From contig NZ_BSDC01000002.1 in the NCBI RefSeq assembly GCF_030268045.1, positions 372,001 to 436,000 of the forward strand: a DNA stretch of 64,000 nucleotides, read 5' to 3'. Position numbers and translations under genes: made by a program. Under the pieces are notes generated by a model. The model was not told where the DNA came from, made no database searches, and saw only the letters and a program-made list of their open reading frames with translations. Source of the stretch: Geothrix edaphica (GTDB lineage Bacteria > Acidobacteriota > Holophagae > Holophagales > Holophagaceae). Positions 1 to 64,000 of the stretch are shown here, piece after piece; within the stretch, counting starts at the first letter, position 1; each line of letters starts with the position of its first letter.

Positions 1-47
1 ACCAAGTCCAGGACGGTATCGACGACAGGAGGTAGGAAGTTCGTCAC
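1..47 (-). CDS. Start of an unidentified gene downstream of leuS (partial)
   Basis: A GTG codon at 47-45, four bases past the leuS stop, opens a frame running off the window edge and reading roughly MTNFLPPVVDTVLDL. The very short gap to leuS suggests a second gene in the leuS transcript. Fifteen codons are too few to assign a family, and I see no clear Shine-Dalgarno beyond the end of leuS, so this is only a candidate. Confidence 0.35.
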   Translation of the reverse strand, partial: MTNFLPPVVDTVLDL

Positions 48-51
48 GGGA

Positions 52-2586
52 TCAGCCTTTCACCACGATGCTCACCAGCTTGCCGCCGGGAGGCAGGACC
101 ACTTTCACGATCTCCTTGCCCGCCAGGTGGGGCTGGGCCTCCACGCAAGCCAGGGCGGCCGCGCGGCGTTGCTCCTCGCCGGCCTGGACGGGCACGGTGA
201 TGCGGCCGCGCACCTTGCCGTTCACCTGCACCACCACCAGCACCTCGTCGGCCTCCAGGAAGGCGGGGTCCGCCTCGGGCCACGCGGCCTGCATGCAGAG
301 GCCCCGATTCTCAAGCTGGTTCCCGAGCTGGCTCCAGAGCTGCTCGGCCAGGTGGGGCGCCACGGGGGACATCATCCGCACGAAGGCGTCGAGTGCATGC
401 TGCATGACTGCGCTGCGATGCGGCGCATCCGCCGGGAGATCACCCAGCGCGTTGGACAGTTCCATGAGGCCGGACACCACCGTATTGAACTGGTAGCGGC
501 GCTCCAGGTCGTCCGTGAGCCGGGCGATGGTCTGGTTGAGCTTGATGAGCAGCGCCTTCTCCTCAGCGCTGAGCTGGTCCTTGGCGGGCAGGGGCTCGGC
601 GGTGACCGACGAGGTAGCAGGGCTTTGCCCGGACACCGAGTGGGGGGTCCCGGGGGGGACATCGCGAGCGTCAGCGAGCAGGCGGTCCCCCCCGGTCATA
701 GCCAGGTGGTCTTCCACCATGCGCGTGACGCGCTTGAGGAAGCGGCTGGCCCCCTCGATGCCCTCGAAGCCCGTCCAGTCGATCTCCTTCTCGATGGGCG
801 CGGCGAAGATCATGAAGAGCCGCAGGGCGTCGGCCCCGTACTTCGAGATGACCTCGTCGGGATCCACGATGTTGCCCTTGGACTTGCTCATCTTCGAGCC
901 ATCCTTCAGCACCATGCCCTGGCAGATGAGCTTCTGGAAGGGCTCGGGGCCCGAGGCCAGGCCCAGGTCGCGCAGCACCTTGTAGAAGAAGCGGGCGTAG
1001 ATGAGGTGCATGGTGGCGTGCTCGATGCCGCCCACGTAGAGGTCCACGGGCATCCAGGCATCGCTCTCGGCCTTGGCGAAGGGCAGCTCTGTGTTTTTCG
1101 GATCCAGGTAGCGCAGCCAGTACCAGCTGCTGTCCACGAAGGTGTCCATGGTGTCGGTTTCGCGGCGGGCGGGCTTGCCGCAGGCCGGGCAAACACAATC
1201 GAGGAAGGATCTCGACGTGGTGAGGGGAGACGGCCCGACGCCCGTGAAGGCCACATCCTCGGGCAGGCGCACGGGGAGGTTCTCGGCCTTCTCGGGCACG
1301 ACGCCGCAGTGATCGCAATGCACGGTGGGAATGGGTGTGCCCCAGTAGCGCTGGCGGCTGAGGCCCCAGTCCTTGAGCTTGTAGGTGGTGGTCTTCTCGG
1401 CGCGGCCATTCAGTTTCGCCACCATGGCCGTGACGGCGTCTTCGCTCGCCATGCCCGTGAACTCGCCACTGTTGATGAGTGTTCCGAGATCCCACTCGCT
1501 CTCGGCCTCGATGACCTGGGGGATGGGCAGGCCGTACTTCTTCGCGAACTCGTGGTCGCGCTCGTCGTGGGCGGGCACGCCCATGACCGCGCCCGTGCCG
1601 TAGTCCATGAGCACGTAGTTGGCGGCGAAGACCGGCACCTTGTCGCCCGTGAAGGGGTGGATGACGGAAAGCGCCGTGCGGTGGCCCAGCTTCACGTCGC
1701 TGGTGAGGCGCTCCTCGCGGCTCACCGAGGCCACCTGGTCGCAGAAGGCCTTCAGCGCGGCATCGGCTTCCGCGGCCTTCTCGATGACGGGATGCTCCGT
1801 GCTGAGGGCCATGAAGGTGACGCCGAAGAGCGTATCGAGGCGGGTGGTGAAGACCTCGACCTGGCCGCCGCCCTCGAGGTCGAAGGCCAGGCGCGCGCCC
1901 TCGGACCGCCCGATCCAGTTGCGCTGCATGGTCTTCACGTTCTCGGGCCAGTCGAGACCGTCCAGGCACTCGAGCAGCTCATCCGCGTACTTGGTGGTCT
2001 TGAAGAAGTACTGCTCCAGGGGCTTCTGGACGACGGGGAAGCCCGTGCGCTCATCCTTGCCGTCCACCACCTGCTCGTTGGCGAGCACCGTGCCCAGCTC
2101 CTCGCACCAGTTCACGGTGCGCATGGCGCGGAACACGTCGCCCGCCTCCCACATCTTCAGGAAGAGCCACTGGTTCCAGCGGTAGTAGTCGTCCTGGAAG
2201 CTGGCGATCTCCCGGTCCCAGTCGTAGCTGATGCCCATCTTCTGGATCTGGCCCTTCATCTCCTCGATGTTCTTGCGGGTCCAGATGGCGGGGTGGATGC
2301 CGTGCTTGATGGCGGCATTCTCTGCCGGCAGGCCGAAGCTGTCCCAGCCGAGGGGGTGCATGACTTCGTAGCCCTTCATGCGGCGGAAGCGGGCGGTCAC
2401 ATCGCCCAGGGTGTAGTTCCGCACGTGGCCCATGTGGATGCGGCCGCTGGGGTAGGGCAGCATCACCAGCATGTAGAAGGTCTTGGAGCCCGGCAGCAGC
2501 TCCCCGGACCGCTTGGCGCGGAAGGCGCCCGACTCGAGCCAGCGGCGCTGGATCTCGGGTTCCTGGGTCAGGGGCTGGAAGGGCAT
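52..2586 (-). CDS. leuS: Leucyl-tRNA synthetase
   Basis: Class I synthetase that charges tRNA-Leu in the cytoplasm. The 844-residue length is close to bacterial LeuRS (about 860). The HIGH-type signature is HMGH at about residues 51-54 and the KMSKS loop is at about 565-569; the editing (CP1) domain lies between them, and the protein ends in the usual C-terminal domain (VVVQVNGKVRGRI). The start at 2586 follows a GGAG about 9 bases upstream. Between the catalytic core and the anticodon-binding helices (about residues 628-662) there is a Pro/Ser/Gly-rich stretch of about 30 residues that I do not recall from E. coli LeuRS, where the flanks DHLA and LSAEEKAL are nearly adjacent. At DNA level the stretch holds a perfect inverted repeat, described separately. 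Divergent from the M20 hydrolase. Confidence 0.97.
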   Translation of the reverse strand: MPFQPLTQEPEIQRRWLESGAFRAKRSGELLPGSKTFYMLVMLPYPSGRIHMGHVRNYTLGDVTARFRRMKGYEVMHPLGWDSFGLPAENAAIKHGIHPAIWTRKNIEEMKGQIQKMGISYDWDREIASFQDDYYRWNQWLFLKMWEAGDVFRAMRTVNWCEELGTVLANEQVVDGKDERTGFPVVQKPLEQYFFKTTKYADELLECLDGLDWPENVKTMQRNWIGRSEGARLAFDLEGGGQVEVFTTRLDTLFGVTFMALSTEHPVIEKAAEADAALKAFCDQVASVSREERLTSDVKLGHRTALSVIHPFTGDKVPVFAANYVLMDYGTGAVMGVPAHDERDHEFAKKYGLPIPQVIEAESEWDLGTLINSGEFTGMASEDAVTAMVAKLNGRAEKTTTYKLKDWGLSRQRYWGTPIPTVHCDHCGVVPEKAENLPVRLPEDVAFTGVGPSPLTTSRSFLDCVCPACGKPARRETDTMDTFVDSSWYWLRYLDPKNTELPFAKAESDAWMPVDLYVGGIEHATMHLIYARFFYKVLRDLGLASGPEPFQKLICQGMVLKDGSKMSKSKGNIVDPDEVISKYGADALRLFMIFAAPIEKEIDWTGFEGIEGASRFLKRVTRMVEDHLAMTGGDRLLADARDVPPGTPHSVSGQSPATSSVTAEPLPAKDQLSAEEKALLIKLNQTIARLTDDLERRYQFNTVVSGLMELSNALGDLPADAPHRSAVMQHALDAFVRMMSPVAPHLAEQLWSQLGNQLENRGLCMQAAWPEADPAFLEADEVLVVVQVNGKVRGRITVPVQAGEEQRRAAALACVEAQPHLAGKEIVKVVLPPGGKLVSIVVKG
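650..695. repeat. Intragenic inverted repeat within the leuS insertion
   Basis: CCGGGGGGGAC at 650-660 is exactly complementary to GTCCCCCCCGG at 685-695, leaving a 24-base loop. It falls in the frame-preserving extra segment of LeuRS (about positions 590-705). The arrangement is reminiscent of palindromic elements that insert inside coding genes in some bacteria, for example the Rickettsia palindromic elements; relation to those is inference. Confidence 0.6.
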
Positions 2587-2610
2587 GGCGAAACTCCGGT
2601 AGAACCCTTG

Positions 2611-2639
2611 ATTCTACAAGGAAAAGGGCTCTCCTCCAG
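2611..2639 (-). promoter_or_regulatory. Possible leuS promoter
   Basis: On the minus strand TAGAAT (2616-2611) resembles a -10 box and lies about 25 bases before the leuS start. The hexamer 17 bases upstream is CTGGAG, a poor -35. The 234-base gap between leuS and the M20 gene must hold promoters for both directions; nothing else in it stands out. Confidence 0.3.
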
Positions 2640-2820
2640 CCTCCGACTCAGCTGGCGCCAAGTCCAAGGGCCAAACCGGCCATGTTGTCCCATTCGCTGC
2701 AAGAAAAGGAAGGCATCATAAACGCCCGTGGAAGGTCGCGGACAGAACGGAACGGCCATGGTCCAGGACCCACCCGACGGCCAAGCCTTGAATCCGCATC
2801 CAGCCCAGAGGAGGACATCC

Positions 2821-4095
2821 ATGGATCCGCTGGCCAAGGCGCTCGACCCCCACCTGGACGCCCTCCTGTCTGAGCTGGAGATGATCTACAAGGATCTCCA
2901 CCGCCATCCGGAGTTGTCCATGCAGGAGGTGCGGACCGCGAAGCTGGCGGCGGAGCACCTGGCACAGCACGGATTCGAGGTGACCTCGGGCGTGGGCGGC
3001 ACGGGCGTGGTGGGGCTCCTGCGCAACGGGCCCGGCCCCACGGTGATGCTGCGGGCGGACATGGATGCTCTGCCGGTGATAGAGGCCACGGGGCTGTCCT
3101 ACGCGAGCACGGTCAGGGCCACGAACGACGAGGGCGTGGAGGTGGGCGTGTCCCACGCCTGCGGCCACGACCTGCACGTGACCTGGCTCATGGGCGCGGC
3201 CCAGGCGCTCAGCGAGCACCGGGACCTCTGGCAGGGCACCCTTCTGGCCGTGTTCCAGCCGGGCGAAGAGGTCGCCCGCGGCGCCCAGGCCATGGTGGAC
3301 GACGGCATGACCACGCGTTTCCCCCGCCCCGACGTCATCCTGGGCCAGCACGTGATGGTGGGGGCGGCGGGCACCGTGGGCACCCGCAGCGGCACCATCC
3401 TCTCGGCCGGAGACAGCCTGAAGGTCCGGCTCTTCGGGCGCGGTTCCCACGGCTCCCAGCCCCAGACCTCCATCGACCCTGTGGTCATGGCGGCCTCGAC
3501 CGTCCTGCGGCTCCAGACCATCGTCTCCCGCGAGGTCGGCCCCCTGGACAGCGCGGTGCTGACCATCGGCTCGCTCCAGGCCGGCACCAAGGAGAACATC
3601 ATCCCCGAGGACGCCACCCTCAAGCTGAACATCCGCACCTACGACGAGGGCGTCCGCGACCACGTCCTGGCCGCGGTGAAGCGCATCTGCCGCGCGGAGT
3701 GCGCCGCCTCGAACGCCCCGCGGGAGCCTGAGTTCACCCCCCTGAACAGCTATCCCATGACCGTGAACGACGCGGAAGCCACGGCGCGGGTGGCGAAGGC
3801 CTTCCGGGCCCAGTTCGGCGAGGGGGCCTACGAGACGCCCCCCGCCGCGGCCAGTGAGGACTTCAGCCTCTTCGGCCGCGCCTGGAAGACGCCCTACGTG
3901 TTCTGGATCGTGGGCGGCACCGATCCCGAGGTCTACGCCAAGGCCAAGGCCGAGGGGCAGATCAACCGCCTTCCCAGCAACCACTCGTCGCGGTACGCCC
4001 CCGTGCTGCATCCCACCCTGAAGACCGGCCTCCAGGCCATGCTGGCCGCGGCCGGCGCCTGGCTCGGCCCCGAGGAGCCCACCAGCCATGCCTGA
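2821..4095 (+). CDS. M20-family amidohydrolase
   Basis: Zinc-dependent amidohydrolase/peptidase of the AmhX/hippurate hydrolase type (424 residues), likely hydrolysing N-acyl amino acids or small amides. Visible family motifs are RADMDALP (about 79-86), HACGHD (about 112-117) and the GEE pair before RGAQAMVDDG, which supply metal ligands and the catalytic Glu; a bacterial exopeptidase dimerisation domain follows. ATG 2821 is chosen because AGGAGG (2809-2814) sits six bases upstream; the open frame extends further 5' but lacks another good ribosome site. No signal peptide, so probably cytoplasmic. It overlaps the TRIC-family gene by eight bases, suggesting translational coupling. The true substrate cannot be told from sequence. 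Confidence 0.9.
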   Translation: MDPLAKALDPHLDALLSELEMIYKDLHRHPELSMQEVRTAKLAAEHLAQHGFEVTSGVGGTGVVGLLRNGPGPTVMLRADMDALPVIEATGLSYASTVRATNDEGVEVGVSHACGHDLHVTWLMGAAQALSEHRDLWQGTLLAVFQPGEEVARGAQAMVDDGMTTRFPRPDVILGQHVMVGAAGTVGTRSGTILSAGDSLKVRLFGRGSHGSQPQTSIDPVVMAASTVLRLQTIVSREVGPLDSAVLTIGSLQAGTKENIIPEDATLKLNIRTYDEGVRDHVLAAVKRICRAECAASNAPREPEFTPLNSYPMTVNDAEATARVAKAFRAQFGEGAYETPPAAASEDFSLFGRAWKTPYVFWIVGGTDPEVYAKAKAEGQINRLPSNHSSRYAPVLHPTLKTGLQAMLAAAGAWLGPEEPTSHA

Positions 4096-4723
4096 GCACG
4101 CGCTCTTCGAGTTCCTCGACCTGGCGGGCATCTTCGTCTTCGCCATCAGCGGCGCCGCGGCGGCCCGGGAGCGGGACCTGGACCTGTTCGGCATCGTGGC
4201 CCTGGCCTTCGTCACCGCCTGCGGCGGCGGCATCGTGCGCGACCTCTGCCTGGGCGCCCTGCCCCCCGTGGGCCTGGCAGACTGGCGCTACCTAGCCTGC
4301 GCCACCCTGGGCGCCCTGGCCACCCTCGGCGCCTATGGCTGGGTGCGACGCCTGCGGTATCCAGTGCTCCTCTTCGACGCGGTGGGGATGGCCATGTTCG
4401 CCGTGGCCGGCACGCAGAAAGCGCTGGGACTGGGCCGCAACGCCGAGACGGCCGTCCTTCTCGGCATGATGACTGCCGTGGGGGGCGGCATCCTCCGCGA
4501 CATGCTGCTCAGCCGGGTGGCCGTGGTGCTGGAGCGGGAGATCTACGCCTCTGCGGCCCTGCTGGGGTCGCTGCTGGTGGTGCTGGGCGACCACTTCCAC
4601 TGGGGCCCGGCCGGGACCACCTGGCCCGGCCTCGTGGCCTGCTTCGGGCTGCGCTACCTCTCGCTGCGGTACGGCTGGAACATGCCCCGGTTCGGCCGGC
4701 GCGAGATGGGCCCCGGGAACTGA
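4088..4723 (+). CDS. TRIC/UPF0126 family membrane protein (YicG-like)
   Basis: A 211-residue inner-membrane protein made of two similar halves, each a UPF0126 repeat: the first carries FVTACGGGIVRDLCLG (about residues 37-52), the second MMTAVGGGILRDMLLS (about 125-140). Six to seven hydrophobic segments are visible. Prokaryotic TRIC-type proteins form cation channels, while YicG/YadS relatives have been linked to glycine transport, so the cargo is uncertain. It starts inside the end of the M20 gene and ends six bases from the convergent aconitase gene, with no room for a separate terminator. Confidence 0.88.
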   Translation: MPEHALFEFLDLAGIFVFAISGAAAARERDLDLFGIVALAFVTACGGGIVRDLCLGALPPVGLADWRYLACATLGALATLGAYGWVRRLRYPVLLFDAVGMAMFAVAGTQKALGLGRNAETAVLLGMMTAVGGGILRDMLLSRVAVVLEREIYASAALLGSLLVVLGDHFHWGPAGTTWPGLVACFGLRYLSLRYGWNMPRFGRREMGPGN

Positions 4724-4729
4724 GAACAC

Positions 4730-6988
4730 CTACGGCTGCTTCGCCTTGCCGCCCATGAGGTTGAGGGCCGAGCCGGCCTTGAACCAAGAGATCTGGCCCG
4801 CGTTGAACGTGTGGTTCAGCATGATCCAGTCCTCGCGGCCATCCGCATGCCTCGCCACCAGCGTGAGGGGCACGCCGGGCGCGAAGGTGGCCAGACCGAG
4901 GATCGAGAGGCGGTCGTCCTCCTGGAGCCTGTCGTAGTCCTTGGGGTCCGCGAAGGTGAGGGGCAGCATGCCCTGCTTCTTGAGGTTCGTCTCGTGGATG
5001 CGGGCGAAGCTCTTCACGATGATGGCGCGGCCCCCCAGGTGCCGGGGCTCCATGGCGGCATGCTCGCGGCTGGAACCCTCGCCGTAGTTCTCGTCGCCGA
5101 CGACCACCCAGTCGATGCCCGCGGCCTTGTAGGCGCGGGCCACCTTGGGCACCTCCTCGTAGTCGCCCGTGAGCTGGTTCTTCACGCGGTTGACGGCCCC
5201 GTTGAAGGCATTGGTGGCGCCGATGAGCAGGTTGTTGCTGATGTTGTCCAGGTGTCCCCGGAACCGCAGCCAGGGCCCGGCCGCGGAGATGTGGTCCGTG
5301 GTGCACTTGCCCTGCGCCTTGATGAGGATGTACAGGTCCGTGAGGTCCACGCCCCCCCAGGCCTTGAAGGGCTCCAGCTTCTGGAGGCGCTGGCTGGCGG
5401 GATCGATCTTCACGTCGATGCGATGGCGATCCTCGGGCGGCGCCTGGTAGGTGGCCTGCCCCTTGTCGTAGCCCTTCCTGGGCAGGCTGTCGCCACTGGG
5501 CGGCACCAGCATGAACGGCCTGCCGTCGGCTCCCGGGAGCGGATCCGTCTCGGGATTGAAGGTGAGGCGGCCCGCCAGGACGAAAGCCGTGACGATCTCC
5601 GGTGAGGCCACGAAGGCGCAGGTCTCGGGGTTGGCGTCGTTCCGCGCGGCGAAGTTGCGGTTGAAGCTCGTGATGATGGAGTTCCGGTCACCCTTCTGGA
5701 TGTCGTGGCGCTTCCATTGCCCGATGCAGGGGCCGCAGGCGTTGGCGAGCACCATGCCGCCCACCGCGGTGAAGGTCGCCATCTGGCCGTCGCGCTCGAT
5801 GGTGGCGCGGATCTGCTCGCTGCCCGGCGTGATGGTGAAGGTGGACCTGGCTTTCACGCCATGCTCCAGGGCCTGCCTCGCCACGCTGGCGGCCCGCTCC
5901 ATGTCCTCGTAGCTGGAGTTGGTGCAGCTGCCGATGAGGCCCACTTTCAGCTCCTCCGGGTAGCCCTTCTCCTTCACGGCGGCGGCGAACTTCGACAGGG
6001 GCCAGGCCAGATCCGGCGTGAAGGGGCCGTTGATGTGGGGCTCCAGGGTACTGAGGTCGATCTCCACCACCTGGTCGTACTGGCAGCCCTCGTCGGCCCT
6101 CAGATGCTCGGCGAAGCCCTCGGCCAGCGCCGCGATCTCGCCACGGCCCGTGGCCCGCAGGTAGTCCGCCATGCGGTGGTTGAAGGGGAAGAGGCTCGTG
6201 GTGGCGCCGATCTCCGCGCCCATGTTGCAGATGGTGCCCATGCCCGTGCAGGAGATGGCATCCACGCCGGGGCCGAAGTACTCCACGATGGCGCCGGTGC
6301 CGCCCTTCACCGTGAGGATGCCCGCGAGCTTGAGGATGACGTCCTTGGGCGAGGTCCAGCCCTGGAGCGCGCCCGTGAGCTTCACGCCGATGAGCTTCGG
6401 CGCCTTCAGCTCCCAGGGCAGGCCCGCCATGACGTCCACGGCATCCGCGCCGCCCACGCCGATGGCCACCATGCCCAGGCCGCCTGCGTTGGGCGTGTGC
6501 GAGTCGGTGCCGATCATGAGGCCGCCGGGGAAGGCGTAGGTCTCCAGCACCACCTGGTGGATGATGCCGCTGCCCGGCCGCCAGAAGCCCAGGCCGTACT
6601 TGTCGCACACGGACGACAGGAAGTCGTAGACCTCCTTGTTCTCTGTGTTGGCCCGGGCCAGGTCCGGGCTGGAGCCCACCTCGGCCTGGATGAGGTGGTC
6701 GCAGTGGACCGTGGAGGGGACGGCCACGTCCGGCAGCCCCGAGGTCATGAACTGGAGGAGGGCCATCTGGGCCGTGGCGTCCTGCATGGCGACGCGGTCC
6801 GGCCGCAGCTCCAGGTAGCTCTTCCCCCGCAGGATCTCCGCCTGGCCCGGGTGGTCCAGGTGGCCGTAGACGATCTTCTCGGCCAGGGAGAGGGGCCGGT
6901 TCAGGCGCTGGCGCACCACCTTCAGGCTGGTGGCCATGCGGTCGTAGGCGGCCTGCACGAACGAGGGGGTGGATTCGATCTGCGCCAT
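4730..6988 (-). CDS. acn: Aconitate hydratase, mitochondrial type
   Basis: Interconverts citrate and isocitrate in the TCA cycle using a [4Fe-4S] cluster. The 752-residue protein has the layout of the mitochondrial-type aconitases: N-terminal domain with VPSTVHCDH, cluster cysteine in IGSCTNSS, the second and third cysteines in [10 protein letters not shown], and the swivelling C-terminal domain with [12 protein letters not shown]. The ATG at 6988 (MAQIES...) follows GGAGGG with good spacing; an in-frame upstream start at 7078 adds a low-complexity Arg/Pro-rich stretch and is unlikely. Divergent from the GT4 gene, with about 275 bases between them. Confidence 0.96.
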
Positions 6989-7264
6989 GGCGGAACCCTC
7001 CGGGGAGGGAAGTGTAGTCCGGTTCGGGCGAATCCGGGCCGCCGGCGATCCCCGGCGCCGCGCCCCGTCCTCCATCAAACTCCTGGTCTGGAAGGCGTTT
7101 CGAGCGCAGGATCAGACCTGTGGATGTCCCCGGCAGGTGTGCGGGATCGTTCGACACACCACCGGCCTTCCCAGCCTGGGTACCACCTGGGAGCGTTTCA
7201 TGGAAATCAATGTCAGGCCAATCCGGGCGCTGGTCCCTCCGTCCTTGTGAAGAGGGACCGCGAG

Positions 7265-9577
7265 ATGCCGTTGCCCGTGCCCGAGCACATCGCCTTCCTG
7301 GGCGGCTTCCTGCCGCGACTGTGCGGCATCGCCACCTTCACCCATGACCTGTGCGAGGCCGTGGCTGAGGCCGCACCCGGGTCGCAGTGTTTCGCCGGGG
7401 CGGTGAATGACCGCATCGATGCCTATGACTACCCCCCTCGCGTCCGCTTTGAGCTCGACGAGAAGGACTTGGATTCCTACCGGCGGGCGGCGGATTTCCT
7501 GAACTTCAACAATGCCGGCGTGCTCTGCGTCCAACACGAGTTCGGCATCTACGGTGGGGGGGCCGGAAGCCATCTGCTGGCCCTGCTCCGGGAAGTCCGG
7601 ATGCCGGTGGTGACGACCCTGCACACGATCCTGAGCAACCCGAATGCGACGCAGCTCAGGGTGATGGAGGAGCTGATCCGCCGCAGCGACCGCCTGGTGG
7701 TCATGGCCCACAAGGGGGCGGAGATCCTACGCGACACCTACGCAGCCCCGGATGACAAGGTGGACCTCATCCCCCACGGCATTCCGGACATGCCCTTCAT
7801 CGACTCCAGCTTCTACAAGGCCCAGCTCGGCGTGGAGGGGCGCAAGGTGCTCCTCACCTTCGGGCTGCTCGGCCCCGGGAAGGGCATCGAGTACGCCATC
7901 GAGGCCCTGCCGGGGATCGTGGCCCGACACCCGAACGTGGTCTACCTCGTGCTGGGCGCCACCCACCCCCACCTCGTCGCCCACGAAGGCGAGAGCTACC
8001 GGCTGAGCCTGGAGCGCCTGGCCGAGGACCTCGGCGTGAAGGAGCACGTGATCTTCTACAACCGCTTCGTGTCCCTGGACGACCTCAAGGAGTTCATCGG
8101 CGCCACGGACATCTACCTCACGCCGTACCTCAACGAGGCGCAGATCACCTCGGGCACCCTGGCCTATGTCTTCGGCGCCGGCAAGGCGGTGGTCTCCACG
8201 CCGTACTGGCATGCCCAGGAGCTGCTTTCGGACGGCCGCGGCACCCTCGTGCCCTTCCGGGACCCCCATGCCATCGCCGATGGGGTCTGCGCGTACCTGG
8301 ACGACCCGGCCCGCCTGAAGGCGACCCGCGACGAGGCCTACCTGCTTGGGCGCGACATGATCTGGCCCGCGGTGGCGCAGCGCTACCTCGAATCCTTCCG
8401 GCGCGCGCGGACCGAGCGGAGGGCCACGCCCCGCTCCGCCTTTGCCGGATGGACGCTCGCCAGCCGCCCCTACGAACTGCCACCGCTCCGGCTCGACCAC
8501 ATCATCCGCATGAGCGACGGCACCGGCATCCTCCAGCACGCCACCTTCAACGTGCCGAACTTCCACGAGGGCTACTGTACCGACGACAACGCGAGGGCCT
8601 TCATCCTCTGCAACCTCCTGGATGAGCTCGGAGGAGGCTCGCCTTCGGAGAATACCGATCGCCTGGCCACGAGCTATCTCGCCTTCCTGGCGGCGGCCCT
8701 CAACCCGGAGACGGGCCGGTTCCGGAATTTCATGAGCCATGGGCGGCAATGGCTGGAGGCCTCCGGCAGCGAGGACAGCCATGCCCGCGCCCTCTGGGCC
8801 ACAGGCACCGGCTCCGGACGGTCTCGCAATCCCGGCCACCGGCGGCTTTCGGCGCAGCTCTTCGAGCGGAGCCTGCCCGTGGTGGAGGCCTTCTCCTCCC
8901 CCCGCGCCTGGGCCTTCACGCTGCTGGGCATCCACGAGTACCTCCGCACCGCCCCGGACCATGCCCCGGCGAAGGCCCTGCGGGAGGACCTGACGGCCAG
9001 GCTCGTCCGGTTGTGGAACGCCTGCGCCACCGACGACTGGCCCTGGTTCGAGTCGAGCGCCACGTACGACAACGCCCGCCTCTGTCAGGCCCTGTTCATC
9101 AGCGCCCGGGGGGCGGCCAACCCCGAGGCCCTGGAGATCGCGCTCAAGTCCCTGGGCTGGCTGATCTCCGTGCAGAAGACCCAGAAGGGCCACTTCCGCC
9201 CCATCGGCAGCAACGGTTTCTACGTCAAGGGAGGCGCCCGCGCCTACTTCGACCAGCAGCCGGTGGAGGCGCAATCCATGGTCTCCGCCTGCCTCGCCGC
9301 CTACCGGGCCACCCGGGATGACCTGTGGCTGCGCGAGGCGAAGCGCGCTTTCGAGTGGTTCCTGGGCCGCAATGACCTGGGCCTGCCGCTGTACGATTCC
9401 AGCGGCGGAGGCTGCAGCGATGGACTGCATCCGGACCGGGTCAGCGAGAACCAGGGCGCGGAGTCGACCCTGGCCTTCCACCTGGCCCTCGCCGAGATGA
9501 ACCTCGCCGCCCACGCCCTCGCCCCTGCCCCGACCCCGGCACCGGCCCCGGCCCCGGCCCCGGCCCCAGCCTCATGA
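7265..9577 (+). CDS. GT4-family glycosyltransferase with C-terminal helical domain
   Basis: 770 residues. Residues 1 to about 375 form a GT4-type two-Rossmann transferase: FLGGFLPRLCGIATFTHDL at the N-terminus, HGIPD in the middle, and a donor site around YLNEAQITSGTLAYVFGAGKAVV. About residues 400-745 form a separate helix-rich domain (DHIIRMSDGTGILQHATF, CTDDNARAF, GSEDSHARALWATG, SENQGAESTLAFHLAL) resembling the alpha-toroid domain found with such transferases. The tail is an Ala/Pro repeat. ATG 7265 has AGAGGG upstream; GTG 7247 is an in-frame alternative. It overlaps the GH130 gene by ATGA, so the two enzymes are probably co-translated and act on one mannose- or glucose-containing glycan. 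Donor and acceptor are unknown. Confidence 0.85.
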   Translation: MPLPVPEHIAFLGGFLPRLCGIATFTHDLCEAVAEAAPGSQCFAGAVNDRIDAYDYPPRVRFELDEKDLDSYRRAADFLNFNNAGVLCVQHEFGIYGGGAGSHLLALLREVRMPVVTTLHTILSNPNATQLRVMEELIRRSDRLVVMAHKGAEILRDTYAAPDDKVDLIPHGIPDMPFIDSSFYKAQLGVEGRKVLLTFGLLGPGKGIEYAIEALPGIVARHPNVVYLVLGATHPHLVAHEGESYRLSLERLAEDLGVKEHVIFYNRFVSLDDLKEFIGATDIYLTPYLNEAQITSGTLAYVFGAGKAVVSTPYWHAQELLSDGRGTLVPFRDPHAIADGVCAYLDDPARLKATRDEAYLLGRDMIWPAVAQRYLESFRRARTERRATPRSAFAGWTLASRPYELPPLRLDHIIRMSDGTGILQHATFNVPNFHEGYCTDDNARAFILCNLLDELGGGSPSENTDRLATSYLAFLAAALNPETGRFRNFMSHGRQWLEASGSEDSHARALWATGTGSGRSRNPGHRRLSAQLFERSLPVVEAFSSPRAWAFTLLGIHEYLRTAPDHAPAKALREDLTARLVRLWNACATDDWPWFESSATYDNARLCQALFISARGAANPEALEIALKSLGWLISVQKTQKGHFRPIGSNGFYVKGGARAYFDQQPVEAQSMVSACLAAYRATRDDLWLREAKRAFEWFLGRNDLGLPLYDSSGGGCSDGLHPDRVSENQGAESTLAFHLALAEMNLAAHALAPAPTPAPAPAPAPAPAS

Positions 9578-11031
9578 CGACCATCCCCCTCCGCCGCCAC
9601 GACGTGGATCTCGTCCCCGAGAGCGCCCGGGTCATCATCCGTCCCTTCATTCCCTCCAACACCCACCGCATCACCACCATCCTCGGCCGCGCCCTCGCCC
9701 TGAGCGAGGAGGAGGCCGCCCGGGATCTGGAGTCCATGCTGAGGGAATTCGAGTCCCGGCACCTCGACATCGAAGCTCCCCTGCTGGCCAATTTCGAGCG
9801 GGTGCTGCCCCATATCTTCACCCACCGCCCCCTGACCCACACCCGCAAGCTCCTCATCGGCGCCCTGTTCTCAGGGGAATATGCGCTCGAGTCCGCGGCC
9901 CTGTTCAACCCCTCGATCGTCCCGCATCCCGACCAGGAGGGCGTCCCTGCCGGCGCCCTGCGCTTCATCATGAGCCTGCGCGCGACGGGGGAAGGCCACA
10001 TCTCCTCCATCGAGTTCCGGACTGGCGTCATCGATCCGGCGGGGAACCTCCACCTGGATCCCATCTCCCGCTTTGTCGCCCTGCCGGATCTCAACCCCAA
10101 TCCCAGCTACAGGAAGCTGCCCTTCATCGTCAAGCTGCATGAGATGGGCTTCAACAACGGGAACGCCTCCACGGTGATGGACTCCCTCGGCGACAGCTTC
10201 ACCCGGAGCGACCTGAACCGCTGCATCCACCGCACCCGGCGCGAGACCCGGCCCCTCACCCAGGACCTCAGCAACACGCTCCGCTGCATCCAGTGGCTCG
10301 CCGATTCCAACTACGAGCTCCACTTCTCCCCCAAGCTCGCCATGAGCGAGCGGATCATCTTCCCGGTCTCCACGAACGAGAGCCACGGCATCGAGGACGC
10401 GCGCTTCGTCCGCCTCGTCGACGACGACGGCTCGGCGATGTACTACGCCACCTACACCGCCTACAACGGGCAGGCCATCCTGCCCCAGCTCATCGAGACC
10501 AAGGACTTCCTCCACTTCCGCATCCTCACGCTCAACGGCACCGCCGTGCAGAACAAGGGCATGGCCCTCTTCCCCCGGCGGATCGACGGCAACTACGCCA
10601 TGCTCGCCCGCCAGGACGACGAGAACCTCTTCATCATGTTCTCGGACAACCCCCACCACTGGAGCGATTCGACGATGCTCCTCCGGCCCGCCGAGATGTG
10701 GGAGTCCGTGAAGATCGGGAATTGCGGCTCGCCGATCGAGACCGAGGCCGGCTGGCTGGTGCTCACCCACGGCGTCGGACCCATGCGCAAGTACTGCATC
10801 GGCGCCGCCCTGCTCGACCTGCAGGACCCGACCAAGGTCATCGGCCGGCTGCGGGAGCCCCTCCTCGCACCCGAGGGCACGGGGCGGGAAGGCTACGTGC
10901 CCAACGTCGTCTACAGCTGCGGGTCGCTCCTCCATGGCCGCGACCTCATCCTCCCCTACGCCATGAGCGACAAGGCCTCCACCATCGCGACCGTGCCCCT
11001 GGACGACCTGCTGGCCGCCCTGAGGACCTGA
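9574..11031 (+). CDS. GH130-family glycoside phosphorylase/hydrolase
   Basis: A 485-residue five-bladed beta-propeller enzyme of the GH130 type. Diagnostic stretches include the helical N-terminus ending in RHLDIEAPLLANFERVLPH, then MSERIIFPVSTNESHGIEDARFVRL, YATYTAYNG, KNKGMALFPRRI-like sequence and HGVGPMRKYCIGAALLDL. GH130 enzymes act on beta-mannosides, by phosphorolysis when phosphate-binding Arg/His residues are present. This long, helix-fronted subgroup is commonly encoded next to a GT4 transferase, as here, but I cannot tell synthesis from degradation. The start overlaps the previous stop (ATGA). No signal peptide is seen, which fits an intracellular phosphorylase. Confidence 0.87.
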   Translation: MTTIPLRRHDVDLVPESARVIIRPFIPSNTHRITTILGRALALSEEEAARDLESMLREFESRHLDIEAPLLANFERVLPHIFTHRPLTHTRKLLIGALFSGEYALESAALFNPSIVPHPDQEGVPAGALRFIMSLRATGEGHISSIEFRTGVIDPAGNLHLDPISRFVALPDLNPNPSYRKLPFIVKLHEMGFNNGNASTVMDSLGDSFTRSDLNRCIHRTRRETRPLTQDLSNTLRCIQWLADSNYELHFSPKLAMSERIIFPVSTNESHGIEDARFVRLVDDDGSAMYYATYTAYNGQAILPQLIETKDFLHFRILTLNGTAVQNKGMALFPRRIDGNYAMLARQDDENLFIMFSDNPHHWSDSTMLLRPAEMWESVKIGNCGSPIETEAGWLVLTHGVGPMRKYCIGAALLDLQDPTKVIGRLREPLLAPEGTGREGYVPNVVYSCGSLLHGRDLILPYAMSDKASTIATVPLDDLLAALRT

Positions 11032-11134
11032 GCCCTCCTCCAGGTCTTGATGCCCGGATGCCCCGCCATTCATGAGAGCGGGAGCCGGGGGCACCGCCGC
11101 GATTCGGGGCACCAGGATCCGGGACTAAACCAAT

Positions 11135-11176
11135 TACGAAGATTTTCGTTGATAACTACGAAACCTGTCGTATCTT
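11135..11176 (+). promoter_or_regulatory. Promoter with two BlaI-type operators
   Basis: Two dyads of the form TACGA-N6-TCGTW lie at 11135-11150 (TACGA AGATTT TCGTT) and 11157-11172 (TACGA AACCTG TCGTA). They start 22 bases apart, about two helical turns. TTGATA (11149-11154) and TATCTT (11171-11176), spaced by 16, make a plausible -35/-10 pair, so the second dyad fills the spacer. BlaI/MecI repressors bind similar dyads (TACA-N4-TGTA type), so self-repression of the blaI-blaR1 operon is the natural reading. Confidence 0.75.
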
Positions 11177-11206
11177 TTCCGCATTCCTCTCCCGGAGCCC
11201 GATCCC

Positions 11207-11590
11207 ATGCAACCCCAGCCCCGTCCCACCGACGCCGAACTCGCCATCCTGCGGGTGCTCTGGGAGCTGGGGCCGAGCACCGTGCGGCAGGTCTTCGAGG
11301 TGCTGTCGGCCGAGCGGGAGCTGGGCTACACCACGGTGCTGAAGATGCTCCAGATCATGCATGAGAAGGGCCTGGTGCAGCGGGATGTCACGGACCGCAC
11401 CCATGTCTTCTCGGCCGCCCAGACCCAGGTCCAGACCCAGCGGACCATGCTCGACGACCTGCTCGACAAGGCCTTCGGCGGCTCGTCCCTGAGCCTGGTC
11501 ATGCAGGCCCTGGCCACCCGCAGGGCCAGCCGCGAGGAGCTGGCGGAGATCCGGAAACTGCTCGACCAGGCCGAAGGAGGGAAGCGATGA
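11207..11590 (+). CDS. blaI: BlaI/MecI/CopY-family transcriptional repressor
   Basis: A 127-residue winged-helix repressor: PTDAELAILRVLWELGPSTVRQV opens the DNA-binding domain and ELGYTTVLKMLQIMHEKGLVQR is the recognition helix and wing; the C-terminal helices dimerise. Family members are inactivated when their M56 partner protease triggers cleavage. A GGAG lies ten bases before the ATG. The gene overlaps the M56 protease by ATGA. Two matching dyads sit in its own promoter. The inducer is probably not a beta-lactam, because the partner lacks a penicillin-binding domain. Confidence 0.95.
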   Translation: MQPQPRPTDAELAILRVLWELGPSTVRQVFEVLSAERELGYTTVLKMLQIMHEKGLVQRDVTDRTHVFSAAQTQVQTQRTMLDDLLDKAFGGSSLSLVMQALATRRASREELAEIRKLLDQAEGGKR

Positions 11591-13728
11591 CCCCACTCCT
11601 GTCTCTCGCCCACGCGCCCTGGGCCCAGGCCCTCGGCTGGAGCCTCCTCCACTTCCTGTGGCAGGGCGCCGCCCTGGGCCTCCTGGCCTGGCTGCTGCTG
11701 GCCCTGTTGCGGGGCGCCAGCGCCAAGGCCCGCTACGGAACCGCCTGCGCCTTCCTCTTGCTGATGGCGGCGGCGCCCGTGGCCACCTTCCTGATCCTCC
11801 AGGGGCAGGCCCCCGCCCCCTCCGGACCGCTCGCCCTCACCCTGGCGGCCCCGACCGGCTCCCCCCTGCCGGAGGCGCCTCTGCCCTTGCGGGTGAAAGC
11901 CGCGCTGGATCCCGCCCTGCCCTGGCTGCTGGGCACCTGGGCCCTGGGCGTGCTCCTGCTGTCCACCCGCTTCCTGGGCAGCTGGATCCGCGTCCAGCGC
12001 CTGCGCCGCCGCAGCGCCTCCCCCGTCCCCGCCGAATGGCACCTGGTGCTGTCGCGGCTGTGCCGGGAGCTGAAGCTCTCCCGCACGGTGCGCCTGCTCC
12101 AGTCCGCCGCCGTGGAGGTGCCCACGGCCCTGGGCTGGCTGCGGCCCATCATCCTGCTGCCCGCCTGCGCCCTCGCCGGCCTGGCCCCCGCGCAGCTGGA
12201 GGCCGTGCTGGCCCACGAGCTGGCCCACATCCGCCGGGGCGACTTCCTCGTGAACCTCCTCCAGTCCCTGGTCGAGGTGGTGCTCTTCTACCACCCCGCC
12301 GTGTGGTGGCTCTCCGGCCGCATCCGCGCCGAGCGCGAGCTCTGCTGCGACGACGTGGCTGCGGAGCTCTGCGGCGATCCCCTCATCCTGGCCCGTGCCC
12401 TCACCGACCTCGAGGCCCTGCGCGAACCCCTGCCTTCCTCTTCCACCCATCTGGCCCTGGCCGCCAACGGAGGCTCCCTCATGCACCGCATCCGCCATCT
12501 GCTCCAGCCGGCCCTGCCGGCCTCCAATGCCGCCCGCGCCACCGCCCTGGCCCTGCTGGCCGCCTCCCTCCTGGGCGCGGCGGGGGCGGTCTTCCAGGAC
12601 AAGGCCAAGGAGCCCACGCCCAAGCCGGATCAGAACACCCGCATGAAGGTGATCGACGGCGAGCGCCAGATGGACGTGCAGATGAAGGGCGAGGTCCAGC
12701 TCGACCCCGCGGCCAAGGAACCCGTGACCGTGCCCGGCGCCGGCAGCTTCCGGGTCGAGGAGAAGCAGGGTGGGAAGGCCCGGACCTACACCGTCACCAA
12801 GGACAAGCGCACCTACACCGTGGACGGCCAGGAGAAGCCCCTGGACGCCGAAGGGGAGGCCTGGGTGCGGGGCGTCGTGAAGGATGCCGCCAAGGCCACC
12901 ACCGCCCGGGAGAAGGTGCGCCGCGTGGAGATCCGCACCCGGCACCTCGACGACCACGCCCGGGGGATGGACGACCGCGCCCGGGACATGGAGGCCCGCG
13001 GGCGGGAGCTGGAGGCCCATGCCCGCGCCCTGGAAGCCCGGACGAGGGACCTGGAGCACCGCGCCCAGGCCATGACGCCGGAAGAGCAGGCCCAGCTCAA
13101 GGCCGATGGGGAGCGCCTCAAGGCCGAGGGCGAGCAGCTCAAGGCCGAAGGCGAGAAACTCAAGGCCGAGGCCGAGCGGTTCAAGAACGATCCCGAGCTG
13201 AAGGCCCTCATCGCCAAGGCCGAGAAGGAGGGCCGCAGGGTCCGCGTCGAGGTGCTCAAGCAGAAGGGCGGCGAGCCCGACACCATGGTGATCCGGCGCC
13301 ACGAGGATGGCCAGGAGGCCGTCGAACGGCGGGTCAAGATCCTCCGGAAGGGCGGCGGCAACGGCGATGGGCCGACCTGGGCCGTCATCGGCTCCGAAGA
13401 CGAGGACCAGGACGTCATCGTCGAGGGGACGGACAAGAGGATCCCCATGCCGCCCCGCCCCATGCCCAGGATGCGCATCGAGTCCCGCACCCATCGCCAG
13501 GGCGGCGACCCCCAGGCCGAGATGGCCGCCATCAAGGCGGAGCTGAAGGCCCTCCAGACCCGGCTCGACCAGTTGCAGAAGGAGATGGCCACCACCCCCA
13601 GGCCCCCCAAGGCGCCGAAGACCCCGGCGGCCCCTAGGTCCGCTCCCGTCCCACCACCCCCGCCGGCACCGGATGCTCCCCCGGCGCCTCCCGCACCGCC
13701 CACACCACCCGCGGAGCCCGGAAACTGA
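11587..13728 (+). CDS. BlaR1-type M56 metallopeptidase with coiled-coil C-terminus
   Basis: 713 residues. The N-terminal half is a membrane-embedded M56 peptidase: hydrophobic segments near 20-38, 48-70 and 115-135, zinc motif HELAH at about 209-213 followed by RRGD, ERELCCDD as the third-ligand region, and a last membrane segment at about 316-334. In BlaR1/MecR1 a beta-lactam-binding domain would follow. Here there are about 375 highly charged residues: a region with KTYTVTKDKRTYTVDG-like beta strands, seven-residue repeats (ARDMEAR, ARALEAR), tandem LKAEGE units (about 500-535), and a Pro-rich tail with PPPPPAPDAPPAPPAPP. By analogy this part senses an envelope signal and relays it to proteolysis of the BlaI protein. 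Co-translated with blaI. Confidence 0.9.
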   Translation: MTPLLSLAHAPWAQALGWSLLHFLWQGAALGLLAWLLLALLRGASAKARYGTACAFLLLMAAAPVATFLILQGQAPAPSGPLALTLAAPTGSPLPEAPLPLRVKAALDPALPWLLGTWALGVLLLSTRFLGSWIRVQRLRRRSASPVPAEWHLVLSRLCRELKLSRTVRLLQSAAVEVPTALGWLRPIILLPACALAGLAPAQLEAVLAHELAHIRRGDFLVNLLQSLVEVVLFYHPAVWWLSGRIRAERELCCDDVAAELCGDPLILARALTDLEALREPLPSSSTHLALAANGGSLMHRIRHLLQPALPASNAARATALALLAASLLGAAGAVFQDKAKEPTPKPDQNTRMKVIDGERQMDVQMKGEVQLDPAAKEPVTVPGAGSFRVEEKQGGKARTYTVTKDKRTYTVDGQEKPLDAEGEAWVRGVVKDAAKATTAREKVRRVEIRTRHLDDHARGMDDRARDMEARGRELEAHARALEARTRDLEHRAQAMTPEEQAQLKADGERLKAEGEQLKAEGEKLKAEAERFKNDPELKALIAKAEKEGRRVRVEVLKQKGGEPDTMVIRRHEDGQEAVERRVKILRKGGGNGDGPTWAVIGSEDEDQDVIVEGTDKRIPMPPRPMPRMRIESRTHRQGGDPQAEMAAIKAELKALQTRLDQLQKEMATTPRPPKAPKTPAAPRSAPVPPPPPAPDAPPAPPAPPTPPAEPGN

Positions 13729-13745
13729 GGCGCCCAGCTCCACCC

Positions 13746-13780
13746 GTGAAACGAGGCCCGTGGCGCGGGCCTCTTTTCAC
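13746..13780. terminator. Bidirectional terminator between blaR1-type gene and dinG-like gene
   Basis: GTGAAA, then GAGGCCCG-TGGCG-CGGGCCTC, then TTTTCAC: an eight-pair GC stem flanked by complementary A and T runs, so it can work on either strand. It overlaps the stop codon of the convergent helicase gene. Confidence 0.8.
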
Positions 13781-15828
13781 AGCAGGCGCAGAAAGGTCTC
13801 CACCCGCTCCCAGTCCCGGGTCACGGGAAAGGGCGGGAGCGCCGCGCGGACCTGGGCGGCGTAGCGCTTCCCCAGGCGGTCCTCGCTGGGCAGCATGAGG
13901 CGCGGATCCAGCACGGCCACCACGCCGCGGTCGCCGCGGGTGCGGATGAGACGGCCGATGCCCTGCTTGAGCTTGAGGGTCATCTGCGGCACCTGGATGC
14001 CGATGAAGCCGAGGCCGTCCCGCTGGGCGTCCGCCTCGCGGATGCGGGCCTGGAGCACCGGATCGTCCGGGGGCGCGAAGGGCAGCGCGGAGACCACCAC
14101 CAGGCTCAGGGCGTCGCCCGGCAGGTCCACGCCCTGCCAGAAGCTGGCGAGGCCCAGCAGGGCCGCCGAAGGCGTGGCCCGGAAGCGCTCCAGCAGCTGG
14201 GTGCGCGACAGCCCGTCGCCCTGCACGAAGAAGGTGAGCTCCGGCAGCGCGTCCTCCAGCCGGGGACGGAAGGCCGCCAGCATCTTGCGGCTGGTGAAGA
14301 GCAGCAGGGCCCGGCCCCGGCTGGCCCGCAGCATGCGCTCCATGGCCGAGAGCGAGGCCTCGACCCAGGCCGGGTCGCCCACCCCGCCGCCGCTTCCCGG
14401 GCGGCGCTCCGGCAGGTCCGGCGGCACGAAGAGCAGCCCCTGGGCCTCGAAGTCGAAGGGGCTCTCCACGTGCTCGGCCTGCTCCACCTCGGGCTTCGTG
14501 AGGCCCAGACGCAGCCCCAGGCCGTTGAAGCCCCGGCCGTCGCGCAGTGTCGCGCTGGTGAGCACCACGCTCTCGAAGCCGCGGCGCACGTGCTGGTGGA
14601 AGAAGGGGCGCACGTCCACGGGGTTCGACTTGAAGTGGACGAGGTGGGAGCCCTCCCGGTTCACCGTGGAGACCCAGCCGTCGGGCTGGGCGAAGATCTG
14701 CTCCATGCGCGAGAAGGCCGTGCCCACCCGCTCGGCGAGCCGCATCCACAGCGGGTTCTCGGGATCGGCGGCGCCCAGGCGGCGCGCCTCCATCCACAGG
14801 GGATGCCCCGCCTCCACCCAGGCTCCCACGGCGTCCGCCAGGGCCTTCATCTCCGGGCCCGGCGACAGCAGGGGCAGCACGCCGCCCTCCAGGGGCACCC
14901 AGGTGAGGATGTCCGCCCAGGCCCGCTCCCAGGGCTCAAGCAGCCCCAGCAGCGCAGCCCCCGACCCCTTGGCGGCCTCGCGCAGATCCGTGAAGAGCAG
15001 GTTCATGGCGCGACTGGACCAGGCCTCGGCACAGCTCTCCGTGAGCTGCTCCTCCAGGTCATGGGCCTCGTCAAGGATGAGCACCGGCGCATCCGGCAGC
15101 ACCTGGCCGAAGGCGGATTCCCGCAGCACCCGGTCCGCCAGCAGCAGCGCGTGGTTCACGATGATGAGGTCGGCCTCGGCCACCTCGGCCCGCAGCTTGG
15201 TGAGGAAGCAGTCCTCGTAGCGGGGGCACTGGCGGCCCGTGCAGCGTTCGGCCCGGGCGTTGAGCTTGTCCCAGAGGGGCGACTCGCCCTCGCCGAAGCG
15301 GCCCAGGCCCTCGCGGTCGCCGTCCTGGGTCTCGCGGGTCCAGCGCTGGAGGGCCAGCCAGAGCTGCTGGTCCGCGCGGGTGAACTCCAGGTGGGGATCC
15401 GTGGAGGCCGCCTCCCAGGCCGTGCGGCAGAGGTAGTTGGCCCGGCCCTTGGCGAGCACGGCCTTGATGGGGCGGCCCAGGATGCCCGCGGCCCGGGGCA
15501 CGTCCTCCTCCAGCAGCTGGCGCTGGAGCTGCTTGGTGCGCGTGGCCACCAGGATGGGATGGCGGCCCGCGGCCAGGGCCGGCACCAGGTAGCCGAGGCT
15601 CTTGCCCGTGCCCGTGCCCGCCTCCACGGCCTGGATCACGGCCTCGGGCCGGGCCTCAGGCTCCCCGCCCTGATCCCGCCACTTCTGGAAGCGGGCGGTG
15701 CCGTCGACCACCGTGTTGTGCACCAGCTCCGCCATGCGCCGCTGGCCGGGCCGGTCCTCAGCGCCGGGGAAGCACGCGAAGATCCGTCCCTCCGGCGGGG
15801 CGAAGTAGCGGTCCATGGGATGCGCCAT
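13777..15828 (-). CDS. dinG: DinG/XPD-family ATP-dependent DNA helicase
   Basis: Superfamily 2 helicase of the DinG/YoaA (XPD-like) type, about 683 residues, acting on forked or R-loop DNA. Walker A is EAGTGTGKS near the N-terminus, the DEAH box is ILDEAHDLEEQ, and four cysteines between them (one in YLCRTAW, three in RCTGRQCPRYEDC) match the Fe-S cluster of the family. Late motifs include LASFWQGVDLPGDAL and LKQGIGRLIRTRGDRG (motif VI). ATG 15828 is chosen; a TTG at 15846 is an in-frame alternative, and neither has a strong ribosome site. It lies 36 bases downstream of rlmH on the same strand. Confidence 0.9.
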   Translation of the reverse strand: MAHPMDRYFAPPEGRIFACFPGAEDRPGQRRMAELVHNTVVDGTARFQKWRDQGGEPEARPEAVIQAVEAGTGTGKSLGYLVPALAAGRHPILVATRTKQLQRQLLEEDVPRAAGILGRPIKAVLAKGRANYLCRTAWEAASTDPHLEFTRADQQLWLALQRWTRETQDGDREGLGRFGEGESPLWDKLNARAERCTGRQCPRYEDCFLTKLRAEVAEADLIIVNHALLLADRVLRESAFGQVLPDAPVLILDEAHDLEEQLTESCAEAWSSRAMNLLFTDLREAAKGSGAALLGLLEPWERAWADILTWVPLEGGVLPLLSPGPEMKALADAVGAWVEAGHPLWMEARRLGAADPENPLWMRLAERVGTAFSRMEQIFAQPDGWVSTVNREGSHLVHFKSNPVDVRPFFHQHVRRGFESVVLTSATLRDGRGFNGLGLRLGLTKPEVEQAEHVESPFDFEAQGLLFVPPDLPERRPGSGGGVGDPAWVEASLSAMERMLRASRGRALLLFTSRKMLAAFRPRLEDALPELTFFVQGDGLSRTQLLERFRATPSAALLGLASFWQGVDLPGDALSLVVVSALPFAPPDDPVLQARIREADAQRDGLGFIGIQVPQMTLKLKQGIGRLIRTRGDRGVVAVLDPRLMLPSEDRLGKRYAAQVRAALPPFPVTRDWERVETFLRLL

Positions 15829-15864
15829 CGGATCAGTGTGGCGCAAAGGCGAAAAACTGGCGAA

Positions 15865-16323
15865 TCACTTATGGTAGTCCTTGCCCCGAAGGATCGTGAA
15901 GGCCCGGTACAGCTGCTCCAGGAGCATCACCCGGCTCAGCTCGTGGGGGAAGGTCATGGGGGAGAGGCTGAGCTGCTCCTTCACCTCCGCCTTGAGGGCC
16001 GGGTCGAACCCATGGCTGCTCCCCAGCACGAAGGCCAGGCTGGCGCCCCGGTCCATGCGCTCCCCCAGCCACCGGGCCAGGGCCTCGCTGTCCCGGAGTT
16101 TTCCCTCCGGCGTGAGCAGGACCGGGCAGGTCACGGCCTTCAGCCTGGAACGCAGGCGCTCGGCCTCCTCCTTCAGCTGGCGGGCCGGATCGCCCTTTCC
16201 CTCGGTCAATTCCGTCACCTCCATCCGGGCATAGGGGCGGAGCATGTCCAGGTAGTGGCGCTCCAGTCCCCGGCAGGGTTCCAGGCGCAGGCGGCCGAAG
16301 GCGATGAGGGAGATGGGATACAC
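15865..16323 (-). CDS. rlmH: 23S rRNA pseudouridine-1915 N3-methyltransferase RlmH
   Basis: A 152-residue SPOUT methyltransferase that modifies pseudouridine 1915 in helix 69 of 23S rRNA. The family pattern is clear: ISLIAFGRLRLEP at the N-terminus, LTPEGKLRDSEALARWL, AFVLGSSHGFDP (the SAM-binding knot) and LSRVMLLEQLYRAFTILRGKDYHK at the end. The GTG at 16323 gives a normal-length protein starting like other RlmH; the open frame continues upstream without family similarity. No strong ribosome site is visible. Divergent from the lipoprotein gene with 90 bases between. Confidence 0.93.
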   Translation of the reverse strand: MYPISLIAFGRLRLEPCRGLERHYLDMLRPYARMEVTELTEGKGDPARQLKEEAERLRSRLKAVTCPVLLTPEGKLRDSEALARWLGERMDRGASLAFVLGSSHGFDPALKAEVKEQLSLSPMTFPHELSRVMLLEQLYRAFTILRGKDYHK

Positions 16324-16413
16324 GATCCCATTGTGATGAATTTCCCTTGGCAGCGCAGCGGGAAGGCTCCACCATCCATTACATTCAGACCATCCCGTTC
16401 CGGAGGTTTCCAG

Positions 16414-17034
16414 ATGCGACGTTCCCTGCTGCTGCCCCTCGCCAGCCTGCTTCTCGTGCCCGCGTTCGTGGGCTGCGGGGGCGATGAGATCCCCACCACG
16501 CCGCCGGCCGCCGCCACGGAGCCCGCCGACATCCTCTACCACCTGCAGTACCTGGCCGTGCGCAAGGACTTCAAGCACGCGGCCCTCATCGCCCCCATCA
16601 CGCCGGATGTGGTGTTCCCCTCGGCCCGCCAGATGCACATGGATGCCAAGGCCCTGGGCATCAGCCTCACCCCCGAGGAGCTGAAGGGCCTGGGCGTCGA
16701 GCACCTCGCCGCCAAGCTCGACGAGCTGCCCGGCGGCCCCGATGCGGTCAACTTCCCCGACTACACCGTGAAGGATGCCCGCCTGGCCTACAACGCCGGC
16801 ATCTACCGCCTGACCAAGGGCCTCACCGCCAAGTCCTGGGGCAAGATGCGGCACATGGGCATCACGGACAACGCCGCGGCCCGCCAGTTCGGCTCCCAGA
16901 CCATCGTGAAGGACATGGCGATCGGCTTCGACGGCACCAAGATCCTCAACGTGAGCTGCCTCAAGAAGCCCGATGGCACCTACGGCGTCTCCTTCATGCG
17001 CTACCTGGTGTCGCTCAAGGGCCTGAAGCAGTAG
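16414..17034 (+). CDS. Predicted lipoprotein of unknown function
   Basis: A 206-residue secreted protein whose start (ATG 16414) has GGAGG seven bases upstream. The N-terminus MRRSLLLPLASLLLVPAFVGC is a lipoprotein signal with Cys21 as the probable lipidation site, so the protein should be membrane-anchored in the periplasm or at the outer membrane. The mature part is mixed helix and strand with no motif I recognise; it has DILYHLQYLAVRKDFKHAALIAP near the start and ends in a beta-rich section (KILNVSCLKKPDGTYGVSF). It is a single-gene unit followed by a hairpin 18 bases after the stop. Confidence 0.8.
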   Translation: MRRSLLLPLASLLLVPAFVGCGGDEIPTTPPAAATEPADILYHLQYLAVRKDFKHAALIAPITPDVVFPSARQMHMDAKALGISLTPEELKGLGVEHLAAKLDELPGGPDAVNFPDYTVKDARLAYNAGIYRLTKGLTAKSWGKMRHMGITDNAAARQFGSQTIVKDMAIGFDGTKILNVSCLKKPDGTYGVSFMRYLVSLKGLKQ

Positions 17035-17051
17035 CAGGCTCGGCTTTCCTG

Positions 17052-17079
17052 GCGCGGCCCCGGGCGACCGGGGCCGCGC
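17052..17079 (+). terminator. Hairpin after the lipoprotein gene
   Basis: GCGCGGCCCC (17052-17061) pairs perfectly with GGGGCCGCGC (17070-17079) around an eight-base loop. There is no T run, so it may stabilise the mRNA end or act with Rho rather than as a classical intrinsic terminator. Confidence 0.5.
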
Positions 17080-17123
17080 TATGCTTGGGCCGGTCGTCCT
17101 GCCAGGCGTGAACGGGGGTTCCC

Positions 17124-17219
17124 ATGACCGGACCCATGAGCCTCTTCGACAACGTGAACCGCCAGTTCGACGAGGCTGCCGACATCCTCGGCCTCTCCCA
17201 GGAGCTGCGGGGCTGGTAG
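17124..17219 (+). pseudogene. 31-codon remnant resembling a glutamate dehydrogenase N-terminus
   Basis: ATG 17124 opens a 31-codon frame, MTGPMSLFDNVNRQFDEAA followed by DILGLSQELRGW and TAG. The segment NVNRQFDEAADILGLSQELR closely resembles the first helix of hexameric Glu/Leu/Phe dehydrogenases (pattern AxxQhxxAAxILGLxxxhxxhL), but the frame stops where the catalytic protein should continue, and no continuation is visible in other frames downstream. A hairpin with a T run follows 20 bases later. It is most likely the decayed stub of a lost gdh gene; a conserved microprotein is the alternative. A full-length but different GDH lies at 36399-37748. Confidence 0.55.
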
Positions 17220-17238
17220 GCCCCCGGTCACAACAGAG

Positions 17239-17266
17239 GCCTACCCGGCTTTTGCGGGTGGCTTTT
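17239..17266 (+). terminator. Intrinsic terminator after the gdh remnant
   Basis: GCC-T-ACCCG pairs with CGGGT-GGC (one bulged T) around a seven-base loop, followed directly by TTTTCC. It separates the remnant from the downstream GAPDH gene. Confidence 0.6.
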
Positions 17267-17336
17267 CCTTCTGCCGCCTGGGAAAATCGTCCTCTGGGCT
17301 GGCGGGGCGTCCCGAAACACCGGCCGGGGAGGATCC

Positions 17337-18392
17337 ATGTCCAAGAAGAACGTCGTCCATGTGGTCGGGACGGGCACCATCGGCGAACCGCTGATCGGCC
17401 TGCTGACGGAGTACAAGAAGGAACTGGGCATCGACGACGTCACGTTCCACAAGAACAGCGTCAGCGAGCGCCCCAAGGTGAAGGCCCTGCTGCGCCGCGG
17501 CGCCAAGCTCGCCGTGGACGCCGACAAGGCGGAGGGCTTCAAGGCCATGGGCGTCGAGCCCACCATGCTGCATGACCAGGCCCTGAACGAGGCCACGGTG
17601 GTCATCGACTGCAGCCCCAAGGGCATGGACATGAAGGAGAAGCTCTACACGAAGTACGAGCAGAACACCCGGGGCTTCATCGCCCAGGGCAGCGAGTTCG
17701 GCTTCGGCACCATGTACGCCCGCGGCATCAACGATGACGTGCTCAAGAACAGCGGCCAATACGTGCAGGTCGTGAGCTGCAACACCCACAACCTCTCCTG
17801 CATCATCGACACCCTGGCCCTGACCGAGGGGGATGACAACCTGGTCGAGGGCAGCTTCGTCTGCATGCGCCGCGCCAACGACATCAGCCAGGTGAAGGAC
17901 TTCTGCCCCGCGCCCCAGGTGGGCACCCACAAGGAAGGCAAGTTCGGCACCCACCACGCCCGCGACGCCTACCACCTGTTCCAGACCCGGGGTCTCGAAC
18001 TGAACCTGTTCAGCAGCGCCATCAAGCTCCCCACCCAGTACATGCACAGCCTCTGGTTCGACCTGCGCCTCAAGCGCCCCACCACGCTGGAGAGCCTCAA
18101 GGCCCGCATCAAGGCCAACGACCGCATCGCCATCACCGAGAAGAAGGACGCCAACACCGTGTTCTCCTTCGGCCGCGACCAGGGCCACTACGGCCGCATC
18201 CTCAACCAGACCGTGATCCCCCTCAGCACCCTCGCCATGCCCAGCGAGAACCGCGTGGTGGGCTTCTGCTTCACCCCGCAAGACGGCAACAGCCTGCTCT
18301 CCAGCGTGGCCGCCGCCCTGCACTTCATCCACCCCGACGATTTCGAGGAGCGCATCCAGGTCCTCAAGCCCTACTTCTTCGATGAAGTGTAG
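17337..18392 (+). CDS. Archaeal-type (type II) glyceraldehyde-3-phosphate dehydrogenase homologue
   Basis: 351 residues. The N-terminus VVHVVGTGTIGEPLIGLL is a Rossmann nucleotide-binding loop (GxGxIG). The segment VVSCNTHNLSCIIDTL (about residues 140-155) corresponds to the catalytic-cysteine region SCNTTGL of type II GAPDH, and IDCSPKG, FIAQGSEFGFG and KLPTQYMHSLW follow the type II layout rather than that of bacterial GapA. The neighbouring His fits this unusual group (THN instead of TTG). It probably oxidises or reduces a phosphorylated aldehyde with NAD(P), but may have diverged in substrate. GGGGAGGATCC precedes the ATG. It is monocistronic, between two terminators. Confidence 0.72.
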   Translation: MSKKNVVHVVGTGTIGEPLIGLLTEYKKELGIDDVTFHKNSVSERPKVKALLRRGAKLAVDADKAEGFKAMGVEPTMLHDQALNEATVVIDCSPKGMDMKEKLYTKYEQNTRGFIAQGSEFGFGTMYARGINDDVLKNSGQYVQVVSCNTHNLSCIIDTLALTEGDDNLVEGSFVCMRRANDISQVKDFCPAPQVGTHKEGKFGTHHARDAYHLFQTRGLELNLFSSAIKLPTQYMHSLWFDLRLKRPTTLESLKARIKANDRIAITEKKDANTVFSFGRDQGHYGRILNQTVIPLSTLAMPSENRVVGFCFTPQDGNSLLSSVAAALHFIHPDDFEERIQVLKPYFFDEV

Positions 18393-18395
18393 GAC

Positions 18396-18418
18396 CTCGA
18401 ATCGCGTGGCGATTCGAG
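18396..18418 (+). repeat. Perfect 10-bp inverted repeat after the GAPDH gene
   Basis: CTCGAATCGC-GTG-GCGATTCGAG, starting three bases after the stop codon. It directly precedes the true terminator hairpin and may be an mRNA 3'-end structure. Confidence 0.7.
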
Positions 18419-18423
18419 TCGTG

Positions 18424-18451
18424 AAACGGGCCCGCGCTGCGGGCCCGTTTT
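18424..18451 (+). terminator. Intrinsic terminator of the GAPDH gene
   Basis: ACGGGCCCGC-GCT-GCGGGCCCGT, a ten-pair stem preceded by AA and followed by TTTT. Confidence 0.85.
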
Positions 18452-18485
18452 GATGGAATGCTTTCCCAAACCCTCCGGGATGACC

Positions 18486-18962
18486 ATGCAGATCACGGCC
18501 CACTACACCCTCACCTCCGACGAGGCCCTGCGGGGCGCGCGGACCTTCAAGCGCAGCTGGTACCAGGTCGCCGTGGGCGCGGGGGTGGGGCTGATGCTGC
18601 TGGGCGCCTACAGCCTCGCCGCGGGGCAGCAGCGGATCCCAGGGCTGTTCCTGATGCTGAACGGCCTGCTCTTCGCGGGGTTGCCGGAGGTGGTCCTCCG
18701 CTTGGCCCGGCGCCGGCGCGGGGCCGATGCCTACACCCCCGTGGAGGTGGTCTTCGACGACGAAGGCCTCACCCTGCGAACCCAAGCCAGCGAGGGCGGC
18801 CTGCCCTGGTCCGGCTTCGCGGGCATCCAACGGCAGAGCGGCTTCTGGATCTTCCGCACGGGCCCCTCCCGGGCCGTGCTCCTGCCCGAGCGCGCCCTGG
18901 ATGCCTCCGCCAGCGCCGAGCTGGAGGCCTTCCTCCGGGCCCGGCAGCTGCTGCGCCCATGA
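18486..18962 (+). CDS. YcxB-like membrane protein
   Basis: 158 residues starting MQITAHYTLTSDEALRG. Two membrane segments (about 27-45 and 52-72) are followed by a soluble C-terminal domain with VEVVFDDEGLTLRT, LPWSGFAGIQRQSGFWIF and AVLLPERAL, the strand pattern of YcxB-like proteins. Function unknown. ATG 18486 has GGGA five bases upstream; ATG 18480 is possible. It overlaps the DNA glycosylase gene by ATGA, so they share a transcript, though I see no functional link. Confidence 0.72.
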   Translation: MQITAHYTLTSDEALRGARTFKRSWYQVAVGAGVGLMLLGAYSLAAGQQRIPGLFLMLNGLLFAGLPEVVLRLARRRRGADAYTPVEVVFDDEGLTLRTQASEGGLPWSGFAGIQRQSGFWIFRTGPSRAVLLPERALDASASAELEAFLRARQLLRP

Positions 18963-19537
18963 ATCTCGAGGCCCCCGCAGATCACGCCGCCCGCGCCTTG
19001 CTGGGCATGTGGCTGGTGCGCGAGGGCGTCGTCCTCCGCATCACGGAGGTGGAAGCCTACGGCGGCTCCGGGGACAGCGCCAGCCATGCGCGCCACGGCC
19101 GCACGGCCCGCAACGCCCCCATGTGGGGACCGCCGGGCCGGGCCTACCTCTACTTCTGCTACGGCATGCACTGGATGCTGAACGTGGTCACCGGGCCGGA
19201 AGGCGAAGCTTCCGCCGTGCTCATCCGGGGCGCCGAGGTCGTGGCAGGACTCGAGACGGTGCTGCAACGGCGGAAGGTCGCGAAGCCCACGCCCCAGCTC
19301 TGCGCGGGCCCCGGCAAGGTGGCCCAGGCCCTGGGCCTGGACCGGACCTTCGACGGCCACGACCTGCTGGTCCCGGGAGGGCTGGAGCTGCGACCCGGGA
19401 CGGCGCCGGCCGGCATCCTCGCCGGCCCCCGCCTGGGCATCGCCTTCGCCACGGCGGAGGACCAGGCCCGCCCCTGGCGCTTCGCCGATGCGGACAGCCG
19501 CGCCGTCCTGCAACCGAAGGCCCTCTCGCCCCTCTGA
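18959..19537 (+). CDS. mpg: 3-methyladenine DNA glycosylase (AAG/Mpg family)
   Basis: A 192-residue base-excision repair enzyme that removes alkylated purines. AAG-family motifs are present in order: ARALLGMWLVREG, RITEVEAYGGSGDSASHARHGRTARNAPMWGPPG (EVEAY contains the catalytic Glu; DxxSHA is conserved), GRAYLYFCYGMHWMLNVVT and CAGPGKVAQALGL. This is near the usual length for bacterial members. The start overlaps the previous gene (ATGA), so it depends on its translation. Confidence 0.95.
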   Translation: MNLEAPADHAARALLGMWLVREGVVLRITEVEAYGGSGDSASHARHGRTARNAPMWGPPGRAYLYFCYGMHWMLNVVTGPEGEASAVLIRGAEVVAGLETVLQRRKVAKPTPQLCAGPGKVAQALGLDRTFDGHDLLVPGGLELRPGTAPAGILAGPRLGIAFATAEDQARPWRFADADSRAVLQPKALSPL

Positions 19538-19567
19538 ATCCGTCTATGCTTCCCCCGGGAGGCCGCC

Positions 19568-19771
19568 ATGCCCTACGTGAACATCCGCATCACCCGCGAA
19601 GGCGCCACTGCCGAGCAGAAGGCCCGGCTCATCCAGGGCGCCACCCAGCTCCTGGTGGACGTGCTGGGCAAGAACCCCCAGACCACCGTGGTGACCATCG
19701 ACGAAGTGGATACGGACAACTGGGGCATCGGCGGAGAGACCATCACCGCGCGACGGAAGCAGGGGAAGTAG
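19568..19771 (+). CDS. 4-oxalocrotonate tautomerase family protein
   Basis: 67 residues beginning MPYVNIRITREGAT; Pro2 becomes the catalytic N-terminal proline after Met removal. ATAEQKARLIQGATQLLVDVLGK and the C-terminal WGIGGETITARR fit the small tautomerase subfamily (hexamer of short subunits). Physiological substrate unknown. GGGAGG lies six bases before the start. TATGCT at 19545-19550 could be a -10 box, but no matching -35 is seen. Confidence 0.9.
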   Translation: MPYVNIRITREGATAEQKARLIQGATQLLVDVLGKNPQTTVVTIDEVDTDNWGIGGETITARRKQGK

Positions 19772-19781
19772 CTCCCGTCCC

Positions 19782-19810
19782 TTGTGAATCCGGGGAGGAG
19801 TCCCCATACT
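19782..19810 (+). promoter_or_regulatory. Likely ssrA promoter
   Basis: TTGTGA (19782-19787) and CATACT (19805-19810) are separated by exactly 17 bases, each matching four of six consensus positions. Transcription would begin about 50 bases before the mature tmRNA 5' end, leaving a leader for RNase P removal. Confidence 0.5.
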
Positions 19811-19866
19811 CAGGATCCGCTTCAACTGAACCTTCGAGGGGGGGAAGAAGAAGCCACTCGACGCAT

Positions 19867-20257
19867 GGGGGTGACCGGTTTCGACAGGTCGTGATCCAGG
19901 TGTTCGGTGCAGGCGGGGGTTGGACGGCTGGCCCCCTCATCAAGCCGCCCAAATCAAACTGCCAACGATAACTTCGAACTGGCTCTCGCTGCCTAGGGCA
20001 ACCTAGGCTCCGAGCGAGTCCTCGGGATCTCTGGGTACCGAGCTCGTTAAACCTCCGAAAGGGTGGCTTCGGCCTGCCGGACGGAGGCACCAGATAGGCC
20101 GCCGCGACGCCCCCTGACAGCGGCCGAGATAAGGGGGCACACGTCCCGAGCGGCTCGTCCGTTCCCCGCCGGGAGGTTTCAAGAGCGGACCAAGCCTGTG
20201 GAAGAGCCGCCATCCGGCATGTCTTGGACGTGGGTTCGACTCCCACCACCTCCACCA
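19867..20257 (+). ncRNA. ssrA: tmRNA (transfer-messenger RNA)
   Basis: Rescues stalled ribosomes by acting first as alanyl-tRNA and then as mRNA. The 5' end GGGGGTGACCGGTTTCGAC is a typical tmRNA start. The acceptor stem GGGGGTG (19867-19873) pairs with CACCTCC (20247-20253), followed by ACCA; the T arm is GTGGG-TTCGACT-CCCAC. The tag frame at 19961-19996 begins with GCC and reads ANDNFELALAA then TAG; the C-terminal ALAA is the expected proteolysis signal. The 391-base length is usual for a one-piece tmRNA. smpB is not in this window. Confidence 0.97.
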
Positions 20258-20290
20258 AAACAAAGGGACCCGCGAGGGTCCCTTTGTTTT
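20257..20290 (+). terminator. Terminator of ssrA
   Basis: AAAACAAAGGGACCC-GCGA-GGGTCCCTTTGTTTT, a perfect 15-pair stem with a four-base loop that begins at the last base of the tmRNA. The flanking A and T runs make it bidirectional. Confidence 0.93.
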
Positions 20291-20321
20291 GGTGGAATTG
20301 CCGCTGCGGGCAGGTAGGCGC

Positions 20322-20354
20322 CCACTTCAACAGCCCGGTGGGCTGTTGAAGTGG
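20322..20354. repeat. 33-bp palindrome
   Basis: CCACTTCAACAGCCC-GGT-GGGCTGTTGAAGTGG: perfect 15-pair arms with a three-base loop. No T run follows, so it is not an obvious terminator. It lies 32 bases after the ssrA terminator and its right arm runs into repeat copy A. Confidence 0.85.
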
Positions 20355-20653
20355 ATCAGCGCCGTGCCCAGCAGCGACACGCCGCGCACCCCATTCGGGG
20401 CCTCATTTGGTGGTGGAGATAAACAAGGCGGGAGTCGAAATCGCAGAAAGGCTGGCAGGTAGGGCCCCAGAGGGCGCCACTTGATGGGCGTCCTCTGGAT
20501 CGCGCCCGTGCCAGCCTTTCGCGTGGCCGGAGCGTCACCCGCAGGATGATGCGGAGGGACTCCCACCGGGGGTGCTGCCGAGCCGTCCAGTCCGGCAGTC
20601 GGGGGTTGTCGGAGCGGATCAGCGCCATGTTCAGCAGCGGCGCGCCAGGCACT
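20351..20653 (+). repeat. Pair of diverged 40-bp direct repeats
   Basis: Copy A at 20351-20390 and copy B at 20614-20653 agree at 31 of 40 positions. The shared core is GGATCAGCGCC-R-TG-YY-CAGCAGCG. Copies are 263 bases apart with the long hairpin between them. Confidence 0.65.
20446..20520. repeat. 75-bp imperfect hairpin (possible structured RNA or mobile-element relic)
   Basis: Outer arms GAAAGGCTGGCA (20446-20457) and TGCCAGCCTTTC (20509-20520) are perfectly complementary. Inside them GGGC (20462-20465) pairs with GCCC (20504-20507), and CCAGAGG (20467-20473) pairs with CCTCTGG (20492-20498) around an 18-base loop. Short internal loops separate the stems. It lacks the GTTRRRY ends of integron attC sites and has no T tail. 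Confidence 0.65.
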
Positions 20654-20952
20654 CTGACGGGACTTCTTTGTGTTTCGGGACGGGGCAACCTTGGCCCTGG
20701 CGTCAGCGCAGGTCGGTAACTTCGCTTTGAGACCATCGACTATCAAATTGATCGGAAGCTCCAAGGGGGGAGAGGGATCGCAATTCCAATCTGTTGAATA
20801 CATGGCCTTTTGACAATGGCCCGATGGTTGCGTGAGCCCAAGGTGAAGGTGGCCCTTTCCCTCGGTCGTCCCTGGGAGCTCGTCACCCTGACCTCAGGCA
20901 CGAGGGACCAGGTCACGGAACCATCCACCCATTCAAGGACAGGTAGGCAGCC

Positions 20953-21219
20953 ATGTCATCGAAGAGAACCAAGGGCCCTGACTCCTTGCACCTGACTCGC
21001 GAGGAGTCGGAATCCATGGGAGTGGCGTTTCCGGAAGAACCGGCTCCCGTATCGGCGGACATGCAAGAGCAGCCCCTTCATGAGCAGGTCGTCGGGTCTC
21101 TGACCGAAGATGATGTGACCGAGGCGCTGACCGGCGAGGTGACTCCAGAATCCCGCGAGGACATGGAGGATCTCTTTGCGGACCTGCAGGAGGAAGAGGC
21201 GGACCGGCAGGTGGACTAG
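20953..21219 (+). CDS. Small acidic hypothetical protein
   Basis: 88 residues, strongly acidic in its second half (TEDDVTEALTGEVTPESREDMEDL, DLQEEEADRQVD) with a basic N-terminus (MSSKRTKGPD). AGGTAGG precedes the ATG with normal spacing, and the frame has normal codon use, which favours a real gene. No domain is recognised; it looks soluble and perhaps partly disordered. It lies 94 bases upstream of the EEP gene on the same strand. Confidence 0.5.
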   Translation: MSSKRTKGPDSLHLTREESESMGVAFPEEPAPVSADMQEQPLHEQVVGSLTEDDVTEALTGEVTPESREDMEDLFADLQEEEADRQVD

Positions 21220-21313
21220 GGCCCCGGAGATGCCTGCTTCCGCCGCAAGCGCCGCCCACCGGGAAACGAGCCACCCACGCGCAGGAAAGGATGTCCTCAG
21301 CATCGTGAAGACC

Positions 21314-22198
21314 ATGGACCAGACCCGCCTCCACATCGTCACCTACAACATCCACAAGGGATTCTCGCAATTCCATCGGCACCTGATGGTGCATGAGCTG
21401 AGGGAGCGACTGCGGGAGCTCGGTCCGGACATCGTGTTTCTCCAGGAGGTCCAGGGTCTGCACAGCAGGAACGCCAAAAAATACGAAGACTGGCCCTACA
21501 AGCCTCAGCACGAGTTCCTGGCGGAAGATGTCTGGCAGTCCACGGCCTATGGCGGCAACGTGGTGTACGGGCATGGGCACCATGGCAATGCGATCCTCAC
21601 CCGCTTTCCGATCGAACATTCGCACAACCAGGACGTCACCCACTTTCGATTCGAGCGGCGGGGCCTGCTGCATTGCACCATCCACCTGCCGGGCCAGACC
21701 CGAGCGCTGCACTGTGTCTGTGTCCATCTCTCGATGTTCGCCCCCTCGCGGCGCCGCCAGCTGGATGCTCTCGCCGGATGCATCGAGGGCATTGCCGACC
21801 CCGACTCGCCCCTCATCATCGCCGGTGACTTCAACGACTGGCGGAACGATGCGGATGAACTGCTGGCCCATCGCCTCGGGATGACCGAGGTCTTCGGCGG
21901 AGCGTTCGGCAGTCTCGATTCGCCGGGCCGGAGCTTCCCCTCCAAGCGCCCCCTGCTGCGCCTGGATCGCATCTACGTGCGCGGCTTCACGGTGGAGCTG
22001 GCCGAAATGCATTCCGGCGCGCCCTGGTCGAAGATCTCAGACCACGCCGCACTCTCGGCGCAGTTGAAGTGGACGGGCGATGAGCCTCCGTCCCCGGAGA
22101 GGGAAGCCTCCGCCGCCAGCCGACCGGCCGGTCCCCCGGCGATTCAGGAGGGGAGCCAGGACCGCGGCCGCTGGTGGACCGGACCTTCCCGGCGTTGA
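21314..22198 (+). CDS. YbhP-like endonuclease/exonuclease/phosphatase family protein
   Basis: 294 residues of the EEP (DNase I-like) fold, metal-dependent phosphodiesterases. Motifs: VTYNIHKGFSQF (Asn ligand), DIVFLQEVQG (Glu ligand), HGHHGNAILTRFPI, CVCVHLS, LIIAGDFNDWR (GDFN catalytic), LDRIYVRG and SDHAALSA (final Asp-His). The whole length resembles E. coli YbhP, encoded beside a cardiolipin synthase; no such synthase is seen here. A Pro/Ala/Ser-rich tail of about 50 residues follows the domain. ATG 21314 is chosen; GTG 21305 is in frame. It converges on the FtsH-like gene with only seven bases between stops. Nucleic acid and phospholipid substrates are both possible. Confidence 0.85.
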   Translation: MDQTRLHIVTYNIHKGFSQFHRHLMVHELRERLRELGPDIVFLQEVQGLHSRNAKKYEDWPYKPQHEFLAEDVWQSTAYGGNVVYGHGHHGNAILTRFPIEHSHNQDVTHFRFERRGLLHCTIHLPGQTRALHCVCVHLSMFAPSRRRQLDALAGCIEGIADPDSPLIIAGDFNDWRNDADELLAHRLGMTEVFGGAFGSLDSPGRSFPSKRPLLRLDRIYVRGFTVELAEMHSGAPWSKISDHAALSAQLKWTGDEPPSPEREASAASRPAGPPAIQEGSQDRGRWWTGPSRR

Positions 22199-22205
22199 CG
22201 CAGCA

Positions 22206-24284
22206 TCAGCCTGATTCGAAGCTGCGGATTTCGTTCAGCGCCTCGCCCAGGCTCATCTCATGCTTCGCCAGCAGCTTGCCAACCAGGTGCTCGGTCAGGG
22301 GCATGAGCCCGGCCAGGACCGCCTTCGTCTCGCCATACAAGCGCTCGCTCTGCGCTTCCATGATGCTGCGCGTTTCCTCGTCCACATCCGGGCCGCCATC
22401 GGACCTGTTCTGACCGAGCGCGCCAAAATTGAGGCGGGTCTTGCGGTACATGCCCATTTCGCCCACGGCATGGTGCAGCAGCTTCGTCACGCGGGTGATG
22501 TCGTTGTGCGCGCCGTTGGTGGTGCCCTCCTCGCCGAAGAACAGCTCCTCGTTGGCCATGCCCCCCAGAAGCACGCGCACCTCGTGTTCGATGTCGCCCT
22601 TAGACTTGAGCAGGTTGACCCCCTGCTTGTGGAAGACGAACCCCAGCGCATTGGTGCGGGGGTTGGCCATGAGCGAAATCTTGATGGTCTTCACCTCGGC
22701 CAGCATCTGCTCCCAGTTGTCGTGGGTCAGCTTCCGCTCGTGGTCGAGGTCCACCAGGAAGTGGCCCCACTCATGCGTGGCGATGATGCGGCGGTCGCGC
22801 TGGCGTTCCTGGGTGGTTTCGACATTGACGTTGCCCACGAGCACACGCTCCGCGGCCTGCATCAGGGTCGCCTCCCCGATCAGGCCGCCCGCCTGCACGG
22901 CGGTGATGCCGGCTTGATTGACGATGGTCTCCAGGTCCGCGGGGCTGCGGCCCTCGGTCACGGCGACGAGGTGGCGAAGATCCAGGTCGGGCAGCACCTT
23001 GTCGGCGCGCTGCCCCAGGTAATGCGTGATGATCGCCAGCCGCTCCTCCTGGTTTGGCATGCGGAAGTCCACCTTCATCTGGAAGCGGCGCAGCATGGCC
23101 TCGTCCATCTGCATGGTTTCGCTGTTGAAGTTGCTGGCCACGATCCAGATGATCTCGGCGCCGTTTTTGCTTCGCACACCATCCAGCACGGACAGGAAGG
23201 TGTTCGAGGTGTCGTCGTCGAACTTGCGGCGGCCTCCGCGCTTCATGAAGAGGTCCTGGGCCTCGTCCAGGAAGACGATGCAGCGCTTGCGCTTCGTCGC
23301 CTGCGCCAGGATGCGGGTGAGCGTATTCGAGCCCCCGGCCACGAGGCCCGTTTCAAGGTTGGCTGCGGAGTGGAACAGGATCGGGAGTCCCAGCTCCTTG
23401 GCCAGGTAGCTGGCCAGCTTGGTCTTGCCGGTCCCCGCCGGGCCGCTGAACATCACATTGAAGGGCTTCACGATGCCGTACTCGGCGTACTCCGCCCGGC
23501 GCTCATATTGATCCTTGATTTGGGCCACCTCGGCCTTGATGTCATCCATGCCGACCAGGTCATCAATGGAGCCATGCACCTGCGATGGCTCGATGAATCT
23601 GAGCCTCTTGAAGTGGCCCTTCAGCTGCATGACCACGAACCCCAGCACGCCCAGCACAAGCACTGCCGACAGCAGGCCGCCGGCGACCGACAGCCACGCG
23701 TATTTCTCGGACTGTGGACGGGCTCCAGAAAAGCGCGCGTCCAGCTGCTCGATCAATCTGAGGTTGCCGGCCCGGAGTTCACTGCGCGGGATGAAGACCA
23801 GCTGGCCGGCCCAGGCCGCGGTGACAGCCTTGCCGGTGAAGATCCGGGCCTCCATGTCGCTGGGGTAGTACGCGTGATACTTGCCCTGCGACTCGACCAG
23901 GACCATGCGCTCGGATACGTCCCAGGTCAGTGGCTTGTAGATCACATTGACCCGCTCGACCGGGTTGGTTTCCAGAAAACTCAGCAGCGAGCCGGGACCC
24001 ATGACCACGGGCAGCTGGTCGTTGAGCGACCACGCCCCACCGCCCGCCTGGCCGTCGACGGCCAGAGCCTCGACCGGCCCGGCGGGCGCGGTCCGCTTCT
24101 GGATCAGGCTGAACGAGTAGACGCCGGCGGCCGGAATCAGGACGACCGCGGCCAGCAGGGTGAACAGGACCGCCGGTGGCTGGATGTCCAGCCAGGCCAT
24201 GAGCCGCCCCGCGGTCTTCTTGACGGCAGACCACAGGTCTGTGGCGCCCTGTCCTGTGCCGCGGGGTTTGGGCGGATGGGACAT
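22206..24284 (-). CDS. Divergent FtsH-like membrane AAA+ metalloprotease
   Basis: 692 residues from MSHPPKPRG. Membrane segments at about 36-61 and 195-219 enclose a periplasmic domain of about 130 residues, longer than in E. coli FtsH. The AAA+ module has Walker A GPAGTGKT (about 280-287) and Walker B IVFLDEAQDLF (DEAQ where FtsH has DEID); the second region of homology is MDEAMLRRF. The peptidase has HEWGH (about 504-508) instead of HEAGH, and the third zinc ligand lies in AHNDITRVT. The aromatic pore motif is not obvious (LVAGG). So ATPase and zinc sites are intact but the protein is a clear paralogue, not housekeeping FtsH. It follows the DUF5670 gene by seven bases, forming a two-gene unit for membrane protein quality control or stress. 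Confidence 0.85.
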   Translation of the reverse strand: MSHPPKPRGTGQGATDLWSAVKKTAGRLMAWLDIQPPAVLFTLLAAVVLIPAAGVYSFSLIQKRTAPAGPVEALAVDGQAGGGAWSLNDQLPVVMGPGSLLSFLETNPVERVNVIYKPLTWDVSERMVLVESQGKYHAYYPSDMEARIFTGKAVTAAWAGQLVFIPRSELRAGNLRLIEQLDARFSGARPQSEKYAWLSVAGGLLSAVLVLGVLGFVVMQLKGHFKRLRFIEPSQVHGSIDDLVGMDDIKAEVAQIKDQYERRAEYAEYGIVKPFNVMFSGPAGTGKTKLASYLAKELGLPILFHSAANLETGLVAGGSNTLTRILAQATKRKRCIVFLDEAQDLFMKRGGRRKFDDDTSNTFLSVLDGVRSKNGAEIIWIVASNFNSETMQMDEAMLRRFQMKVDFRMPNQEERLAIITHYLGQRADKVLPDLDLRHLVAVTEGRSPADLETIVNQAGITAVQAGGLIGEATLMQAAERVLVGNVNVETTQERQRDRRIIATHEWGHFLVDLDHERKLTHDNWEQMLAEVKTIKISLMANPRTNALGFVFHKQGVNLLKSKGDIEHEVRVLLGGMANEELFFGEEGTTNGAHNDITRVTKLLHHAVGEMGMYRKTRLNFGALGQNRSDGGPDVDEETRSIMEAQSERLYGETKAVLAGLMPLTEHLVGKLLAKHEMSLGEALNEIRSFESG

Positions 24285-24291
24285 GGCTGAC

Positions 24292-24441
24292 CTAGAGCAG
24301 CCGTCGCCCCTGGATGACCTGGATGATGATGGCAATGACGGCGAGCACCAGCAGCACGTGAATGAGTCCGCCCATGGTGTAGGCGGTCACGAGCCCCAGG
24401 ACCCAGAGGACGACGAGAACGACGGCGATGGTCCACAACAT
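24292..24441 (-). CDS. Lmo0937/DUF5670-family small membrane protein
   Basis: A 49-residue protein, MLWTIAVVLVVLWVLGLV followed by TAYTMGGLIHVLLVLAVIA and ending IQGRRLL. Two hydrophobic helices and the pattern LWTIAVhLhhLWhLGLhT-YThGGhIHhLLVhAhhhhhhxhhxGRR match the Lmo0937/DUF5670 family, known only from genome surveys as short membrane proteins often near stress genes. AAAGGA lies eight bases before the ATG. It precedes the FtsH-like gene by seven bases, so it is probably co-transcribed and could be its substrate or regulator (inference). Confidence 0.85.
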   Translation of the reverse strand: MLWTIAVVLVVLWVLGLVTAYTMGGLIHVLLVLAVIAIIIQVIQGRRLL

Positions 24442-24814
24442 GATGTATTCCTTTCAGATAGGGCTTCCCCTTCAGGAAACCTCGAAGACAGAGGGTTTCA
24501 ACCTGCCCGGCCAACGCAGCAGGGCGCGCCGGAGCGGCGGCCCAAACCACAGAGCATCTTCCGCGCCATAAATTAATGCGTGTTCTATCTTATATTTACG
24601 AATGCGCCTCTTGGGTGGGCCCGGGTCATCGATCATTCTGAAAGAGCGCCACATCAAGACGGATGGACCCAGGCACCGGTCTGGCGTTTCCCGACGTCAG
24701 GACCGTCCGCAGGAATCGCAGGGAGCCCGGCCGCATCTGAGCAGCCGTGGCCGCCTCCATTCCAGGGGACGCAGGAAGCCAGATGCCCCGCCTTCCGGTC
24801 AGACGGCTATCCAG
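24442..24814. other. Intergenic region upstream of the DUF5670-ftsH-like unit
   Basis: 373 bases between the araC-type stop and the DUF5670 start, both on the minus strand. It contains an unusually AT-rich patch at about 24568-24603 that could hold the promoter of the two-gene unit. A 61-codon minus frame (24657-24472) crosses it but shows no family resemblance. Confidence 0.5.
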
Positions 24815-25777
24815 TCACTCCGCAGGAGCAGGCCCTGCCGATCCCGCTTCCTCCCGCAGCCGCGCCACATCCTTGGTCGGCGCATTCCCGAAGTACCGCC
24901 CGTACTCCCGGGCGAACTGCGAGGGGCTCTGGTAGCCCACGCGGCGGCCGGCGGTGCCGACATCGAGGCGGGTGAGCAGCATGAGGCGCCGCGCTTCCTG
25001 AAGGCGGATGGCCTTCTGGTACTGCAGGGGGCTCATGGCGGTGACGGCCTTGAAGTGCTGGTGGAAGGAGGAGGGGCTCATGTGTACCAAGGTGGCGAGG
25101 CGCTCCACATCCAGCGGCTGGTCGAAGTGGGCGCGGACCCAGGCCACGGCCTTGGAGACCCGGTGGAGCTGGCTCTCCTCCTGCCCGATCAGCGCCACCC
25201 GCGGGCCCAGCGGGCTCCGCAGGAGCCGGATGAGGATCTCGTCGAGGACGAGCGGGGCCAGGAGCTCCGCCTCGTCGGGCCGGGAGGCCAGCTCCAGCAG
25301 GCGCACCACCGCGTTGATCACCGGCGCGTCCAATTGGTCCACGCAGATGGCGCGGCCCTCGCCCCGGCGGGGCAGGCCGAGGGGGTAGACCCTGGCCGTC
25401 AGGTCGGCGATCCGCGCCGGGTCCAGGTCGATGCGGACGCCGAGGTAGGGCGCCTCCAGGCTGGCCTGGGTGACCTGGGCCGACACGGGGACATCCACGG
25501 AGTAGACCAGCACCCGCGAGGCGTCGTACTCGTAGAGCTCCGGCCCCAGCAGCACCCGCTTCGCGCCCTGGGCCACCAGGCAGAGCGCGGGCCGCTGCAC
25601 GGCGTGGTGGAAGTCCTTGTGGGCGCGGGAGGCCCGGGAGACGTGGACGCCCGGCAGCCGCAGCTCGAAGGTGCCGTCGAAGGGCGCATGGGCCAGCAGC
25701 AGGTCTGCGAGCCGCGCTAAGTCTGGCGAGCCGGAATCGGAGCTCGGGGCCGGAGAGGGATTGGGCGTTCGGCTCAT
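24815..25777 (-). CDS. AraC-family transcriptional regulator
   Basis: 320 residues. The N-terminal half is the AraC_N type sensor domain ([41 protein letters not shown] pattern), the C-terminal 100 residues carry two helix-turn-helix motifs ([22 protein letters not shown] and [25 protein letters not shown]). Regulators of this type (YqhC is the known example) control aldehyde- and quinone-detoxifying oxidoreductases, and three such genes lie just upstream on the same strand with gaps of 22, 35 and 61 bases. It probably activates them in response to electrophiles. Confidence 0.9.
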
Positions 25778-25838
25778 GGAAAGGTCCCGAGACAAGATCT
25801 CACGCCTGGGCCACAGCATGCGGCCGCGGGTCGAGTGT

Positions 25839-26429
25839 TTACAGGCAGTGTGTCTCCAGGTGCCGCTCGTAGTCCTCAAGCGCGCGCGGAATATCCGGCG
25901 CCTTGAAGATGTCGAACACCCCGTAGTCCGGGAGGATGTCGAACCCCATGAACTTGTAGTTCGAGGTGATGTGGAGGAACAGGTCGGCCGTTCCCTTGCC
26001 GCCGTACAGCACGCCGGTGGGGTTGTCGAAGGCCTCTCTTGGGGCATTCCAGGTGGCGGAGATCATGAAGGCCCGCCCCTGCATGAGGCCACCCGTCCCG
26101 TACTGCCAGCCCGGATCCTGGCGCGTGCGGCCATCGCCTTCGAGCAGGACCTTGGTGGTCAGCCCAGCGTTGAAGACTTCATCCACGTATTTCTTGTAGA
26201 TCCACGGCGCGGAGAACCAGTTCACCGGCGTCTGGAGGATCACCAGGTCGGCGGCCACGTGCTTCCCCACCTCTTCTTCCGGGTCATAGCCGCGCTCGAT
26301 GTAGGTCTCGGCGACCTGATGTCCGCGTGCCAGGAAGAAGGCCTTCGCCTGGTCCATGAAGGCGAGATTCAGCTTGCCCTCGGACCATCCGGGATAGGTG
26401 AGGTGGGCATTGATGATGAGAACGTTCAT
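25839..26429 (-). CDS. mdaB: NAD(P)H quinone oxidoreductase, MdaB-like
   Basis: 196-residue flavodoxin-fold FAD enzyme that reduces quinones by two electrons. Recognisable parts are [47 protein letters not shown] and [21 protein letters not shown], as in MdaB. Cytosolic. Third gene of the four-gene oxidoreductase/araC set. Confidence 0.92.
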
Positions 26430-26464
26430 GGGTCTGACTCCCTCGTTTCCTGGCTTCCTTCCGA

Positions 26465-28538
<2,074 letters not shown>

Positions 28539-28687
28539 TGCTTCCTCCGTGCCTGGGCGAGGTCGGGCCTCGACCGGTGTGGCGACAGAAGGAAGTCTAG
28601 GAACGGATGGACCTCCGGATTTGCCTATTACTCCTAACTTCTAGCCCGAAACTCCAGGGAGATGGTGGACACCCCCGGCACCTCCAT

Positions 28688-28726
28688 CCGCAGAAAAGCC
28701 CCCGCGGCGCGGGGGCTTTTCTGCGG
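28688..28726. terminator. Terminator downstream of the dicarboxylate transporter gene
   Basis: CCGCAGAAAAGCCCCCGC-GGC-GCGGGGGCTTTTCTGCGG, an 18-pair perfect stem with internal A and T runs, working on either strand. It lies 34 bases past the transporter stop and separates it from the oxidoreductase set. Confidence 0.9.
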
Positions 28727-28759
28727 TGAAGAACGAACGTTCCCGTTCGTGCTCAGGTC

Positions 28760-30067
28760 CTATTCCATCTCGTTCGCCAGGACTGGCACTTCAACCACAG
28801 GAGTGACCTCCTTGGACTTGCCCAGGACGGCGTGGAACCGGTCCCAGTCCAGCTCCTTCTCCCAGCTGGCCATCACCACGGCGGCGATGCAGTTGCCGAT
28901 GTGGTTGGTGATGGCGCGGGCTTCGGACATGAACTTGTCGATGCCCAGGATGAGGGCCATGCCGGCCACGGGGATGCCGGGCACCACCGCCAGGGTGGCG
29001 GCCAGGGTGATGAAGCCCGAGCCGGTGACGCCGGCGGCACCCTTGCTGGTGATCATCGCCACCACCAGGATGCCCAGCTGCTGGCCCAGGGTGAGCTCGA
29101 TGCCCAGGGCCTGGGCGATGAAGAGCGAGGCCAGGGTCATGTAGATGTTGGTGCCATCCAGGTTGAAGGAATAGCCCGTGGGGATAACCAGCCCGACGAT
29201 GGACTTGGACAGGCCCAGCTTCTCCATCTTCTCCATGAGGGGGATCAGCGCGGACTCGGAGGAGCTGGTGGCCATGACCAGCAGCAGCTCATCCTTGATG
29301 TAGCCCACCACCTTGAAGATGTTGAAGCCCGCCAACCGCGCGATGAGGCCCAGCACGAGGAAGATGAAGACGGCACAGGTCGCGTAGAAGAGGAAGATGA
29401 GCTGCGCCATGGGCACCAGCGACTTCAGCCCGAACTTGCCGATGGTGTAGGCGATGGCCGCACCGGCGCCCAGGGGGGCGAGGTAGAGGATCTGGTGCAT
29501 GACGCCGAAGAACATCTTGCTGACGTTCTCCAGGAAGCCGATGAGGGGCGCCTTGTGCTTCTCGCTGAGGGCCGCCACGGAGAAGCCGAGCAGCACGGAG
29601 ATCAGGAGCACCTGCAGGATGTCGCCATCGGTGAAGGCGCTGAACATGGTCTTGGGGATCATCTTCAGCAGGTGGTCCGTGATGGTCAGGTGCTGGGCCT
29701 GGGTCACGTAGTTGGCCACGAGCTTGGGATCGAGCTTGGCGGGATCCGCATGGAAGCTCCGGCCGGGCCCGAACACGTTGGCCATGACGAGGCCGATCAC
29801 CAGCGCCAGGGTGCTGACGATCTCGAAGTAGAGGATGGCCTTGCCGCCCACGCGGCCGGCCTTCTTGATGCTGCCGGAGCCCGCGATGCCCAGCACCACG
29901 CTGCAGAGGATCACCGGGGGGATGAGCATCTTGATGAGGGCGATGAAGCCGTCGGCCACGGGCTGCATCTTCACGGCCACGCCGGGGTAGAAGTGCCCCA
30001 GCAGCGCGCCGAGGACGATCATGAGGGCGACCCAGTTGTACAGTTTTGATGCAGCTCGCTTGAACAT
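28760..30067 (-). CDS. dctA: Dicarboxylate/amino acid:cation symporter (DctA/GltP family)
   Basis: 435-residue inner-membrane symporter of the DAACS family, importing C4-dicarboxylates or Glu/Asp with protons or sodium. Family markers: the serine-rich hairpin ATSSSESALIPLMEKMEKLG, the NLDGTNIYMTLASLFIAQALG segment of TM7, and GAAGVTGSGFITLAATLA; about eight membrane helices. ATG 30067 has AAAGGAG six bases upstream; the longer frame upstream is not protein-like. It lies 231 bases downstream of a DcuS/DcuR-like two-component pair on the same strand, which suggests C4-dicarboxylates as cargo. Confidence 0.92.
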   Translation of the reverse strand: MFKRAASKLYNWVALMIVLGALLGHFYPGVAVKMQPVADGFIALIKMLIPPVILCSVVLGIAGSGSIKKAGRVGGKAILYFEIVSTLALVIGLVMANVFGPGRSFHADPAKLDPKLVANYVTQAQHLTITDHLLKMIPKTMFSAFTDGDILQVLLISVLLGFSVAALSEKHKAPLIGFLENVSKMFFGVMHQILYLAPLGAGAAIAYTIGKFGLKSLVPMAQLIFLFYATCAVFIFLVLGLIARLAGFNIFKVVGYIKDELLLVMATSSSESALIPLMEKMEKLGLSKSIVGLVIPTGYSFNLDGTNIYMTLASLFIAQALGIELTLGQQLGILVVAMITSKGAAGVTGSGFITLAATLAVVPGIPVAGMALILGIDKFMSEARAITNHIGNCIAAVVMASWEKELDWDRFHAVLGKSKEVTPVVEVPVLANEME

Positions 30068-30298
30068 GCTTGCTCCTTTCAGAAATCCGGCCATGGACGA
30101 TCGGCGGCCCTGGGCGGGCCGGATGTGGACAAGGTGGGAAAGATGCCAGGTTGGAGGCGCGCGCCGGGGAAGGGGACCGGTTCCGAGCAGCATCCTGCTC
30201 ACGCGACCTACGGGTGGTTTGCCCAATTCTGGGTGACCTGGCCGGAGGGCGGTCGTTCTGGAAGTTGATTCCGGGAATTGAAACTTTTGTAAGCGGCC

Positions 30299-31015
30299 TC
30301 AGAGGAAGCGCTTCGCCTCGCGCAGGTAGGCCTTCTGCAGCTGGAACCGGTGGACCGGCCGCCCCCCCGTGCCGTACCCGGGCTCCATGCGCAGCACCTT
30401 GAGGGTGCAGAGGAACTCGAAGTACTTCCGCACGGACACCCTGGAGATGCCCACCTGCTGGCCGATCTCCTCGCTGGTGAACCAGGGGGAGGCTCCCTCC
30501 CATGCGGCGATGACCTTCAGGACCTTGTCGAGGGTGTTCCGGTCGAGACCCTTGGGAAGCGCCTCCGCCTTGCCCGCTTCCGGGGCCCGGCGGGCCAGAC
30601 GCTTGTCGAGCTCAGCCTGGTCGAGGGCCTGGCCATCCCGGATCAGGCGGCGGGTCTCGCCGTAGCGCTCCAGGGCCTGCTTGAGGCGCTCGAACTCGAA
30701 GGGCTTGATGAGGTAGTCCACGGCGCCGAGCTTCAGGGCCCGGTCGATGGTCGCCGCATCCCGCGCGGCGGTCACGAAGATCACGTCCACGTCCAGGGCC
30801 CGCCGCCGGATGGCCTCCATGAGCTCGATGCCGCTCTGCCCGGGCATGAAGATGTCCAGCAGCAGGAGGTCCACCGTGTGGCTCTGCAGCAGGTCGAGGG
30901 CCTCGGCGGCGCTCCGGGCGGAGGCCACGGTCTCGAAGCCCGGCACGCGGCTGAGGTACATCCGGTTGAGCTCGGCCACCATGGGATCGTCTTCGACCAG
31001 CAGCACCCGGATCAT
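30299..31015 (-). CDS. CitB/DcuR-family response regulator
   Basis: 238 residues. Receiver domain 1-120 with acidic pair EDD, phosphoacceptor Asp in LLLLDIFMPGQSG, Thr in FVTAA and Lys in YLIKPFEF. The C-terminal DNA-binding part has EEIGQQVGISRVSVRKYFEFL, typical of the DcuR/CitB/DctR group. It overlaps the kinase gene by ATGA. The nearby transporter gene, 231 bases further on, is the probable target. Confidence 0.93.
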   Translation of the reverse strand: MIRVLLVEDDPMVAELNRMYLSRVPGFETVASARSAAEALDLLQSHTVDLLLLDIFMPGQSGIELMEAIRRRALDVDVIFVTAARDAATIDRALKLGAVDYLIKPFEFERLKQALERYGETRRLIRDGQALDQAELDKRLARRAPEAGKAEALPKGLDRNTLDKVLKVIAAWEGASPWFTSEEIGQQVGISRVSVRKYFEFLCTLKVLRMEPGYGTGGRPVHRFQLQKAYLREAKRFL

Positions 31016-32625
31016 GGTTCCTCCCCGGGGAACAGGGTGAACGTGGCCGTGAAGACGGCGCCGCCGCCCTCGCGGTTCGCCGCCACCAGCCGCCCGCCCC
31101 GCCCCTCGATGGCCCGGGCGGCCTGCCAGAGGCCGAAGCCGCGGTTCTCACCCTTGGTGGAGAAGCCCAGCGTGAAGGGCCGGGCGAGCACTTCCTCGGG
31201 CAGCCCTGGCCCGCTGTCCGCAACAGACAGGTGCAGGAGCGCTCCCTCGGGCCGGAGGGACACGTGGATCTCGCGGCGGGTGCCGTCGCCGATGGCTTCG
31301 ACCGCATTTTCCAGCAGGTTGCCGAGCACGGTGACGAGGTCGTGGGAGGCGGCGTCATCGGGACAGGGAGGCAGCGAGGCGTCCTGGTCCAGCTCCATGA
31401 GGATGTTCTGCTCCCGCGCCGAGGCGAACCGGGCCAGCAGGAAGCCTGCGACGACAGGATCCTTGATGCGCTGGACCACGAAGCCCACCTCGTCGTCCAG
31501 GCGCCCCACCACGCCCGTGATGTAGGCCTTGAGGCGCTCGTACTCCTCCAGCCGCACCAGCCCGAGGATCACGTGCAGCTTGTTCATGAACTCGTGGGCC
31601 TGGGCCCGGAGGGCGTTGGCGTAGAGGCGGACACCCGTGAGCTGCTCCGCCAGCCGGTTCATCTCGGTGATGTCGCGGAAGGTGGCCAGGGCCCCGGTGA
31701 TGCGGCCGTCCACCAGCACGGGCACCCGGTTCGTCAGGATCTTCAGGCCCAGGATATCGCCCTCCTGGTCGTACTCCGCCTGCCCCGTCTCCATGACCGT
31801 GCCGAGGCGTGAGCTGGGCAGGACCTCCTCCACCGGGTGGCCCACCAGCTCGCCGTGGCTGCCCGCCAGGGCGAACAGTCGCAGGGCCTCCTCGTTGACG
31901 ATGGTGACCACCAGCTCCCGGTTCACCCCGATGATGCCCTCCCGCACCGAGTGCAGCATGGCGTTGCGCTGCTGCAGCAGGGTGGAGATCTCCTGGGGCT
32001 CCATCCCCATCAGGATCCGCTTGATGCGGCCGGCCAGGTAGGCCGCGCCCAGGATCCCGGCCGCGAAGCCGATGAGGCCGCCGAACAGGATCCGCTTCTG
32101 CACGCTTACGATGGCCCGGTCCAGCCCCGACTGGAGGAGGCCCACGGCCACGGCCCCCACCTGCCGGTCGCCCTGCCGGACGGGCGTGAAGGCGCGCAGG
32201 GAGACCCCCAGCGTGCCCTGGGCCACCGAGAGGTAGGCGCGCCCGCGGTAGACCTCCGCATCATCGCCGCCCACGAACCGGGCCCCGATCAGGGACGCGT
32301 TGGGATGGGAGAGCCGGAGGCCGTTCATGTCCATCACCACGACGTAGTCCACGCCCGCCTCGGCCCGGAGCCGCTCCGCCAGGGCCTGGATCTGGGCCGG
32401 CGGCCGCTGGCCCGCCAGGCCTTCGCGCACCGTCTCCGACTCGGCCATGACCCGGGACAGCAGGGTCACTTTGCCGCTCAGGGCCTCCCGCGCCTGCTGT
32501 TCCATCTTCCAGTCCACCAGGACGCCCGTCACCAGCAGGGCCAGGCCCAGAATCAGGCTGACCAGGAGGGTGATCCTGGTCCTGAGCTGGAGGAAGGGGC
32601 GCGTCCGGGGCATGGTAGGGACCAT
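31012..32625 (-). CDS. DcuS/CitA-family sensor histidine kinase
   Basis: 537 residues. Membrane helices at about 17-38 and 178-200 flank a periplasmic PAS-like (CitA-type) sensor domain with VDYVVVMDMNGLRLSHPN, typical for C4-dicarboxylate or citrate ligands. A cytoplasmic PAS (about 210-320) follows, then the phosphoacceptor region with QAHEFMNKLHVILGLVRL (the HEFxN His box of this family) and the ATPase lid DSGPGLPEEVL ... GFGLWQAARAIEGRGG. ATG 32625 or 32613 may be used; neither has a strong ribosome site. Pairs with the overlapping response regulator. Confidence 0.93.
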   Translation of the reverse strand: MVPTMPRTRPFLQLRTRITLLVSLILGLALLVTGVLVDWKMEQQAREALSGKVTLLSRVMAESETVREGLAGQRPPAQIQALAERLRAEAGVDYVVVMDMNGLRLSHPNASLIGARFVGGDDAEVYRGRAYLSVAQGTLGVSLRAFTPVRQGDRQVGAVAVGLLQSGLDRAIVSVQKRILFGGLIGFAAGILGAAYLAGRIKRILMGMEPQEISTLLQQRNAMLHSVREGIIGVNRELVVTIVNEEALRLFALAGSHGELVGHPVEEVLPSSRLGTVMETGQAEYDQEGDILGLKILTNRVPVLVDGRITGALATFRDITEMNRLAEQLTGVRLYANALRAQAHEFMNKLHVILGLVRLEEYERLKAYITGVVGRLDDEVGFVVQRIKDPVVAGFLLARFASAREQNILMELDQDASLPPCPDDAASHDLVTVLGNLLENAVEAIGDGTRREIHVSLRPEGALLHLSVADSGPGLPEEVLARPFTLGFSTKGENRGFGLWQAARAIEGRGGRLVAANREGGGAVFTATFTLFPGEEP

Positions 32626-32707
32626 CGTACGGTGGAAGGCCCCGGAACGGCGAAGCCGTCAGGGGAATGGTCGCTCATTGCAAGCGGGGACCCTCCCCGG
32701 AAACGGC

Positions 32708-33991
32708 TCACATCCCCGTCATCAGGCGGTCCAGGTAGCGCGACTTCAGCTGCCTGGAGGCCAGGGCCTGCTTGAGGGGCGGGAGCTTGAGCACCGCGCC
32801 CAGGAGGGCCCCGACGGCGCGGTGGCCGTAGCCGGACTGCCCGTCCACCAGGAGCTCGGCCAGCTGGCCCCGCTCCAGGGCCATCAGGACGGTCCGGTGG
32901 GCGGTGTTGGCGGGCGTGAGCACCCGCGCCCGACGAGACTTCAACCGAATCGCGTCTTTCGCACAGGCCCGGACGCACACGCCGCAGCCCAGGCAGCGCT
33001 CCTCGTCCAGCTGGGCGCGCTTCCCCGCCGGGTGGTGGGGGTCGTGAGCCGACACGAGGCTGAGCGCCTCCACGGGGCAGGCGTTGACGCACCTGCCGCA
33101 GCCATTGCAGCAGTCGGTGGCCAGCTCCGGCAGGAAGTTGGTGGTGTGGACAGGCTTCATGAAGGCGAACCTCCGCGCGGCGATCATGGCCTCGCAGCAA
33201 CAGCCGCAGCAGTTGCAGATGAAGCTCACCTGCTCCCGGACGTTCTCCCCGAACTGCACCAGGCCCCGCTCCCGGGCCTGCTGGAGCAGGTCGAGGCACT
33301 CGGAGGCCTCCACCCGCCGCGCCACGTGGTGGCGGGTGAGGGAATCCGCGCAGGTGCCGAAGGTCATGCAGATGTCCATGGGCGCGTCGCAGGCCTTCCC
33401 CAGGTGGGCCATCTTGTGGCGGCAGTAGCAGGTGCCGACGCCGATGGCCTTGGCCGAGCGCACCACCTCGCTGGCCCGTTCGTGGTCCAGGACCACCAGG
33501 CTGTCTTCCCGGGGCAGGGCCGTCTCATCCACGAAGACCCGGCCGACCTGGGTCTCGCCATTCGCGAACAGGGCCCGCACGAAGTCCTCCTCCACGTTCA
33601 GGTACTGGTGGAACAGCTCGGCCAGGGCCTTCTGGTCCACGTCCCCGCGCACCCGCATCATGGAGAACTCGAAGAATCCCGCCATGGGTGGGGGCAACAC
33701 GTAGCGCGTCTCCCCGTCCTGCGTGAAGTCCAGCAGCATGGCCCGCTCCGCGAGGGCGTCCAGCGCCGCCTGCGCCCGGTCCTGCGGGATCCTCCAGATG
33801 GCGGCGGCCCGGCGGGCCGTGAAGGGGCGGATGGGGACCTGGGCCAGCAGATCGGCTTCCTCCTCGCTCACCAGCAGGCGGAGGATCTGGAACAGCCGTT
33901 CGGAAGGCGGGGCGCCCTGGGGAAAGCGGTTCAGGCGGGCCACCAGGCGCTCGTAGGTGCCGTGGCCGGGGTGGAGGGTGGCGTGGCCCAT
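32708..33991 (-). CDS. 4Fe-4S ferredoxin-type protein with N-terminal winged-helix-like region
   Basis: 427 residues. The N-terminal 110 residues (RLFQILRLLVSEEEADLLAQ, RRAAAIWRIPQDRAQAALDALAERAML) look like a winged-helix module. The middle carries Cys clusters TCYCRHKMAH and FICNCCGCCCEA. Toward the C-terminus are two 4Fe-4S motifs, CCNGCGRCVNACP and CLGCGVCVRACAKD. It is a likely electron carrier or Fe-S redox subunit; similar proteins often sit near oxidoreductases. It is divergent from the molybdopterin enzyme with 116 bases between, so they may be co-regulated partners. No membrane segment. Confidence 0.8.
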   Translation of the reverse strand: MGHATLHPGHGTYERLVARLNRFPQGAPPSERLFQILRLLVSEEEADLLAQVPIRPFTARRAAAIWRIPQDRAQAALDALAERAMLLDFTQDGETRYVLPPPMAGFFEFSMMRVRGDVDQKALAELFHQYLNVEEDFVRALFANGETQVGRVFVDETALPREDSLVVLDHERASEVVRSAKAIGVGTCYCRHKMAHLGKACDAPMDICMTFGTCADSLTRHHVARRVEASECLDLLQQARERGLVQFGENVREQVSFICNCCGCCCEAMIAARRFAFMKPVHTTNFLPELATDCCNGCGRCVNACPVEALSLVSAHDPHHPAGKRAQLDEERCLGCGVCVRACAKDAIRLKSRRARVLTPANTAHRTVLMALERGQLAELLVDGQSGYGHRAVGALLGAVLKLPPLKQALASRQLKSRYLDRLMTGM

Positions 33992-34107
33992 GGGGGATTC
34001 CTGCCGTCAGGATAGTCCCGCGGCCGGCCGACGGGGCCCCCCAGGTCAGGGCGGGGCTGGGATTCTTTCCCAGAAAAGCGACAATGGGACCTTCGCCCGG
34101 AGGGCCC

Positions 34108-36156
34108 ATGCCGACCAGCCTCCACCGCTCCGTCTGCCCCTACGACTGCCCCGACGCCTGCGGCCTCCTGGTGACGGTGGAGGAAGGTCGTGCCGTGGCG
34201 GTGGCGGGGGACCCGGAGCATCCCTTCACCCGGGGGGCCCTCTGCCCCAAGATGAACCGCTACCAGGACACGGTGCACCATCCGGAGCGGCTGACGACGC
34301 CGCTCCGCCGGACCGGCGCCAAGGGCGAGGGCGCGTTCGCGCCCGTCTCCTGGGAGGAGGCCCTCGGGGAGATCGCCGAGCGCTGGCGGCGGATCATCGC
34401 CGCGCACGGCGCCGAGGCCATCCTGCCCTACTCCTACGCGGGCACCATGGGCCTCGTCCAGCGCAACGCCGGGCATGCCTTCTTCCATCGCCTGGGAGCC
34501 TCGAAGCTGGACCGCACCATCTGCTCGCCCGCCAAGAGCGAGGGTTGGGCCCTGGTGATGGGCGGCACGCCCGCGCCGCACCCGGACGCCTGCGCCACCA
34601 GCGACCTCATCCTGCTCTGGGGCATCAACGCCGCCGCCACCCAGGTCCACAGCCTCCACGCCGTGCGCGAGGCCAAGCGCAAAGGCGCCCAGGTCTGGCT
34701 CATCGACACCTACGCCCACGCCACCGCGCCCCTCTGCGACCGCGTGGTGCTGGTGCGCCCGGGCACGGACGGGGCTCTGGCCCTGGGCATCCTCCACCTG
34801 CTGGACCGGATGAAGCTCTGCGACGAGGCCTTCCTCGCCGCCCATGTCCAGGGCGCGGCGGAGCTGCGGGAACGCATCCTCCCGGACTACCCGCCTGAGC
34901 GGGTGGAGGCGATCACCGGCGTGCCCGCGGCCACGGTGCGTGAGCTGGCGGAGGCCTATGGCCGCGCCCGCGACCCGCACCTGCGCCCGGGGAACGGGAT
35001 CTCGCGCTACGGCAACGGCGCCATGACCCTGCGCACCCTGGCCTGTCTGCCCGCCTTCGTGGGGGCCTATGCCAAGCCCGGCGGCGGCGCCTTCGCATCC
35101 ACCAGCACCGGCGGCGCCTTCCCCATGCGCCTCATCGAGCGCGAGGACCTGCTGCCCGGCCCCGTCCGCACCCTCAACATGAACCACCTGGGCTGGGCCC
35201 TGAACGAGCTTCGGGACCCGCCGGTGGCCTCGCTCTACGTCTACCACTCGAACCCCGCCGTGGTGGCGCCGGACCAGAACGCCGTGCTGCGCGGCCTGGC
35301 GCGGGAGGACCTCTTCACGGTGGTGCACGAGCGGTTCATGACGGACACGGCACTGTTCGCCGACCTGGTCCTGCCCGCCACCAGCTCGCTGGAGCACAGC
35401 GACCTCTACCGCGCCTACGGCTCCTACTGCGTGCAGCGGGCGCGGCCCGCCGTGGCGCCCGTGGGGGAGAGCCGCTCGAACCTCGAGGTGTTCCAGGCCC
35501 TGGCCCGGGCCATGGGCTTCACGGAAGCGGTGTTCTCGCAGTCCGCGGACAACCTCATCGATGCGCTCCTGGCCGAGCCCCACCCCTGGCGGGCGGGCCT
35601 GGACGAAGGCCGCCTCGCCGCGGGCTTCCCCGTGGAGCTGGATCCGGGCGGCGGTCCGGATCTCCGCTTCCAGACGCCCAGCGGCAAGGTCGAGATCCTC
35701 AACCCCCGCGACCCGGAGCCCCTGCCCCGCTTCCTGCCGCCCCACAGCGCGGGAGACCCGCACCCGCTCCAGCTCGTCACGGCGCCCGCCGTGCAGGGGC
35801 TCAACTCCACCTTCCATGAGCGGGAGGAGCTGCGGCGGCGCATGGGCCGGATGGCCCTCCGGGTGAACCCCGCCGAGGCCGCGGCCCGGGGCCTGGCGGA
35901 CGGCGGTCCGGTGACGGCCTTCAACGGCCTGGGCGAGGTGGCCTTCACCCTGGAGGTGACGGACAAGGTGCCCGCCGGGGTCGCGGTGGCCGAGGGCGTG
36001 TGGTGGCGCCGCTTCGCGCCCGGCGACCGCACCGTGAACGCCCTGACCTCCCAGCGGCTCACGGACCGCGGCGGCGGCAGTACCTTCTACGACAACCGGG
36101 TGGAGGTGCGGGCCGGCTGGTCGGGCGTCCTCCCCGTGCTCAGGGGCCATTCTTGA
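34108..36156 (+). CDS. Molybdopterin-dependent oxidoreductase
   Basis: 682 residues of the DMSO reductase superfamily. The N-terminal Fe-S motif is CPYDCPDACGLL with a fourth Cys in RGALCPKM. Mo-cofactor segments include YSYAGTMGLVQRN, ICSPAKSEGW, DLILLWGINAAATQVHS, and the C-terminal dinucleotide-binding domain with LRVNPAEAAARGLADGGPV. ATG 34108 has GGAGG six bases before it. There is no Tat signal, so it is probably cytoplasmic. The substrate is unknown; this short single-gene form is widespread and poorly characterised. Electron partner candidate: the divergent Fe-S protein. modABC at 59.3-61.9 kb would supply molybdate. Confidence 0.9.
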   Translation: MPTSLHRSVCPYDCPDACGLLVTVEEGRAVAVAGDPEHPFTRGALCPKMNRYQDTVHHPERLTTPLRRTGAKGEGAFAPVSWEEALGEIAERWRRIIAAHGAEAILPYSYAGTMGLVQRNAGHAFFHRLGASKLDRTICSPAKSEGWALVMGGTPAPHPDACATSDLILLWGINAAATQVHSLHAVREAKRKGAQVWLIDTYAHATAPLCDRVVLVRPGTDGALALGILHLLDRMKLCDEAFLAAHVQGAAELRERILPDYPPERVEAITGVPAATVRELAEAYGRARDPHLRPGNGISRYGNGAMTLRTLACLPAFVGAYAKPGGGAFASTSTGGAFPMRLIEREDLLPGPVRTLNMNHLGWALNELRDPPVASLYVYHSNPAVVAPDQNAVLRGLAREDLFTVVHERFMTDTALFADLVLPATSSLEHSDLYRAYGSYCVQRARPAVAPVGESRSNLEVFQALARAMGFTEAVFSQSADNLIDALLAEPHPWRAGLDEGRLAAGFPVELDPGGGPDLRFQTPSGKVEILNPRDPEPLPRFLPPHSAGDPHPLQLVTAPAVQGLNSTFHEREELRRRMGRMALRVNPAEAAARGLADGGPVTAFNGLGEVAFTLEVTDKVPAGVAVAEGVWWRRFAPGDRTVNALTSQRLTDRGGGSTFYDNRVEVRAGWSGVLPVLRGHS

Positions 36157-36168
36157 CGCATCGTCAAG
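36152..36168. promoter_or_regulatory. Palindrome CTTGACG-CAT-CGTCAAG upstream of gdhA
   Basis: A perfect seven-pair dyad with a three-base centre that includes the stop codon of the molybdopterin gene. It lies about 230 bases before gdhA. It could be an operator or a weak terminator; no T run follows. The rest of the 242-base gap shows no clear promoter. Confidence 0.4.
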
Positions 36169-36398
36169 ATAATGCCCTGCGCGCCCATCAAATGGCCCTC
36201 TTTTAGTGCTTCCCATCACCTCTTGATACCTGCCCCTCGCCCGGCCCGGCTCCTGAGGCTAGAGTCATGTCGTCCTGTTTTCGGCCCCTGAACCACGCCG
36301 CGGCAGCCTCGGGACAGGCGCAGCGGCCACCACCTTCAAGACCCCACTCGACCGGAGCTCCGGCTTCGCCTTCACACCCCCTTCCTCCCGGAGGAACC

Positions 36399-37748
<1,350 letters not shown>

Positions 37749-37770
37749 TCGTCCATTGCTTTTCACCAAG

Positions 37771-37810
37771 GCACAAAAAGGGGGGCCGTCCGCGGCCCCC
37801 CTTTTTGTGC
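37771..37810. terminator. Terminator of gdhA
   Basis: GCACAAAAAGGGGGGCCG-TCCG-CGGCCCCCCTTTTTGTGC, a perfect 18-pair stem with a four-base loop and internal A/T runs. It isolates gdhA from the next gene. Confidence 0.93.
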
Positions 37811-37848
37811 CCAGGCAAGTAAACTGCGGTGGAATCGAGGTCCCCCGC

Positions 37849-40800
37849 ATGTTCAGTCGCGACTTCAATGAGATCTTCCACAAATACGCGACGGACAAGG
37901 AGATCTTCCACGAGCTCATGCCGCTGCGCACCCGGGAGATCCTCCTGGTGGCCCCGGCCTTCGACGCCTTCACGCTGGAGCAGGACGGCCTGCTCACCGA
38001 GATCCTCTTCGACGGCTACTACCAGCTGAACATGAGCAACCCGCCCCGGGTGACCAACGTCTCCACCGTGGACGAGGCCCTGGAGCGCTGCGCCAGCCGG
38101 CACTTCGACATCATCATCGTCATGAGCCGCCTGGGCCAGGGCGGGCATGTGGAGCTGTCGCGGGCCCTGCGGCAGGCGGCACCGCGGATCCCCATCTACC
38201 TGCTGCTCAATGACAACGTGGAAGTGGGCGTCATGGACCGGCGCCGGCAGGAGCTCCAACGCCACTTCGACCAGATCTTCGTGTGGAACGGCAACCCCGA
38301 GATCTTCATGGCCATGGTGAAGTTCATGGAGGACCGCGCCAATGTCCTCAACGACACCAAAGTGGGCCTCACCCGCGTGATCCTGCTGGTGGAGGACAGC
38401 ATCCGCTACTACTCGCGGTACCTGCCCATCCTCTACAGCGAGATCCTCAAGCAGACCACGCGCCTGGCCAAGGACCAGAACATGGACCGCATGACGCGCA
38501 CCCTGTCCATGCGCGTCCGCCCCAAGGTGATCCTGGCCACCTCGTACGAAGAGGCCATGGCCTTCTGCGACCAGTTCCAGGACTGCCTGCTGTGCGTGAT
38601 CTCGGACCGCAAGTTCCCCAAGGACGGCACCCTGGATCGCGAGGCCGGCATCAAGCTGATCCGGGCCCTGAAGGAGCGCATCCCCGATCTGCCGACCCTG
38701 CTCCAGTCCTCGGATCCCCTCAAGGAATCCTGGGCCACGGCCCTGGGCAGCGGCTTCCTGAACAAGAACTCCTACACGCTCGGCGCCGAGCTGTCCGCCT
38801 TCTTCTACGAGCGCCTGGGCTTCGGCGACTTCGTCTTCCGCGATCCCCAGGGCGAGGAGATCGCCCGCGCCACGGACATGGAGGACCTGCGGGACAAGCT
38901 GCGCACCGTGCCCGCCGAGTCCCTGGTCTACCACGCCATGCGCAACCACTTCTCGTCCTGGATCATGGCCCGCGGCGAGGTCCAGGTGGCCAAGGTCCTG
39001 GCGCGGTTCCGCATCTCGGACTACCGCGACCCGGAGGAGATGCGCACCTTCCTCATCGACGTGGGCGACTACGTGCAGCGCATGAAGACCCTGGGCAAGG
39101 TGATCCCCCTCACGGACTCCACGCCCCGGGACGAGCCCAACATCCTCCGCCTGGCCTCCGGCTCCATGGGCGGGAAGGGCCGCGGCGTGGCCTACACCCA
39201 CTCCATGCTCTCCCGCATGGACCTGGAGAGCCTCGTCCCCGAGGCGAACATCCGCATCCCCCGCTCGGCCATCATCGGCACGGAGGAGTTCACGGGCTTC
39301 ATCCACCGGAACGGGCTGCGGCAGATGGTCCAGGACGACCCGGACGACGATGCCATCAAGCGGCGCTTCCTCATGGGGTCGCTGTCGCCGGAGCTGACGG
39401 CCAAGCTGCGGCTCTTCCTCACGAAGCACGCGAAGGTGCCCCTGGCGGTGCGCTCCTCCGGCCTGCTGGAGGACAGCCTCTCCCATCCCTTCGCGGGCCT
39501 CTACAACACCTTCTTCCTGCCCAACAACGACCCCGACCCCGCGGTGCGCGAGGTCCAGCTCGTGGAGGCCATCAAGCTGGTCTACGCCTCCGTGTACTCC
39601 AAGGCTTCCCGCGCCTACTTCCAGGCCATCGACTACAAGATCGAGGAGGAGCAGATGGCCATCCTCGTCCAGGAGGTCTCGGGCCGCCGCTTCGGGAGCC
39701 GCTTCTATCCCCACATCTCCGGCGTGGCCCAGTCCTTCAACTACTACCCCGTGGCCTACACCCAGCCCCAGGACGGCATCGCCAACATCGCCGTGGGCCT
39801 GGGCAAGTACGTGGTGGAGGGCGAGAAGGCCTACCGCTTCGCCCCGCCCTATCCCGAGATGGACATGCTGCCCCCCAAGGAGCAGCTGCGCACCACCCAG
39901 AAGCGGTTCTACGCCCTGGACATGAGCCGGACCTCCGTGGACCTCTACAGCGGCGAGGACGCGACCCTGCTCAACCTCGACATCCAGGAGGCGGAGAAGG
40001 ACGGCGCCCTGCAGCACTGCGCCTCGGTCTGGGACTGGAACGACGACCGCATCCAGGACGGCCTCGACCACCTGGGCCCGCGCATCGTGAACTTCCGCAA
40101 TATCCTCAAGTACGACCAGTTCCCCCTGGCCCGCATCCTCCAGCGCCTGCTGGAGCTGATCCGCGAGGCCATGGAGACGCCCGTGGAGATCGAGTTCGCC
40201 GTGAACCTCGATCCCGATCCTCAGAACGGCAAGCCCACCTTCACCCTCCTGCAGATCAAGCACCAGCTCATGGAGAGCGGGGACGTCAACCTCTCGCCCG
40301 AGGACCTCGACCCCGCCGAGGTCTTCCTCTTCTCCGAGCGCTGCGTGGGCAACGGCACCGTGGAGGGCCTGCGGGACATCGTCTGGGTGGATCCCGAGGG
40401 CTTCGACAAGTTCGAGACCCCGGCCCTGGCGGCGGAACTGGAGAAGCTCAACGACCGCTTCCGCCTCGAGGGCGGGAAGTACGTCCTGCTGGGCCCCGGG
40501 CGCTGGGGCAGCAACGACCGCCACCTGGGCATCCCCATCGTCTGGTCCATGATCTCCTGCGCCCAGGTGATCGTGGAGTACGCCATGGAGAACTTCCAGG
40601 CGGACGCCTCGCTGGGGTCACACTTCTTCCACAACGTGACGTCCCTGAACATCGGCTACTTCACGGTGCCCTACCCGCGGGGCTCCAGCCTCCTCGACTG
40701 GGACTGGCTCCGCCGGCAGCCCGAGGCCTGGCGCTCGGGCTGCCTGGTGCACACCCGCCTGGAGGAGCCCGTCCACATCGTCATGGACGGGCGGCGCAGC

Positions 40801-40863
40801 GCGTCGGCCATCTTCAAGCGCGCACCGGCGCCCCTCCCGGAGGAGCCGGAGGAGTTCCAGTAG
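37849..40863 (+). CDS. PEP-synthase-like ATP-grasp protein with two receiver-like domains
   Basis: 1004 residues. Residues about 15-165 and 172-320 each look like a receiver fold; the second begins RVILLVEDSIRYYSRY and keeps an Asp at the acceptor position (CVISDRKFP), the first has none (IIIVMSRLG). From about 430 onward is a PPDK_N-type ATP-binding region: LASGSMGGKGRGVAY, VPLAVRSSGLLEDS and FAGLYNTFF, ending in TLLQIKHQ (about 801; equivalent of LQARP). The swivelling phospho-His domain and the PEP-binding barrel of PEP synthase are not seen; instead a C-terminal domain with LLGPGRWGSNDRHLGIPI follows. So it may be a kinase or nucleotide-dependent signalling protein rather than PEP synthase. 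ATG 37849 has GAGG upstream. Confidence 0.8.
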   Translation: MFSRDFNEIFHKYATDKEIFHELMPLRTREILLVAPAFDAFTLEQDGLLTEILFDGYYQLNMSNPPRVTNVSTVDEALERCASRHFDIIIVMSRLGQGGHVELSRALRQAAPRIPIYLLLNDNVEVGVMDRRRQELQRHFDQIFVWNGNPEIFMAMVKFMEDRANVLNDTKVGLTRVILLVEDSIRYYSRYLPILYSEILKQTTRLAKDQNMDRMTRTLSMRVRPKVILATSYEEAMAFCDQFQDCLLCVISDRKFPKDGTLDREAGIKLIRALKERIPDLPTLLQSSDPLKESWATALGSGFLNKNSYTLGAELSAFFYERLGFGDFVFRDPQGEEIARATDMEDLRDKLRTVPAESLVYHAMRNHFSSWIMARGEVQVAKVLARFRISDYRDPEEMRTFLIDVGDYVQRMKTLGKVIPLTDSTPRDEPNILRLASGSMGGKGRGVAYTHSMLSRMDLESLVPEANIRIPRSAIIGTEEFTGFIHRNGLRQMVQDDPDDDAIKRRFLMGSLSPELTAKLRLFLTKHAKVPLAVRSSGLLEDSLSHPFAGLYNTFFLPNNDPDPAVREVQLVEAIKLVYASVYSKASRAYFQAIDYKIEEEQMAILVQEVSGRRFGSRFYPHISGVAQSFNYYPVAYTQPQDGIANIAVGLGKYVVEGEKAYRFAPPYPEMDMLPPKEQLRTTQKRFYALDMSRTSVDLYSGEDATLLNLDIQEAEKDGALQHCASVWDWNDDRIQDGLDHLGPRIVNFRNILKYDQFPLARILQRLLELIREAMETPVEIEFAVNLDPDPQNGKPTFTLLQIKHQLMESGDVNLSPEDLDPAEVFLFSERCVGNGTVEGLRDIVWVDPEGFDKFETPALAAELEKLNDRFRLEGGKYVLLGPGRWGSNDRHLGIPIVWSMISCAQVIVEYAMENFQADASLGSHFFHNVTSLNIGYFTVPYPRGSSLLDWDWLRRQPEAWRSGCLVHTRLEEPVHIVMDGRRSASAIFKRAPAPLPEEPEEFQ

Positions 40864-40871
40864 GCGGGCGC

Positions 40872-41405
40872 CTATTTCGCCCGGGTGTACTCCATCTCCA
40901 TGATCTTCACGAAGGCGCCATCCCTGCCCTTCACGAACATCACCGCGGTCCGGTGGTCTCGGTCCACCTGGGTGTGGATTTCTTTGAAGGTGGCGGGCTT
41001 CCCCGCCTCGTCGTAGCCCTCGAAGAAGAGCGTCATCTCCCGGCAGTCCTTGGTGCACGTCCCCTTGGACACGGCCATCCAGGTGCCGCCGTTGTCCACC
41101 CAGCTGCCCACGTGGGCGTTCTGGTGGGTGTCGTAGCCGAAGAGGCCGTGACCCTCGAACGTCTGGCCCATCAGCTCGGCGCGCATCTCGGACTTCAGCC
41201 ACAGCCCGCCCGATACGAGCGTGTTGGTCTCCGTCCCCTTGGACACCATGGGCGGCTTCGAGGGGTCCATGTACATCTTCGCCACGGCGACCCAGGTGCC
41301 GGCCTGGTCCTTCATGGCCAGGTGGTGGGCCGTGGGCTTGGGAAGGGGGCTCTCCTGGGCCGACAGGGCCAGGACGCAGCCGAGGGAGAGGAGCAGGGTG
41401 CGCAT
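40872..41405 (-). CDS. DUF1579-family secreted protein
   Basis: 177 residues with a cleavable signal peptide (MRTLLLSLGCVLALSA, then QES). The mature part has GTWVAVAKMYMDPSKPP, SGGLWLKSEM, FEGHGLFGYDTHQNAHVGSWVDN, the repeating strand pattern of DUF1579 beta-barrel proteins, probably periplasmic. Function unknown. It converges on the PEP-synthase-like gene with eight bases between stops. Confidence 0.8.
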   Translation of the reverse strand: MRTLLLSLGCVLALSAQESPLPKPTAHHLAMKDQAGTWVAVAKMYMDPSKPPMVSKGTETNTLVSGGLWLKSEMRAELMGQTFEGHGLFGYDTHQNAHVGSWVDNGGTWMAVSKGTCTKDCREMTLFFEGYDEAGKPATFKEIHTQVDRDHRTAVMFVKGRDGAFVKIMEMEYTRAK

Positions 41406-41475
41406 GGGGGCCTCCAGGCGACCATGCTACGCCCCTGGAAAACCAGCGTCATGGCGGTTCCGCTAAAGTGGAAAA

Positions 41476-41481
41476 AGGAGG
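41476..41481 (+). promoter_or_regulatory. Shine-Dalgarno that sets the TTG start of gmk
   Basis: AGGAGG, a full consensus, ends six bases before the TTG at 41488. No ATG or GTG in frame near this position gives a complete P-loop domain, so the SD decides the start. Confidence 0.8.
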
Positions 41482-41487
41482 GGCCCC

Positions 41488-42102
41488 TTGATCCACCATC
41501 CCGGCAATGTGTTCGTGGTCTCCGCGCCGTCGGGAGCGGGCAAGTCCACGCTGACCCAGCGGCTGGTGCAGACCGTGCCGGACCTGATCTTCTCCATCTC
41601 CTTCACGACCCGGAAGCCCCGCCCCGGCGAGGTGGATGGCCGCGACTACTTCTTCATCGACGATGCCCGTTTCGACGCCATGGTGCGGGAGGGCGGCTTC
41701 GTGGAGTGGGTGCAGGTCTACGGCCAGCGCTACGGCACGGGCCGGGACTGGCTGGGCGGTGTGCTGGCCACGGGCCTGGACGTGCTGCTCGACATCGAGA
41801 CCACGGGCGCCCTCAACCTGCGCCGGGCCATTCCCGATGCCCGCATGATCTTCATCCTGCCGCCCTCGGCCGCCTCCCTGGAGCAGCGCCTGCGCAGCCG
41901 GGGCAAGGACTCGGACGAGCAGATCCGCATCCGCATGCAGCACGCGCGGCACGAGCTGGAGCTGTACCACGCCTACGACTACCTGGTGCTGAATGACGAC
42001 CTTGAACTCGCCTACCGGCAGTTCGAGAGCATCATCCACGCCACCCGCGCCAGCCGGGAACGCATGGCCCCCGTGGCGCAGAGAATCCTAGAAGGGTTCT
42101 AG
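41488..42102 (+). CDS. gmk: Guanylate kinase
   Basis: 204 residues; phosphorylates GMP to GDP. P-loop SAPSGAGKST at about residues 12-21, GMP-binding region SFTTRKPRPGEVDGRDYFFID, then GTGRDWLGGVLATGLDVLLDIETTGA and LRSRGKDSDEQIRIR (lid). Translation starts at TTG 41488. The gene lies 65 bases before the processing protease gene. Confidence 0.96.
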   Translation: MIHHPGNVFVVSAPSGAGKSTLTQRLVQTVPDLIFSISFTTRKPRPGEVDGRDYFFIDDARFDAMVREGGFVEWVQVYGQRYGTGRDWLGGVLATGLDVLLDIETTGALNLRRAIPDARMIFILPPSAASLEQRLRSRGKDSDEQIRIRMQHARHELELYHAYDYLVLNDDLELAYRQFESIIHATRASRERMAPVAQRILEGF

Positions 42103-42167
42103 GAAAACCGCCCTTCGCCCCCGGAACGGCCCGGGCGTATCCTGGAGACATTCTCCCCGGGAGCCTC

Positions 42168-43748
42168 ATGGCCCGTTTCATCAAGCGCAATTGGATGTGG
42201 ATGGTGATGGCCGCCACGGTGGCCGTGGCGGGGCCCCTGCTGGCCCGGTCCGGCGCGGAGGGCGCGCGCCAGCGGAGCCTCGAGACCCTGACCGAGGTCA
42301 TGGACCTGGTGCAGAAGCAGAGCCCGGAGCCTCCGGCCCCCCGCCAGATCACCCACGCCACCATCCAGGGCATGCTCCACACCCTGGATCCCCACTCGAA
42401 CTACATGGACGAGAGCGAGTTCCGGCTGCTGCGCGAGGAGCAGAAGGGCTCCTTCTTCGGCATTGGCGCCATCATCCAGCAGCACGATCAGGGCATCGCC
42501 ATCATCAGCCCCATGAAGGGCGGCCCGGCAGAGCGCCTGGGCGTGCGCTCCGGCGACATCATCAAGGAGATCGACGGGGCGAACACCGAAGGGATGACCT
42601 CCAACGCCGCCCTGCAGAAGCTCCGGGGCGAGAAGGGCACCCTGGTGGAGCTGGCCATCCAGCGGGCGGGCCTCGCAGGCCTGCTGCGCTTCTCCATCCC
42701 CCGCGCCGAGGTACCCACCAACAGCGTCTACTACAGCTTCATGCTGGATCCCACCACGGGCTTCATCCTCATCAAGGACTTCGGCGAGACCACCTCCGAC
42801 GAGTTCGAGAAGGCCGTGGCCACCCTCAAGAAGCAGGGCATGAAGCAGCTCATCCTCGACCTTCGCGGCAACGGCGGCGGCGTCCTGGATGCGGCCATCG
42901 GCATCTGCCGCCAGCTCCTGGGCCCCGACCAGCTCATCGTGAGCCAGAAGGGCCGCGACGGCCGGGACGAGAACCAGACCCGCACCAGCAAGGGGGCCCA
43001 GCTCGACCCCTTCCCCATGGTGGTCCTCATCAACCGGGGATCGGCCAGCGCCAGCGAGATCGTCACCGGCGCCGTGCAGGACCACGACCGCGGCCTCGTG
43101 GTGGGCCAGACCAGCTGGGGCAAGGGCCTGGTCCAGAGCGTGCTCCCCATCAACCGCTCCCGGGGCCTGGCGCTCACCACCGCCCGCTACTACACGCCCT
43201 CGGGCCGCAGCATCCAGCGCGACTACTCGCACGGCCTGGACGACTACTACAACCCCGAGGACGACAAGGATCCCAAGCCCCAGGGCCCGGCCTTCAAGAC
43301 GGACCTGGGCCGCACGGTCTACGGCGGCGGCGGCATCAACCCCGACTATCCCCTGCCCCAGATCCGCCTCAACGAGTTCATGATCAACCTCCGGTTCCGC
43401 CACTCGGCCTTCTTCCGCTACGCCGTCCAGGAGAAGGAGCGCTTCGGCATCAAGCCCGGCGAGCGCGCCGATGACGTGGTGATGGCCCGGTTCCGGGCCT
43501 GGACCCAGGAGCAGAAGCTGGCCATCAGCGACAAGGAGTGGGCGGACAACCTGGAGGCCATGCAGGAGCAGCTCTCCATCGAGATGCAGAATGTCGCCTT
43601 CGGGGTGGAGGCTGGCTTCAAGCTCCAGTGCGTGAAGGATCCGGTGATCCTCAAGGCCCTGGAGGTGATGCCCGAGGCCGGGGCCCTGCTCCGCAAGAAG
43701 CAACTGCTCCCGCGCGCCGCCGCGACCACCGCCGCCACCCTCCGCTGA
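42168..43748 (+). CDS. ctpA: S41A C-terminal processing protease (CtpA family)
   Basis: 526 residues, periplasmic protease anchored or exported by an N-terminal hydrophobic segment (WMVMAATVAVAGPLLA). A PDZ domain lies at about 80-165 (GIGAIIQQHDQGIAIISPMKGGPAERLG), the catalytic Ser in INRGSASASEIVTGA and Lys in GQTSWGKGLVQ. A C-terminal extension of about 150 residues includes helical DDVVMARFRAWTQEQKL. It probably trims periplasmic or lipoprotein substrates. Starts a run of three same-strand genes with gaps of 12-15 bases. Confidence 0.93.
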   Translation: MARFIKRNWMWMVMAATVAVAGPLLARSGAEGARQRSLETLTEVMDLVQKQSPEPPAPRQITHATIQGMLHTLDPHSNYMDESEFRLLREEQKGSFFGIGAIIQQHDQGIAIISPMKGGPAERLGVRSGDIIKEIDGANTEGMTSNAALQKLRGEKGTLVELAIQRAGLAGLLRFSIPRAEVPTNSVYYSFMLDPTTGFILIKDFGETTSDEFEKAVATLKKQGMKQLILDLRGNGGGVLDAAIGICRQLLGPDQLIVSQKGRDGRDENQTRTSKGAQLDPFPMVVLINRGSASASEIVTGAVQDHDRGLVVGQTSWGKGLVQSVLPINRSRGLALTTARYYTPSGRSIQRDYSHGLDDYYNPEDDKDPKPQGPAFKTDLGRTVYGGGGINPDYPLPQIRLNEFMINLRFRHSAFFRYAVQEKERFGIKPGERADDVVMARFRAWTQEQKLAISDKEWADNLEAMQEQLSIEMQNVAFGVEAGFKLQCVKDPVILKALEVMPEAGALLRKKQLLPRAAATTAATLR

Positions 43749-43760
43749 AGCGAGGTCCCC

Positions 43761-44918
43761 ATGGATGTCACGCTCCCCGAGCACGTCGAGGCCCTGCGCC
43801 AGGAAGTCCGCAAGTTCGCGGAGAAGGAGATCCGGCCCCACGTCATGGCCTGGGACGAGGCCAAGACCTTCCCCATGGCCGTGGTGAAGCAGCTGGGCGA
43901 GATGGGCATGCTGGGCATCATCTTCCCCGAGGAGTACGGCGGCGCCGGCATGGGCTATGCCGAGTACGCCGTGGTGGTGGAGGAGCTCTCCCGGGTGGAC
44001 GGCTCCGTGGGCATCACCGTGGCCGCCCACAACAGCCTCTGCAGCAACCACATCTTCACCATGGGCGACGAGCGCCAGAAGCAGGCCTGGCTGAAGCCCC
44101 TGGCCAGCGGCAAGGCCATCGGCGCCTGGGGCCTCACGGAGCCCGGCTCCGGCAGCGACGCGGGCTCCCTGCGCACCTCCGCGAAAAAGGAGGGCTCCCA
44201 CTACATCCTGAACGGCACCAAGACCTTCATCACCCACGGCACCGTGGGCGACATCTTCGTGGTGATGGCCCGCACCCGGCCGCCCGAGCCCGGCCGCGCC
44301 AGCGCCGACGGCATCAGCGCCTTCGTGCTCGAGAAGGGCATGAACGGCTTCCGGGCCGGCAAGCAGGAGAACAAGCTGGGCCTCCGCGCCAGCGACACCT
44401 CCGAGCTGATCCTGGAGGACGTGAAGGTGCCCGCGGCCAACCTCCTGGGCGAGGATGGCGTGGGCTTCAAGCAGGCCATGAAGACCCTCGACGGCGGTCG
44501 CATCAGCATCGGGGCCCTGGGCCTGGGCATGGCCCAGGGCGCCTTCGAGGAGGCGCTCCGCTACAGCAAGATCCGCCACACCTTCGGCAAGCCCCTCGCC
44601 GACCACCAGGGCATCCAGTTCAAGCTGGCGGACATGGGCACGGAGATCGAGGCCGCCCGCCTGCTCATCTACCGCGCCGCGGGCCTGAAGGACCAGGGCC
44701 TGCCCTACGCCAAGGCCGCCAGCATGGCCAAGCTCTACAGCTCCGAGGTGGCCTGCCGCGTGGCGGACCAGGCCGTGCAGATCCTTGGCGGCTACGGCTA
44801 CATCAAGGACTACCCGGTGGAGAAGTACTACCGGGACGTGAAGCTCTGCACCATCGGCGAAGGCACCAGCGAGATCCAGCGCACCGTGATCGCCCGGTAC
44901 CTCCTTTCTGAATACTGA
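43761..44918 (+). CDS. Acyl-CoA dehydrogenase
   Basis: 385-residue FAD flavoenzyme of fatty-acid or branched-chain acyl-CoA oxidation. N-terminal helical domain, then [21 protein letters not shown] and the FAD-contact segment [18 protein letters not shown]; the C-terminal domain has [22 protein letters not shown] and [17 protein letters not shown], with the catalytic Glu in the EGT motif. Short-chain specificity is likely by similarity but not proven. It sits 12 bases after ctpA and 15 before the S9 peptidase. Confidence 0.95.
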
Positions 44919-44933
44919 CCGCCCGGAGTCCCC

Positions 44934-46940
44934 ATGAAGATCCAGCTCCTCCTCCTCGCCGCAGGCCTGCCGCTGCTGGCTTCGCGTCCCCTCCAGGTGG
45001 ACGACCTCTTCAAGGTCAAGCGCGTCGCCGATCCCCAGCTGTCCGCCACCGGCGCCCTGGCCTACCAGGTGGGCACCGTGGACTTCCAGGCCAACAAGTC
45101 CACCACCCATGTCTGGTACAAGCCCGCGGGCGGCGAGGCGAAGGCCCTCGACCTCGGCTCCGGCAGCCAGTCCCGGCCCCGCTTCAGCCCCGACGGGAAG
45201 AAGCTGGCCTACCAGTCCGGCGGCCAGGTGTGGATCGTGGACCTGGGCACCAAAGAAAAGCGCCAGCTCACCAAGCTGAGCGGCGGCGCCGAAGGCCAGG
45301 TCTGGAGTCCGGATGGCAAGTGGCTGGCCTTCCTCTCCACCACCGTGCCCTCGGGCAATGAGGCGGAGAACGCCGCCTATCTGAAGCGCCAGGAGGAGAG
45401 CAAGGTCAAGGCCCGCCATATCACCACGCTGATGTACCGCCACTGGAACGAGTGGAAGGATCCCCAGCAGGTGAGCCACCTCTTCGTGGTGCCCGCCGAC
45501 GGCAGCGCCGCACCTCGGGATCTCACGGCGGGCCTCACGACGGACGTGCCCAACTTCGCCGATGTGGCCGCCGGCGACGGCTTCGCCTGGGCGCCCGACA
45601 GCAAGGCCCTGGCCTTCGAGACCCACCCCGAGCAGACCCAGGCCACCAGCACCAACGGCGAGGTCTACGAAGTGGCCCTGGCCGGCGGCCCCGCCAAGCA
45701 GCTCTCCGCCAACCCGGCCATGGACACCACGCCCCGCTACTCCCCGGATGGCAAGTTCGTGGCCTGGCGCGCCCAGCGCCGGCCCGGCTTCGAATCCGAC
45801 AAGTTCGAGCTGTGGGTCATGGACCGCGCCACCGGCAAGGTCGTGCGCACCACCCAGGCCTTCGACCAGAGCTTCGGCGACTTCCAGTGGCAGGGCCAGG
45901 ACCTGGTGGGCGTCAGCGACCAGCAGGGCCACGCGGACCTCTTCCGCTGGGATGGCAAAACCCTCCAGCGCCTCAGCAAGGGCCTGCACATCGAAGGCTT
46001 CGCGCTGGCTGCTGACCATGCCGTGGTGGTCTCCACCAGCCTCACCACGCCCCAGGACCTCTACACCCTGGACCTGAAGCTGGGCAAGACGGCCCGGGCC
46101 TCCCACCACAACGAAGCCCTGGCCAGGGAGCTGGACCTCAACCCCGGCGAGGACCTCTGGGTGGACACCCTGCCCCTGGACGGCAAGCCCACCAAGGCCC
46201 ACGCCTTCGTGGTGAAGCCCGTGGGCTACGACCCGAAGAAGACCTATCCCGTGGCCTTCGTGATCCACGGCGGCCCCCAGGGCGCCTGGGCCGACAGCTG
46301 GCATCCCCGCTGGAATGCCCAGGCCTGGGCCGGCCGCGGCTTCATCACCGTGCTGCCCAATCCCCGCGGCTCCTCGGGCTTCGGTCAGGCCTACTGCGAC
46401 GCCATCAGCGGGGACTGGAACGGCGCTGTGATGGCCGATCTCATGACCACCCTGGACGCCGTCCTCAAGCAGTTCCCCAACGCCGACCCCAAGCGCGTGG
46501 TGGCGGCCGGCGGCAGCTACGGCGGCTACGCCACCAACTGGCTGGCGGGGCACGAGGCCGATCGCTTCGCCGCCTTCGTGACCCACGCGGGCATCTTCAA
46601 TACCGAGAGCATGCAGCTGGGCAGCGAGGAGCTGTGGTTCCCCCGCTGGGAGTTCAAGGGCTGGCCCTGGGAGAACCCGGAGACCAAGGCCCGCTGGCAG
46701 TCCCAGAGCCCCAGCAGCGGCGCCGCTAACTTCAGGAAGCCCATGCTCGTCGTCCATGGCGAGCTGGACTACCGCGTGCCCGTGGGGGAGGCCTTCCAGC
46801 TCTTCAACACCCTGCAGCTGCGTGGCATCCCCAGCGAGCTGCTCTACTTCCCCGACGAGTTCCACTTCGTCCTCAAGCCCCAGAACAGCAAGCTCTGGTA
46901 CGACACCGTGCTCGGCTGGTGCGAGCGCTGGACAAAGTAG
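44934..46940 (+). CDS. S9-family prolyl oligopeptidase-like peptidase
   Basis: 668 residues. An N-terminal signal (MKIQLLLLAAGLPLLA) points to export. A seven-bladed propeller (SRPRFSPDGKKLAYQS, WSPDGKWLAFLS, TPRYSPDGKFVAWRA repeats) is followed by the alpha/beta-hydrolase domain with catalytic Ser in GGSYGGYA, Asp in HGELDYRVP and His in DEFHFVLKP. Similar to dipeptidyl or acylaminoacyl peptidases acting on peptides in the periplasm. It shares a terminator with convergent folK. Confidence 0.94.
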   Translation: MKIQLLLLAAGLPLLASRPLQVDDLFKVKRVADPQLSATGALAYQVGTVDFQANKSTTHVWYKPAGGEAKALDLGSGSQSRPRFSPDGKKLAYQSGGQVWIVDLGTKEKRQLTKLSGGAEGQVWSPDGKWLAFLSTTVPSGNEAENAAYLKRQEESKVKARHITTLMYRHWNEWKDPQQVSHLFVVPADGSAAPRDLTAGLTTDVPNFADVAAGDGFAWAPDSKALAFETHPEQTQATSTNGEVYEVALAGGPAKQLSANPAMDTTPRYSPDGKFVAWRAQRRPGFESDKFELWVMDRATGKVVRTTQAFDQSFGDFQWQGQDLVGVSDQQGHADLFRWDGKTLQRLSKGLHIEGFALAADHAVVVSTSLTTPQDLYTLDLKLGKTARASHHNEALARELDLNPGEDLWVDTLPLDGKPTKAHAFVVKPVGYDPKKTYPVAFVIHGGPQGAWADSWHPRWNAQAWAGRGFITVLPNPRGSSGFGQAYCDAISGDWNGAVMADLMTTLDAVLKQFPNADPKRVVAAGGSYGGYATNWLAGHEADRFAAFVTHAGIFNTESMQLGSEELWFPRWEFKGWPWENPETKARWQSQSPSSGAANFRKPMLVVHGELDYRVPVGEAFQLFNTLQLRGIPSELLYFPDEFHFVLKPQNSKLWYDTVLGWCERWTK

Positions 46941-46956
46941 CCGGCCGCACTTCCCG

Positions 46957-46995
46957 CCATGAAGAAGGCCCCCGATTCGGGGGCCTTCTTCATGG
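46957..46995. terminator. Bidirectional terminator between S9 peptidase and folK
   Basis: CCATGAAGAAGGCCCCC (46957-46973) pairs perfectly with GGGGGCCTTCTTCATGG (46979-46995) around GATTC. It abuts the folK stop and lies 17 bases after the peptidase stop. Confidence 0.85.
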
Positions 46996-47466
46996 TCAAC
47001 CCTTCGGGATCACCCCTCCGCACTCGCCAGGGTCGGAAAGGGCACGCCAGGGTTCGAGGACGAAGGGGCGGTTGAAGGCCCTGGGATGGGGCAGTTCCAG
47101 ACTCAACTCGGGGCCCAGGGCCCGCAGGTCTTCCGGCGTCGCCCACGTCCAGTTCCCTGGCGGTCCGTCGGCGGTGATGAGATCCAGATCAAGCGTTCGG
47201 GGCGCGTTCCTCCCGGCGCTGCGATCCCGGCCCTCGGCCAATTCCAGGCGCAGCAGGGCCTCCAGCAGGCGGCGCGGATCCGCCTCCTCTGTCACCAGGA
47301 TGGCCACGGTGTTGAGGTAGGCGGGTCCGCGGCCGGATTCATCCGGCGTTTCCATCACCAACGGTGAGGGCACCACGGCCCCCAGGGTCCGCAAGGCCGC
47401 CAGGCCCGCCTCCAGGTGGGCCCGGCGGTCGCCGAGGTTCGAGCCGAGGGCGATGACGGCCTTCAT
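46996..47466 (-). CDS. folK: Hydroxymethyldihydropterin pyrophosphokinase
   Basis: 156 residues; transfers pyrophosphate to 6-hydroxymethyl-7,8-dihydropterin in folate synthesis. ALGSNLGDRRAHLEAGLAAL at the N-terminus, GPAYLNTVAILVTE in the middle, and RTLDLDLITADG (metal and ATP-binding Asp pair) followed by LELPHPRAFNRPFVLEPW. It lies four bases downstream of queF in one unit. Confidence 0.96.
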   Translation of the reverse strand: MKAVIALGSNLGDRRAHLEAGLAALRTLGAVVPSPLVMETPDESGRGPAYLNTVAILVTEEADPRRLLEALLRLELAEGRDRSAGRNAPRTLDLDLITADGPPGNWTWATPEDLRALGPELSLELPHPRAFNRPFVLEPWRALSDPGECGGVIPKG

Positions 47467-47470
47467 GAGG

Positions 47471-47893
47471 TCACTGCTTCTTCCCGTGCTCCGCCACCAC
47501 CAGCGTGCGGATGCCGCCGCGGATGAGGAAGTCGCCCTCGATGCGCATCCACTGGGGCTTGGTGGCCTTCACCAGGTCGTCGAGGATCTGGTTGGTGACG
47601 GCTTCGTGGAAGGCGCCCTGGTCGCGGAAGCTCCAGAGGTAGAGCTTGAGCGACTTCGACTCCACGCAGAGCTGGTCCGGCTGGTAGAGGATGCGCAGCT
47701 TGGCGAAGTCCGGCTGGCCCGTGAGCGGGCAGAGGCAGGTGAACTCCTCGGTCTCGAAGGTGATCGTGAAGGGCCGCCCCGGCCGGGGACTCTTGAAGGT
47801 GTCGAGCTGCCCCGTGGGGCGCGTCACCACGTAGGTCGGCAGCTGGTCGGGGAGCGTGGGCTTCGTGGACTTGGTGGGCTTCTTGGTGGCCAT
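47471..47893 (-). CDS. queF: preQ0 reductase (NADPH-dependent 7-cyano-7-deazaguanine reductase)
   Basis: 140-residue unimodular QueF. Reduces the nitrile of preQ0 to preQ1 for queuosine. Catalytic Cys is in EEFTCLCPLTGQPDFAKL; the QueF signature ESKSLKLYLWSFRDQGAFHE includes the substrate-binding Glu. The N-terminus is Lys/Thr-rich (MATKKPTKSTKP). queC lies 4 kb away on the same strand; queD and queE are not in the window. Followed by folK. Confidence 0.96.
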   Translation of the reverse strand: MATKKPTKSTKPTLPDQLPTYVVTRPTGQLDTFKSPRPGRPFTITFETEEFTCLCPLTGQPDFAKLRILYQPDQLCVESKSLKLYLWSFRDQGAFHEAVTNQILDDLVKATKPQWMRIEGDFLIRGGIRTLVVAEHGKKQ

Positions 47894-47937
47894 GGGTCAT
47901 CCGGATGAAAGAGGGCGCGCGGCCCTCCAGATTACCC

Positions 47938-49443
47938 TCACCGGCCCAGGGGCATGGGCCTCAGGCCCACGGGCTGCCGGGGGTGGCGCGTGTAGGTGCC
48001 GGCTCCGGCGTCCCCCTTCGAGCCGAAGTAGCGCTTGGCGGCGAGGGTCTGGGGCAGATGGCGAATCAGATGCCACAGGCTCCACCGGTGCTCCCACAAG
48101 CGCCGCCCGAAGCGGTGGCGGTAGCCCTCGCTGCTGTAGAAGCGCTTGATGTGCCCGTTGTAGAGCTCCTCCATCTGGGCCCGCGAGGCGAATCCTTCGG
48201 GGCGGAAGACCGGGTTGACGCAGTTGAGCAGCCGCCAGTCCTCGATGAAGTCGCCCTCCGCGCCGGCGACACACTCGGCCCAGAGCGGCGCGCCGTGCAG
48301 GGGACTGAACTTGGTGAGGTTCATGTCGTCCAGGTCCAGGGAGAGGATGAAATCGCTGGTGCGCTGGAAGGTCTCCGGCGTTTCCCCGGGCAGGCCGAAA
48401 ATGAACAGCCCCTTGGCCCGCAGGCCGGCGGCGTGGACCTTCTCCACGGTGTCGCGCACCGATTCCAGGGTCACTCCCGCCTTGTGCCGCGCCATCATGC
48501 CCGGATCGGCGCTCTCCACGCCGAGGCTCACCATGATGCAGCCCGCCCGCTTCAGCAGCTGCAGCAGCTCCACCGAGGTGTGGCCCGTGCGGATGATGCA
48601 GTTGAAGTTCATGCCCAGGGGCTCGTCGAGGAGGCGCTGGCACAGCTCGGTGATGCGGCCCTGATGGGCCGTGAAGAGGTCGTCGTAGAAGTTGATGTGG
48701 TGGACGCCGAAGCGGTCCCGCAGGTGCTTCATGTGGGCGTGGATGTAGGCCGGGCTGTGGAAGCGGTACTGGTGCTCGAACACCGTGCGGTCGCAGAAGG
48801 AGCAGGTGTAGGGGCAGCCCCGCGAGGTGATCATCGTGGCCCCGTACCGCTTCACGTAGCTGAAGAGGGGCAGGTGGTAGCCCTGGGGGAAGCCCGCCAG
48901 CTTCTCGTAGGCCGGGAAGGGCAGCTCGTCCAGATCGAGGATGCGGGGGCGTCGCGGGTTGGTGGCGATGCGGTCCCCGTCGCGCCAGACCAGGTTCGGG
49001 ATCTCCGCCGGGGGCTTGCCCTCCGCCAGGTCCAGCAGCGGCCCCTCTCCTTCCCCGAGGCAGAGGAAATCGAGCTCCGGGAAGCTCTCCAGCAGTGGCG
49101 CGCCCAGGCTCGACGCATGGGCATTCCCCACCACGATGGGGAGGTCGGGCCGCGCGGCCTTCAGCAGCGCCGCCAGGTCCACGGCATCCATGAAGCCCGA
49201 GGTGGTGGCCGAGAAGCCGACCAGGTCGGGGCTCGTGGCCAGGATCCCGGCCACCTGGTCCTCCAGGCGGGTCGGGGCCTGGGGCCCGAGGCAGTCGTGC
49301 ACCGCCGTGGGATGGCCATGCTGCTCCAGCCAGGCCGCCAGCGACAGGATGCCCACGGGGGCGAGGCGGTTCGCCAGCACCGAGAAATCCGGCTGGCCGG
49401 GAACGAAGTTGAACCCCGAGGGGTGGACGAGGGTGACGCGCAT
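47938..49443 (-). CDS. B12-binding-domain radical SAM protein
   Basis: 501 residues. The first 150 resemble a cobalamin-binding Rossmann domain (RVTLVHPSGFNF, LAAWLEQHGHPTAVHDC, DLVGFSATTSGF). The radical SAM cluster motif is SRGCPYTCSFCDR (CxxxCxxC), followed by the barrel with NFYDDLFTA, GVESADPGMM and GLFIFGLPGETPETFQRT. Members of this class carry out C- or P-methylation or ring chemistry in specialised metabolism; the product is unknown. Start 49443; a shared 103-base promoter region divides it from the carbamoyltransferase, so a joint pathway is plausible. Confidence 0.85.
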   Translation of the reverse strand: MRVTLVHPSGFNFVPGQPDFSVLANRLAPVGILSLAAWLEQHGHPTAVHDCLGPQAPTRLEDQVAGILATSPDLVGFSATTSGFMDAVDLAALLKAARPDLPIVVGNAHASSLGAPLLESFPELDFLCLGEGEGPLLDLAEGKPPAEIPNLVWRDGDRIATNPRRPRILDLDELPFPAYEKLAGFPQGYHLPLFSYVKRYGATMITSRGCPYTCSFCDRTVFEHQYRFHSPAYIHAHMKHLRDRFGVHHINFYDDLFTAHQGRITELCQRLLDEPLGMNFNCIIRTGHTSVELLQLLKRAGCIMVSLGVESADPGMMARHKAGVTLESVRDTVEKVHAAGLRAKGLFIFGLPGETPETFQRTSDFILSLDLDDMNLTKFSPLHGAPLWAECVAGAEGDFIEDWRLLNCVNPVFRPEGFASRAQMEELYNGHIKRFYSSEGYRHRFGRRLWEHRWSLWHLIRHLPQTLAAKRYFGSKGDAGAGTYTRHPRQPVGLRPMPLGR

Positions 49444-49546
49444 GGGCGGCCTTATTCTGAGCGCCTTTCCGTGTCCAGGATCACGAAGAGGGAGCCTCGC
49501 CAAACGATACCATTGGCGTGGCAATCGCCCTTCCTCCCTGGTATCC

Positions 49547-51331
49547 ATGCCCTTCCAGCTCGGCCTCAGCGGTCTTCCAGGCCATGACCTCCATCCCTTT
49601 CGGCACATCCGGGAGAATGCCCGCCTGCACCCGGACGTGCCCCTGCCCATCGGCGACATCGGCCACGATGCCGCGGCGGTGCTGGTGCGTGGAGGCCAGG
49701 CGATCTTCGCCGTGGAGGAGGAGCGCCTGAGCCGCTTCAAGCACACCATGGGCGTGCCCCGGCGCGCGGCCCGGGCCTGCGCCGAGGCCGCCGACCATCC
49801 CCTGGCGCAGCTGGCCGCGGCCCACTACCTTGATCTGCAAGATGAGCACCTGGACCGCCACCTCCAGGCCACCGGGGGCGGCGATGCCCGGGTGGAAGAA
49901 GCCATCCGGGCCGAGTACCAGCGGACCCGGGAGGCCGCCAGCGGCTTCCGCGCAGACTTCCCGCACCTCGAGGCCGTGGATCACCACCTGGCCCACGCCG
50001 CCAGCGCCTACTACCTCTCCGGCTTCGAGCGCAGCCTCGTCCTCGTCATGGATGGCAACGGGGAATCCGCCTCCCTCAGCCTCTACCTGGGCGAGGGCCC
50101 GGACCTCCGCCTGCTCCACGCCCTGCCCGCCACCAGCTCCCTGGGCCTGCTCTACGCCTTCGGCACGCACTTCCTCGGCTTCGAGCCCATTGAGGACGAA
50201 TACAAGGTCATGGGCCTCGCGGCCTATGGCGAGGGCGACGACACCTACCTGCCCTTCTTCGAGAACCAGCTCCTGTGGGAGGGGAACGCGCGCTTCACCA
50301 TCCCGGCCCTGCTCAGGGATCCCGCCAGCCGCACCCTGCGCTGGAGCCGGCAGCTGGGCCCGGCGCGTCAGCCCGAAGGTCCCATCGAGGCGCGGCACAT
50401 GGCCGTGGCGGCGGGCCTGCAGAAGGCCCTGGAGCGGGCGGTGCTCCGCCTTCTCGAGCCCGTCGAGGCCACCCACCGCACACGCCACCTCTGCCTCGCC
50501 GGCGGCGTGGCCCTGAACTGCAGCCTGAACGGTGTCCTGGATCGCAGCGGGCTGTTCGACCGCCTCTTCGTCCAGCCCGCCGCGGGCGACCCCGGCGCGG
50601 CCCTGGGCGCCGCCCTGGTGGCCGAGCGCCGGCGTGGGAGTGCCGTGCCGCAGGGACGGATGGCGACCCCGTACCTGGGACCTGCCTTCACGGCAGCTGA
50701 GATCGAGACGGCCCTCCAAGCCCACGCGTCCACCCTCGCGTGGGAGCGCCCGGAAGACCTCCTGGACCGCACCCTCGACCTGATCGGCGCGGGGAAGGTC
50801 GTGGGCTGGTTCCAGGGCCGCATGGAGTTCGGCCCGCGGGCCCTGGGCAACCGCTCCATCCTCGCCGACCCCCGGCGCCCGGACATGAAGGACCGCGTGA
50901 ACCGGGCCGTGAAGAAGCGTGAGGAGTTCCGCCCCTTCGCCCCCTCCGTGACCGCGGAAGGCGCGGATGCCTTCTTCCACCTGCGCGGCCTGGATCAGTA
51001 CGAGCATATGACGGTGGCCGTGAAGACCCGCCCGGAGCGGGCATCGGAGATCCCCGCGGTGGTCCATGTGAACGGCACGTCGCGAGTCCAGGTGGTGCGA
51101 GGCGAGGCCAACCCCCGCTACTGGGAGCTCCTCACGCACCAGGGCCGGCGCACCGGCGTCCCGATCCTCCTGAACACCTCGTTCAACGTGCGGGGCGAGC
51201 CCATCGTCTGTTCCCCCGAGGACGCCATCCGCTGCTTCCTGGGCACAGGCCTCGATGCCCTGGTCCTGGAAGACACGCTGGTGGTCAAGCGCGCCCAGCG
51301 GGTTCTCAAAGCCGCAGTCCTTCGGGGATGA
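49547..51331 (+). CDS. NodU/TobZ-type carbamoyltransferase
   Basis: 594 residues. The N-terminal Kae1-like ASKHA domain has VDHHLAHAASAYY and VMDGNGESASL (metal and nucleotide binding) and LCLAGGVALNCSLNG; the C-terminal domain has GRMEFGPRALGNRSILADPR and NTSFNVRGEPIV, both standard in this family. It would carbamoylate a hydroxyl from carbamoyl phosphate and ATP. Natural substrates range from Nod factors to antibiotics; here none can be assigned. ATG 49547 lacks a strong SD. Divergent from the radical SAM gene. Its last 26 bases overlap convergent queC. Confidence 0.9.
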   Translation: MPFQLGLSGLPGHDLHPFRHIRENARLHPDVPLPIGDIGHDAAAVLVRGGQAIFAVEEERLSRFKHTMGVPRRAARACAEAADHPLAQLAAAHYLDLQDEHLDRHLQATGGGDARVEEAIRAEYQRTREAASGFRADFPHLEAVDHHLAHAASAYYLSGFERSLVLVMDGNGESASLSLYLGEGPDLRLLHALPATSSLGLLYAFGTHFLGFEPIEDEYKVMGLAAYGEGDDTYLPFFENQLLWEGNARFTIPALLRDPASRTLRWSRQLGPARQPEGPIEARHMAVAAGLQKALERAVLRLLEPVEATHRTRHLCLAGGVALNCSLNGVLDRSGLFDRLFVQPAAGDPGAALGAALVAERRRGSAVPQGRMATPYLGPAFTAAEIETALQAHASTLAWERPEDLLDRTLDLIGAGKVVGWFQGRMEFGPRALGNRSILADPRRPDMKDRVNRAVKKREEFRPFAPSVTAEGADAFFHLRGLDQYEHMTVAVKTRPERASEIPAVVHVNGTSRVQVVRGEANPRYWELLTHQGRRTGVPILLNTSFNVRGEPIVCSPEDAIRCFLGTGLDALVLEDTLVVKRAQRVLKAAVLRG

Positions 51332-52004
51332 ACGCGTAGGGGATCGGATCGGCGAGGCCCGCCTCCTGGAAGCCTCGCAGGCGCAGGTGGCAGGAGTCGC
51401 AGTGGCCGCAGGCCTCCGTCTCGCCCTGGTAGCAGGACCAGCTGAGGTGCAGGGGCGCGCCCAGATCTCGGCCCCGGCGCACGATCTCGGCCTTGCGAAG
51501 GTGGATGAGGGGCGCGTGGAAGGCCAGCTGCGTCTCGGGTTTCGTGCCCAGGTTGGCGGTCTGCTCGAAGCTGCGGAGGAAGGCCTCGCGGCAGTCGGGG
51601 TAGCCGCTGCTGTCCTCCTCCACGAAGCCCACGAAGATGGCGGACGCGCCCAGCACCTCCGCCCAGCTCACGCAGGTGGCCAGCAGGTGGGCGTTGCGGA
51701 AGGGTACGTAGCTCACGGGCACACCGGGCCGGTCCAGCTCACCCTCGGGCAGGGCGATGGAGGTGTCCGTGAGCGCCGAGCCGCCGATGGCCTTGAGGGT
51801 GTCGAAGCCGATGATGAGCCGCCTCGAGGCCGGCACGCCGTAGAAGTCCGCGATCTCACGGAAGGCCCGCTTTTCCCGATCCTGGGTGCGCTGGCCGTAG
51901 TCCGCGTGGAGCAGGGCCAGTTCGTAGCCCTCGGCCTTCGCGATGGCGGCAGTCACGCAGGAGTCCATGCCGCCGGAGAGGGAGACGACCGCGAGCTCAG
52001 ACAT
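51306..52004 (-). CDS. queC: 7-cyano-7-deazaguanine synthase
   Basis: 232 residues. Makes preQ0 from 7-carboxy-7-deazaguanine, ammonia and ATP. PP-loop SLSGGMDS near residues 8-15; zinc cysteines in SCYQGETEACGHCDSCHLR near the C-terminus. GAGGGG lies upstream of ATG 52004. Last of a coupled run (M2 peptidase, hslO, DUF374, queC); it begins inside the DUF374 gene (8-base overlap) and its 3' end overlaps the carbamoyltransferase tail. Confidence 0.96.
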   Translation of the reverse strand: MSELAVVSLSGGMDSCVTAAIAKAEGYELALLHADYGQRTQDREKRAFREIADFYGVPASRRLIIGFDTLKAIGGSALTDTSIALPEGELDRPGVPVSYVPFRNAHLLATCVSWAEVLGASAIFVGFVEEDSSGYPDCREAFLRSFEQTANLGTKPETQLAFHAPLIHLRKAEIVRRGRDLGAPLHLSWSCYQGETEACGHCDSCHLRLRGFQEAGLADPIPYAFIPEGLRL

Positions 52005-52716
52005 GCTTGATCCCCTCGGCCCATCGCTCCAGGTCGTCCATGGCGCGCTGAAGCCGCACGGCTTCGGCGCCATCCTCCGCCTTGGGTGGAACCTGGTACG
52101 GAATCCCGTACTTGATCACGCAGGTGGCGAAGGGGAAGGGAATCACCATGCGGTCCCAGGTCTTCAGCTCGAAGCTGTGGTCGAAGGCCAGACTCACGGG
52201 GATGATCCAGGCGCCGGTCTTGCGGGCCAGGGCCAGGGTGCCGGGCTTCAGCTCCATGAGCGGGCCGCGGGGGCCGTCGGGCGTGATGCCGAAGTCCCAG
52301 CCCTGCCGCACGGCCTGGATCATGCGCACCAGGGCCTTGGCGCCATCGTCGCTGGCGGTGCCGCGCACGGCGTGGATGCCGAACCAGCGCCAGGTGGCGG
52401 CGCTGCGCTCCCCGTCCTTGCTGTCGCTGGAGAGGATGGCCACGCCGCGGACCTCGCCCCGGTCGTTCCGGCGGTGGAAGGGGTAGGCCAGGGGCATCAT
52501 GAAGAGGCGCCGGTGCCAGAAGGCGAGGATGATGCGCTGGTCCCGGGCCACGAGGTCCTCCACGGGGCCGAAATCCTCGCGACGCACCCGCAGGGTGTAG
52601 GACCAGAGCTTGCTGAGACCCGCCACCAGGAAGGGGACGACGCGGAACTGCAGCCACACGGACAGGGGTGAGCCCAGGGGCCGGCCCCGCTCCGCGATGG
52701 CGACGCGGGCGCCCAT
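51997..52716 (-). CDS. DUF374 lysophospholipid acyltransferase family protein
   Basis: 239 residues of the DUF374 LPLAT-like family, thought to be involved in lipid A or phospholipid acylation. Motifs: ILAFWHRRLFMMPLAYPFH (His of the active centre), ILSSDSKDGERSAATWRWFG and FGITPDGPRGPLMELKPG. One N-terminal hydrophobic segment. It starts at 52716 where the hslO stop and its ATG share one base (TGATG), implying coupling. Substrate unknown. Confidence 0.88.
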   Translation of the reverse strand: MGARVAIAERGRPLGSPLSVWLQFRVVPFLVAGLSKLWSYTLRVRREDFGPVEDLVARDQRIILAFWHRRLFMMPLAYPFHRRNDRGEVRGVAILSSDSKDGERSAATWRWFGIHAVRGTASDDGAKALVRMIQAVRQGWDFGITPDGPRGPLMELKPGTLALARKTGAWIIPVSLAFDHSFELKTWDRMVIPFPFATCVIKYGIPYQVPPKAEDGAEAVRLQRAMDDLERWAEGIKHV

Positions 52717-53552
52717 CAGGCGCCCCCCGGCAGCAGATCCTCGCGGCTGATGGGGTACATGGTGCCGCAGTAGTCGCAGCGGACCTCCACGGGGCCGGGT
52801 TCGAGGAAGAGGCCCGCCTTCTGCTCCTCCGGGAACCGCCGCAGGGTCTCGAGCAGGGCCTCGCGGGTGCAGCGGCAACGGTAGAAGATCTCCGTGGCCA
52901 CCAGGTCGTCGGCCCCCTCGCCCTGGGACACCCAGGTGGCCAGGAAGTCCGGCGTGCGCTCCCAGAGGGGCACCACCTCGAGGCCCTCGAGGGCCTGGAC
53001 CAGACGCGCCAGGCGCTCCGGCGGGCAGTCCGGCAGGGGCTCCACCAGCAGGCCGCCGGCCTCGCCGGTGCCGTGATCGCACCAGAGGGTGAGGCTGGCC
53101 TGGATCTGCTCCGACTGCTGCAGGTAGTGCTCCACCTGCACCTGGATACCGCCTTCCACCAGGGGCAGGTGGCCCACGTAGGGCTGGCCCGTGGCACTGG
53201 AGCGCATCACCTGGAAGACGCCCGGGGCCCAGATCCAGCCTGGAGCTTCCTCGGGTCCGGGGTCGAGCACACCGCGGATGGTGCCGTCGGGCCAGCTGTC
53301 AGCCACCACGGCCTTGGCCCGGCCCGAGCCCTTCACCAGCAGCTGCAGGCGCTCGGCGAAGAGCGTGCGGCCCTGGAGCAGGGCGGTGGCCGTGAGCAGC
53401 TCCGTGAGGCAGGCGCACGCCGCCGGCTCCAGGTGCGGATGGCCCCGCCGGACGCCATCCCACAGGGGGCTGGCGTCCACCGAGGAGAGACGGATATGCC
53501 GGTCCCGGGTGAGGGACTTGACCACCTTGGCCTGGGGGATGGATTCAGTCAT
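52716..53552 (-). CDS. hslO: Hsp33 redox-regulated chaperone
   Basis: 278 residues. Hsp33 is activated by oxidation of four zinc-bound cysteines, seen here as RCRC (about residues 226-229) and CDYC near 260. The N-terminal domain contains AKAVVADSWPDGTIRGVLDPG and GRTLFAERLQLLVKG-like parts. Lies four bases after the M2 peptidase gene and is coupled to the DUF374 gene. Confidence 0.95.
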   Translation of the reverse strand: MTESIPQAKVVKSLTRDRHIRLSSVDASPLWDGVRRGHPHLEPAACACLTELLTATALLQGRTLFAERLQLLVKGSGRAKAVVADSWPDGTIRGVLDPGPEEAPGWIWAPGVFQVMRSSATGQPYVGHLPLVEGGIQVQVEHYLQQSEQIQASLTLWCDHGTGEAGGLLVEPLPDCPPERLARLVQALEGLEVVPLWERTPDFLATWVSQGEGADDLVATEIFYRCRCTREALLETLRRFPEEQKAGLFLEPGPVEVRCDYCGTMYPISREDLLPGGA

Positions 53553-53556
53553 CCGT

Positions 53557-55332
53557 TCAATCCCATCCGATCTGACGGCCCTTATTCTGCTGCACCAGCC
53601 AGGCCATCAGGGGCTTGAAGTACTCCATCATGGCGCGGGTGGAGAGGTCCTCGCCCGTGGCTTCCTTCAGCACCTTCCGCCAGTCCTCCGTGGCACCCTT
53701 CGCCAGGATCTTCTTCAGGAAGGCCCCCACCTCCTTGTTCCCGGCGTAGTTGCAGGCGCGGGGATCCTGGTGGAGGATCTTCCGCGCGATATGGTCGTGC
53801 ATCTGGAACTTGAAGACCGTGGCCCAGCCGTAGCTGTAGTAGTAGGCGGGATTGTCGTTGATGTGGGTCTTGGTGGCGGCGTCGCAGAACTGCTCACCGC
53901 GGGGGCTCGGCGGCTCCACGCCCTGCAGGTCGCGCACCTGCTTCCACCACCTGGCGTTCATCTGGTCGGCGGGCATGTTCTTGCCGTAGAACTCGGCCTC
54001 CCACTCGGGCATGGTGCCGCAGGCCCAGTACATGAAGGGGATGGCCACTTCCAATGCGTCATTGAGCAGCACCTGCATCTGGTCCACCTTGTAGTCCGCC
54101 GGGAGCACGCCCGCGGACTTCAGGTAGGGGATCTGCCGCGTGGCCATGGCGATGAGCTCGCCCACGCCCTCGTGGAAGCTGGGGTTGGCGCCGTCCCGCA
54201 GCAGGGGTGGCACGTCGGGCCGGGTGTAGCTCATGAAGTAGTAGCCGTGGCCCAGCTCGTGGTGCACGGTCTCGAACCACTGGGCATTGGCCTCCACACT
54301 CATGAGCGAGCGGATGTCCTTGTCCAGGTCCAGGTGCCAGCAGGAGGCGTGGCTGTTCTTCTTGCGGGGATCGCCGGCCTTCACGGGGTAGAGGTCGGAC
54401 TTGGCCCAGAAGCTCGCGGGCAGCGGATCGAAGCCCAGCCCCGTGTAGAAGGCCTCGGCGGTCTTCACCACGCGCTCGGGCTGCCAGCCCTTGAAGTAGG
54501 GGTCGAAGTCCACGGCGCTGACGAAGCCGGTCCAGTTCTGGCTCCAGCGGTTGTTGATCCAGTGGGCCGGGATGGCCTTGGGCACGGGCTGGCCGTACTT
54601 CTTGGCCATCTCGTACTTCACCCAGGTGTGCAGCTGGAGGTAGAGGGGCTTCAGCTCCGCCAGGAACTTCCGGTTGAAGGCCATCATCTCGTCGGTGGTC
54701 AGGCCGTAGCGGGCCACCTGGAGGGCGAAGTAGTCGGGGTAGCCCAGCTCCCGGGCCACGCCGTTGCGGAGGTCGCGCAGGCGCACCAGGCCGTCCTTCA
54801 GGGGGGCGCCGATCTCCTTGCTGGCCTCCCACCACATCCGGCGCTCGGCCAGGTCGCGGCTGGCGGTGAGCTTGTTGTCGATGTCGTTGGCGGAGACCGG
54901 GCGGCCTCCGACCTTGAACTGGAAGCCGTTCATGAGCGACACCTGGCGAGTCTCCGCCTCGATGCGCGCGGCCACGAGCTCTGGCCGGGTCATCGGCCCT
55001 TCGGCGCCGTAGGGCATGAGCAACACCCGCTCCAGCTGGCGCACGGTCTTCTCGTCGAGCTGGGTGCGATGCTTCAGCAGCTCCTTGGCCTCGGTGATGA
55101 CCATGGGGTTGCCGTTGAAGGCGGCGAAGGCCTTGCCGGCCCACTCGGCGGCGGCATCATGCTCGGGCTTCACGTCCGTGGCGGCGGCCCAGGTGGCTTC
55201 CTGGCTCACGTAGTAGAGGGACTGGTAGCCGGCGTTCACCAGCTTGAGGAACCGGTCGGCCCGCTCCTGCACGGGCGCGAGGGCCTGGGCCATGAGGGGG
55301 ATGCCGAGGATGAGAGCGGGAAGGAGGCGCAT
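53557..55332 (-). CDS. M2-family peptidyl-dipeptidase (ACE-like)
   Basis: 591 residues with a signal peptide (MRLLPALILGIPLMAQALA). Zinc motif HHELGHGYYF with the third ligand Glu in SFHEGVGELIA, chloride-type ACE folds around YYYSYGWATVFKFQMHDHIA and LPASFWAKSDLYPVKAGDPRKKNSHASCW. Removes C-terminal dipeptides from peptides, probably in the periplasm. First gene of the hslO run, 47 bases from the REC-kinase gene end. Confidence 0.93.
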   Translation of the reverse strand: MRLLPALILGIPLMAQALAPVQERADRFLKLVNAGYQSLYYVSQEATWAAATDVKPEHDAAAEWAGKAFAAFNGNPMVITEAKELLKHRTQLDEKTVRQLERVLLMPYGAEGPMTRPELVAARIEAETRQVSLMNGFQFKVGGRPVSANDIDNKLTASRDLAERRMWWEASKEIGAPLKDGLVRLRDLRNGVARELGYPDYFALQVARYGLTTDEMMAFNRKFLAELKPLYLQLHTWVKYEMAKKYGQPVPKAIPAHWINNRWSQNWTGFVSAVDFDPYFKGWQPERVVKTAEAFYTGLGFDPLPASFWAKSDLYPVKAGDPRKKNSHASCWHLDLDKDIRSLMSVEANAQWFETVHHELGHGYYFMSYTRPDVPPLLRDGANPSFHEGVGELIAMATRQIPYLKSAGVLPADYKVDQMQVLLNDALEVAIPFMYWACGTMPEWEAEFYGKNMPADQMNARWWKQVRDLQGVEPPSPRGEQFCDAATKTHINDNPAYYYSYGWATVFKFQMHDHIARKILHQDPRACNYAGNKEVGAFLKKILAKGATEDWRKVLKEATGEDLSTRAMMEYFKPLMAWLVQQNKGRQIGWD

Positions 55333-55379
55333 GGGGGCTCCGGGGAACCCTCTATTGTGCCTTCGGGACGGGGGGCCCG

Positions 55380-56531
55380 TCAGCAGGGGAGGAGGACGCT
55401 GAAGTTCGAGCCGAAGCCCACCTGGCTCTGGGCGCGGATCTGGCCCCGGTGCGCGGCCACCAGGCGCTGGACGATGGCGAGGCCCAGACCCACCCCCTGG
55501 CTGGCATCGCTGCGTTCGGTCTGCCGGAAGGGGTCGAAGATGAACGGGAGGTCCCCCGCCGGGATGCCCCGCCCCGTGTCGACCACGGACAGGCGGAGGA
55601 AGCGCAGGCCGGCCTCCACCCCGGACCCGAACTCGATCCCGGTCTCCACCCGCACGGCCCCGCCCCGCGGCGTGAACTTGAAGGCGTTGTCCACCAGGTT
55701 CACCAGGACGCGGTCCAGCTTCTGCTGGTCGCCGAGGATCCGGGGCAGGCCCTCGGATATGGCCAGCTGGAACTCCACGCCGGCCGAGGCCGCCCGCAGC
55801 TGGTACGGAGCCAGCAGGGTCGCCAGCCAGGGGGTCGGGTCGATCTCCCCGAACTCGATGGGGATCTGCCCGGTGTCGCTGCGGTAGATCTCCAGCATCT
55901 CGTCCAGCAGGGTCTTGATCCGCGCACAGGAGGCTTCGGCCTTGTCCAGCGCCCCATCGCTGGTGGAGCTTCCGCCCCGCAGCTTTTCCAGGACGAGCCC
56001 GATCACGGTGAGGGGGGAGCGGAGGTCGTGGATCAGCATGGTGGTGAAGTTGGTCTTGAGGGTGTTGACCTCCTTCAGCTTGAGGTTGGCATCCGCCAGG
56101 TTCTGGTTCTGGATCTCCAACTCCCGCTGAAGCCGGCCCAGGTTCACCTGGTGCTCGACCCGCACCAGCACCTCCTCGGCGCTGAAGGGCTTGGTCACGT
56201 AGTCGCGCCCTCCCACCTTGAAGGCCTTCACCTTGTCGAGGGGATCGTCCAGGGCGCTGATGAAGATGATGGGGATGCGGACCAGCGCGGGGTCCTTCTT
56301 GAAGGCCTCGCAGGTCTCGTAGCCGTCCATCCCCGGCATGTTCACGTCGAGCATCACCAGTTCAGGCGGATGACGGCGGGCGGCCTCCAGGGCCATGGCG
56401 CCGGAGGGCACGGCCCGCACCCGGTACTGCCGCTCCCGCAGCACCGCGCCCAGCAGGTCGAGGTTGGCCGGATTGTCGTCCACGATGAGGATGTCGCCCT
56501 GCGGTACCAGCATGCCGATCTCCGATGTCAT
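55380..56531 (-). CDS. Receiver-histidine kinase fusion
   Basis: 383 residues. A receiver domain (about 12-125: DILIVDDNPANLDLL, phospho-Asp in LVMLDVNMPGMDGYE, Lys in YVTKPFSAEE) is joined by a coiled coil (RELEIQNQNLADANLKLKEV) to a HisKA domain with the His in MLIHDLRSPLTVIGL and an ATPase domain (NLVDNAFKFTPRGG, DTGRGIPAGDLPFIF, GVGLGLAIVQRLVAAHRG). No membrane segment. Its ATGA start overlaps the stop of the hybrid kinase, so the two act in one phosphorelay. Output is not obvious; no DNA-binding domain. Confidence 0.92.
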   Translation of the reverse strand: MTSEIGMLVPQGDILIVDDNPANLDLLGAVLRERQYRVRAVPSGAMALEAARRHPPELVMLDVNMPGMDGYETCEAFKKDPALVRIPIIFISALDDPLDKVKAFKVGGRDYVTKPFSAEEVLVRVEHQVNLGRLQRELEIQNQNLADANLKLKEVNTLKTNFTTMLIHDLRSPLTVIGLVLEKLRGGSSTSDGALDKAEASCARIKTLLDEMLEIYRSDTGQIPIEFGEIDPTPWLATLLAPYQLRAASAGVEFQLAISEGLPRILGDQQKLDRVLVNLVDNAFKFTPRGGAVRVETGIEFGSGVEAGLRFLRLSVVDTGRGIPAGDLPFIFDPFRQTERSDASQGVGLGLAIVQRLVAAHRGQIRAQSQVGFGSNFSVLLPC

Positions 56532-59119
56532 CCGTTCAATGCGTTGAGCAGTTCCTGGAGCTTGTAGTCGCGGAGCAGGTGCCGCAGCCCATCGGCCATG
56601 GGGTGGTGCCCCAGCCGGTCGACCACCGCCAGGGCGGCCTCGGTGTCGCCGATGAGGACCGCATCCTTCAGATCGGCGCGCCAGGACTCGGGCTGAAGCT
56701 TCAGTCCGGTCAGGTCCACCGAGACCGGGGCCGGGGCGGCCTGCCGGGTCAGGAAGCGGAGGCCGAGCAGGCGGCCCGCCACCTCGAAGAGCTGGGCCTC
56801 CCGGAAGGGCTTGCCCAGGAAGTCGTCGAAGCCCGCCTTGCGGAGGGTCTCGCGGTCCAGGTCGATGACGCTCGCGGAGATCGCCACGACGGGGGTGTGG
56901 GTGAGGTTCTGCTCCCGTTCCCTCCCCCGGAGGATCTGGAGAGCCTCGAAGCCGCTCATGCGGGGCATGCGGAGGTCCATCCAGATCAGGCTCGGGTGGT
57001 GGCGCTCCCAGAGCTCCAGGGCCTCGATGCCATCGGCGGCGGTGATGGCCTGGAGGCCCACGGAGGCCAGCAGCTGGGCCAGCAGGTCCCGGTTCTCCGG
57101 CCGGTCGTCCACCACCAGCATCGCCGCGGGGTGCTGTCCCGGCTCCAGGCGGATCACCTGACCGCCGCCCTCCAGCTCCAGGGGCGCCTCCCCTTCGGGC
57201 AGGGGCAGGCTGAAGCTGAACCGGCTGCCCTCGCCGAGCCGGCTGTCCAGCGCCAGCTCCCCGCCCATGAGGTGGACCAGCGAGCGGCTGATGTGGAGCC
57301 CCAGCCCCGTGCCCTCCGCCGCGAGCGGCTGGTTGGCGGCCTGGAAGAAGGCCTGGAACAGCTGGCGCTGGTCCTCCTCGGAGATCCCCGGGCCCGTGTC
57401 CTCCACGGCGAAGGTCGCCCGCCCCGCGGCATAGCCGGCGCGGAGGACCACGGAACCCTTCTGGGTGAACTTCACGGCGTTGCCCAGCAGGTTCACCAGG
57501 ATCTGCTTGAGCTTGGCGGCATCGCCATCGAGGTACGCGGGGAGCGCCGGATCCGCCTCCAGCCTCAGCTCCAGCCCCTTGGCCTCGGCCCGGATCCGCT
57601 GCATGTCCAGCGCCCCGTCCAGCAAGGCGGCGGTGCGGAAGGGACCGATGCGCAGGTCGAGCCCCCCCGATTCGATCTTGCTGAGGAACAGCACGTCGTT
57701 GATCAGCGACAGCAGGTGCTCGCCAGCGGCCAGGACGCGGCCGAGCTGGTCGCGGTCCTCCGCGCTCCGCCCGGGCCGGCGCGCCATGAGCTGGGCGTAG
57801 CCGAGGATGGCGTTCAGGGGCGTCCGCAGCTCGTGGCTCATGTTGGACAGGAAGGCGCTCTTCGCCCGGTTGGCCAGCTGGGCCCGCGCCTCGCTGGCCC
57901 GCAGATCGGCCTCCAGGGCCTTCCGCTCCGAAAGGTCCGAGGCGACGCTCAGGTACCCGATCCGCTCCCCGTCCGCGCCCGTGATCCGGGAGAGGGCCAC
58001 CAGCATGGGGATGGACCGCCCGTCTCGGGCCCGGAAGGTCCACTCCCGCTGATCGGGGCCGGCCTCCGTGAGCAGGCGGATCAGGTCGATCTCGGAGGCC
58101 ACCGGCCGTCCCACGCGCTGGGCCAGCTCCCGGGCCCGGGCCTCCACCTCCTCCGGATCGAGCCAGACCGTCGAGGACCGGCCGAGCACCTCCTCGGCCG
58201 GATAGCCCAGCAGGTCCTCGGCGTAGGGATTGAACCGGCGCACCACGCCCCCGTTGTCCCGGACGATGATGGCCACCCGGGCATTCTCCAGCACGGCGCG
58301 CTCGCTGGCCTCCTGCTCGCCAAGGGCATGGATGGTCTCCCTCAGCCGGGCGATCATGCGGTTCAGGTCGCGCCCCATGTCCGCGAGCTCGTCCTGCCCC
58401 TTGATCCGCACCCGGACCTCCAGGTCCCCCCCCGCGGCGCGGCGCACCTGCTCCACCATCCCCCGGATGCTTCCCGAGAGGTCGCGGGCGATGAGGTAGC
58501 CCAGGGCCAGGGCCGTGGCCAGGCCCGCCAGGATCAGGACGTAGGACAGGGCCCTGGTCCGGCGGGAGCGCGCCGCCATCTCCTCCATGCTCTGCTGCGC
58601 GGCGTCCTCCTGGGCCTGCACCAGGCCGGCGAGGAGGTTCGTGAGCGGCAGGATCTCCGGCAGCAGGTCGTCGTCCACGAAGCGCCCGAGATCCGGCAGC
58701 CGCCCTTCTTCCAGAAGCTGCTCGAGGCGGTCGAGGTCCTTCGCCACGTAGGTCGTGAGGGCATCCACCCGGGCCAGCACTTCCCCATCCGAAGCCGGCG
58801 CGGAGGCCTTGAAGGCGGCCCACTGGCGGCCCGCTTCCCGGCGGGCGGACCGGACCCTGGCGAGGCCCTCGGCGGCATCGAGGGTGCCGCCCCGCACCTG
58901 GCGGGCGGCGAAGAGGATGCGGATCCCATAGGCGTCCGACATGACCTTCAGCTGCCGGACCGGCACCATGCGGTTCTCGAAGATCCGGATGGCCTGGCGC
59001 TCCTCCTGGTGGAGCAGGCCGAGCTGGACCAGGGCCAGCCCCGCCAGGATCGCGGCCACGGCGCTGTATCCCAGCCAGAGCTTGGCGGCGATGCGGAACC
59101 GGCTGAGGAAGGCGGGCAT
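56528..59119 (-). CDS. Membrane hybrid sensor histidine kinase
   Basis: 863 residues. Membrane helix at about 10-32, a four-helix-bundle sensor (about 35-190), second helix at about 193-212, HAMP, PAS (about 275-395), HisKA with His in SNMSHELRTPLNAILGY, ATPase (NLLGNAVKFTQKGS; EGTGLGLHISRSL), receiver (phospho-Asp in LIWMDLRMPRMSGF) and a C-terminal helical region of about 90 residues that could be an Hpt-like or linker domain (DLKDAVLIGDTEAALAVVDRLGHH). The start at 59119 has GGGATG upstream. Divergent from modA. The bundle sensor is similar to chemoreceptor-type ligand domains; the ligand is unknown. Confidence 0.92.
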   Translation of the reverse strand: MPAFLSRFRIAAKLWLGYSAVAAILAGLALVQLGLLHQEERQAIRIFENRMVPVRQLKVMSDAYGIRILFAARQVRGGTLDAAEGLARVRSARREAGRQWAAFKASAPASDGEVLARVDALTTYVAKDLDRLEQLLEEGRLPDLGRFVDDDLLPEILPLTNLLAGLVQAQEDAAQQSMEEMAARSRRTRALSYVLILAGLATALALGYLIARDLSGSIRGMVEQVRRAAGGDLEVRVRIKGQDELADMGRDLNRMIARLRETIHALGEQEASERAVLENARVAIIVRDNGGVVRRFNPYAEDLLGYPAEEVLGRSSTVWLDPEEVEARARELAQRVGRPVASEIDLIRLLTEAGPDQREWTFRARDGRSIPMLVALSRITGADGERIGYLSVASDLSERKALEADLRASEARAQLANRAKSAFLSNMSHELRTPLNAILGYAQLMARRPGRSAEDRDQLGRVLAAGEHLLSLINDVLFLSKIESGGLDLRIGPFRTAALLDGALDMQRIRAEAKGLELRLEADPALPAYLDGDAAKLKQILVNLLGNAVKFTQKGSVVLRAGYAAGRATFAVEDTGPGISEEDQRQLFQAFFQAANQPLAAEGTGLGLHISRSLVHLMGGELALDSRLGEGSRFSFSLPLPEGEAPLELEGGGQVIRLEPGQHPAAMLVVDDRPENRDLLAQLLASVGLQAITAADGIEALELWERHHPSLIWMDLRMPRMSGFEALQILRGREREQNLTHTPVVAISASVIDLDRETLRKAGFDDFLGKPFREAQLFEVAGRLLGLRFLTRQAAPAPVSVDLTGLKLQPESWRADLKDAVLIGDTEAALAVVDRLGHHPMADGLRHLLRDYKLQELLNALNG

Positions 59120-59299
59120 GCGACATCCCTTCGGGACCTGGGAACCGGAACCTCGGAGGATGGGTACTCCGGCGGTCCCGTCAGTGGTGTGGCAGCATTC
59201 CCGTGGAATGATGACGGGCCGGCCCACCCGCCGCAATCCATCAAGGCTTAGAATCGGGCAGGCGCTCTGCCGCCCGCCCCATCCCCGCCCGGAGCCGCC

Positions 59300-60094
59300 A
59301 TGCCCGATCTCCGCCAGCCCCTGCGCGCCCTCCTGGTGACCTTCGGGTTCCTGGGACTCGCGGGAATCGGACGGTCGGCGCCCCCGCCCACCCTCGCCAT
59401 CGCCGCCGCCGCCGATCTGCAGGCGGCCCTCGGCGAGATGAAGGCGGCCTTCGCGAAGGCCCACCCTGGAACAGAGGTGGCCATCACCTACGGTTCCTCG
59501 GGGAACTTCTACACCCAGCTCATGAGCCGGGCCCCCTTCGACCTCTTCCTCTCCGCCGACCTCGACTACCCGAAGAAACTGGTGGCGGCGGGACTGGCGG
59601 ACGGCAGCACGCTCTTCCACTACAGCCGGGGCCGCCTGGTGCTGTGGGTGCCGAAGGGCTCGCCCATCCCCCTGGAGCAGCTGGGCATGCAGGCGCTCCT
59701 CCACCCCGCCGCCCGGAAGGTGGCCATCGCCAATCCGCGCCACGCGCCCTACGGCCGGGCCGCCGAGGCGGCGCTCGCAAAGCTCGGCCTGCTGGAGGCC
59801 GTGCGGCCGCGGCTGGTCTTCGGGGAGAACATCGCCCAGACCGCCCAGTTCGTCCAGACCGGCGCCGCCGACATCGGCCTCCTCGCCCTCTCCCTGGCCA
59901 AGGCCCCGAACCTGGCCGCCGCGGGCCGCGCCTTCGAGGTGCCCTTGGCGGCCTACCCGGCCCTGGACCAGGGGGGCGTCCTCCTGAACCACGCCCGGAA
60001 CCGGGCCGCCGCCCTGGCCTTCCGGGACTTCCTGCGCTCGCCGGAAGGGGCGGCCATCCTCCGCCGCTACGGCTTCACCACGGAAGATCGCTGA
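59300..60094 (+). CDS. modA: Molybdate ABC transporter substrate-binding protein
   Basis: 264 residues with a signal peptide (RALLVTFGFLGLAGIGRSA). The mature part begins TLAIAAAADLQAALGEM, the typical ModA fold start, and continues YGSSGNFYTQLMSRAPFDLFLSADLDYPKKL, the oxyanion-binding loops. First of a coupled modABC operon (TGATG overlap with modB). Binds molybdate or tungstate in the periplasm. Confidence 0.95.
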   Translation: MPDLRQPLRALLVTFGFLGLAGIGRSAPPPTLAIAAAADLQAALGEMKAAFAKAHPGTEVAITYGSSGNFYTQLMSRAPFDLFLSADLDYPKKLVAAGLADGSTLFHYSRGRLVLWVPKGSPIPLEQLGMQALLHPAARKVAIANPRHAPYGRAAEAALAKLGLLEAVRPRLVFGENIAQTAQFVQTGAADIGLLALSLAKAPNLAAAGRAFEVPLAAYPALDQGGVLLNHARNRAAALAFRDFLRSPEGAAILRRYGFTTEDR

Positions 60095-60768
60095 TGGACT
60101 GGCAGGCCATCCGCCTGAGCCTCTGGCTCGCCTCGCTCACCACGGCGACCCTGCTGATCCTGGGCCTGCCCCTGGCCTACTGGCTGGCCTTCTCCCGGCG
60201 GCGCTGGAAGTTCCTGGTGGAGGCGGTGGTGGCCATGCCCCTGGTGCTGCCGCCCACGGTGCTGGGCTTCTACCTCCTGCTGGCCATGGGCCCCCGCAGC
60301 CCGCTGGGCCGGGCCTGGGAGGGCCTCTTCGGCAGCACGCTGCCCTTCTCCTTCGAGGGCCTGCTCATCGCCTCCGTGCTCTACAGCCTGCCCTTCATGA
60401 TCCAGCCCCTGGCCGCGGCCTTCGCCTCCGTGGATCGCGGCCTCATCGAGGCCTCCTGGTGCCTGGGCGAATCGCGGCCCCGCACCTTCCTCCGCGTGAT
60501 CGCGCCCCTCTCCTGGGCCGGCATCCTCACGGGGCTGGTGCTGAGCTTCGCCCACACCCTGGGCGAGTTCGGCGTGGTGCTCATGGTGGGCGGCAACCTG
60601 CCGGGCCGCACCCGCACCGTGAGCATCGCCATCTACGACCAGGTGCAGGCCATGGACTACGCCCCGGCGGCCCGCACGGCCGCGCTGCTGCTGGGCGTGT
60701 CGTTCCTCGTGCTGGCCTTCACCTACGCGCTGCGGCGCCGCCAGAGGAAGCCGTGGACGCTCATCTGA
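60094..60768 (+). CDS. modB: Molybdate ABC transporter permease
   Basis: 224-residue inner-membrane permease with about five helices. The cytoplasmic EAA loop is IEASWCLGESRPRTFLRVIAPLSWAGILTG, and LSFAHTLGEFGVVLMVGGNLPGRTRT is typical for ModB. Starts within the modA stop. Confidence 0.95.
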   Translation: MDWQAIRLSLWLASLTTATLLILGLPLAYWLAFSRRRWKFLVEAVVAMPLVLPPTVLGFYLLLAMGPRSPLGRAWEGLFGSTLPFSFEGLLIASVLYSLPFMIQPLAAAFASVDRGLIEASWCLGESRPRTFLRVIAPLSWAGILTGLVLSFAHTLGEFGVVLMVGGNLPGRTRTVSIAIYDQVQAMDYAPAARTAALLLGVSFLVLAFTYALRRRQRKPWTLI

Positions 60769-61868
60769 TCAGCGATGATCCCTACTTGCAGGCAGACGCC
60801 GAACGCCGCTTCCCGCGGGGCGCCACCATCGAGGCCCGCTTCGAGATCCCGCGGCCGGGCTTCTCCGTGACCGTGCTCTTCGGCCCCTCGGGATCGGGCA
60901 AGACCACGGCCCTGCGGCTGCTGGCGGGGCTGGAACCGGCGGATCGCGGCGTCATCCGTGTGGGCGGCGCAGCTTGGTCGGACGTGGAACGGCACATTCA
61001 TCTTCCCCCCCAGGCCCGCGACCTGGGCTTCCTGCCCCAGGCCTACAGCCTCTTCCCTCACCTCAGCGTGGGCGCGAACCTGGGCTACGGCCTGGCTTCG
61101 CTAAGCCCACGGGAACGGGCCGCCCGGGTGGACGAGCTGCTCGCCCTCCTCGACCTGGAGGGCCTCGGAGACCGCCATCCCGGGGAGCTGTCCGGGGGGC
61201 AGCAGCAGCGCGTGGCCCTGGGTCGGGCGCTGGCGCGGAAGCCCCGGCTGCTGCTGCTGGACGAGCCCCTGTCCGCCCTGGACCGGCCGTCGCAGCTGCG
61301 CCTCCGCAAGGAGTTGCGCGAGCTGCTCCGCACCCTGGACATCCCCACGGTGCTCGTCACCCACGACCGGGCCGAGGCCCTCCAGCTGGGGGACCGGCTG
61401 GTGGTGATGGACCAGGGGCGGGTCTGTCAGAGCGGCGACATCCAGCAGGTCTTCGACCGCCCCACGGACCCGGCCGTGGCGCGGATTCTGGGCGTGGAGA
61501 CGGTGGTGCGGGGCCGGATCGAATCCATCGCCGACGGCATGGCCACGGTCGCGGTGGGGTCCGCCCAGATCCTGGCCGCCGATCCCGGCAGCCTCGGCTG
61601 GGAGGTCTTCGTGTGCATCCGGGGCGAAGATGTGGCCGTGGAGCGCGGCGGCGGCCCCGGCTCCGGCTCCACCGCCCGCAACCGCCTGCCGGCCCGCATC
61701 ACCGCCCTGCAACCGGAAGGCTCTCTCATCCGGATCGCCCTCGACGCGGGCTTCCCCCTGGAGAGCCTCGTCACGCGGCAGGCCTGCCATGACCTGGCCC
61801 TGGTGGAAGGCGATCCGGTCTGCGCCATCCTCAAGGCCGCCGCGGTGCACCTCATTCCCCACGACTGA
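60753..61868 (+). CDS. modC: Molybdate ABC transporter ATP-binding protein
   Basis: 371 residues. Starts with GTG at 60753, preceded by AGAGGAAG. Walker A FGPSGSGKTTAL, signature LSGGQQQRVALGRAL, Walker B LLLLDEPLSALD, switch His in VTHDRAEAL. A C-terminal TOBE/MOP-like domain (about 285-365) binds oxyanion for feedback. It overlaps modB by 16 bases. Together with modA and modB it feeds Mo-cofactor synthesis. Confidence 0.95.
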   Translation: MDAHLISDDPYLQADAERRFPRGATIEARFEIPRPGFSVTVLFGPSGSGKTTALRLLAGLEPADRGVIRVGGAAWSDVERHIHLPPQARDLGFLPQAYSLFPHLSVGANLGYGLASLSPRERAARVDELLALLDLEGLGDRHPGELSGGQQQRVALGRALARKPRLLLLDEPLSALDRPSQLRLRKELRELLRTLDIPTVLVTHDRAEALQLGDRLVVMDQGRVCQSGDIQQVFDRPTDPAVARILGVETVVRGRIESIADGMATVAVGSAQILAADPGSLGWEVFVCIRGEDVAVERGGGPGSGSTARNRLPARITALQPEGSLIRIALDAGFPLESLVTRQACHDLALVEGDPVCAILKAAAVHLIPHD

Positions 61869-61880
61869 TCTACGCCAAGG

Positions 61881-61907
61881 CTGACCGACACGAAGGTCAG
61901 TTATGCT
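61881..61907 (+). promoter_or_regulatory. Dyad and -10-like box upstream of the GT2 gene
   Basis: CTGACC-N8-GGTCAG (61881-61886 and 61895-61900) is followed by TATGCT (61902-61907), 24 bases before the GT2 start. CTGACC may serve as a poor -35 (15-base spacer), or the dyad may be a terminator of modC without a T run. Confidence 0.35.
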
Positions 61908-61931
61908 CACTTGATCCCTGGAGAGGTCTAC

Positions 61932-62885
61932 ATGAGCGACTCCGGCCCTGCCCTGCCCCGCGTGGCGGTACTCATCCCCTGCTACAACGAGTCAGTCGCC
62001 ATCGGCCGGGTGGTGGCCGATTTCAGGAAGGCCCTTCCGGAGTCATGCGTCTACGTCTATGACAACAACTCCACCGACGGCACCGCGGAAGCCGCCCGTG
62101 CCGCCGGGGCCCTCCTGGGCCGCGAGACCGCCCAGGGCAAGGGCCACGTGGTGCGCCGCATGTTCGCGGACGTGGATGCCGATGTCTACGTGTTGGTGGA
62201 CGGCGACGCGACCTACGAGGCCGCCAGCGCCCCCGGCATGGTGGCGCGCCTGCTGGAGGGGCAGCTGGACATGGTGGTGGGCTGCCGGGCGGAGACAGGC
62301 CAGGATGTCTTCCGGCGAGGTCACCGGTTCGGGAACGCGCTGCTCAGCCTCTCCGTGGGCTTCCTCTTCCGTCAGCGAGTCACGGATATGCTATCGGGCT
62401 ACCGCGTCTTCTCGCGCCGCTTCGTGAAGTCCTTCCCTGTGCTCTCGGCGGGGTTCGAGATCGAGACGGAGCTGACGGTCCACGCCCTGGAGCTGGCCAT
62501 GCCCGTGGCGGAAGAGGGCACGCCCTACCGGGCGCGGCCTGCGGGCTCCGCGAGCAAACTGCGGACCTACGCGGACGGCTTCAAGATCCTCCGCCTCATC
62601 CTGTCCCTCTACCGGAATGAGGAGCCCATGGCCTTCTTCTCGGCACTCTCGAGCCTGCTCGTCGCGCTCTCCCTGGTCCTGGCCGTGCCCCTCTTCCGCA
62701 CCTACCTCGCCACGGGCCTGGTGCCCCGCTTTCCCACAGCCATCCTCTGCACGGGGTTCATGGTCATCGCAGCGCTCGGCTACACCTGCGGGCTCATCCT
62801 CGACACCGTCACCCGCGGGCGCAAGGAGGTGAAGAAGCTCGCCTACCTGGCCGTGCCACCCTGGCCCGCTGGGGGGAACCGATGA
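61932..62885 (+). CDS. GT2-family glycosyltransferase with membrane tail
   Basis: 317 residues. GT-A fold: VAVLIPCYNESVAIGRVV, VYVYDNNSTDGTAEAAR and DVYVLVDGDATYEA (DxD-like), similar to dolichyl-phosphate mannose synthases. The C-terminus has two membrane helices (about 240-262 and 275-298). Likely transfers a sugar to a polyprenyl phosphate carrier. GGAGAGG precedes ATG 61932. It overlaps the following membrane protein by ATGA, so the two could form donor synthase and GT-C transferase (inference). Confidence 0.88.
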   Translation: MSDSGPALPRVAVLIPCYNESVAIGRVVADFRKALPESCVYVYDNNSTDGTAEAARAAGALLGRETAQGKGHVVRRMFADVDADVYVLVDGDATYEAASAPGMVARLLEGQLDMVVGCRAETGQDVFRRGHRFGNALLSLSVGFLFRQRVTDMLSGYRVFSRRFVKSFPVLSAGFEIETELTVHALELAMPVAEEGTPYRARPAGSASKLRTYADGFKILRLILSLYRNEEPMAFFSALSSLLVALSLVLAVPLFRTYLATGLVPRFPTAILCTGFMVIAALGYTCGLILDTVTRGRKEVKKLAYLAVPPWPAGGNR

Positions 62886-64000
62886 CCCCCAGGCTTCGGC
62901 GCTGGGGGCCGCTGGCTCTGCTCCTGCTCTACGTGGGCCTCTACTACGGCCTCACGGCCTGGCAGCAGGCCGGGCTATTCGAGCGGGACGGATACTTTCA
63001 CGCCCGCTTCGCGTGGATGTTGCCGGAGCGCGGCCTGTCCCGGGCCTTCCCCTGGACGCAGCTGAGCACCTGGCGCGGGCAGTTCTGCGACAAGGAGTTC
63101 CTCTTCCACCTGGCGATGGCACCCTTCGCCCGCCTCGGATCCGACCCAATCCTCGGGGCGCGGATCTTCGGCGCGCTGCTGGCCGGAGCCGTGATGGGGG
63201 CCTTCTACCTCATGCTGCGGGCCCAGCGGGTGCGCCACCCTCTGGCCTGCGCCTTCCTGCCCCTGGCCATGGGTGGACTCTTCCTCGCGCGGCTGGGCAT
63301 GCTCCGGTCCCACGTGCTGAGCATGCTGCTGCTCACCCTCGGGCTCCACCTCATGCTGGAGAAGCGCTACCGGGCCGTGTTCGTCCTGGGCTTCGTCTAC
63401 GCCTGGAGCTACACGGTACCCTTCGTGCTGTTCATGACGGCCGTGCCGATCGCCCTGGGGCGCTGGCTCGGACGAGAGGCCTTCGACTGGCGGCTGCTGC
63501 TGGCCGCCGGCGGGGGATCGGCCGCGGGTCTCGTCCTCCATCCCTACACGCCCCTCACGCTGGCGACCTTCCTCACCTATGTGCAGGTCTTCCGCCTGGG
63601 CCTCCAGGGTGCCGGGACTTCCGGCTTCGAGCTGGGCAACGAGCTGTATCCCTACCCGTGGGCGGTCCTCCTGGACATCTACCCGCTGCTGATCCTCCTC
63701 GCGGCACTGCTTCTCGTCGTGCTGGTCCTGGCGCGGAGGCGGCTGACGCCGGCCACGCTGGGCCTCGGCCTCGCCGCCCTCGCCTGGTTCGGCATGACGG
63801 CCCGGACGCCGCGCTTCGCGGAGTACTCGGTCCTGCTCGTGGCCGCCGCCTGCGCCCTCGTCTTACGGGATCTCCTGCCCCTCCTGGAAGTCCGGAGGTG
63901 GTGGGCCTCCCGCCGCTGGCTGCGCCTGGGCACGGGCGCCCTGGCGCTGGCCCTGCTGGCGGGCTTCCACGCCCGGGCCGTGTCCTTCGACCGCGTCTAT
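62882..64000 (+). CDS. Polytopic membrane protein, possible GT-C glycosyltransferase (partial)
   Basis: Starts at ATG 62882 and runs open to the window end (373 codons seen). The N-terminus has a membrane helix (PLALLLLYVGLYYGLTAW), then FERDGYFHARFAWMLPERG, resembling the acidic, His-containing first loop of GT-C transferases such as STT3/PMT, and at least eight further hydrophobic helices. No sequence family is certain. Coupled to the GT2 gene, so a polyprenyl-linked sugar transferase is the best guess. The C-terminus is outside the window. Confidence 0.6.
   Translation, partial: MTPRLRRWGPLALLLLYVGLYYGLTAWQQAGLFERDGYFHARFAWMLPERGLSRAFPWTQLSTWRGQFCDKEFLFHLAMAPFARLGSDPILGARIFGALLAGAVMGAFYLMLRAQRVRHPLACAFLPLAMGGLFLARLGMLRSHVLSMLLLTLGLHLMLEKRYRAVFVLGFVYAWSYTVPFVLFMTAVPIALGRWLGREAFDWRLLLAAGGGSAAGLVLHPYTPLTLATFLTYVQVFRLGLQGAGTSGFELGNELYPYPWAVLLDIYPLLILLAALLLVVLVLARRRLTPATLGLGLAALAWFGMTARTPRFAEYSVLLVAAACALVLRDLLPLLEVRRWWASRRWLRLGTGALALALLAGFHARAVSFDRVY

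Follow-up and report, generated by a model that had tools for sequence, protein, structure and literature searches.

What does a protein do that joins two receiver-like domains to an ATP-binding module of the PEP synthase type, and why does its gene lie beside one for glutamate dehydrogenase (GDH)? Both questions are raised by a locus of Geothrix edaphica contained in the window analysed here, a stretch of 64,000 nucleotides in which the two genes are neighbours:

36399..37748, + strand: gdhA, family-I NADP-type glutamate dehydrogenase, directly upstream (NCBIfam NF006929, Pfam ELFV_dehydrog)
37849..40863, + strand: class A gene, encoding a protein of 1004 aa with two receivers (REC1 and REC2), an ATP-grasp and a predicted swivelling domain (ATG start)

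The reading developed below, to which we give about an even chance, is that this protein belongs to the PPDK/PEP-synthase superfamily and acts as a receiver-gated phosphotransferase that controls the adjacent GDH. An earlier note on this DNA had proposed a phosphotransfer or signalling enzyme near a GDH gene; the proposal appears right in kind, and the gene is indeed nearby, but the link to GDH was given too little weight.

An intact gene in a family of three classes

The reading frame at 37849-40863 (+) is intact, with no internal stops, and is present in one copy in its own genome. Its best relatives, in Geothrix campi, oryzisoli and fermentans, share 95-96% identity over the full length, and the class A gene is intact in 41 further Holophagaceae loci. 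Outside Holophagaceae, relatives in Acidobacteriota and Bacteroidota show 35-46% identity, and a search of IMG/VR returned none. One Holophagaceae genome (UBA1801, L030:282-6404) has a tail-to-tail pair of class A copies, followed by pieces of a GDH gene; with 76% and about 39% identity to the window protein, they represent two class A subclades.

Among the Pfam, NCBIfam and PHROGs profiles, PPDK_N is the only one above its curated cut-off in the window protein, and its full-length sequence gave no significant match in the PDB. Related proteins fall into two further classes, of which class B (about 582 aa) consists of the ATP-grasp and C-terminal domain only, without receivers, and class C (about 760-1060 aa) has a different N-terminus. 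One class C paralogue (L073:4922-8107) bears a nucleotidyltransferase (NTP_transf_2) domain C-terminal to the PPDK-like module. The genome of the window also encodes a second PPDK-type protein, an open frame of 947 aa that includes a PEP-utilizers domain, so that the window protein is not required for the PPDK reaction.

Two receivers, one without an acceptor

37930..38346, + strand: REC1, aspartate-less pseudo-receiver, residues 28-166 (structure matches, Z about 15)
38368..38838, + strand: REC2, receiver with E182, D183, D253, S287 and K306, residues 174-330 (structure matches)
38605..38607, + strand: D253, predicted REC2 phospho-acceptor (116 of 116 homologues)

Against Pfam Response_reg the window protein gives a partial match below the cut-off, and its Balneicella homologue clears it at residues 201-303 (46 bits; cut-off 30.2). 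In an AlphaFold2 model of the full-length protein (32 sequences, mean pLDDT 75, pTM 0.52) the N-terminus matches the tandem receivers of PleD, and in VIA-align single receivers match residues 28-169 and 174-330 of the model with Z scores of 14-17. Structure prediction therefore gives receiver folds for both domains, as the earlier note had supposed in describing tandem receivers of which one lacks the acceptor Asp. Residue conservation, counted over 116 distinct class A proteins, separates the two. REC1 has the fold without the acceptor Asp of response regulators, the position being Asp in none of the 116 homologues and Met in 100, while REC2 combines the fold with an acidic pair, an acceptor Asp, a Ser/Thr and a Lys, E182, D253 and K306 being present in all 116 and D183 and S287 in 115. 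Judged by these residues, REC2 is competent in principle and REC1 is a pseudo-receiver.

An ATP-grasp and a predicted phosphohistidine domain

38863..39093, + strand: helical linker, residues 339-415 (sub-threshold DUF5752 similarity)
39094..40266, + strand: PPDK_N-type ATP-grasp, residues 416-806 (Pfam E 1.2e-34; structure matches)
40315..40824, + strand: C-terminal domain, predicted to be a divergent swivelling phosphohistidine type, residues 823-992 (model)
40621..40623, + strand: H925, predicted phospho-acceptor His in an S-x-G-x-H-F-F motif (conservation; start of a helix in the model)

The PPDK_N-type ATP-binding region named in the earlier note is confirmed by hmmscan (residues 439-806, E 1.2e-34), and in VIA-align it matches the folds of rifampin phosphotransferase (RPH) and PEP synthase with a Z score of about 21. 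K443 (GGKG), R535 (RSS), E541, D542, E782 and Q802 are present in 116 of 116 class A proteins and E780 in 115; by motif position they match the ATP-site residues of C. symbiosum PPDK, namely Lys22, Arg92, Asp321, Glu323 and Gln335. On this pattern of conservation the ATP-grasp looks catalytically intact. H362 (window 38932-38934), in the helical segment that joins REC2 to the ATP-grasp, is almost invariant in class A.

The earlier note had also held that both the phospho-His domain and the PEP barrel of PEP synthase are absent. The second claim stands, in that no Pfam match to a PEP/pyruvate TIM barrel was found and the protein ends about 12 residues past the C-terminal domain, the model closing at residue 1004. 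The first is probably wrong. Modelled alone, residues 812-996 gave a pLDDT of 88.8 and a pTM of 0.88, and when VIA-align was run over the best 1000 Foldseek-ranked chains, the best matches among those were the His domain of maize PPDK (388-518, Z 6.2) and the phosphohistidine domains of B. stearothermophilus pyruvate kinase (476-586, Z 6.1), RPH (764-867, Z 6.0) and Enzyme I (Z 5.7-5.8). The His domains of PPDK, RPH and Enzyme I top this list at Z 5.4-6.2, values near 6 being weak when taken alone; the assignment draws on one structural family filling most of the top ranks and on an independent alignment of the full model, as far as its residue 992, with residues 10-467 of the N. meningitidis PEP synthase (Z 21.4). 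Foldseek alone returned low-TM matches for the C-terminal model, such as YdhD (TM 0.28-0.29), which were treated as noise. By sequence, the window protein has no match to Pfam PF00391, hmmsearch of the C-terminal profile against PDB sequences gave nothing significant, and neither did hhalign of that profile against 26 acidobacterial PEP-utilizers domains.

H925 is invariant in the 116 class A proteins and likewise throughout classes B and C. Within class A only H362 and H925 are His in 97% or more of the proteins, and in the part common to all classes H925 is the only one. It is the first residue of a helix (925-932) that follows a strand in the model, and comparison of the topology by eye would place it at the helix position of the PPDK phospho-His. 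The S-x-G-x-H-F-F motif, where PEP synthase and PPDK have T-x-H-A-A, points to a divergent version of the domain, and the last 170 or so residues are thus probably a divergent swivelling phosphohistidine domain. Of the two features that the earlier note had set against its own reading, a swivelling His domain and a PEP site, the one is probably present and the other was not found.

The window protein resembles PEP synthase and PPDK in its ATP-grasp (PPDK_N) with K, R, D/E-I-E and Q residues and in the predicted swivelling His domain that follows, and differs from them in having no TIM barrel and in adding two N-terminal receivers. It resembles RPH in combining a PPDK-type ATP-grasp and a swivelling His domain (here predicted) without a PEP barrel; unlike RPH, it has receivers and a GDH association and no drug-binding domain. 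The RPH order of ATP-grasp, substrate-binding and His domains is not seen, there being no separate domain between residues 806 and 823. Fusions of REC and PPDK domains are mentioned in PMC5847659, and PPDK is listed among the effector domains of aspartate-less receivers in PMC4395418, so the architecture is not new; these two papers mention the combination only, and a function, a His domain or a GDH association was not found in the passages concerned. The GDH link of such proteins appears to be new, with no earlier report in the literature searched, a search outside which most subscription papers lie.

Association with glutamate dehydrogenase

The same set of 247 Acidobacteriota genomes was searched for the class A protein, found in 76, and for family-I GDH, found in 93. 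Both occur in 71 genomes, class A alone in 5, GDH alone in 22 and neither in 149 (Fisher p 9e-36, from genome counts that ignore shared ancestry). Without the genus Geothrix the counts, in the same order, are 52, 5, 22 and 149 (p 9e-28, shared ancestry again ignored). Since the same type of GDH occurs without a class A gene in 22 genomes, it can function alone, which speaks against the reading of GDH control. A family-I GDH lies less than 6 kb from 61 of 79 class A genes, and from 42 of 60 outside Geothrix, where the median gap is 154 bp; some of the class A genes with no GDH inside 6 kb are near contig ends. In Acidobacteriota the GDH gene is mostly upstream on the same strand, and divergent and convergent arrangements also occur. 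The gdhA of the window scores 717 bits against NF006929 (cut-off 536). Comparison of linked with unlinked GDHs revealed almost no distinguishing residues, columns 266 and 447 alone giving a weak signal.

The association extends to Bacteroidota. In Parabacteroides gdhA is divergent from the class A gene and a second GDH lies 3.5 kb beyond, an arrangement shared by Phocaeicola, and the link recurs in other orientations in several further genomes of the phylum. At L178-L180, L197 and L208 a class A homologue lies tail to tail downstream of a gdh. In a Bacteroides-like genus, so labelled through sequence similarity to Phocaeicola, 57 of 60 species have a class A homologue, as do 128 of 151 in the family. 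There the gene may be tail to tail with one GDH or divergent from a prolyl-oligopeptidase-like gene that is followed by GDH; this often intervening gene is named from its length and N-terminus only, and in some species GDH is absent within 7 kb of the class A gene. Conservation of the link across two phyla goes beyond what the earlier note had seen. Class A genes lie beside GDH genes in both, most gut species of the Bacteroides type included, so that the protein is probably an unrecognised regulator of ammonia uptake or release in these bacteria.

The partner changes with the paralogue. Class B and C genes adjoin a GDH of 428 aa (GDH2) at L073, L074, L077, L078, L080, L081 and L083, and at L087 a class C gene lies beside the same type. 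Full-length class A copies next to GDH2 (L068-L070) branch with class B in a tree in which the deeper splits of class A have low support, and on this placement the type of partner GDH follows the phylogeny of the protein. The association is thus independent of orientation and phylum-wide, and paralogues without receivers, or with other sensory modules, pair with a different GDH. In several Acidobacteriota clusters a gene of about 285 aa lies directly next to one of class A (or class C). One member of this set (L074:6893-7753) is a calcineurin-like phosphoesterase by profile scan, and similar ORFs at L073, L075, L077, L081 and L083 are recognised by their N-termini only; such a phosphoesterase is a possible candidate for a reversing enzyme, a phosphatase counterpart.

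Two elements lie between gdhA and the class A gene in the window:

37770..37811, + strand: hairpin with U-tract, likely intrinsic terminator (-43.2 kcal/mol, z -7.45)
37820..37825, + strand: TAAACT/TACACT element, possible -10 of a class A promoter (by eye; conserved, weak)

Equivalent hairpins are found in the corresponding intergenic regions of L001-L039 and are conserved in Holophagaceae. A consensus scan did not list the hairpin, and no promoter was found by scan. The conserved terminator-like hairpin suggests that gdhA and the class A gene are probably separate transcription units, in which case mere co-transcription explains their linkage less easily. In three Geothrix species (L001, L002 and L004) an insertion of about 270 bp with near-perfect inverted ends, AGAGCTCCTAACAAAATCC...GGATTTTGTTAGGAGCTC, lies between the terminator and the class A gene and resembles a small mobile element (MITE-like). 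Directly downstream of the class A gene is a DUF1579 protein gene (window 40872-41405, - strand) with no sign of membership in the system.

An older genetic observation may bear on these genes. By the title of a 1996 paper, GDH activity in B. thetaiotaomicron requires one or more trans-acting genes downstream of gdhA (Baggio and Morrison, 1996; title as cited in PMC4539542). The trans-acting factor, which affects GDH activity, and the class A homologues at L178-L180, L197 and L208 are alike in lying downstream of a gdh. In E. coli, GdhA reportedly was active only with a downstream segment of about 3 kb, and downstream DNA supplied in trans is said to have restored the activity. That the factor is a class A homologue is a lead, and such a homologue may supply the gene for the 1996 observation. 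In the stretch BT_1970-BT_1973, considered as the possible locus of B. thetaiotaomicron itself, BT1971 is a catalase, and the match to the 1996 factor stays a lead.

Proposed function and alternatives

The domain content, the intact catalytic residues, the invariant H925 and the GDH association are the observations on which a mechanism may be built. Residues and fold suggest that the ATP-grasp would bind ATP and phosphorylate H925 on the swivelling domain, a step that may be gated by the state of REC2 together with REC1, which would serve for docking only; the phosphate on D253 could come from some kinase or from H925 itself. Phospho-H925 would then swing to an acceptor other than pyruvate, as expected because the PEP barrel is missing. 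Genomic association points to GDH as the most likely acceptor, which would be switched between active and inactive forms. The fuller version of this reading is decidedly more tentative: a nitrogen-control system of Acidobacteriota and most Bacteroidaceae-like genomes, in which a receiver-gated ATP-grasp protein kinase passes phosphate through a swivelling phospho-His to GDH and the other sensory modules of the paralogues serve a second GDH. If true, it would also account for the trans-acting activator of Bacteroides GDH, long left without a gene.

Phospho-H925 might instead pass its phosphate to a small molecule, a metabolite of the glutamate/2-oxoglutarate pathway, the GDH link then reflecting a shared pathway, which would fit co-localisation equally well. 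The best ATP-grasp matches, PEP synthase and RPH, the latter an enzyme that phosphorylates rifampin, are in keeping with this idea. We nevertheless consider it unlikely, as class B (582 aa) has no third, substrate-binding domain, and orientation-independent pairing with a GDH that follows the tree better suits a protein partner. Somewhat less likely again is a non-covalent regulator or assembly factor that binds GDH and alters its folding or its activity; ATP and the receivers would then switch its conformation, and the phosphate would stay on the protein. Receivers usually work through conformation, and the E. coli complementation reported in trans would suit an assembly factor, but the ATP-grasp catalytic residues and H925 are invariant, and a protein that does no more than bind would have no need of them. 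An intramolecular phosphorelay from H925 to REC2 D253, whether within a chain or between neighbouring ones, with the ATP-grasp replacing a sensor histidine kinase, is improbable. Although H925 and D253 share a chain and are invariant throughout the 116 sequences, and a non-systematic inspection of loci showed no histidine kinase gene next to class A, class B has H925 and the ATP-grasp with no receiver, so that REC2 cannot be the general acceptor.

Control of GDH by phosphotransfer, if true, would be a form of nitrogen regulation that differs from PII/NtrBC and from GlnE. It would also put PEP-synthase chemistry to a new use, in which a protein is modified instead of PEP being made. A class A homologue is probably carried by many gut bacteria, in which GDH is a main route of ammonia assimilation. 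Elsewhere in the window, positions 19867-20257 hold an ordinary tmRNA gene with the tag ANDNFELALAA.
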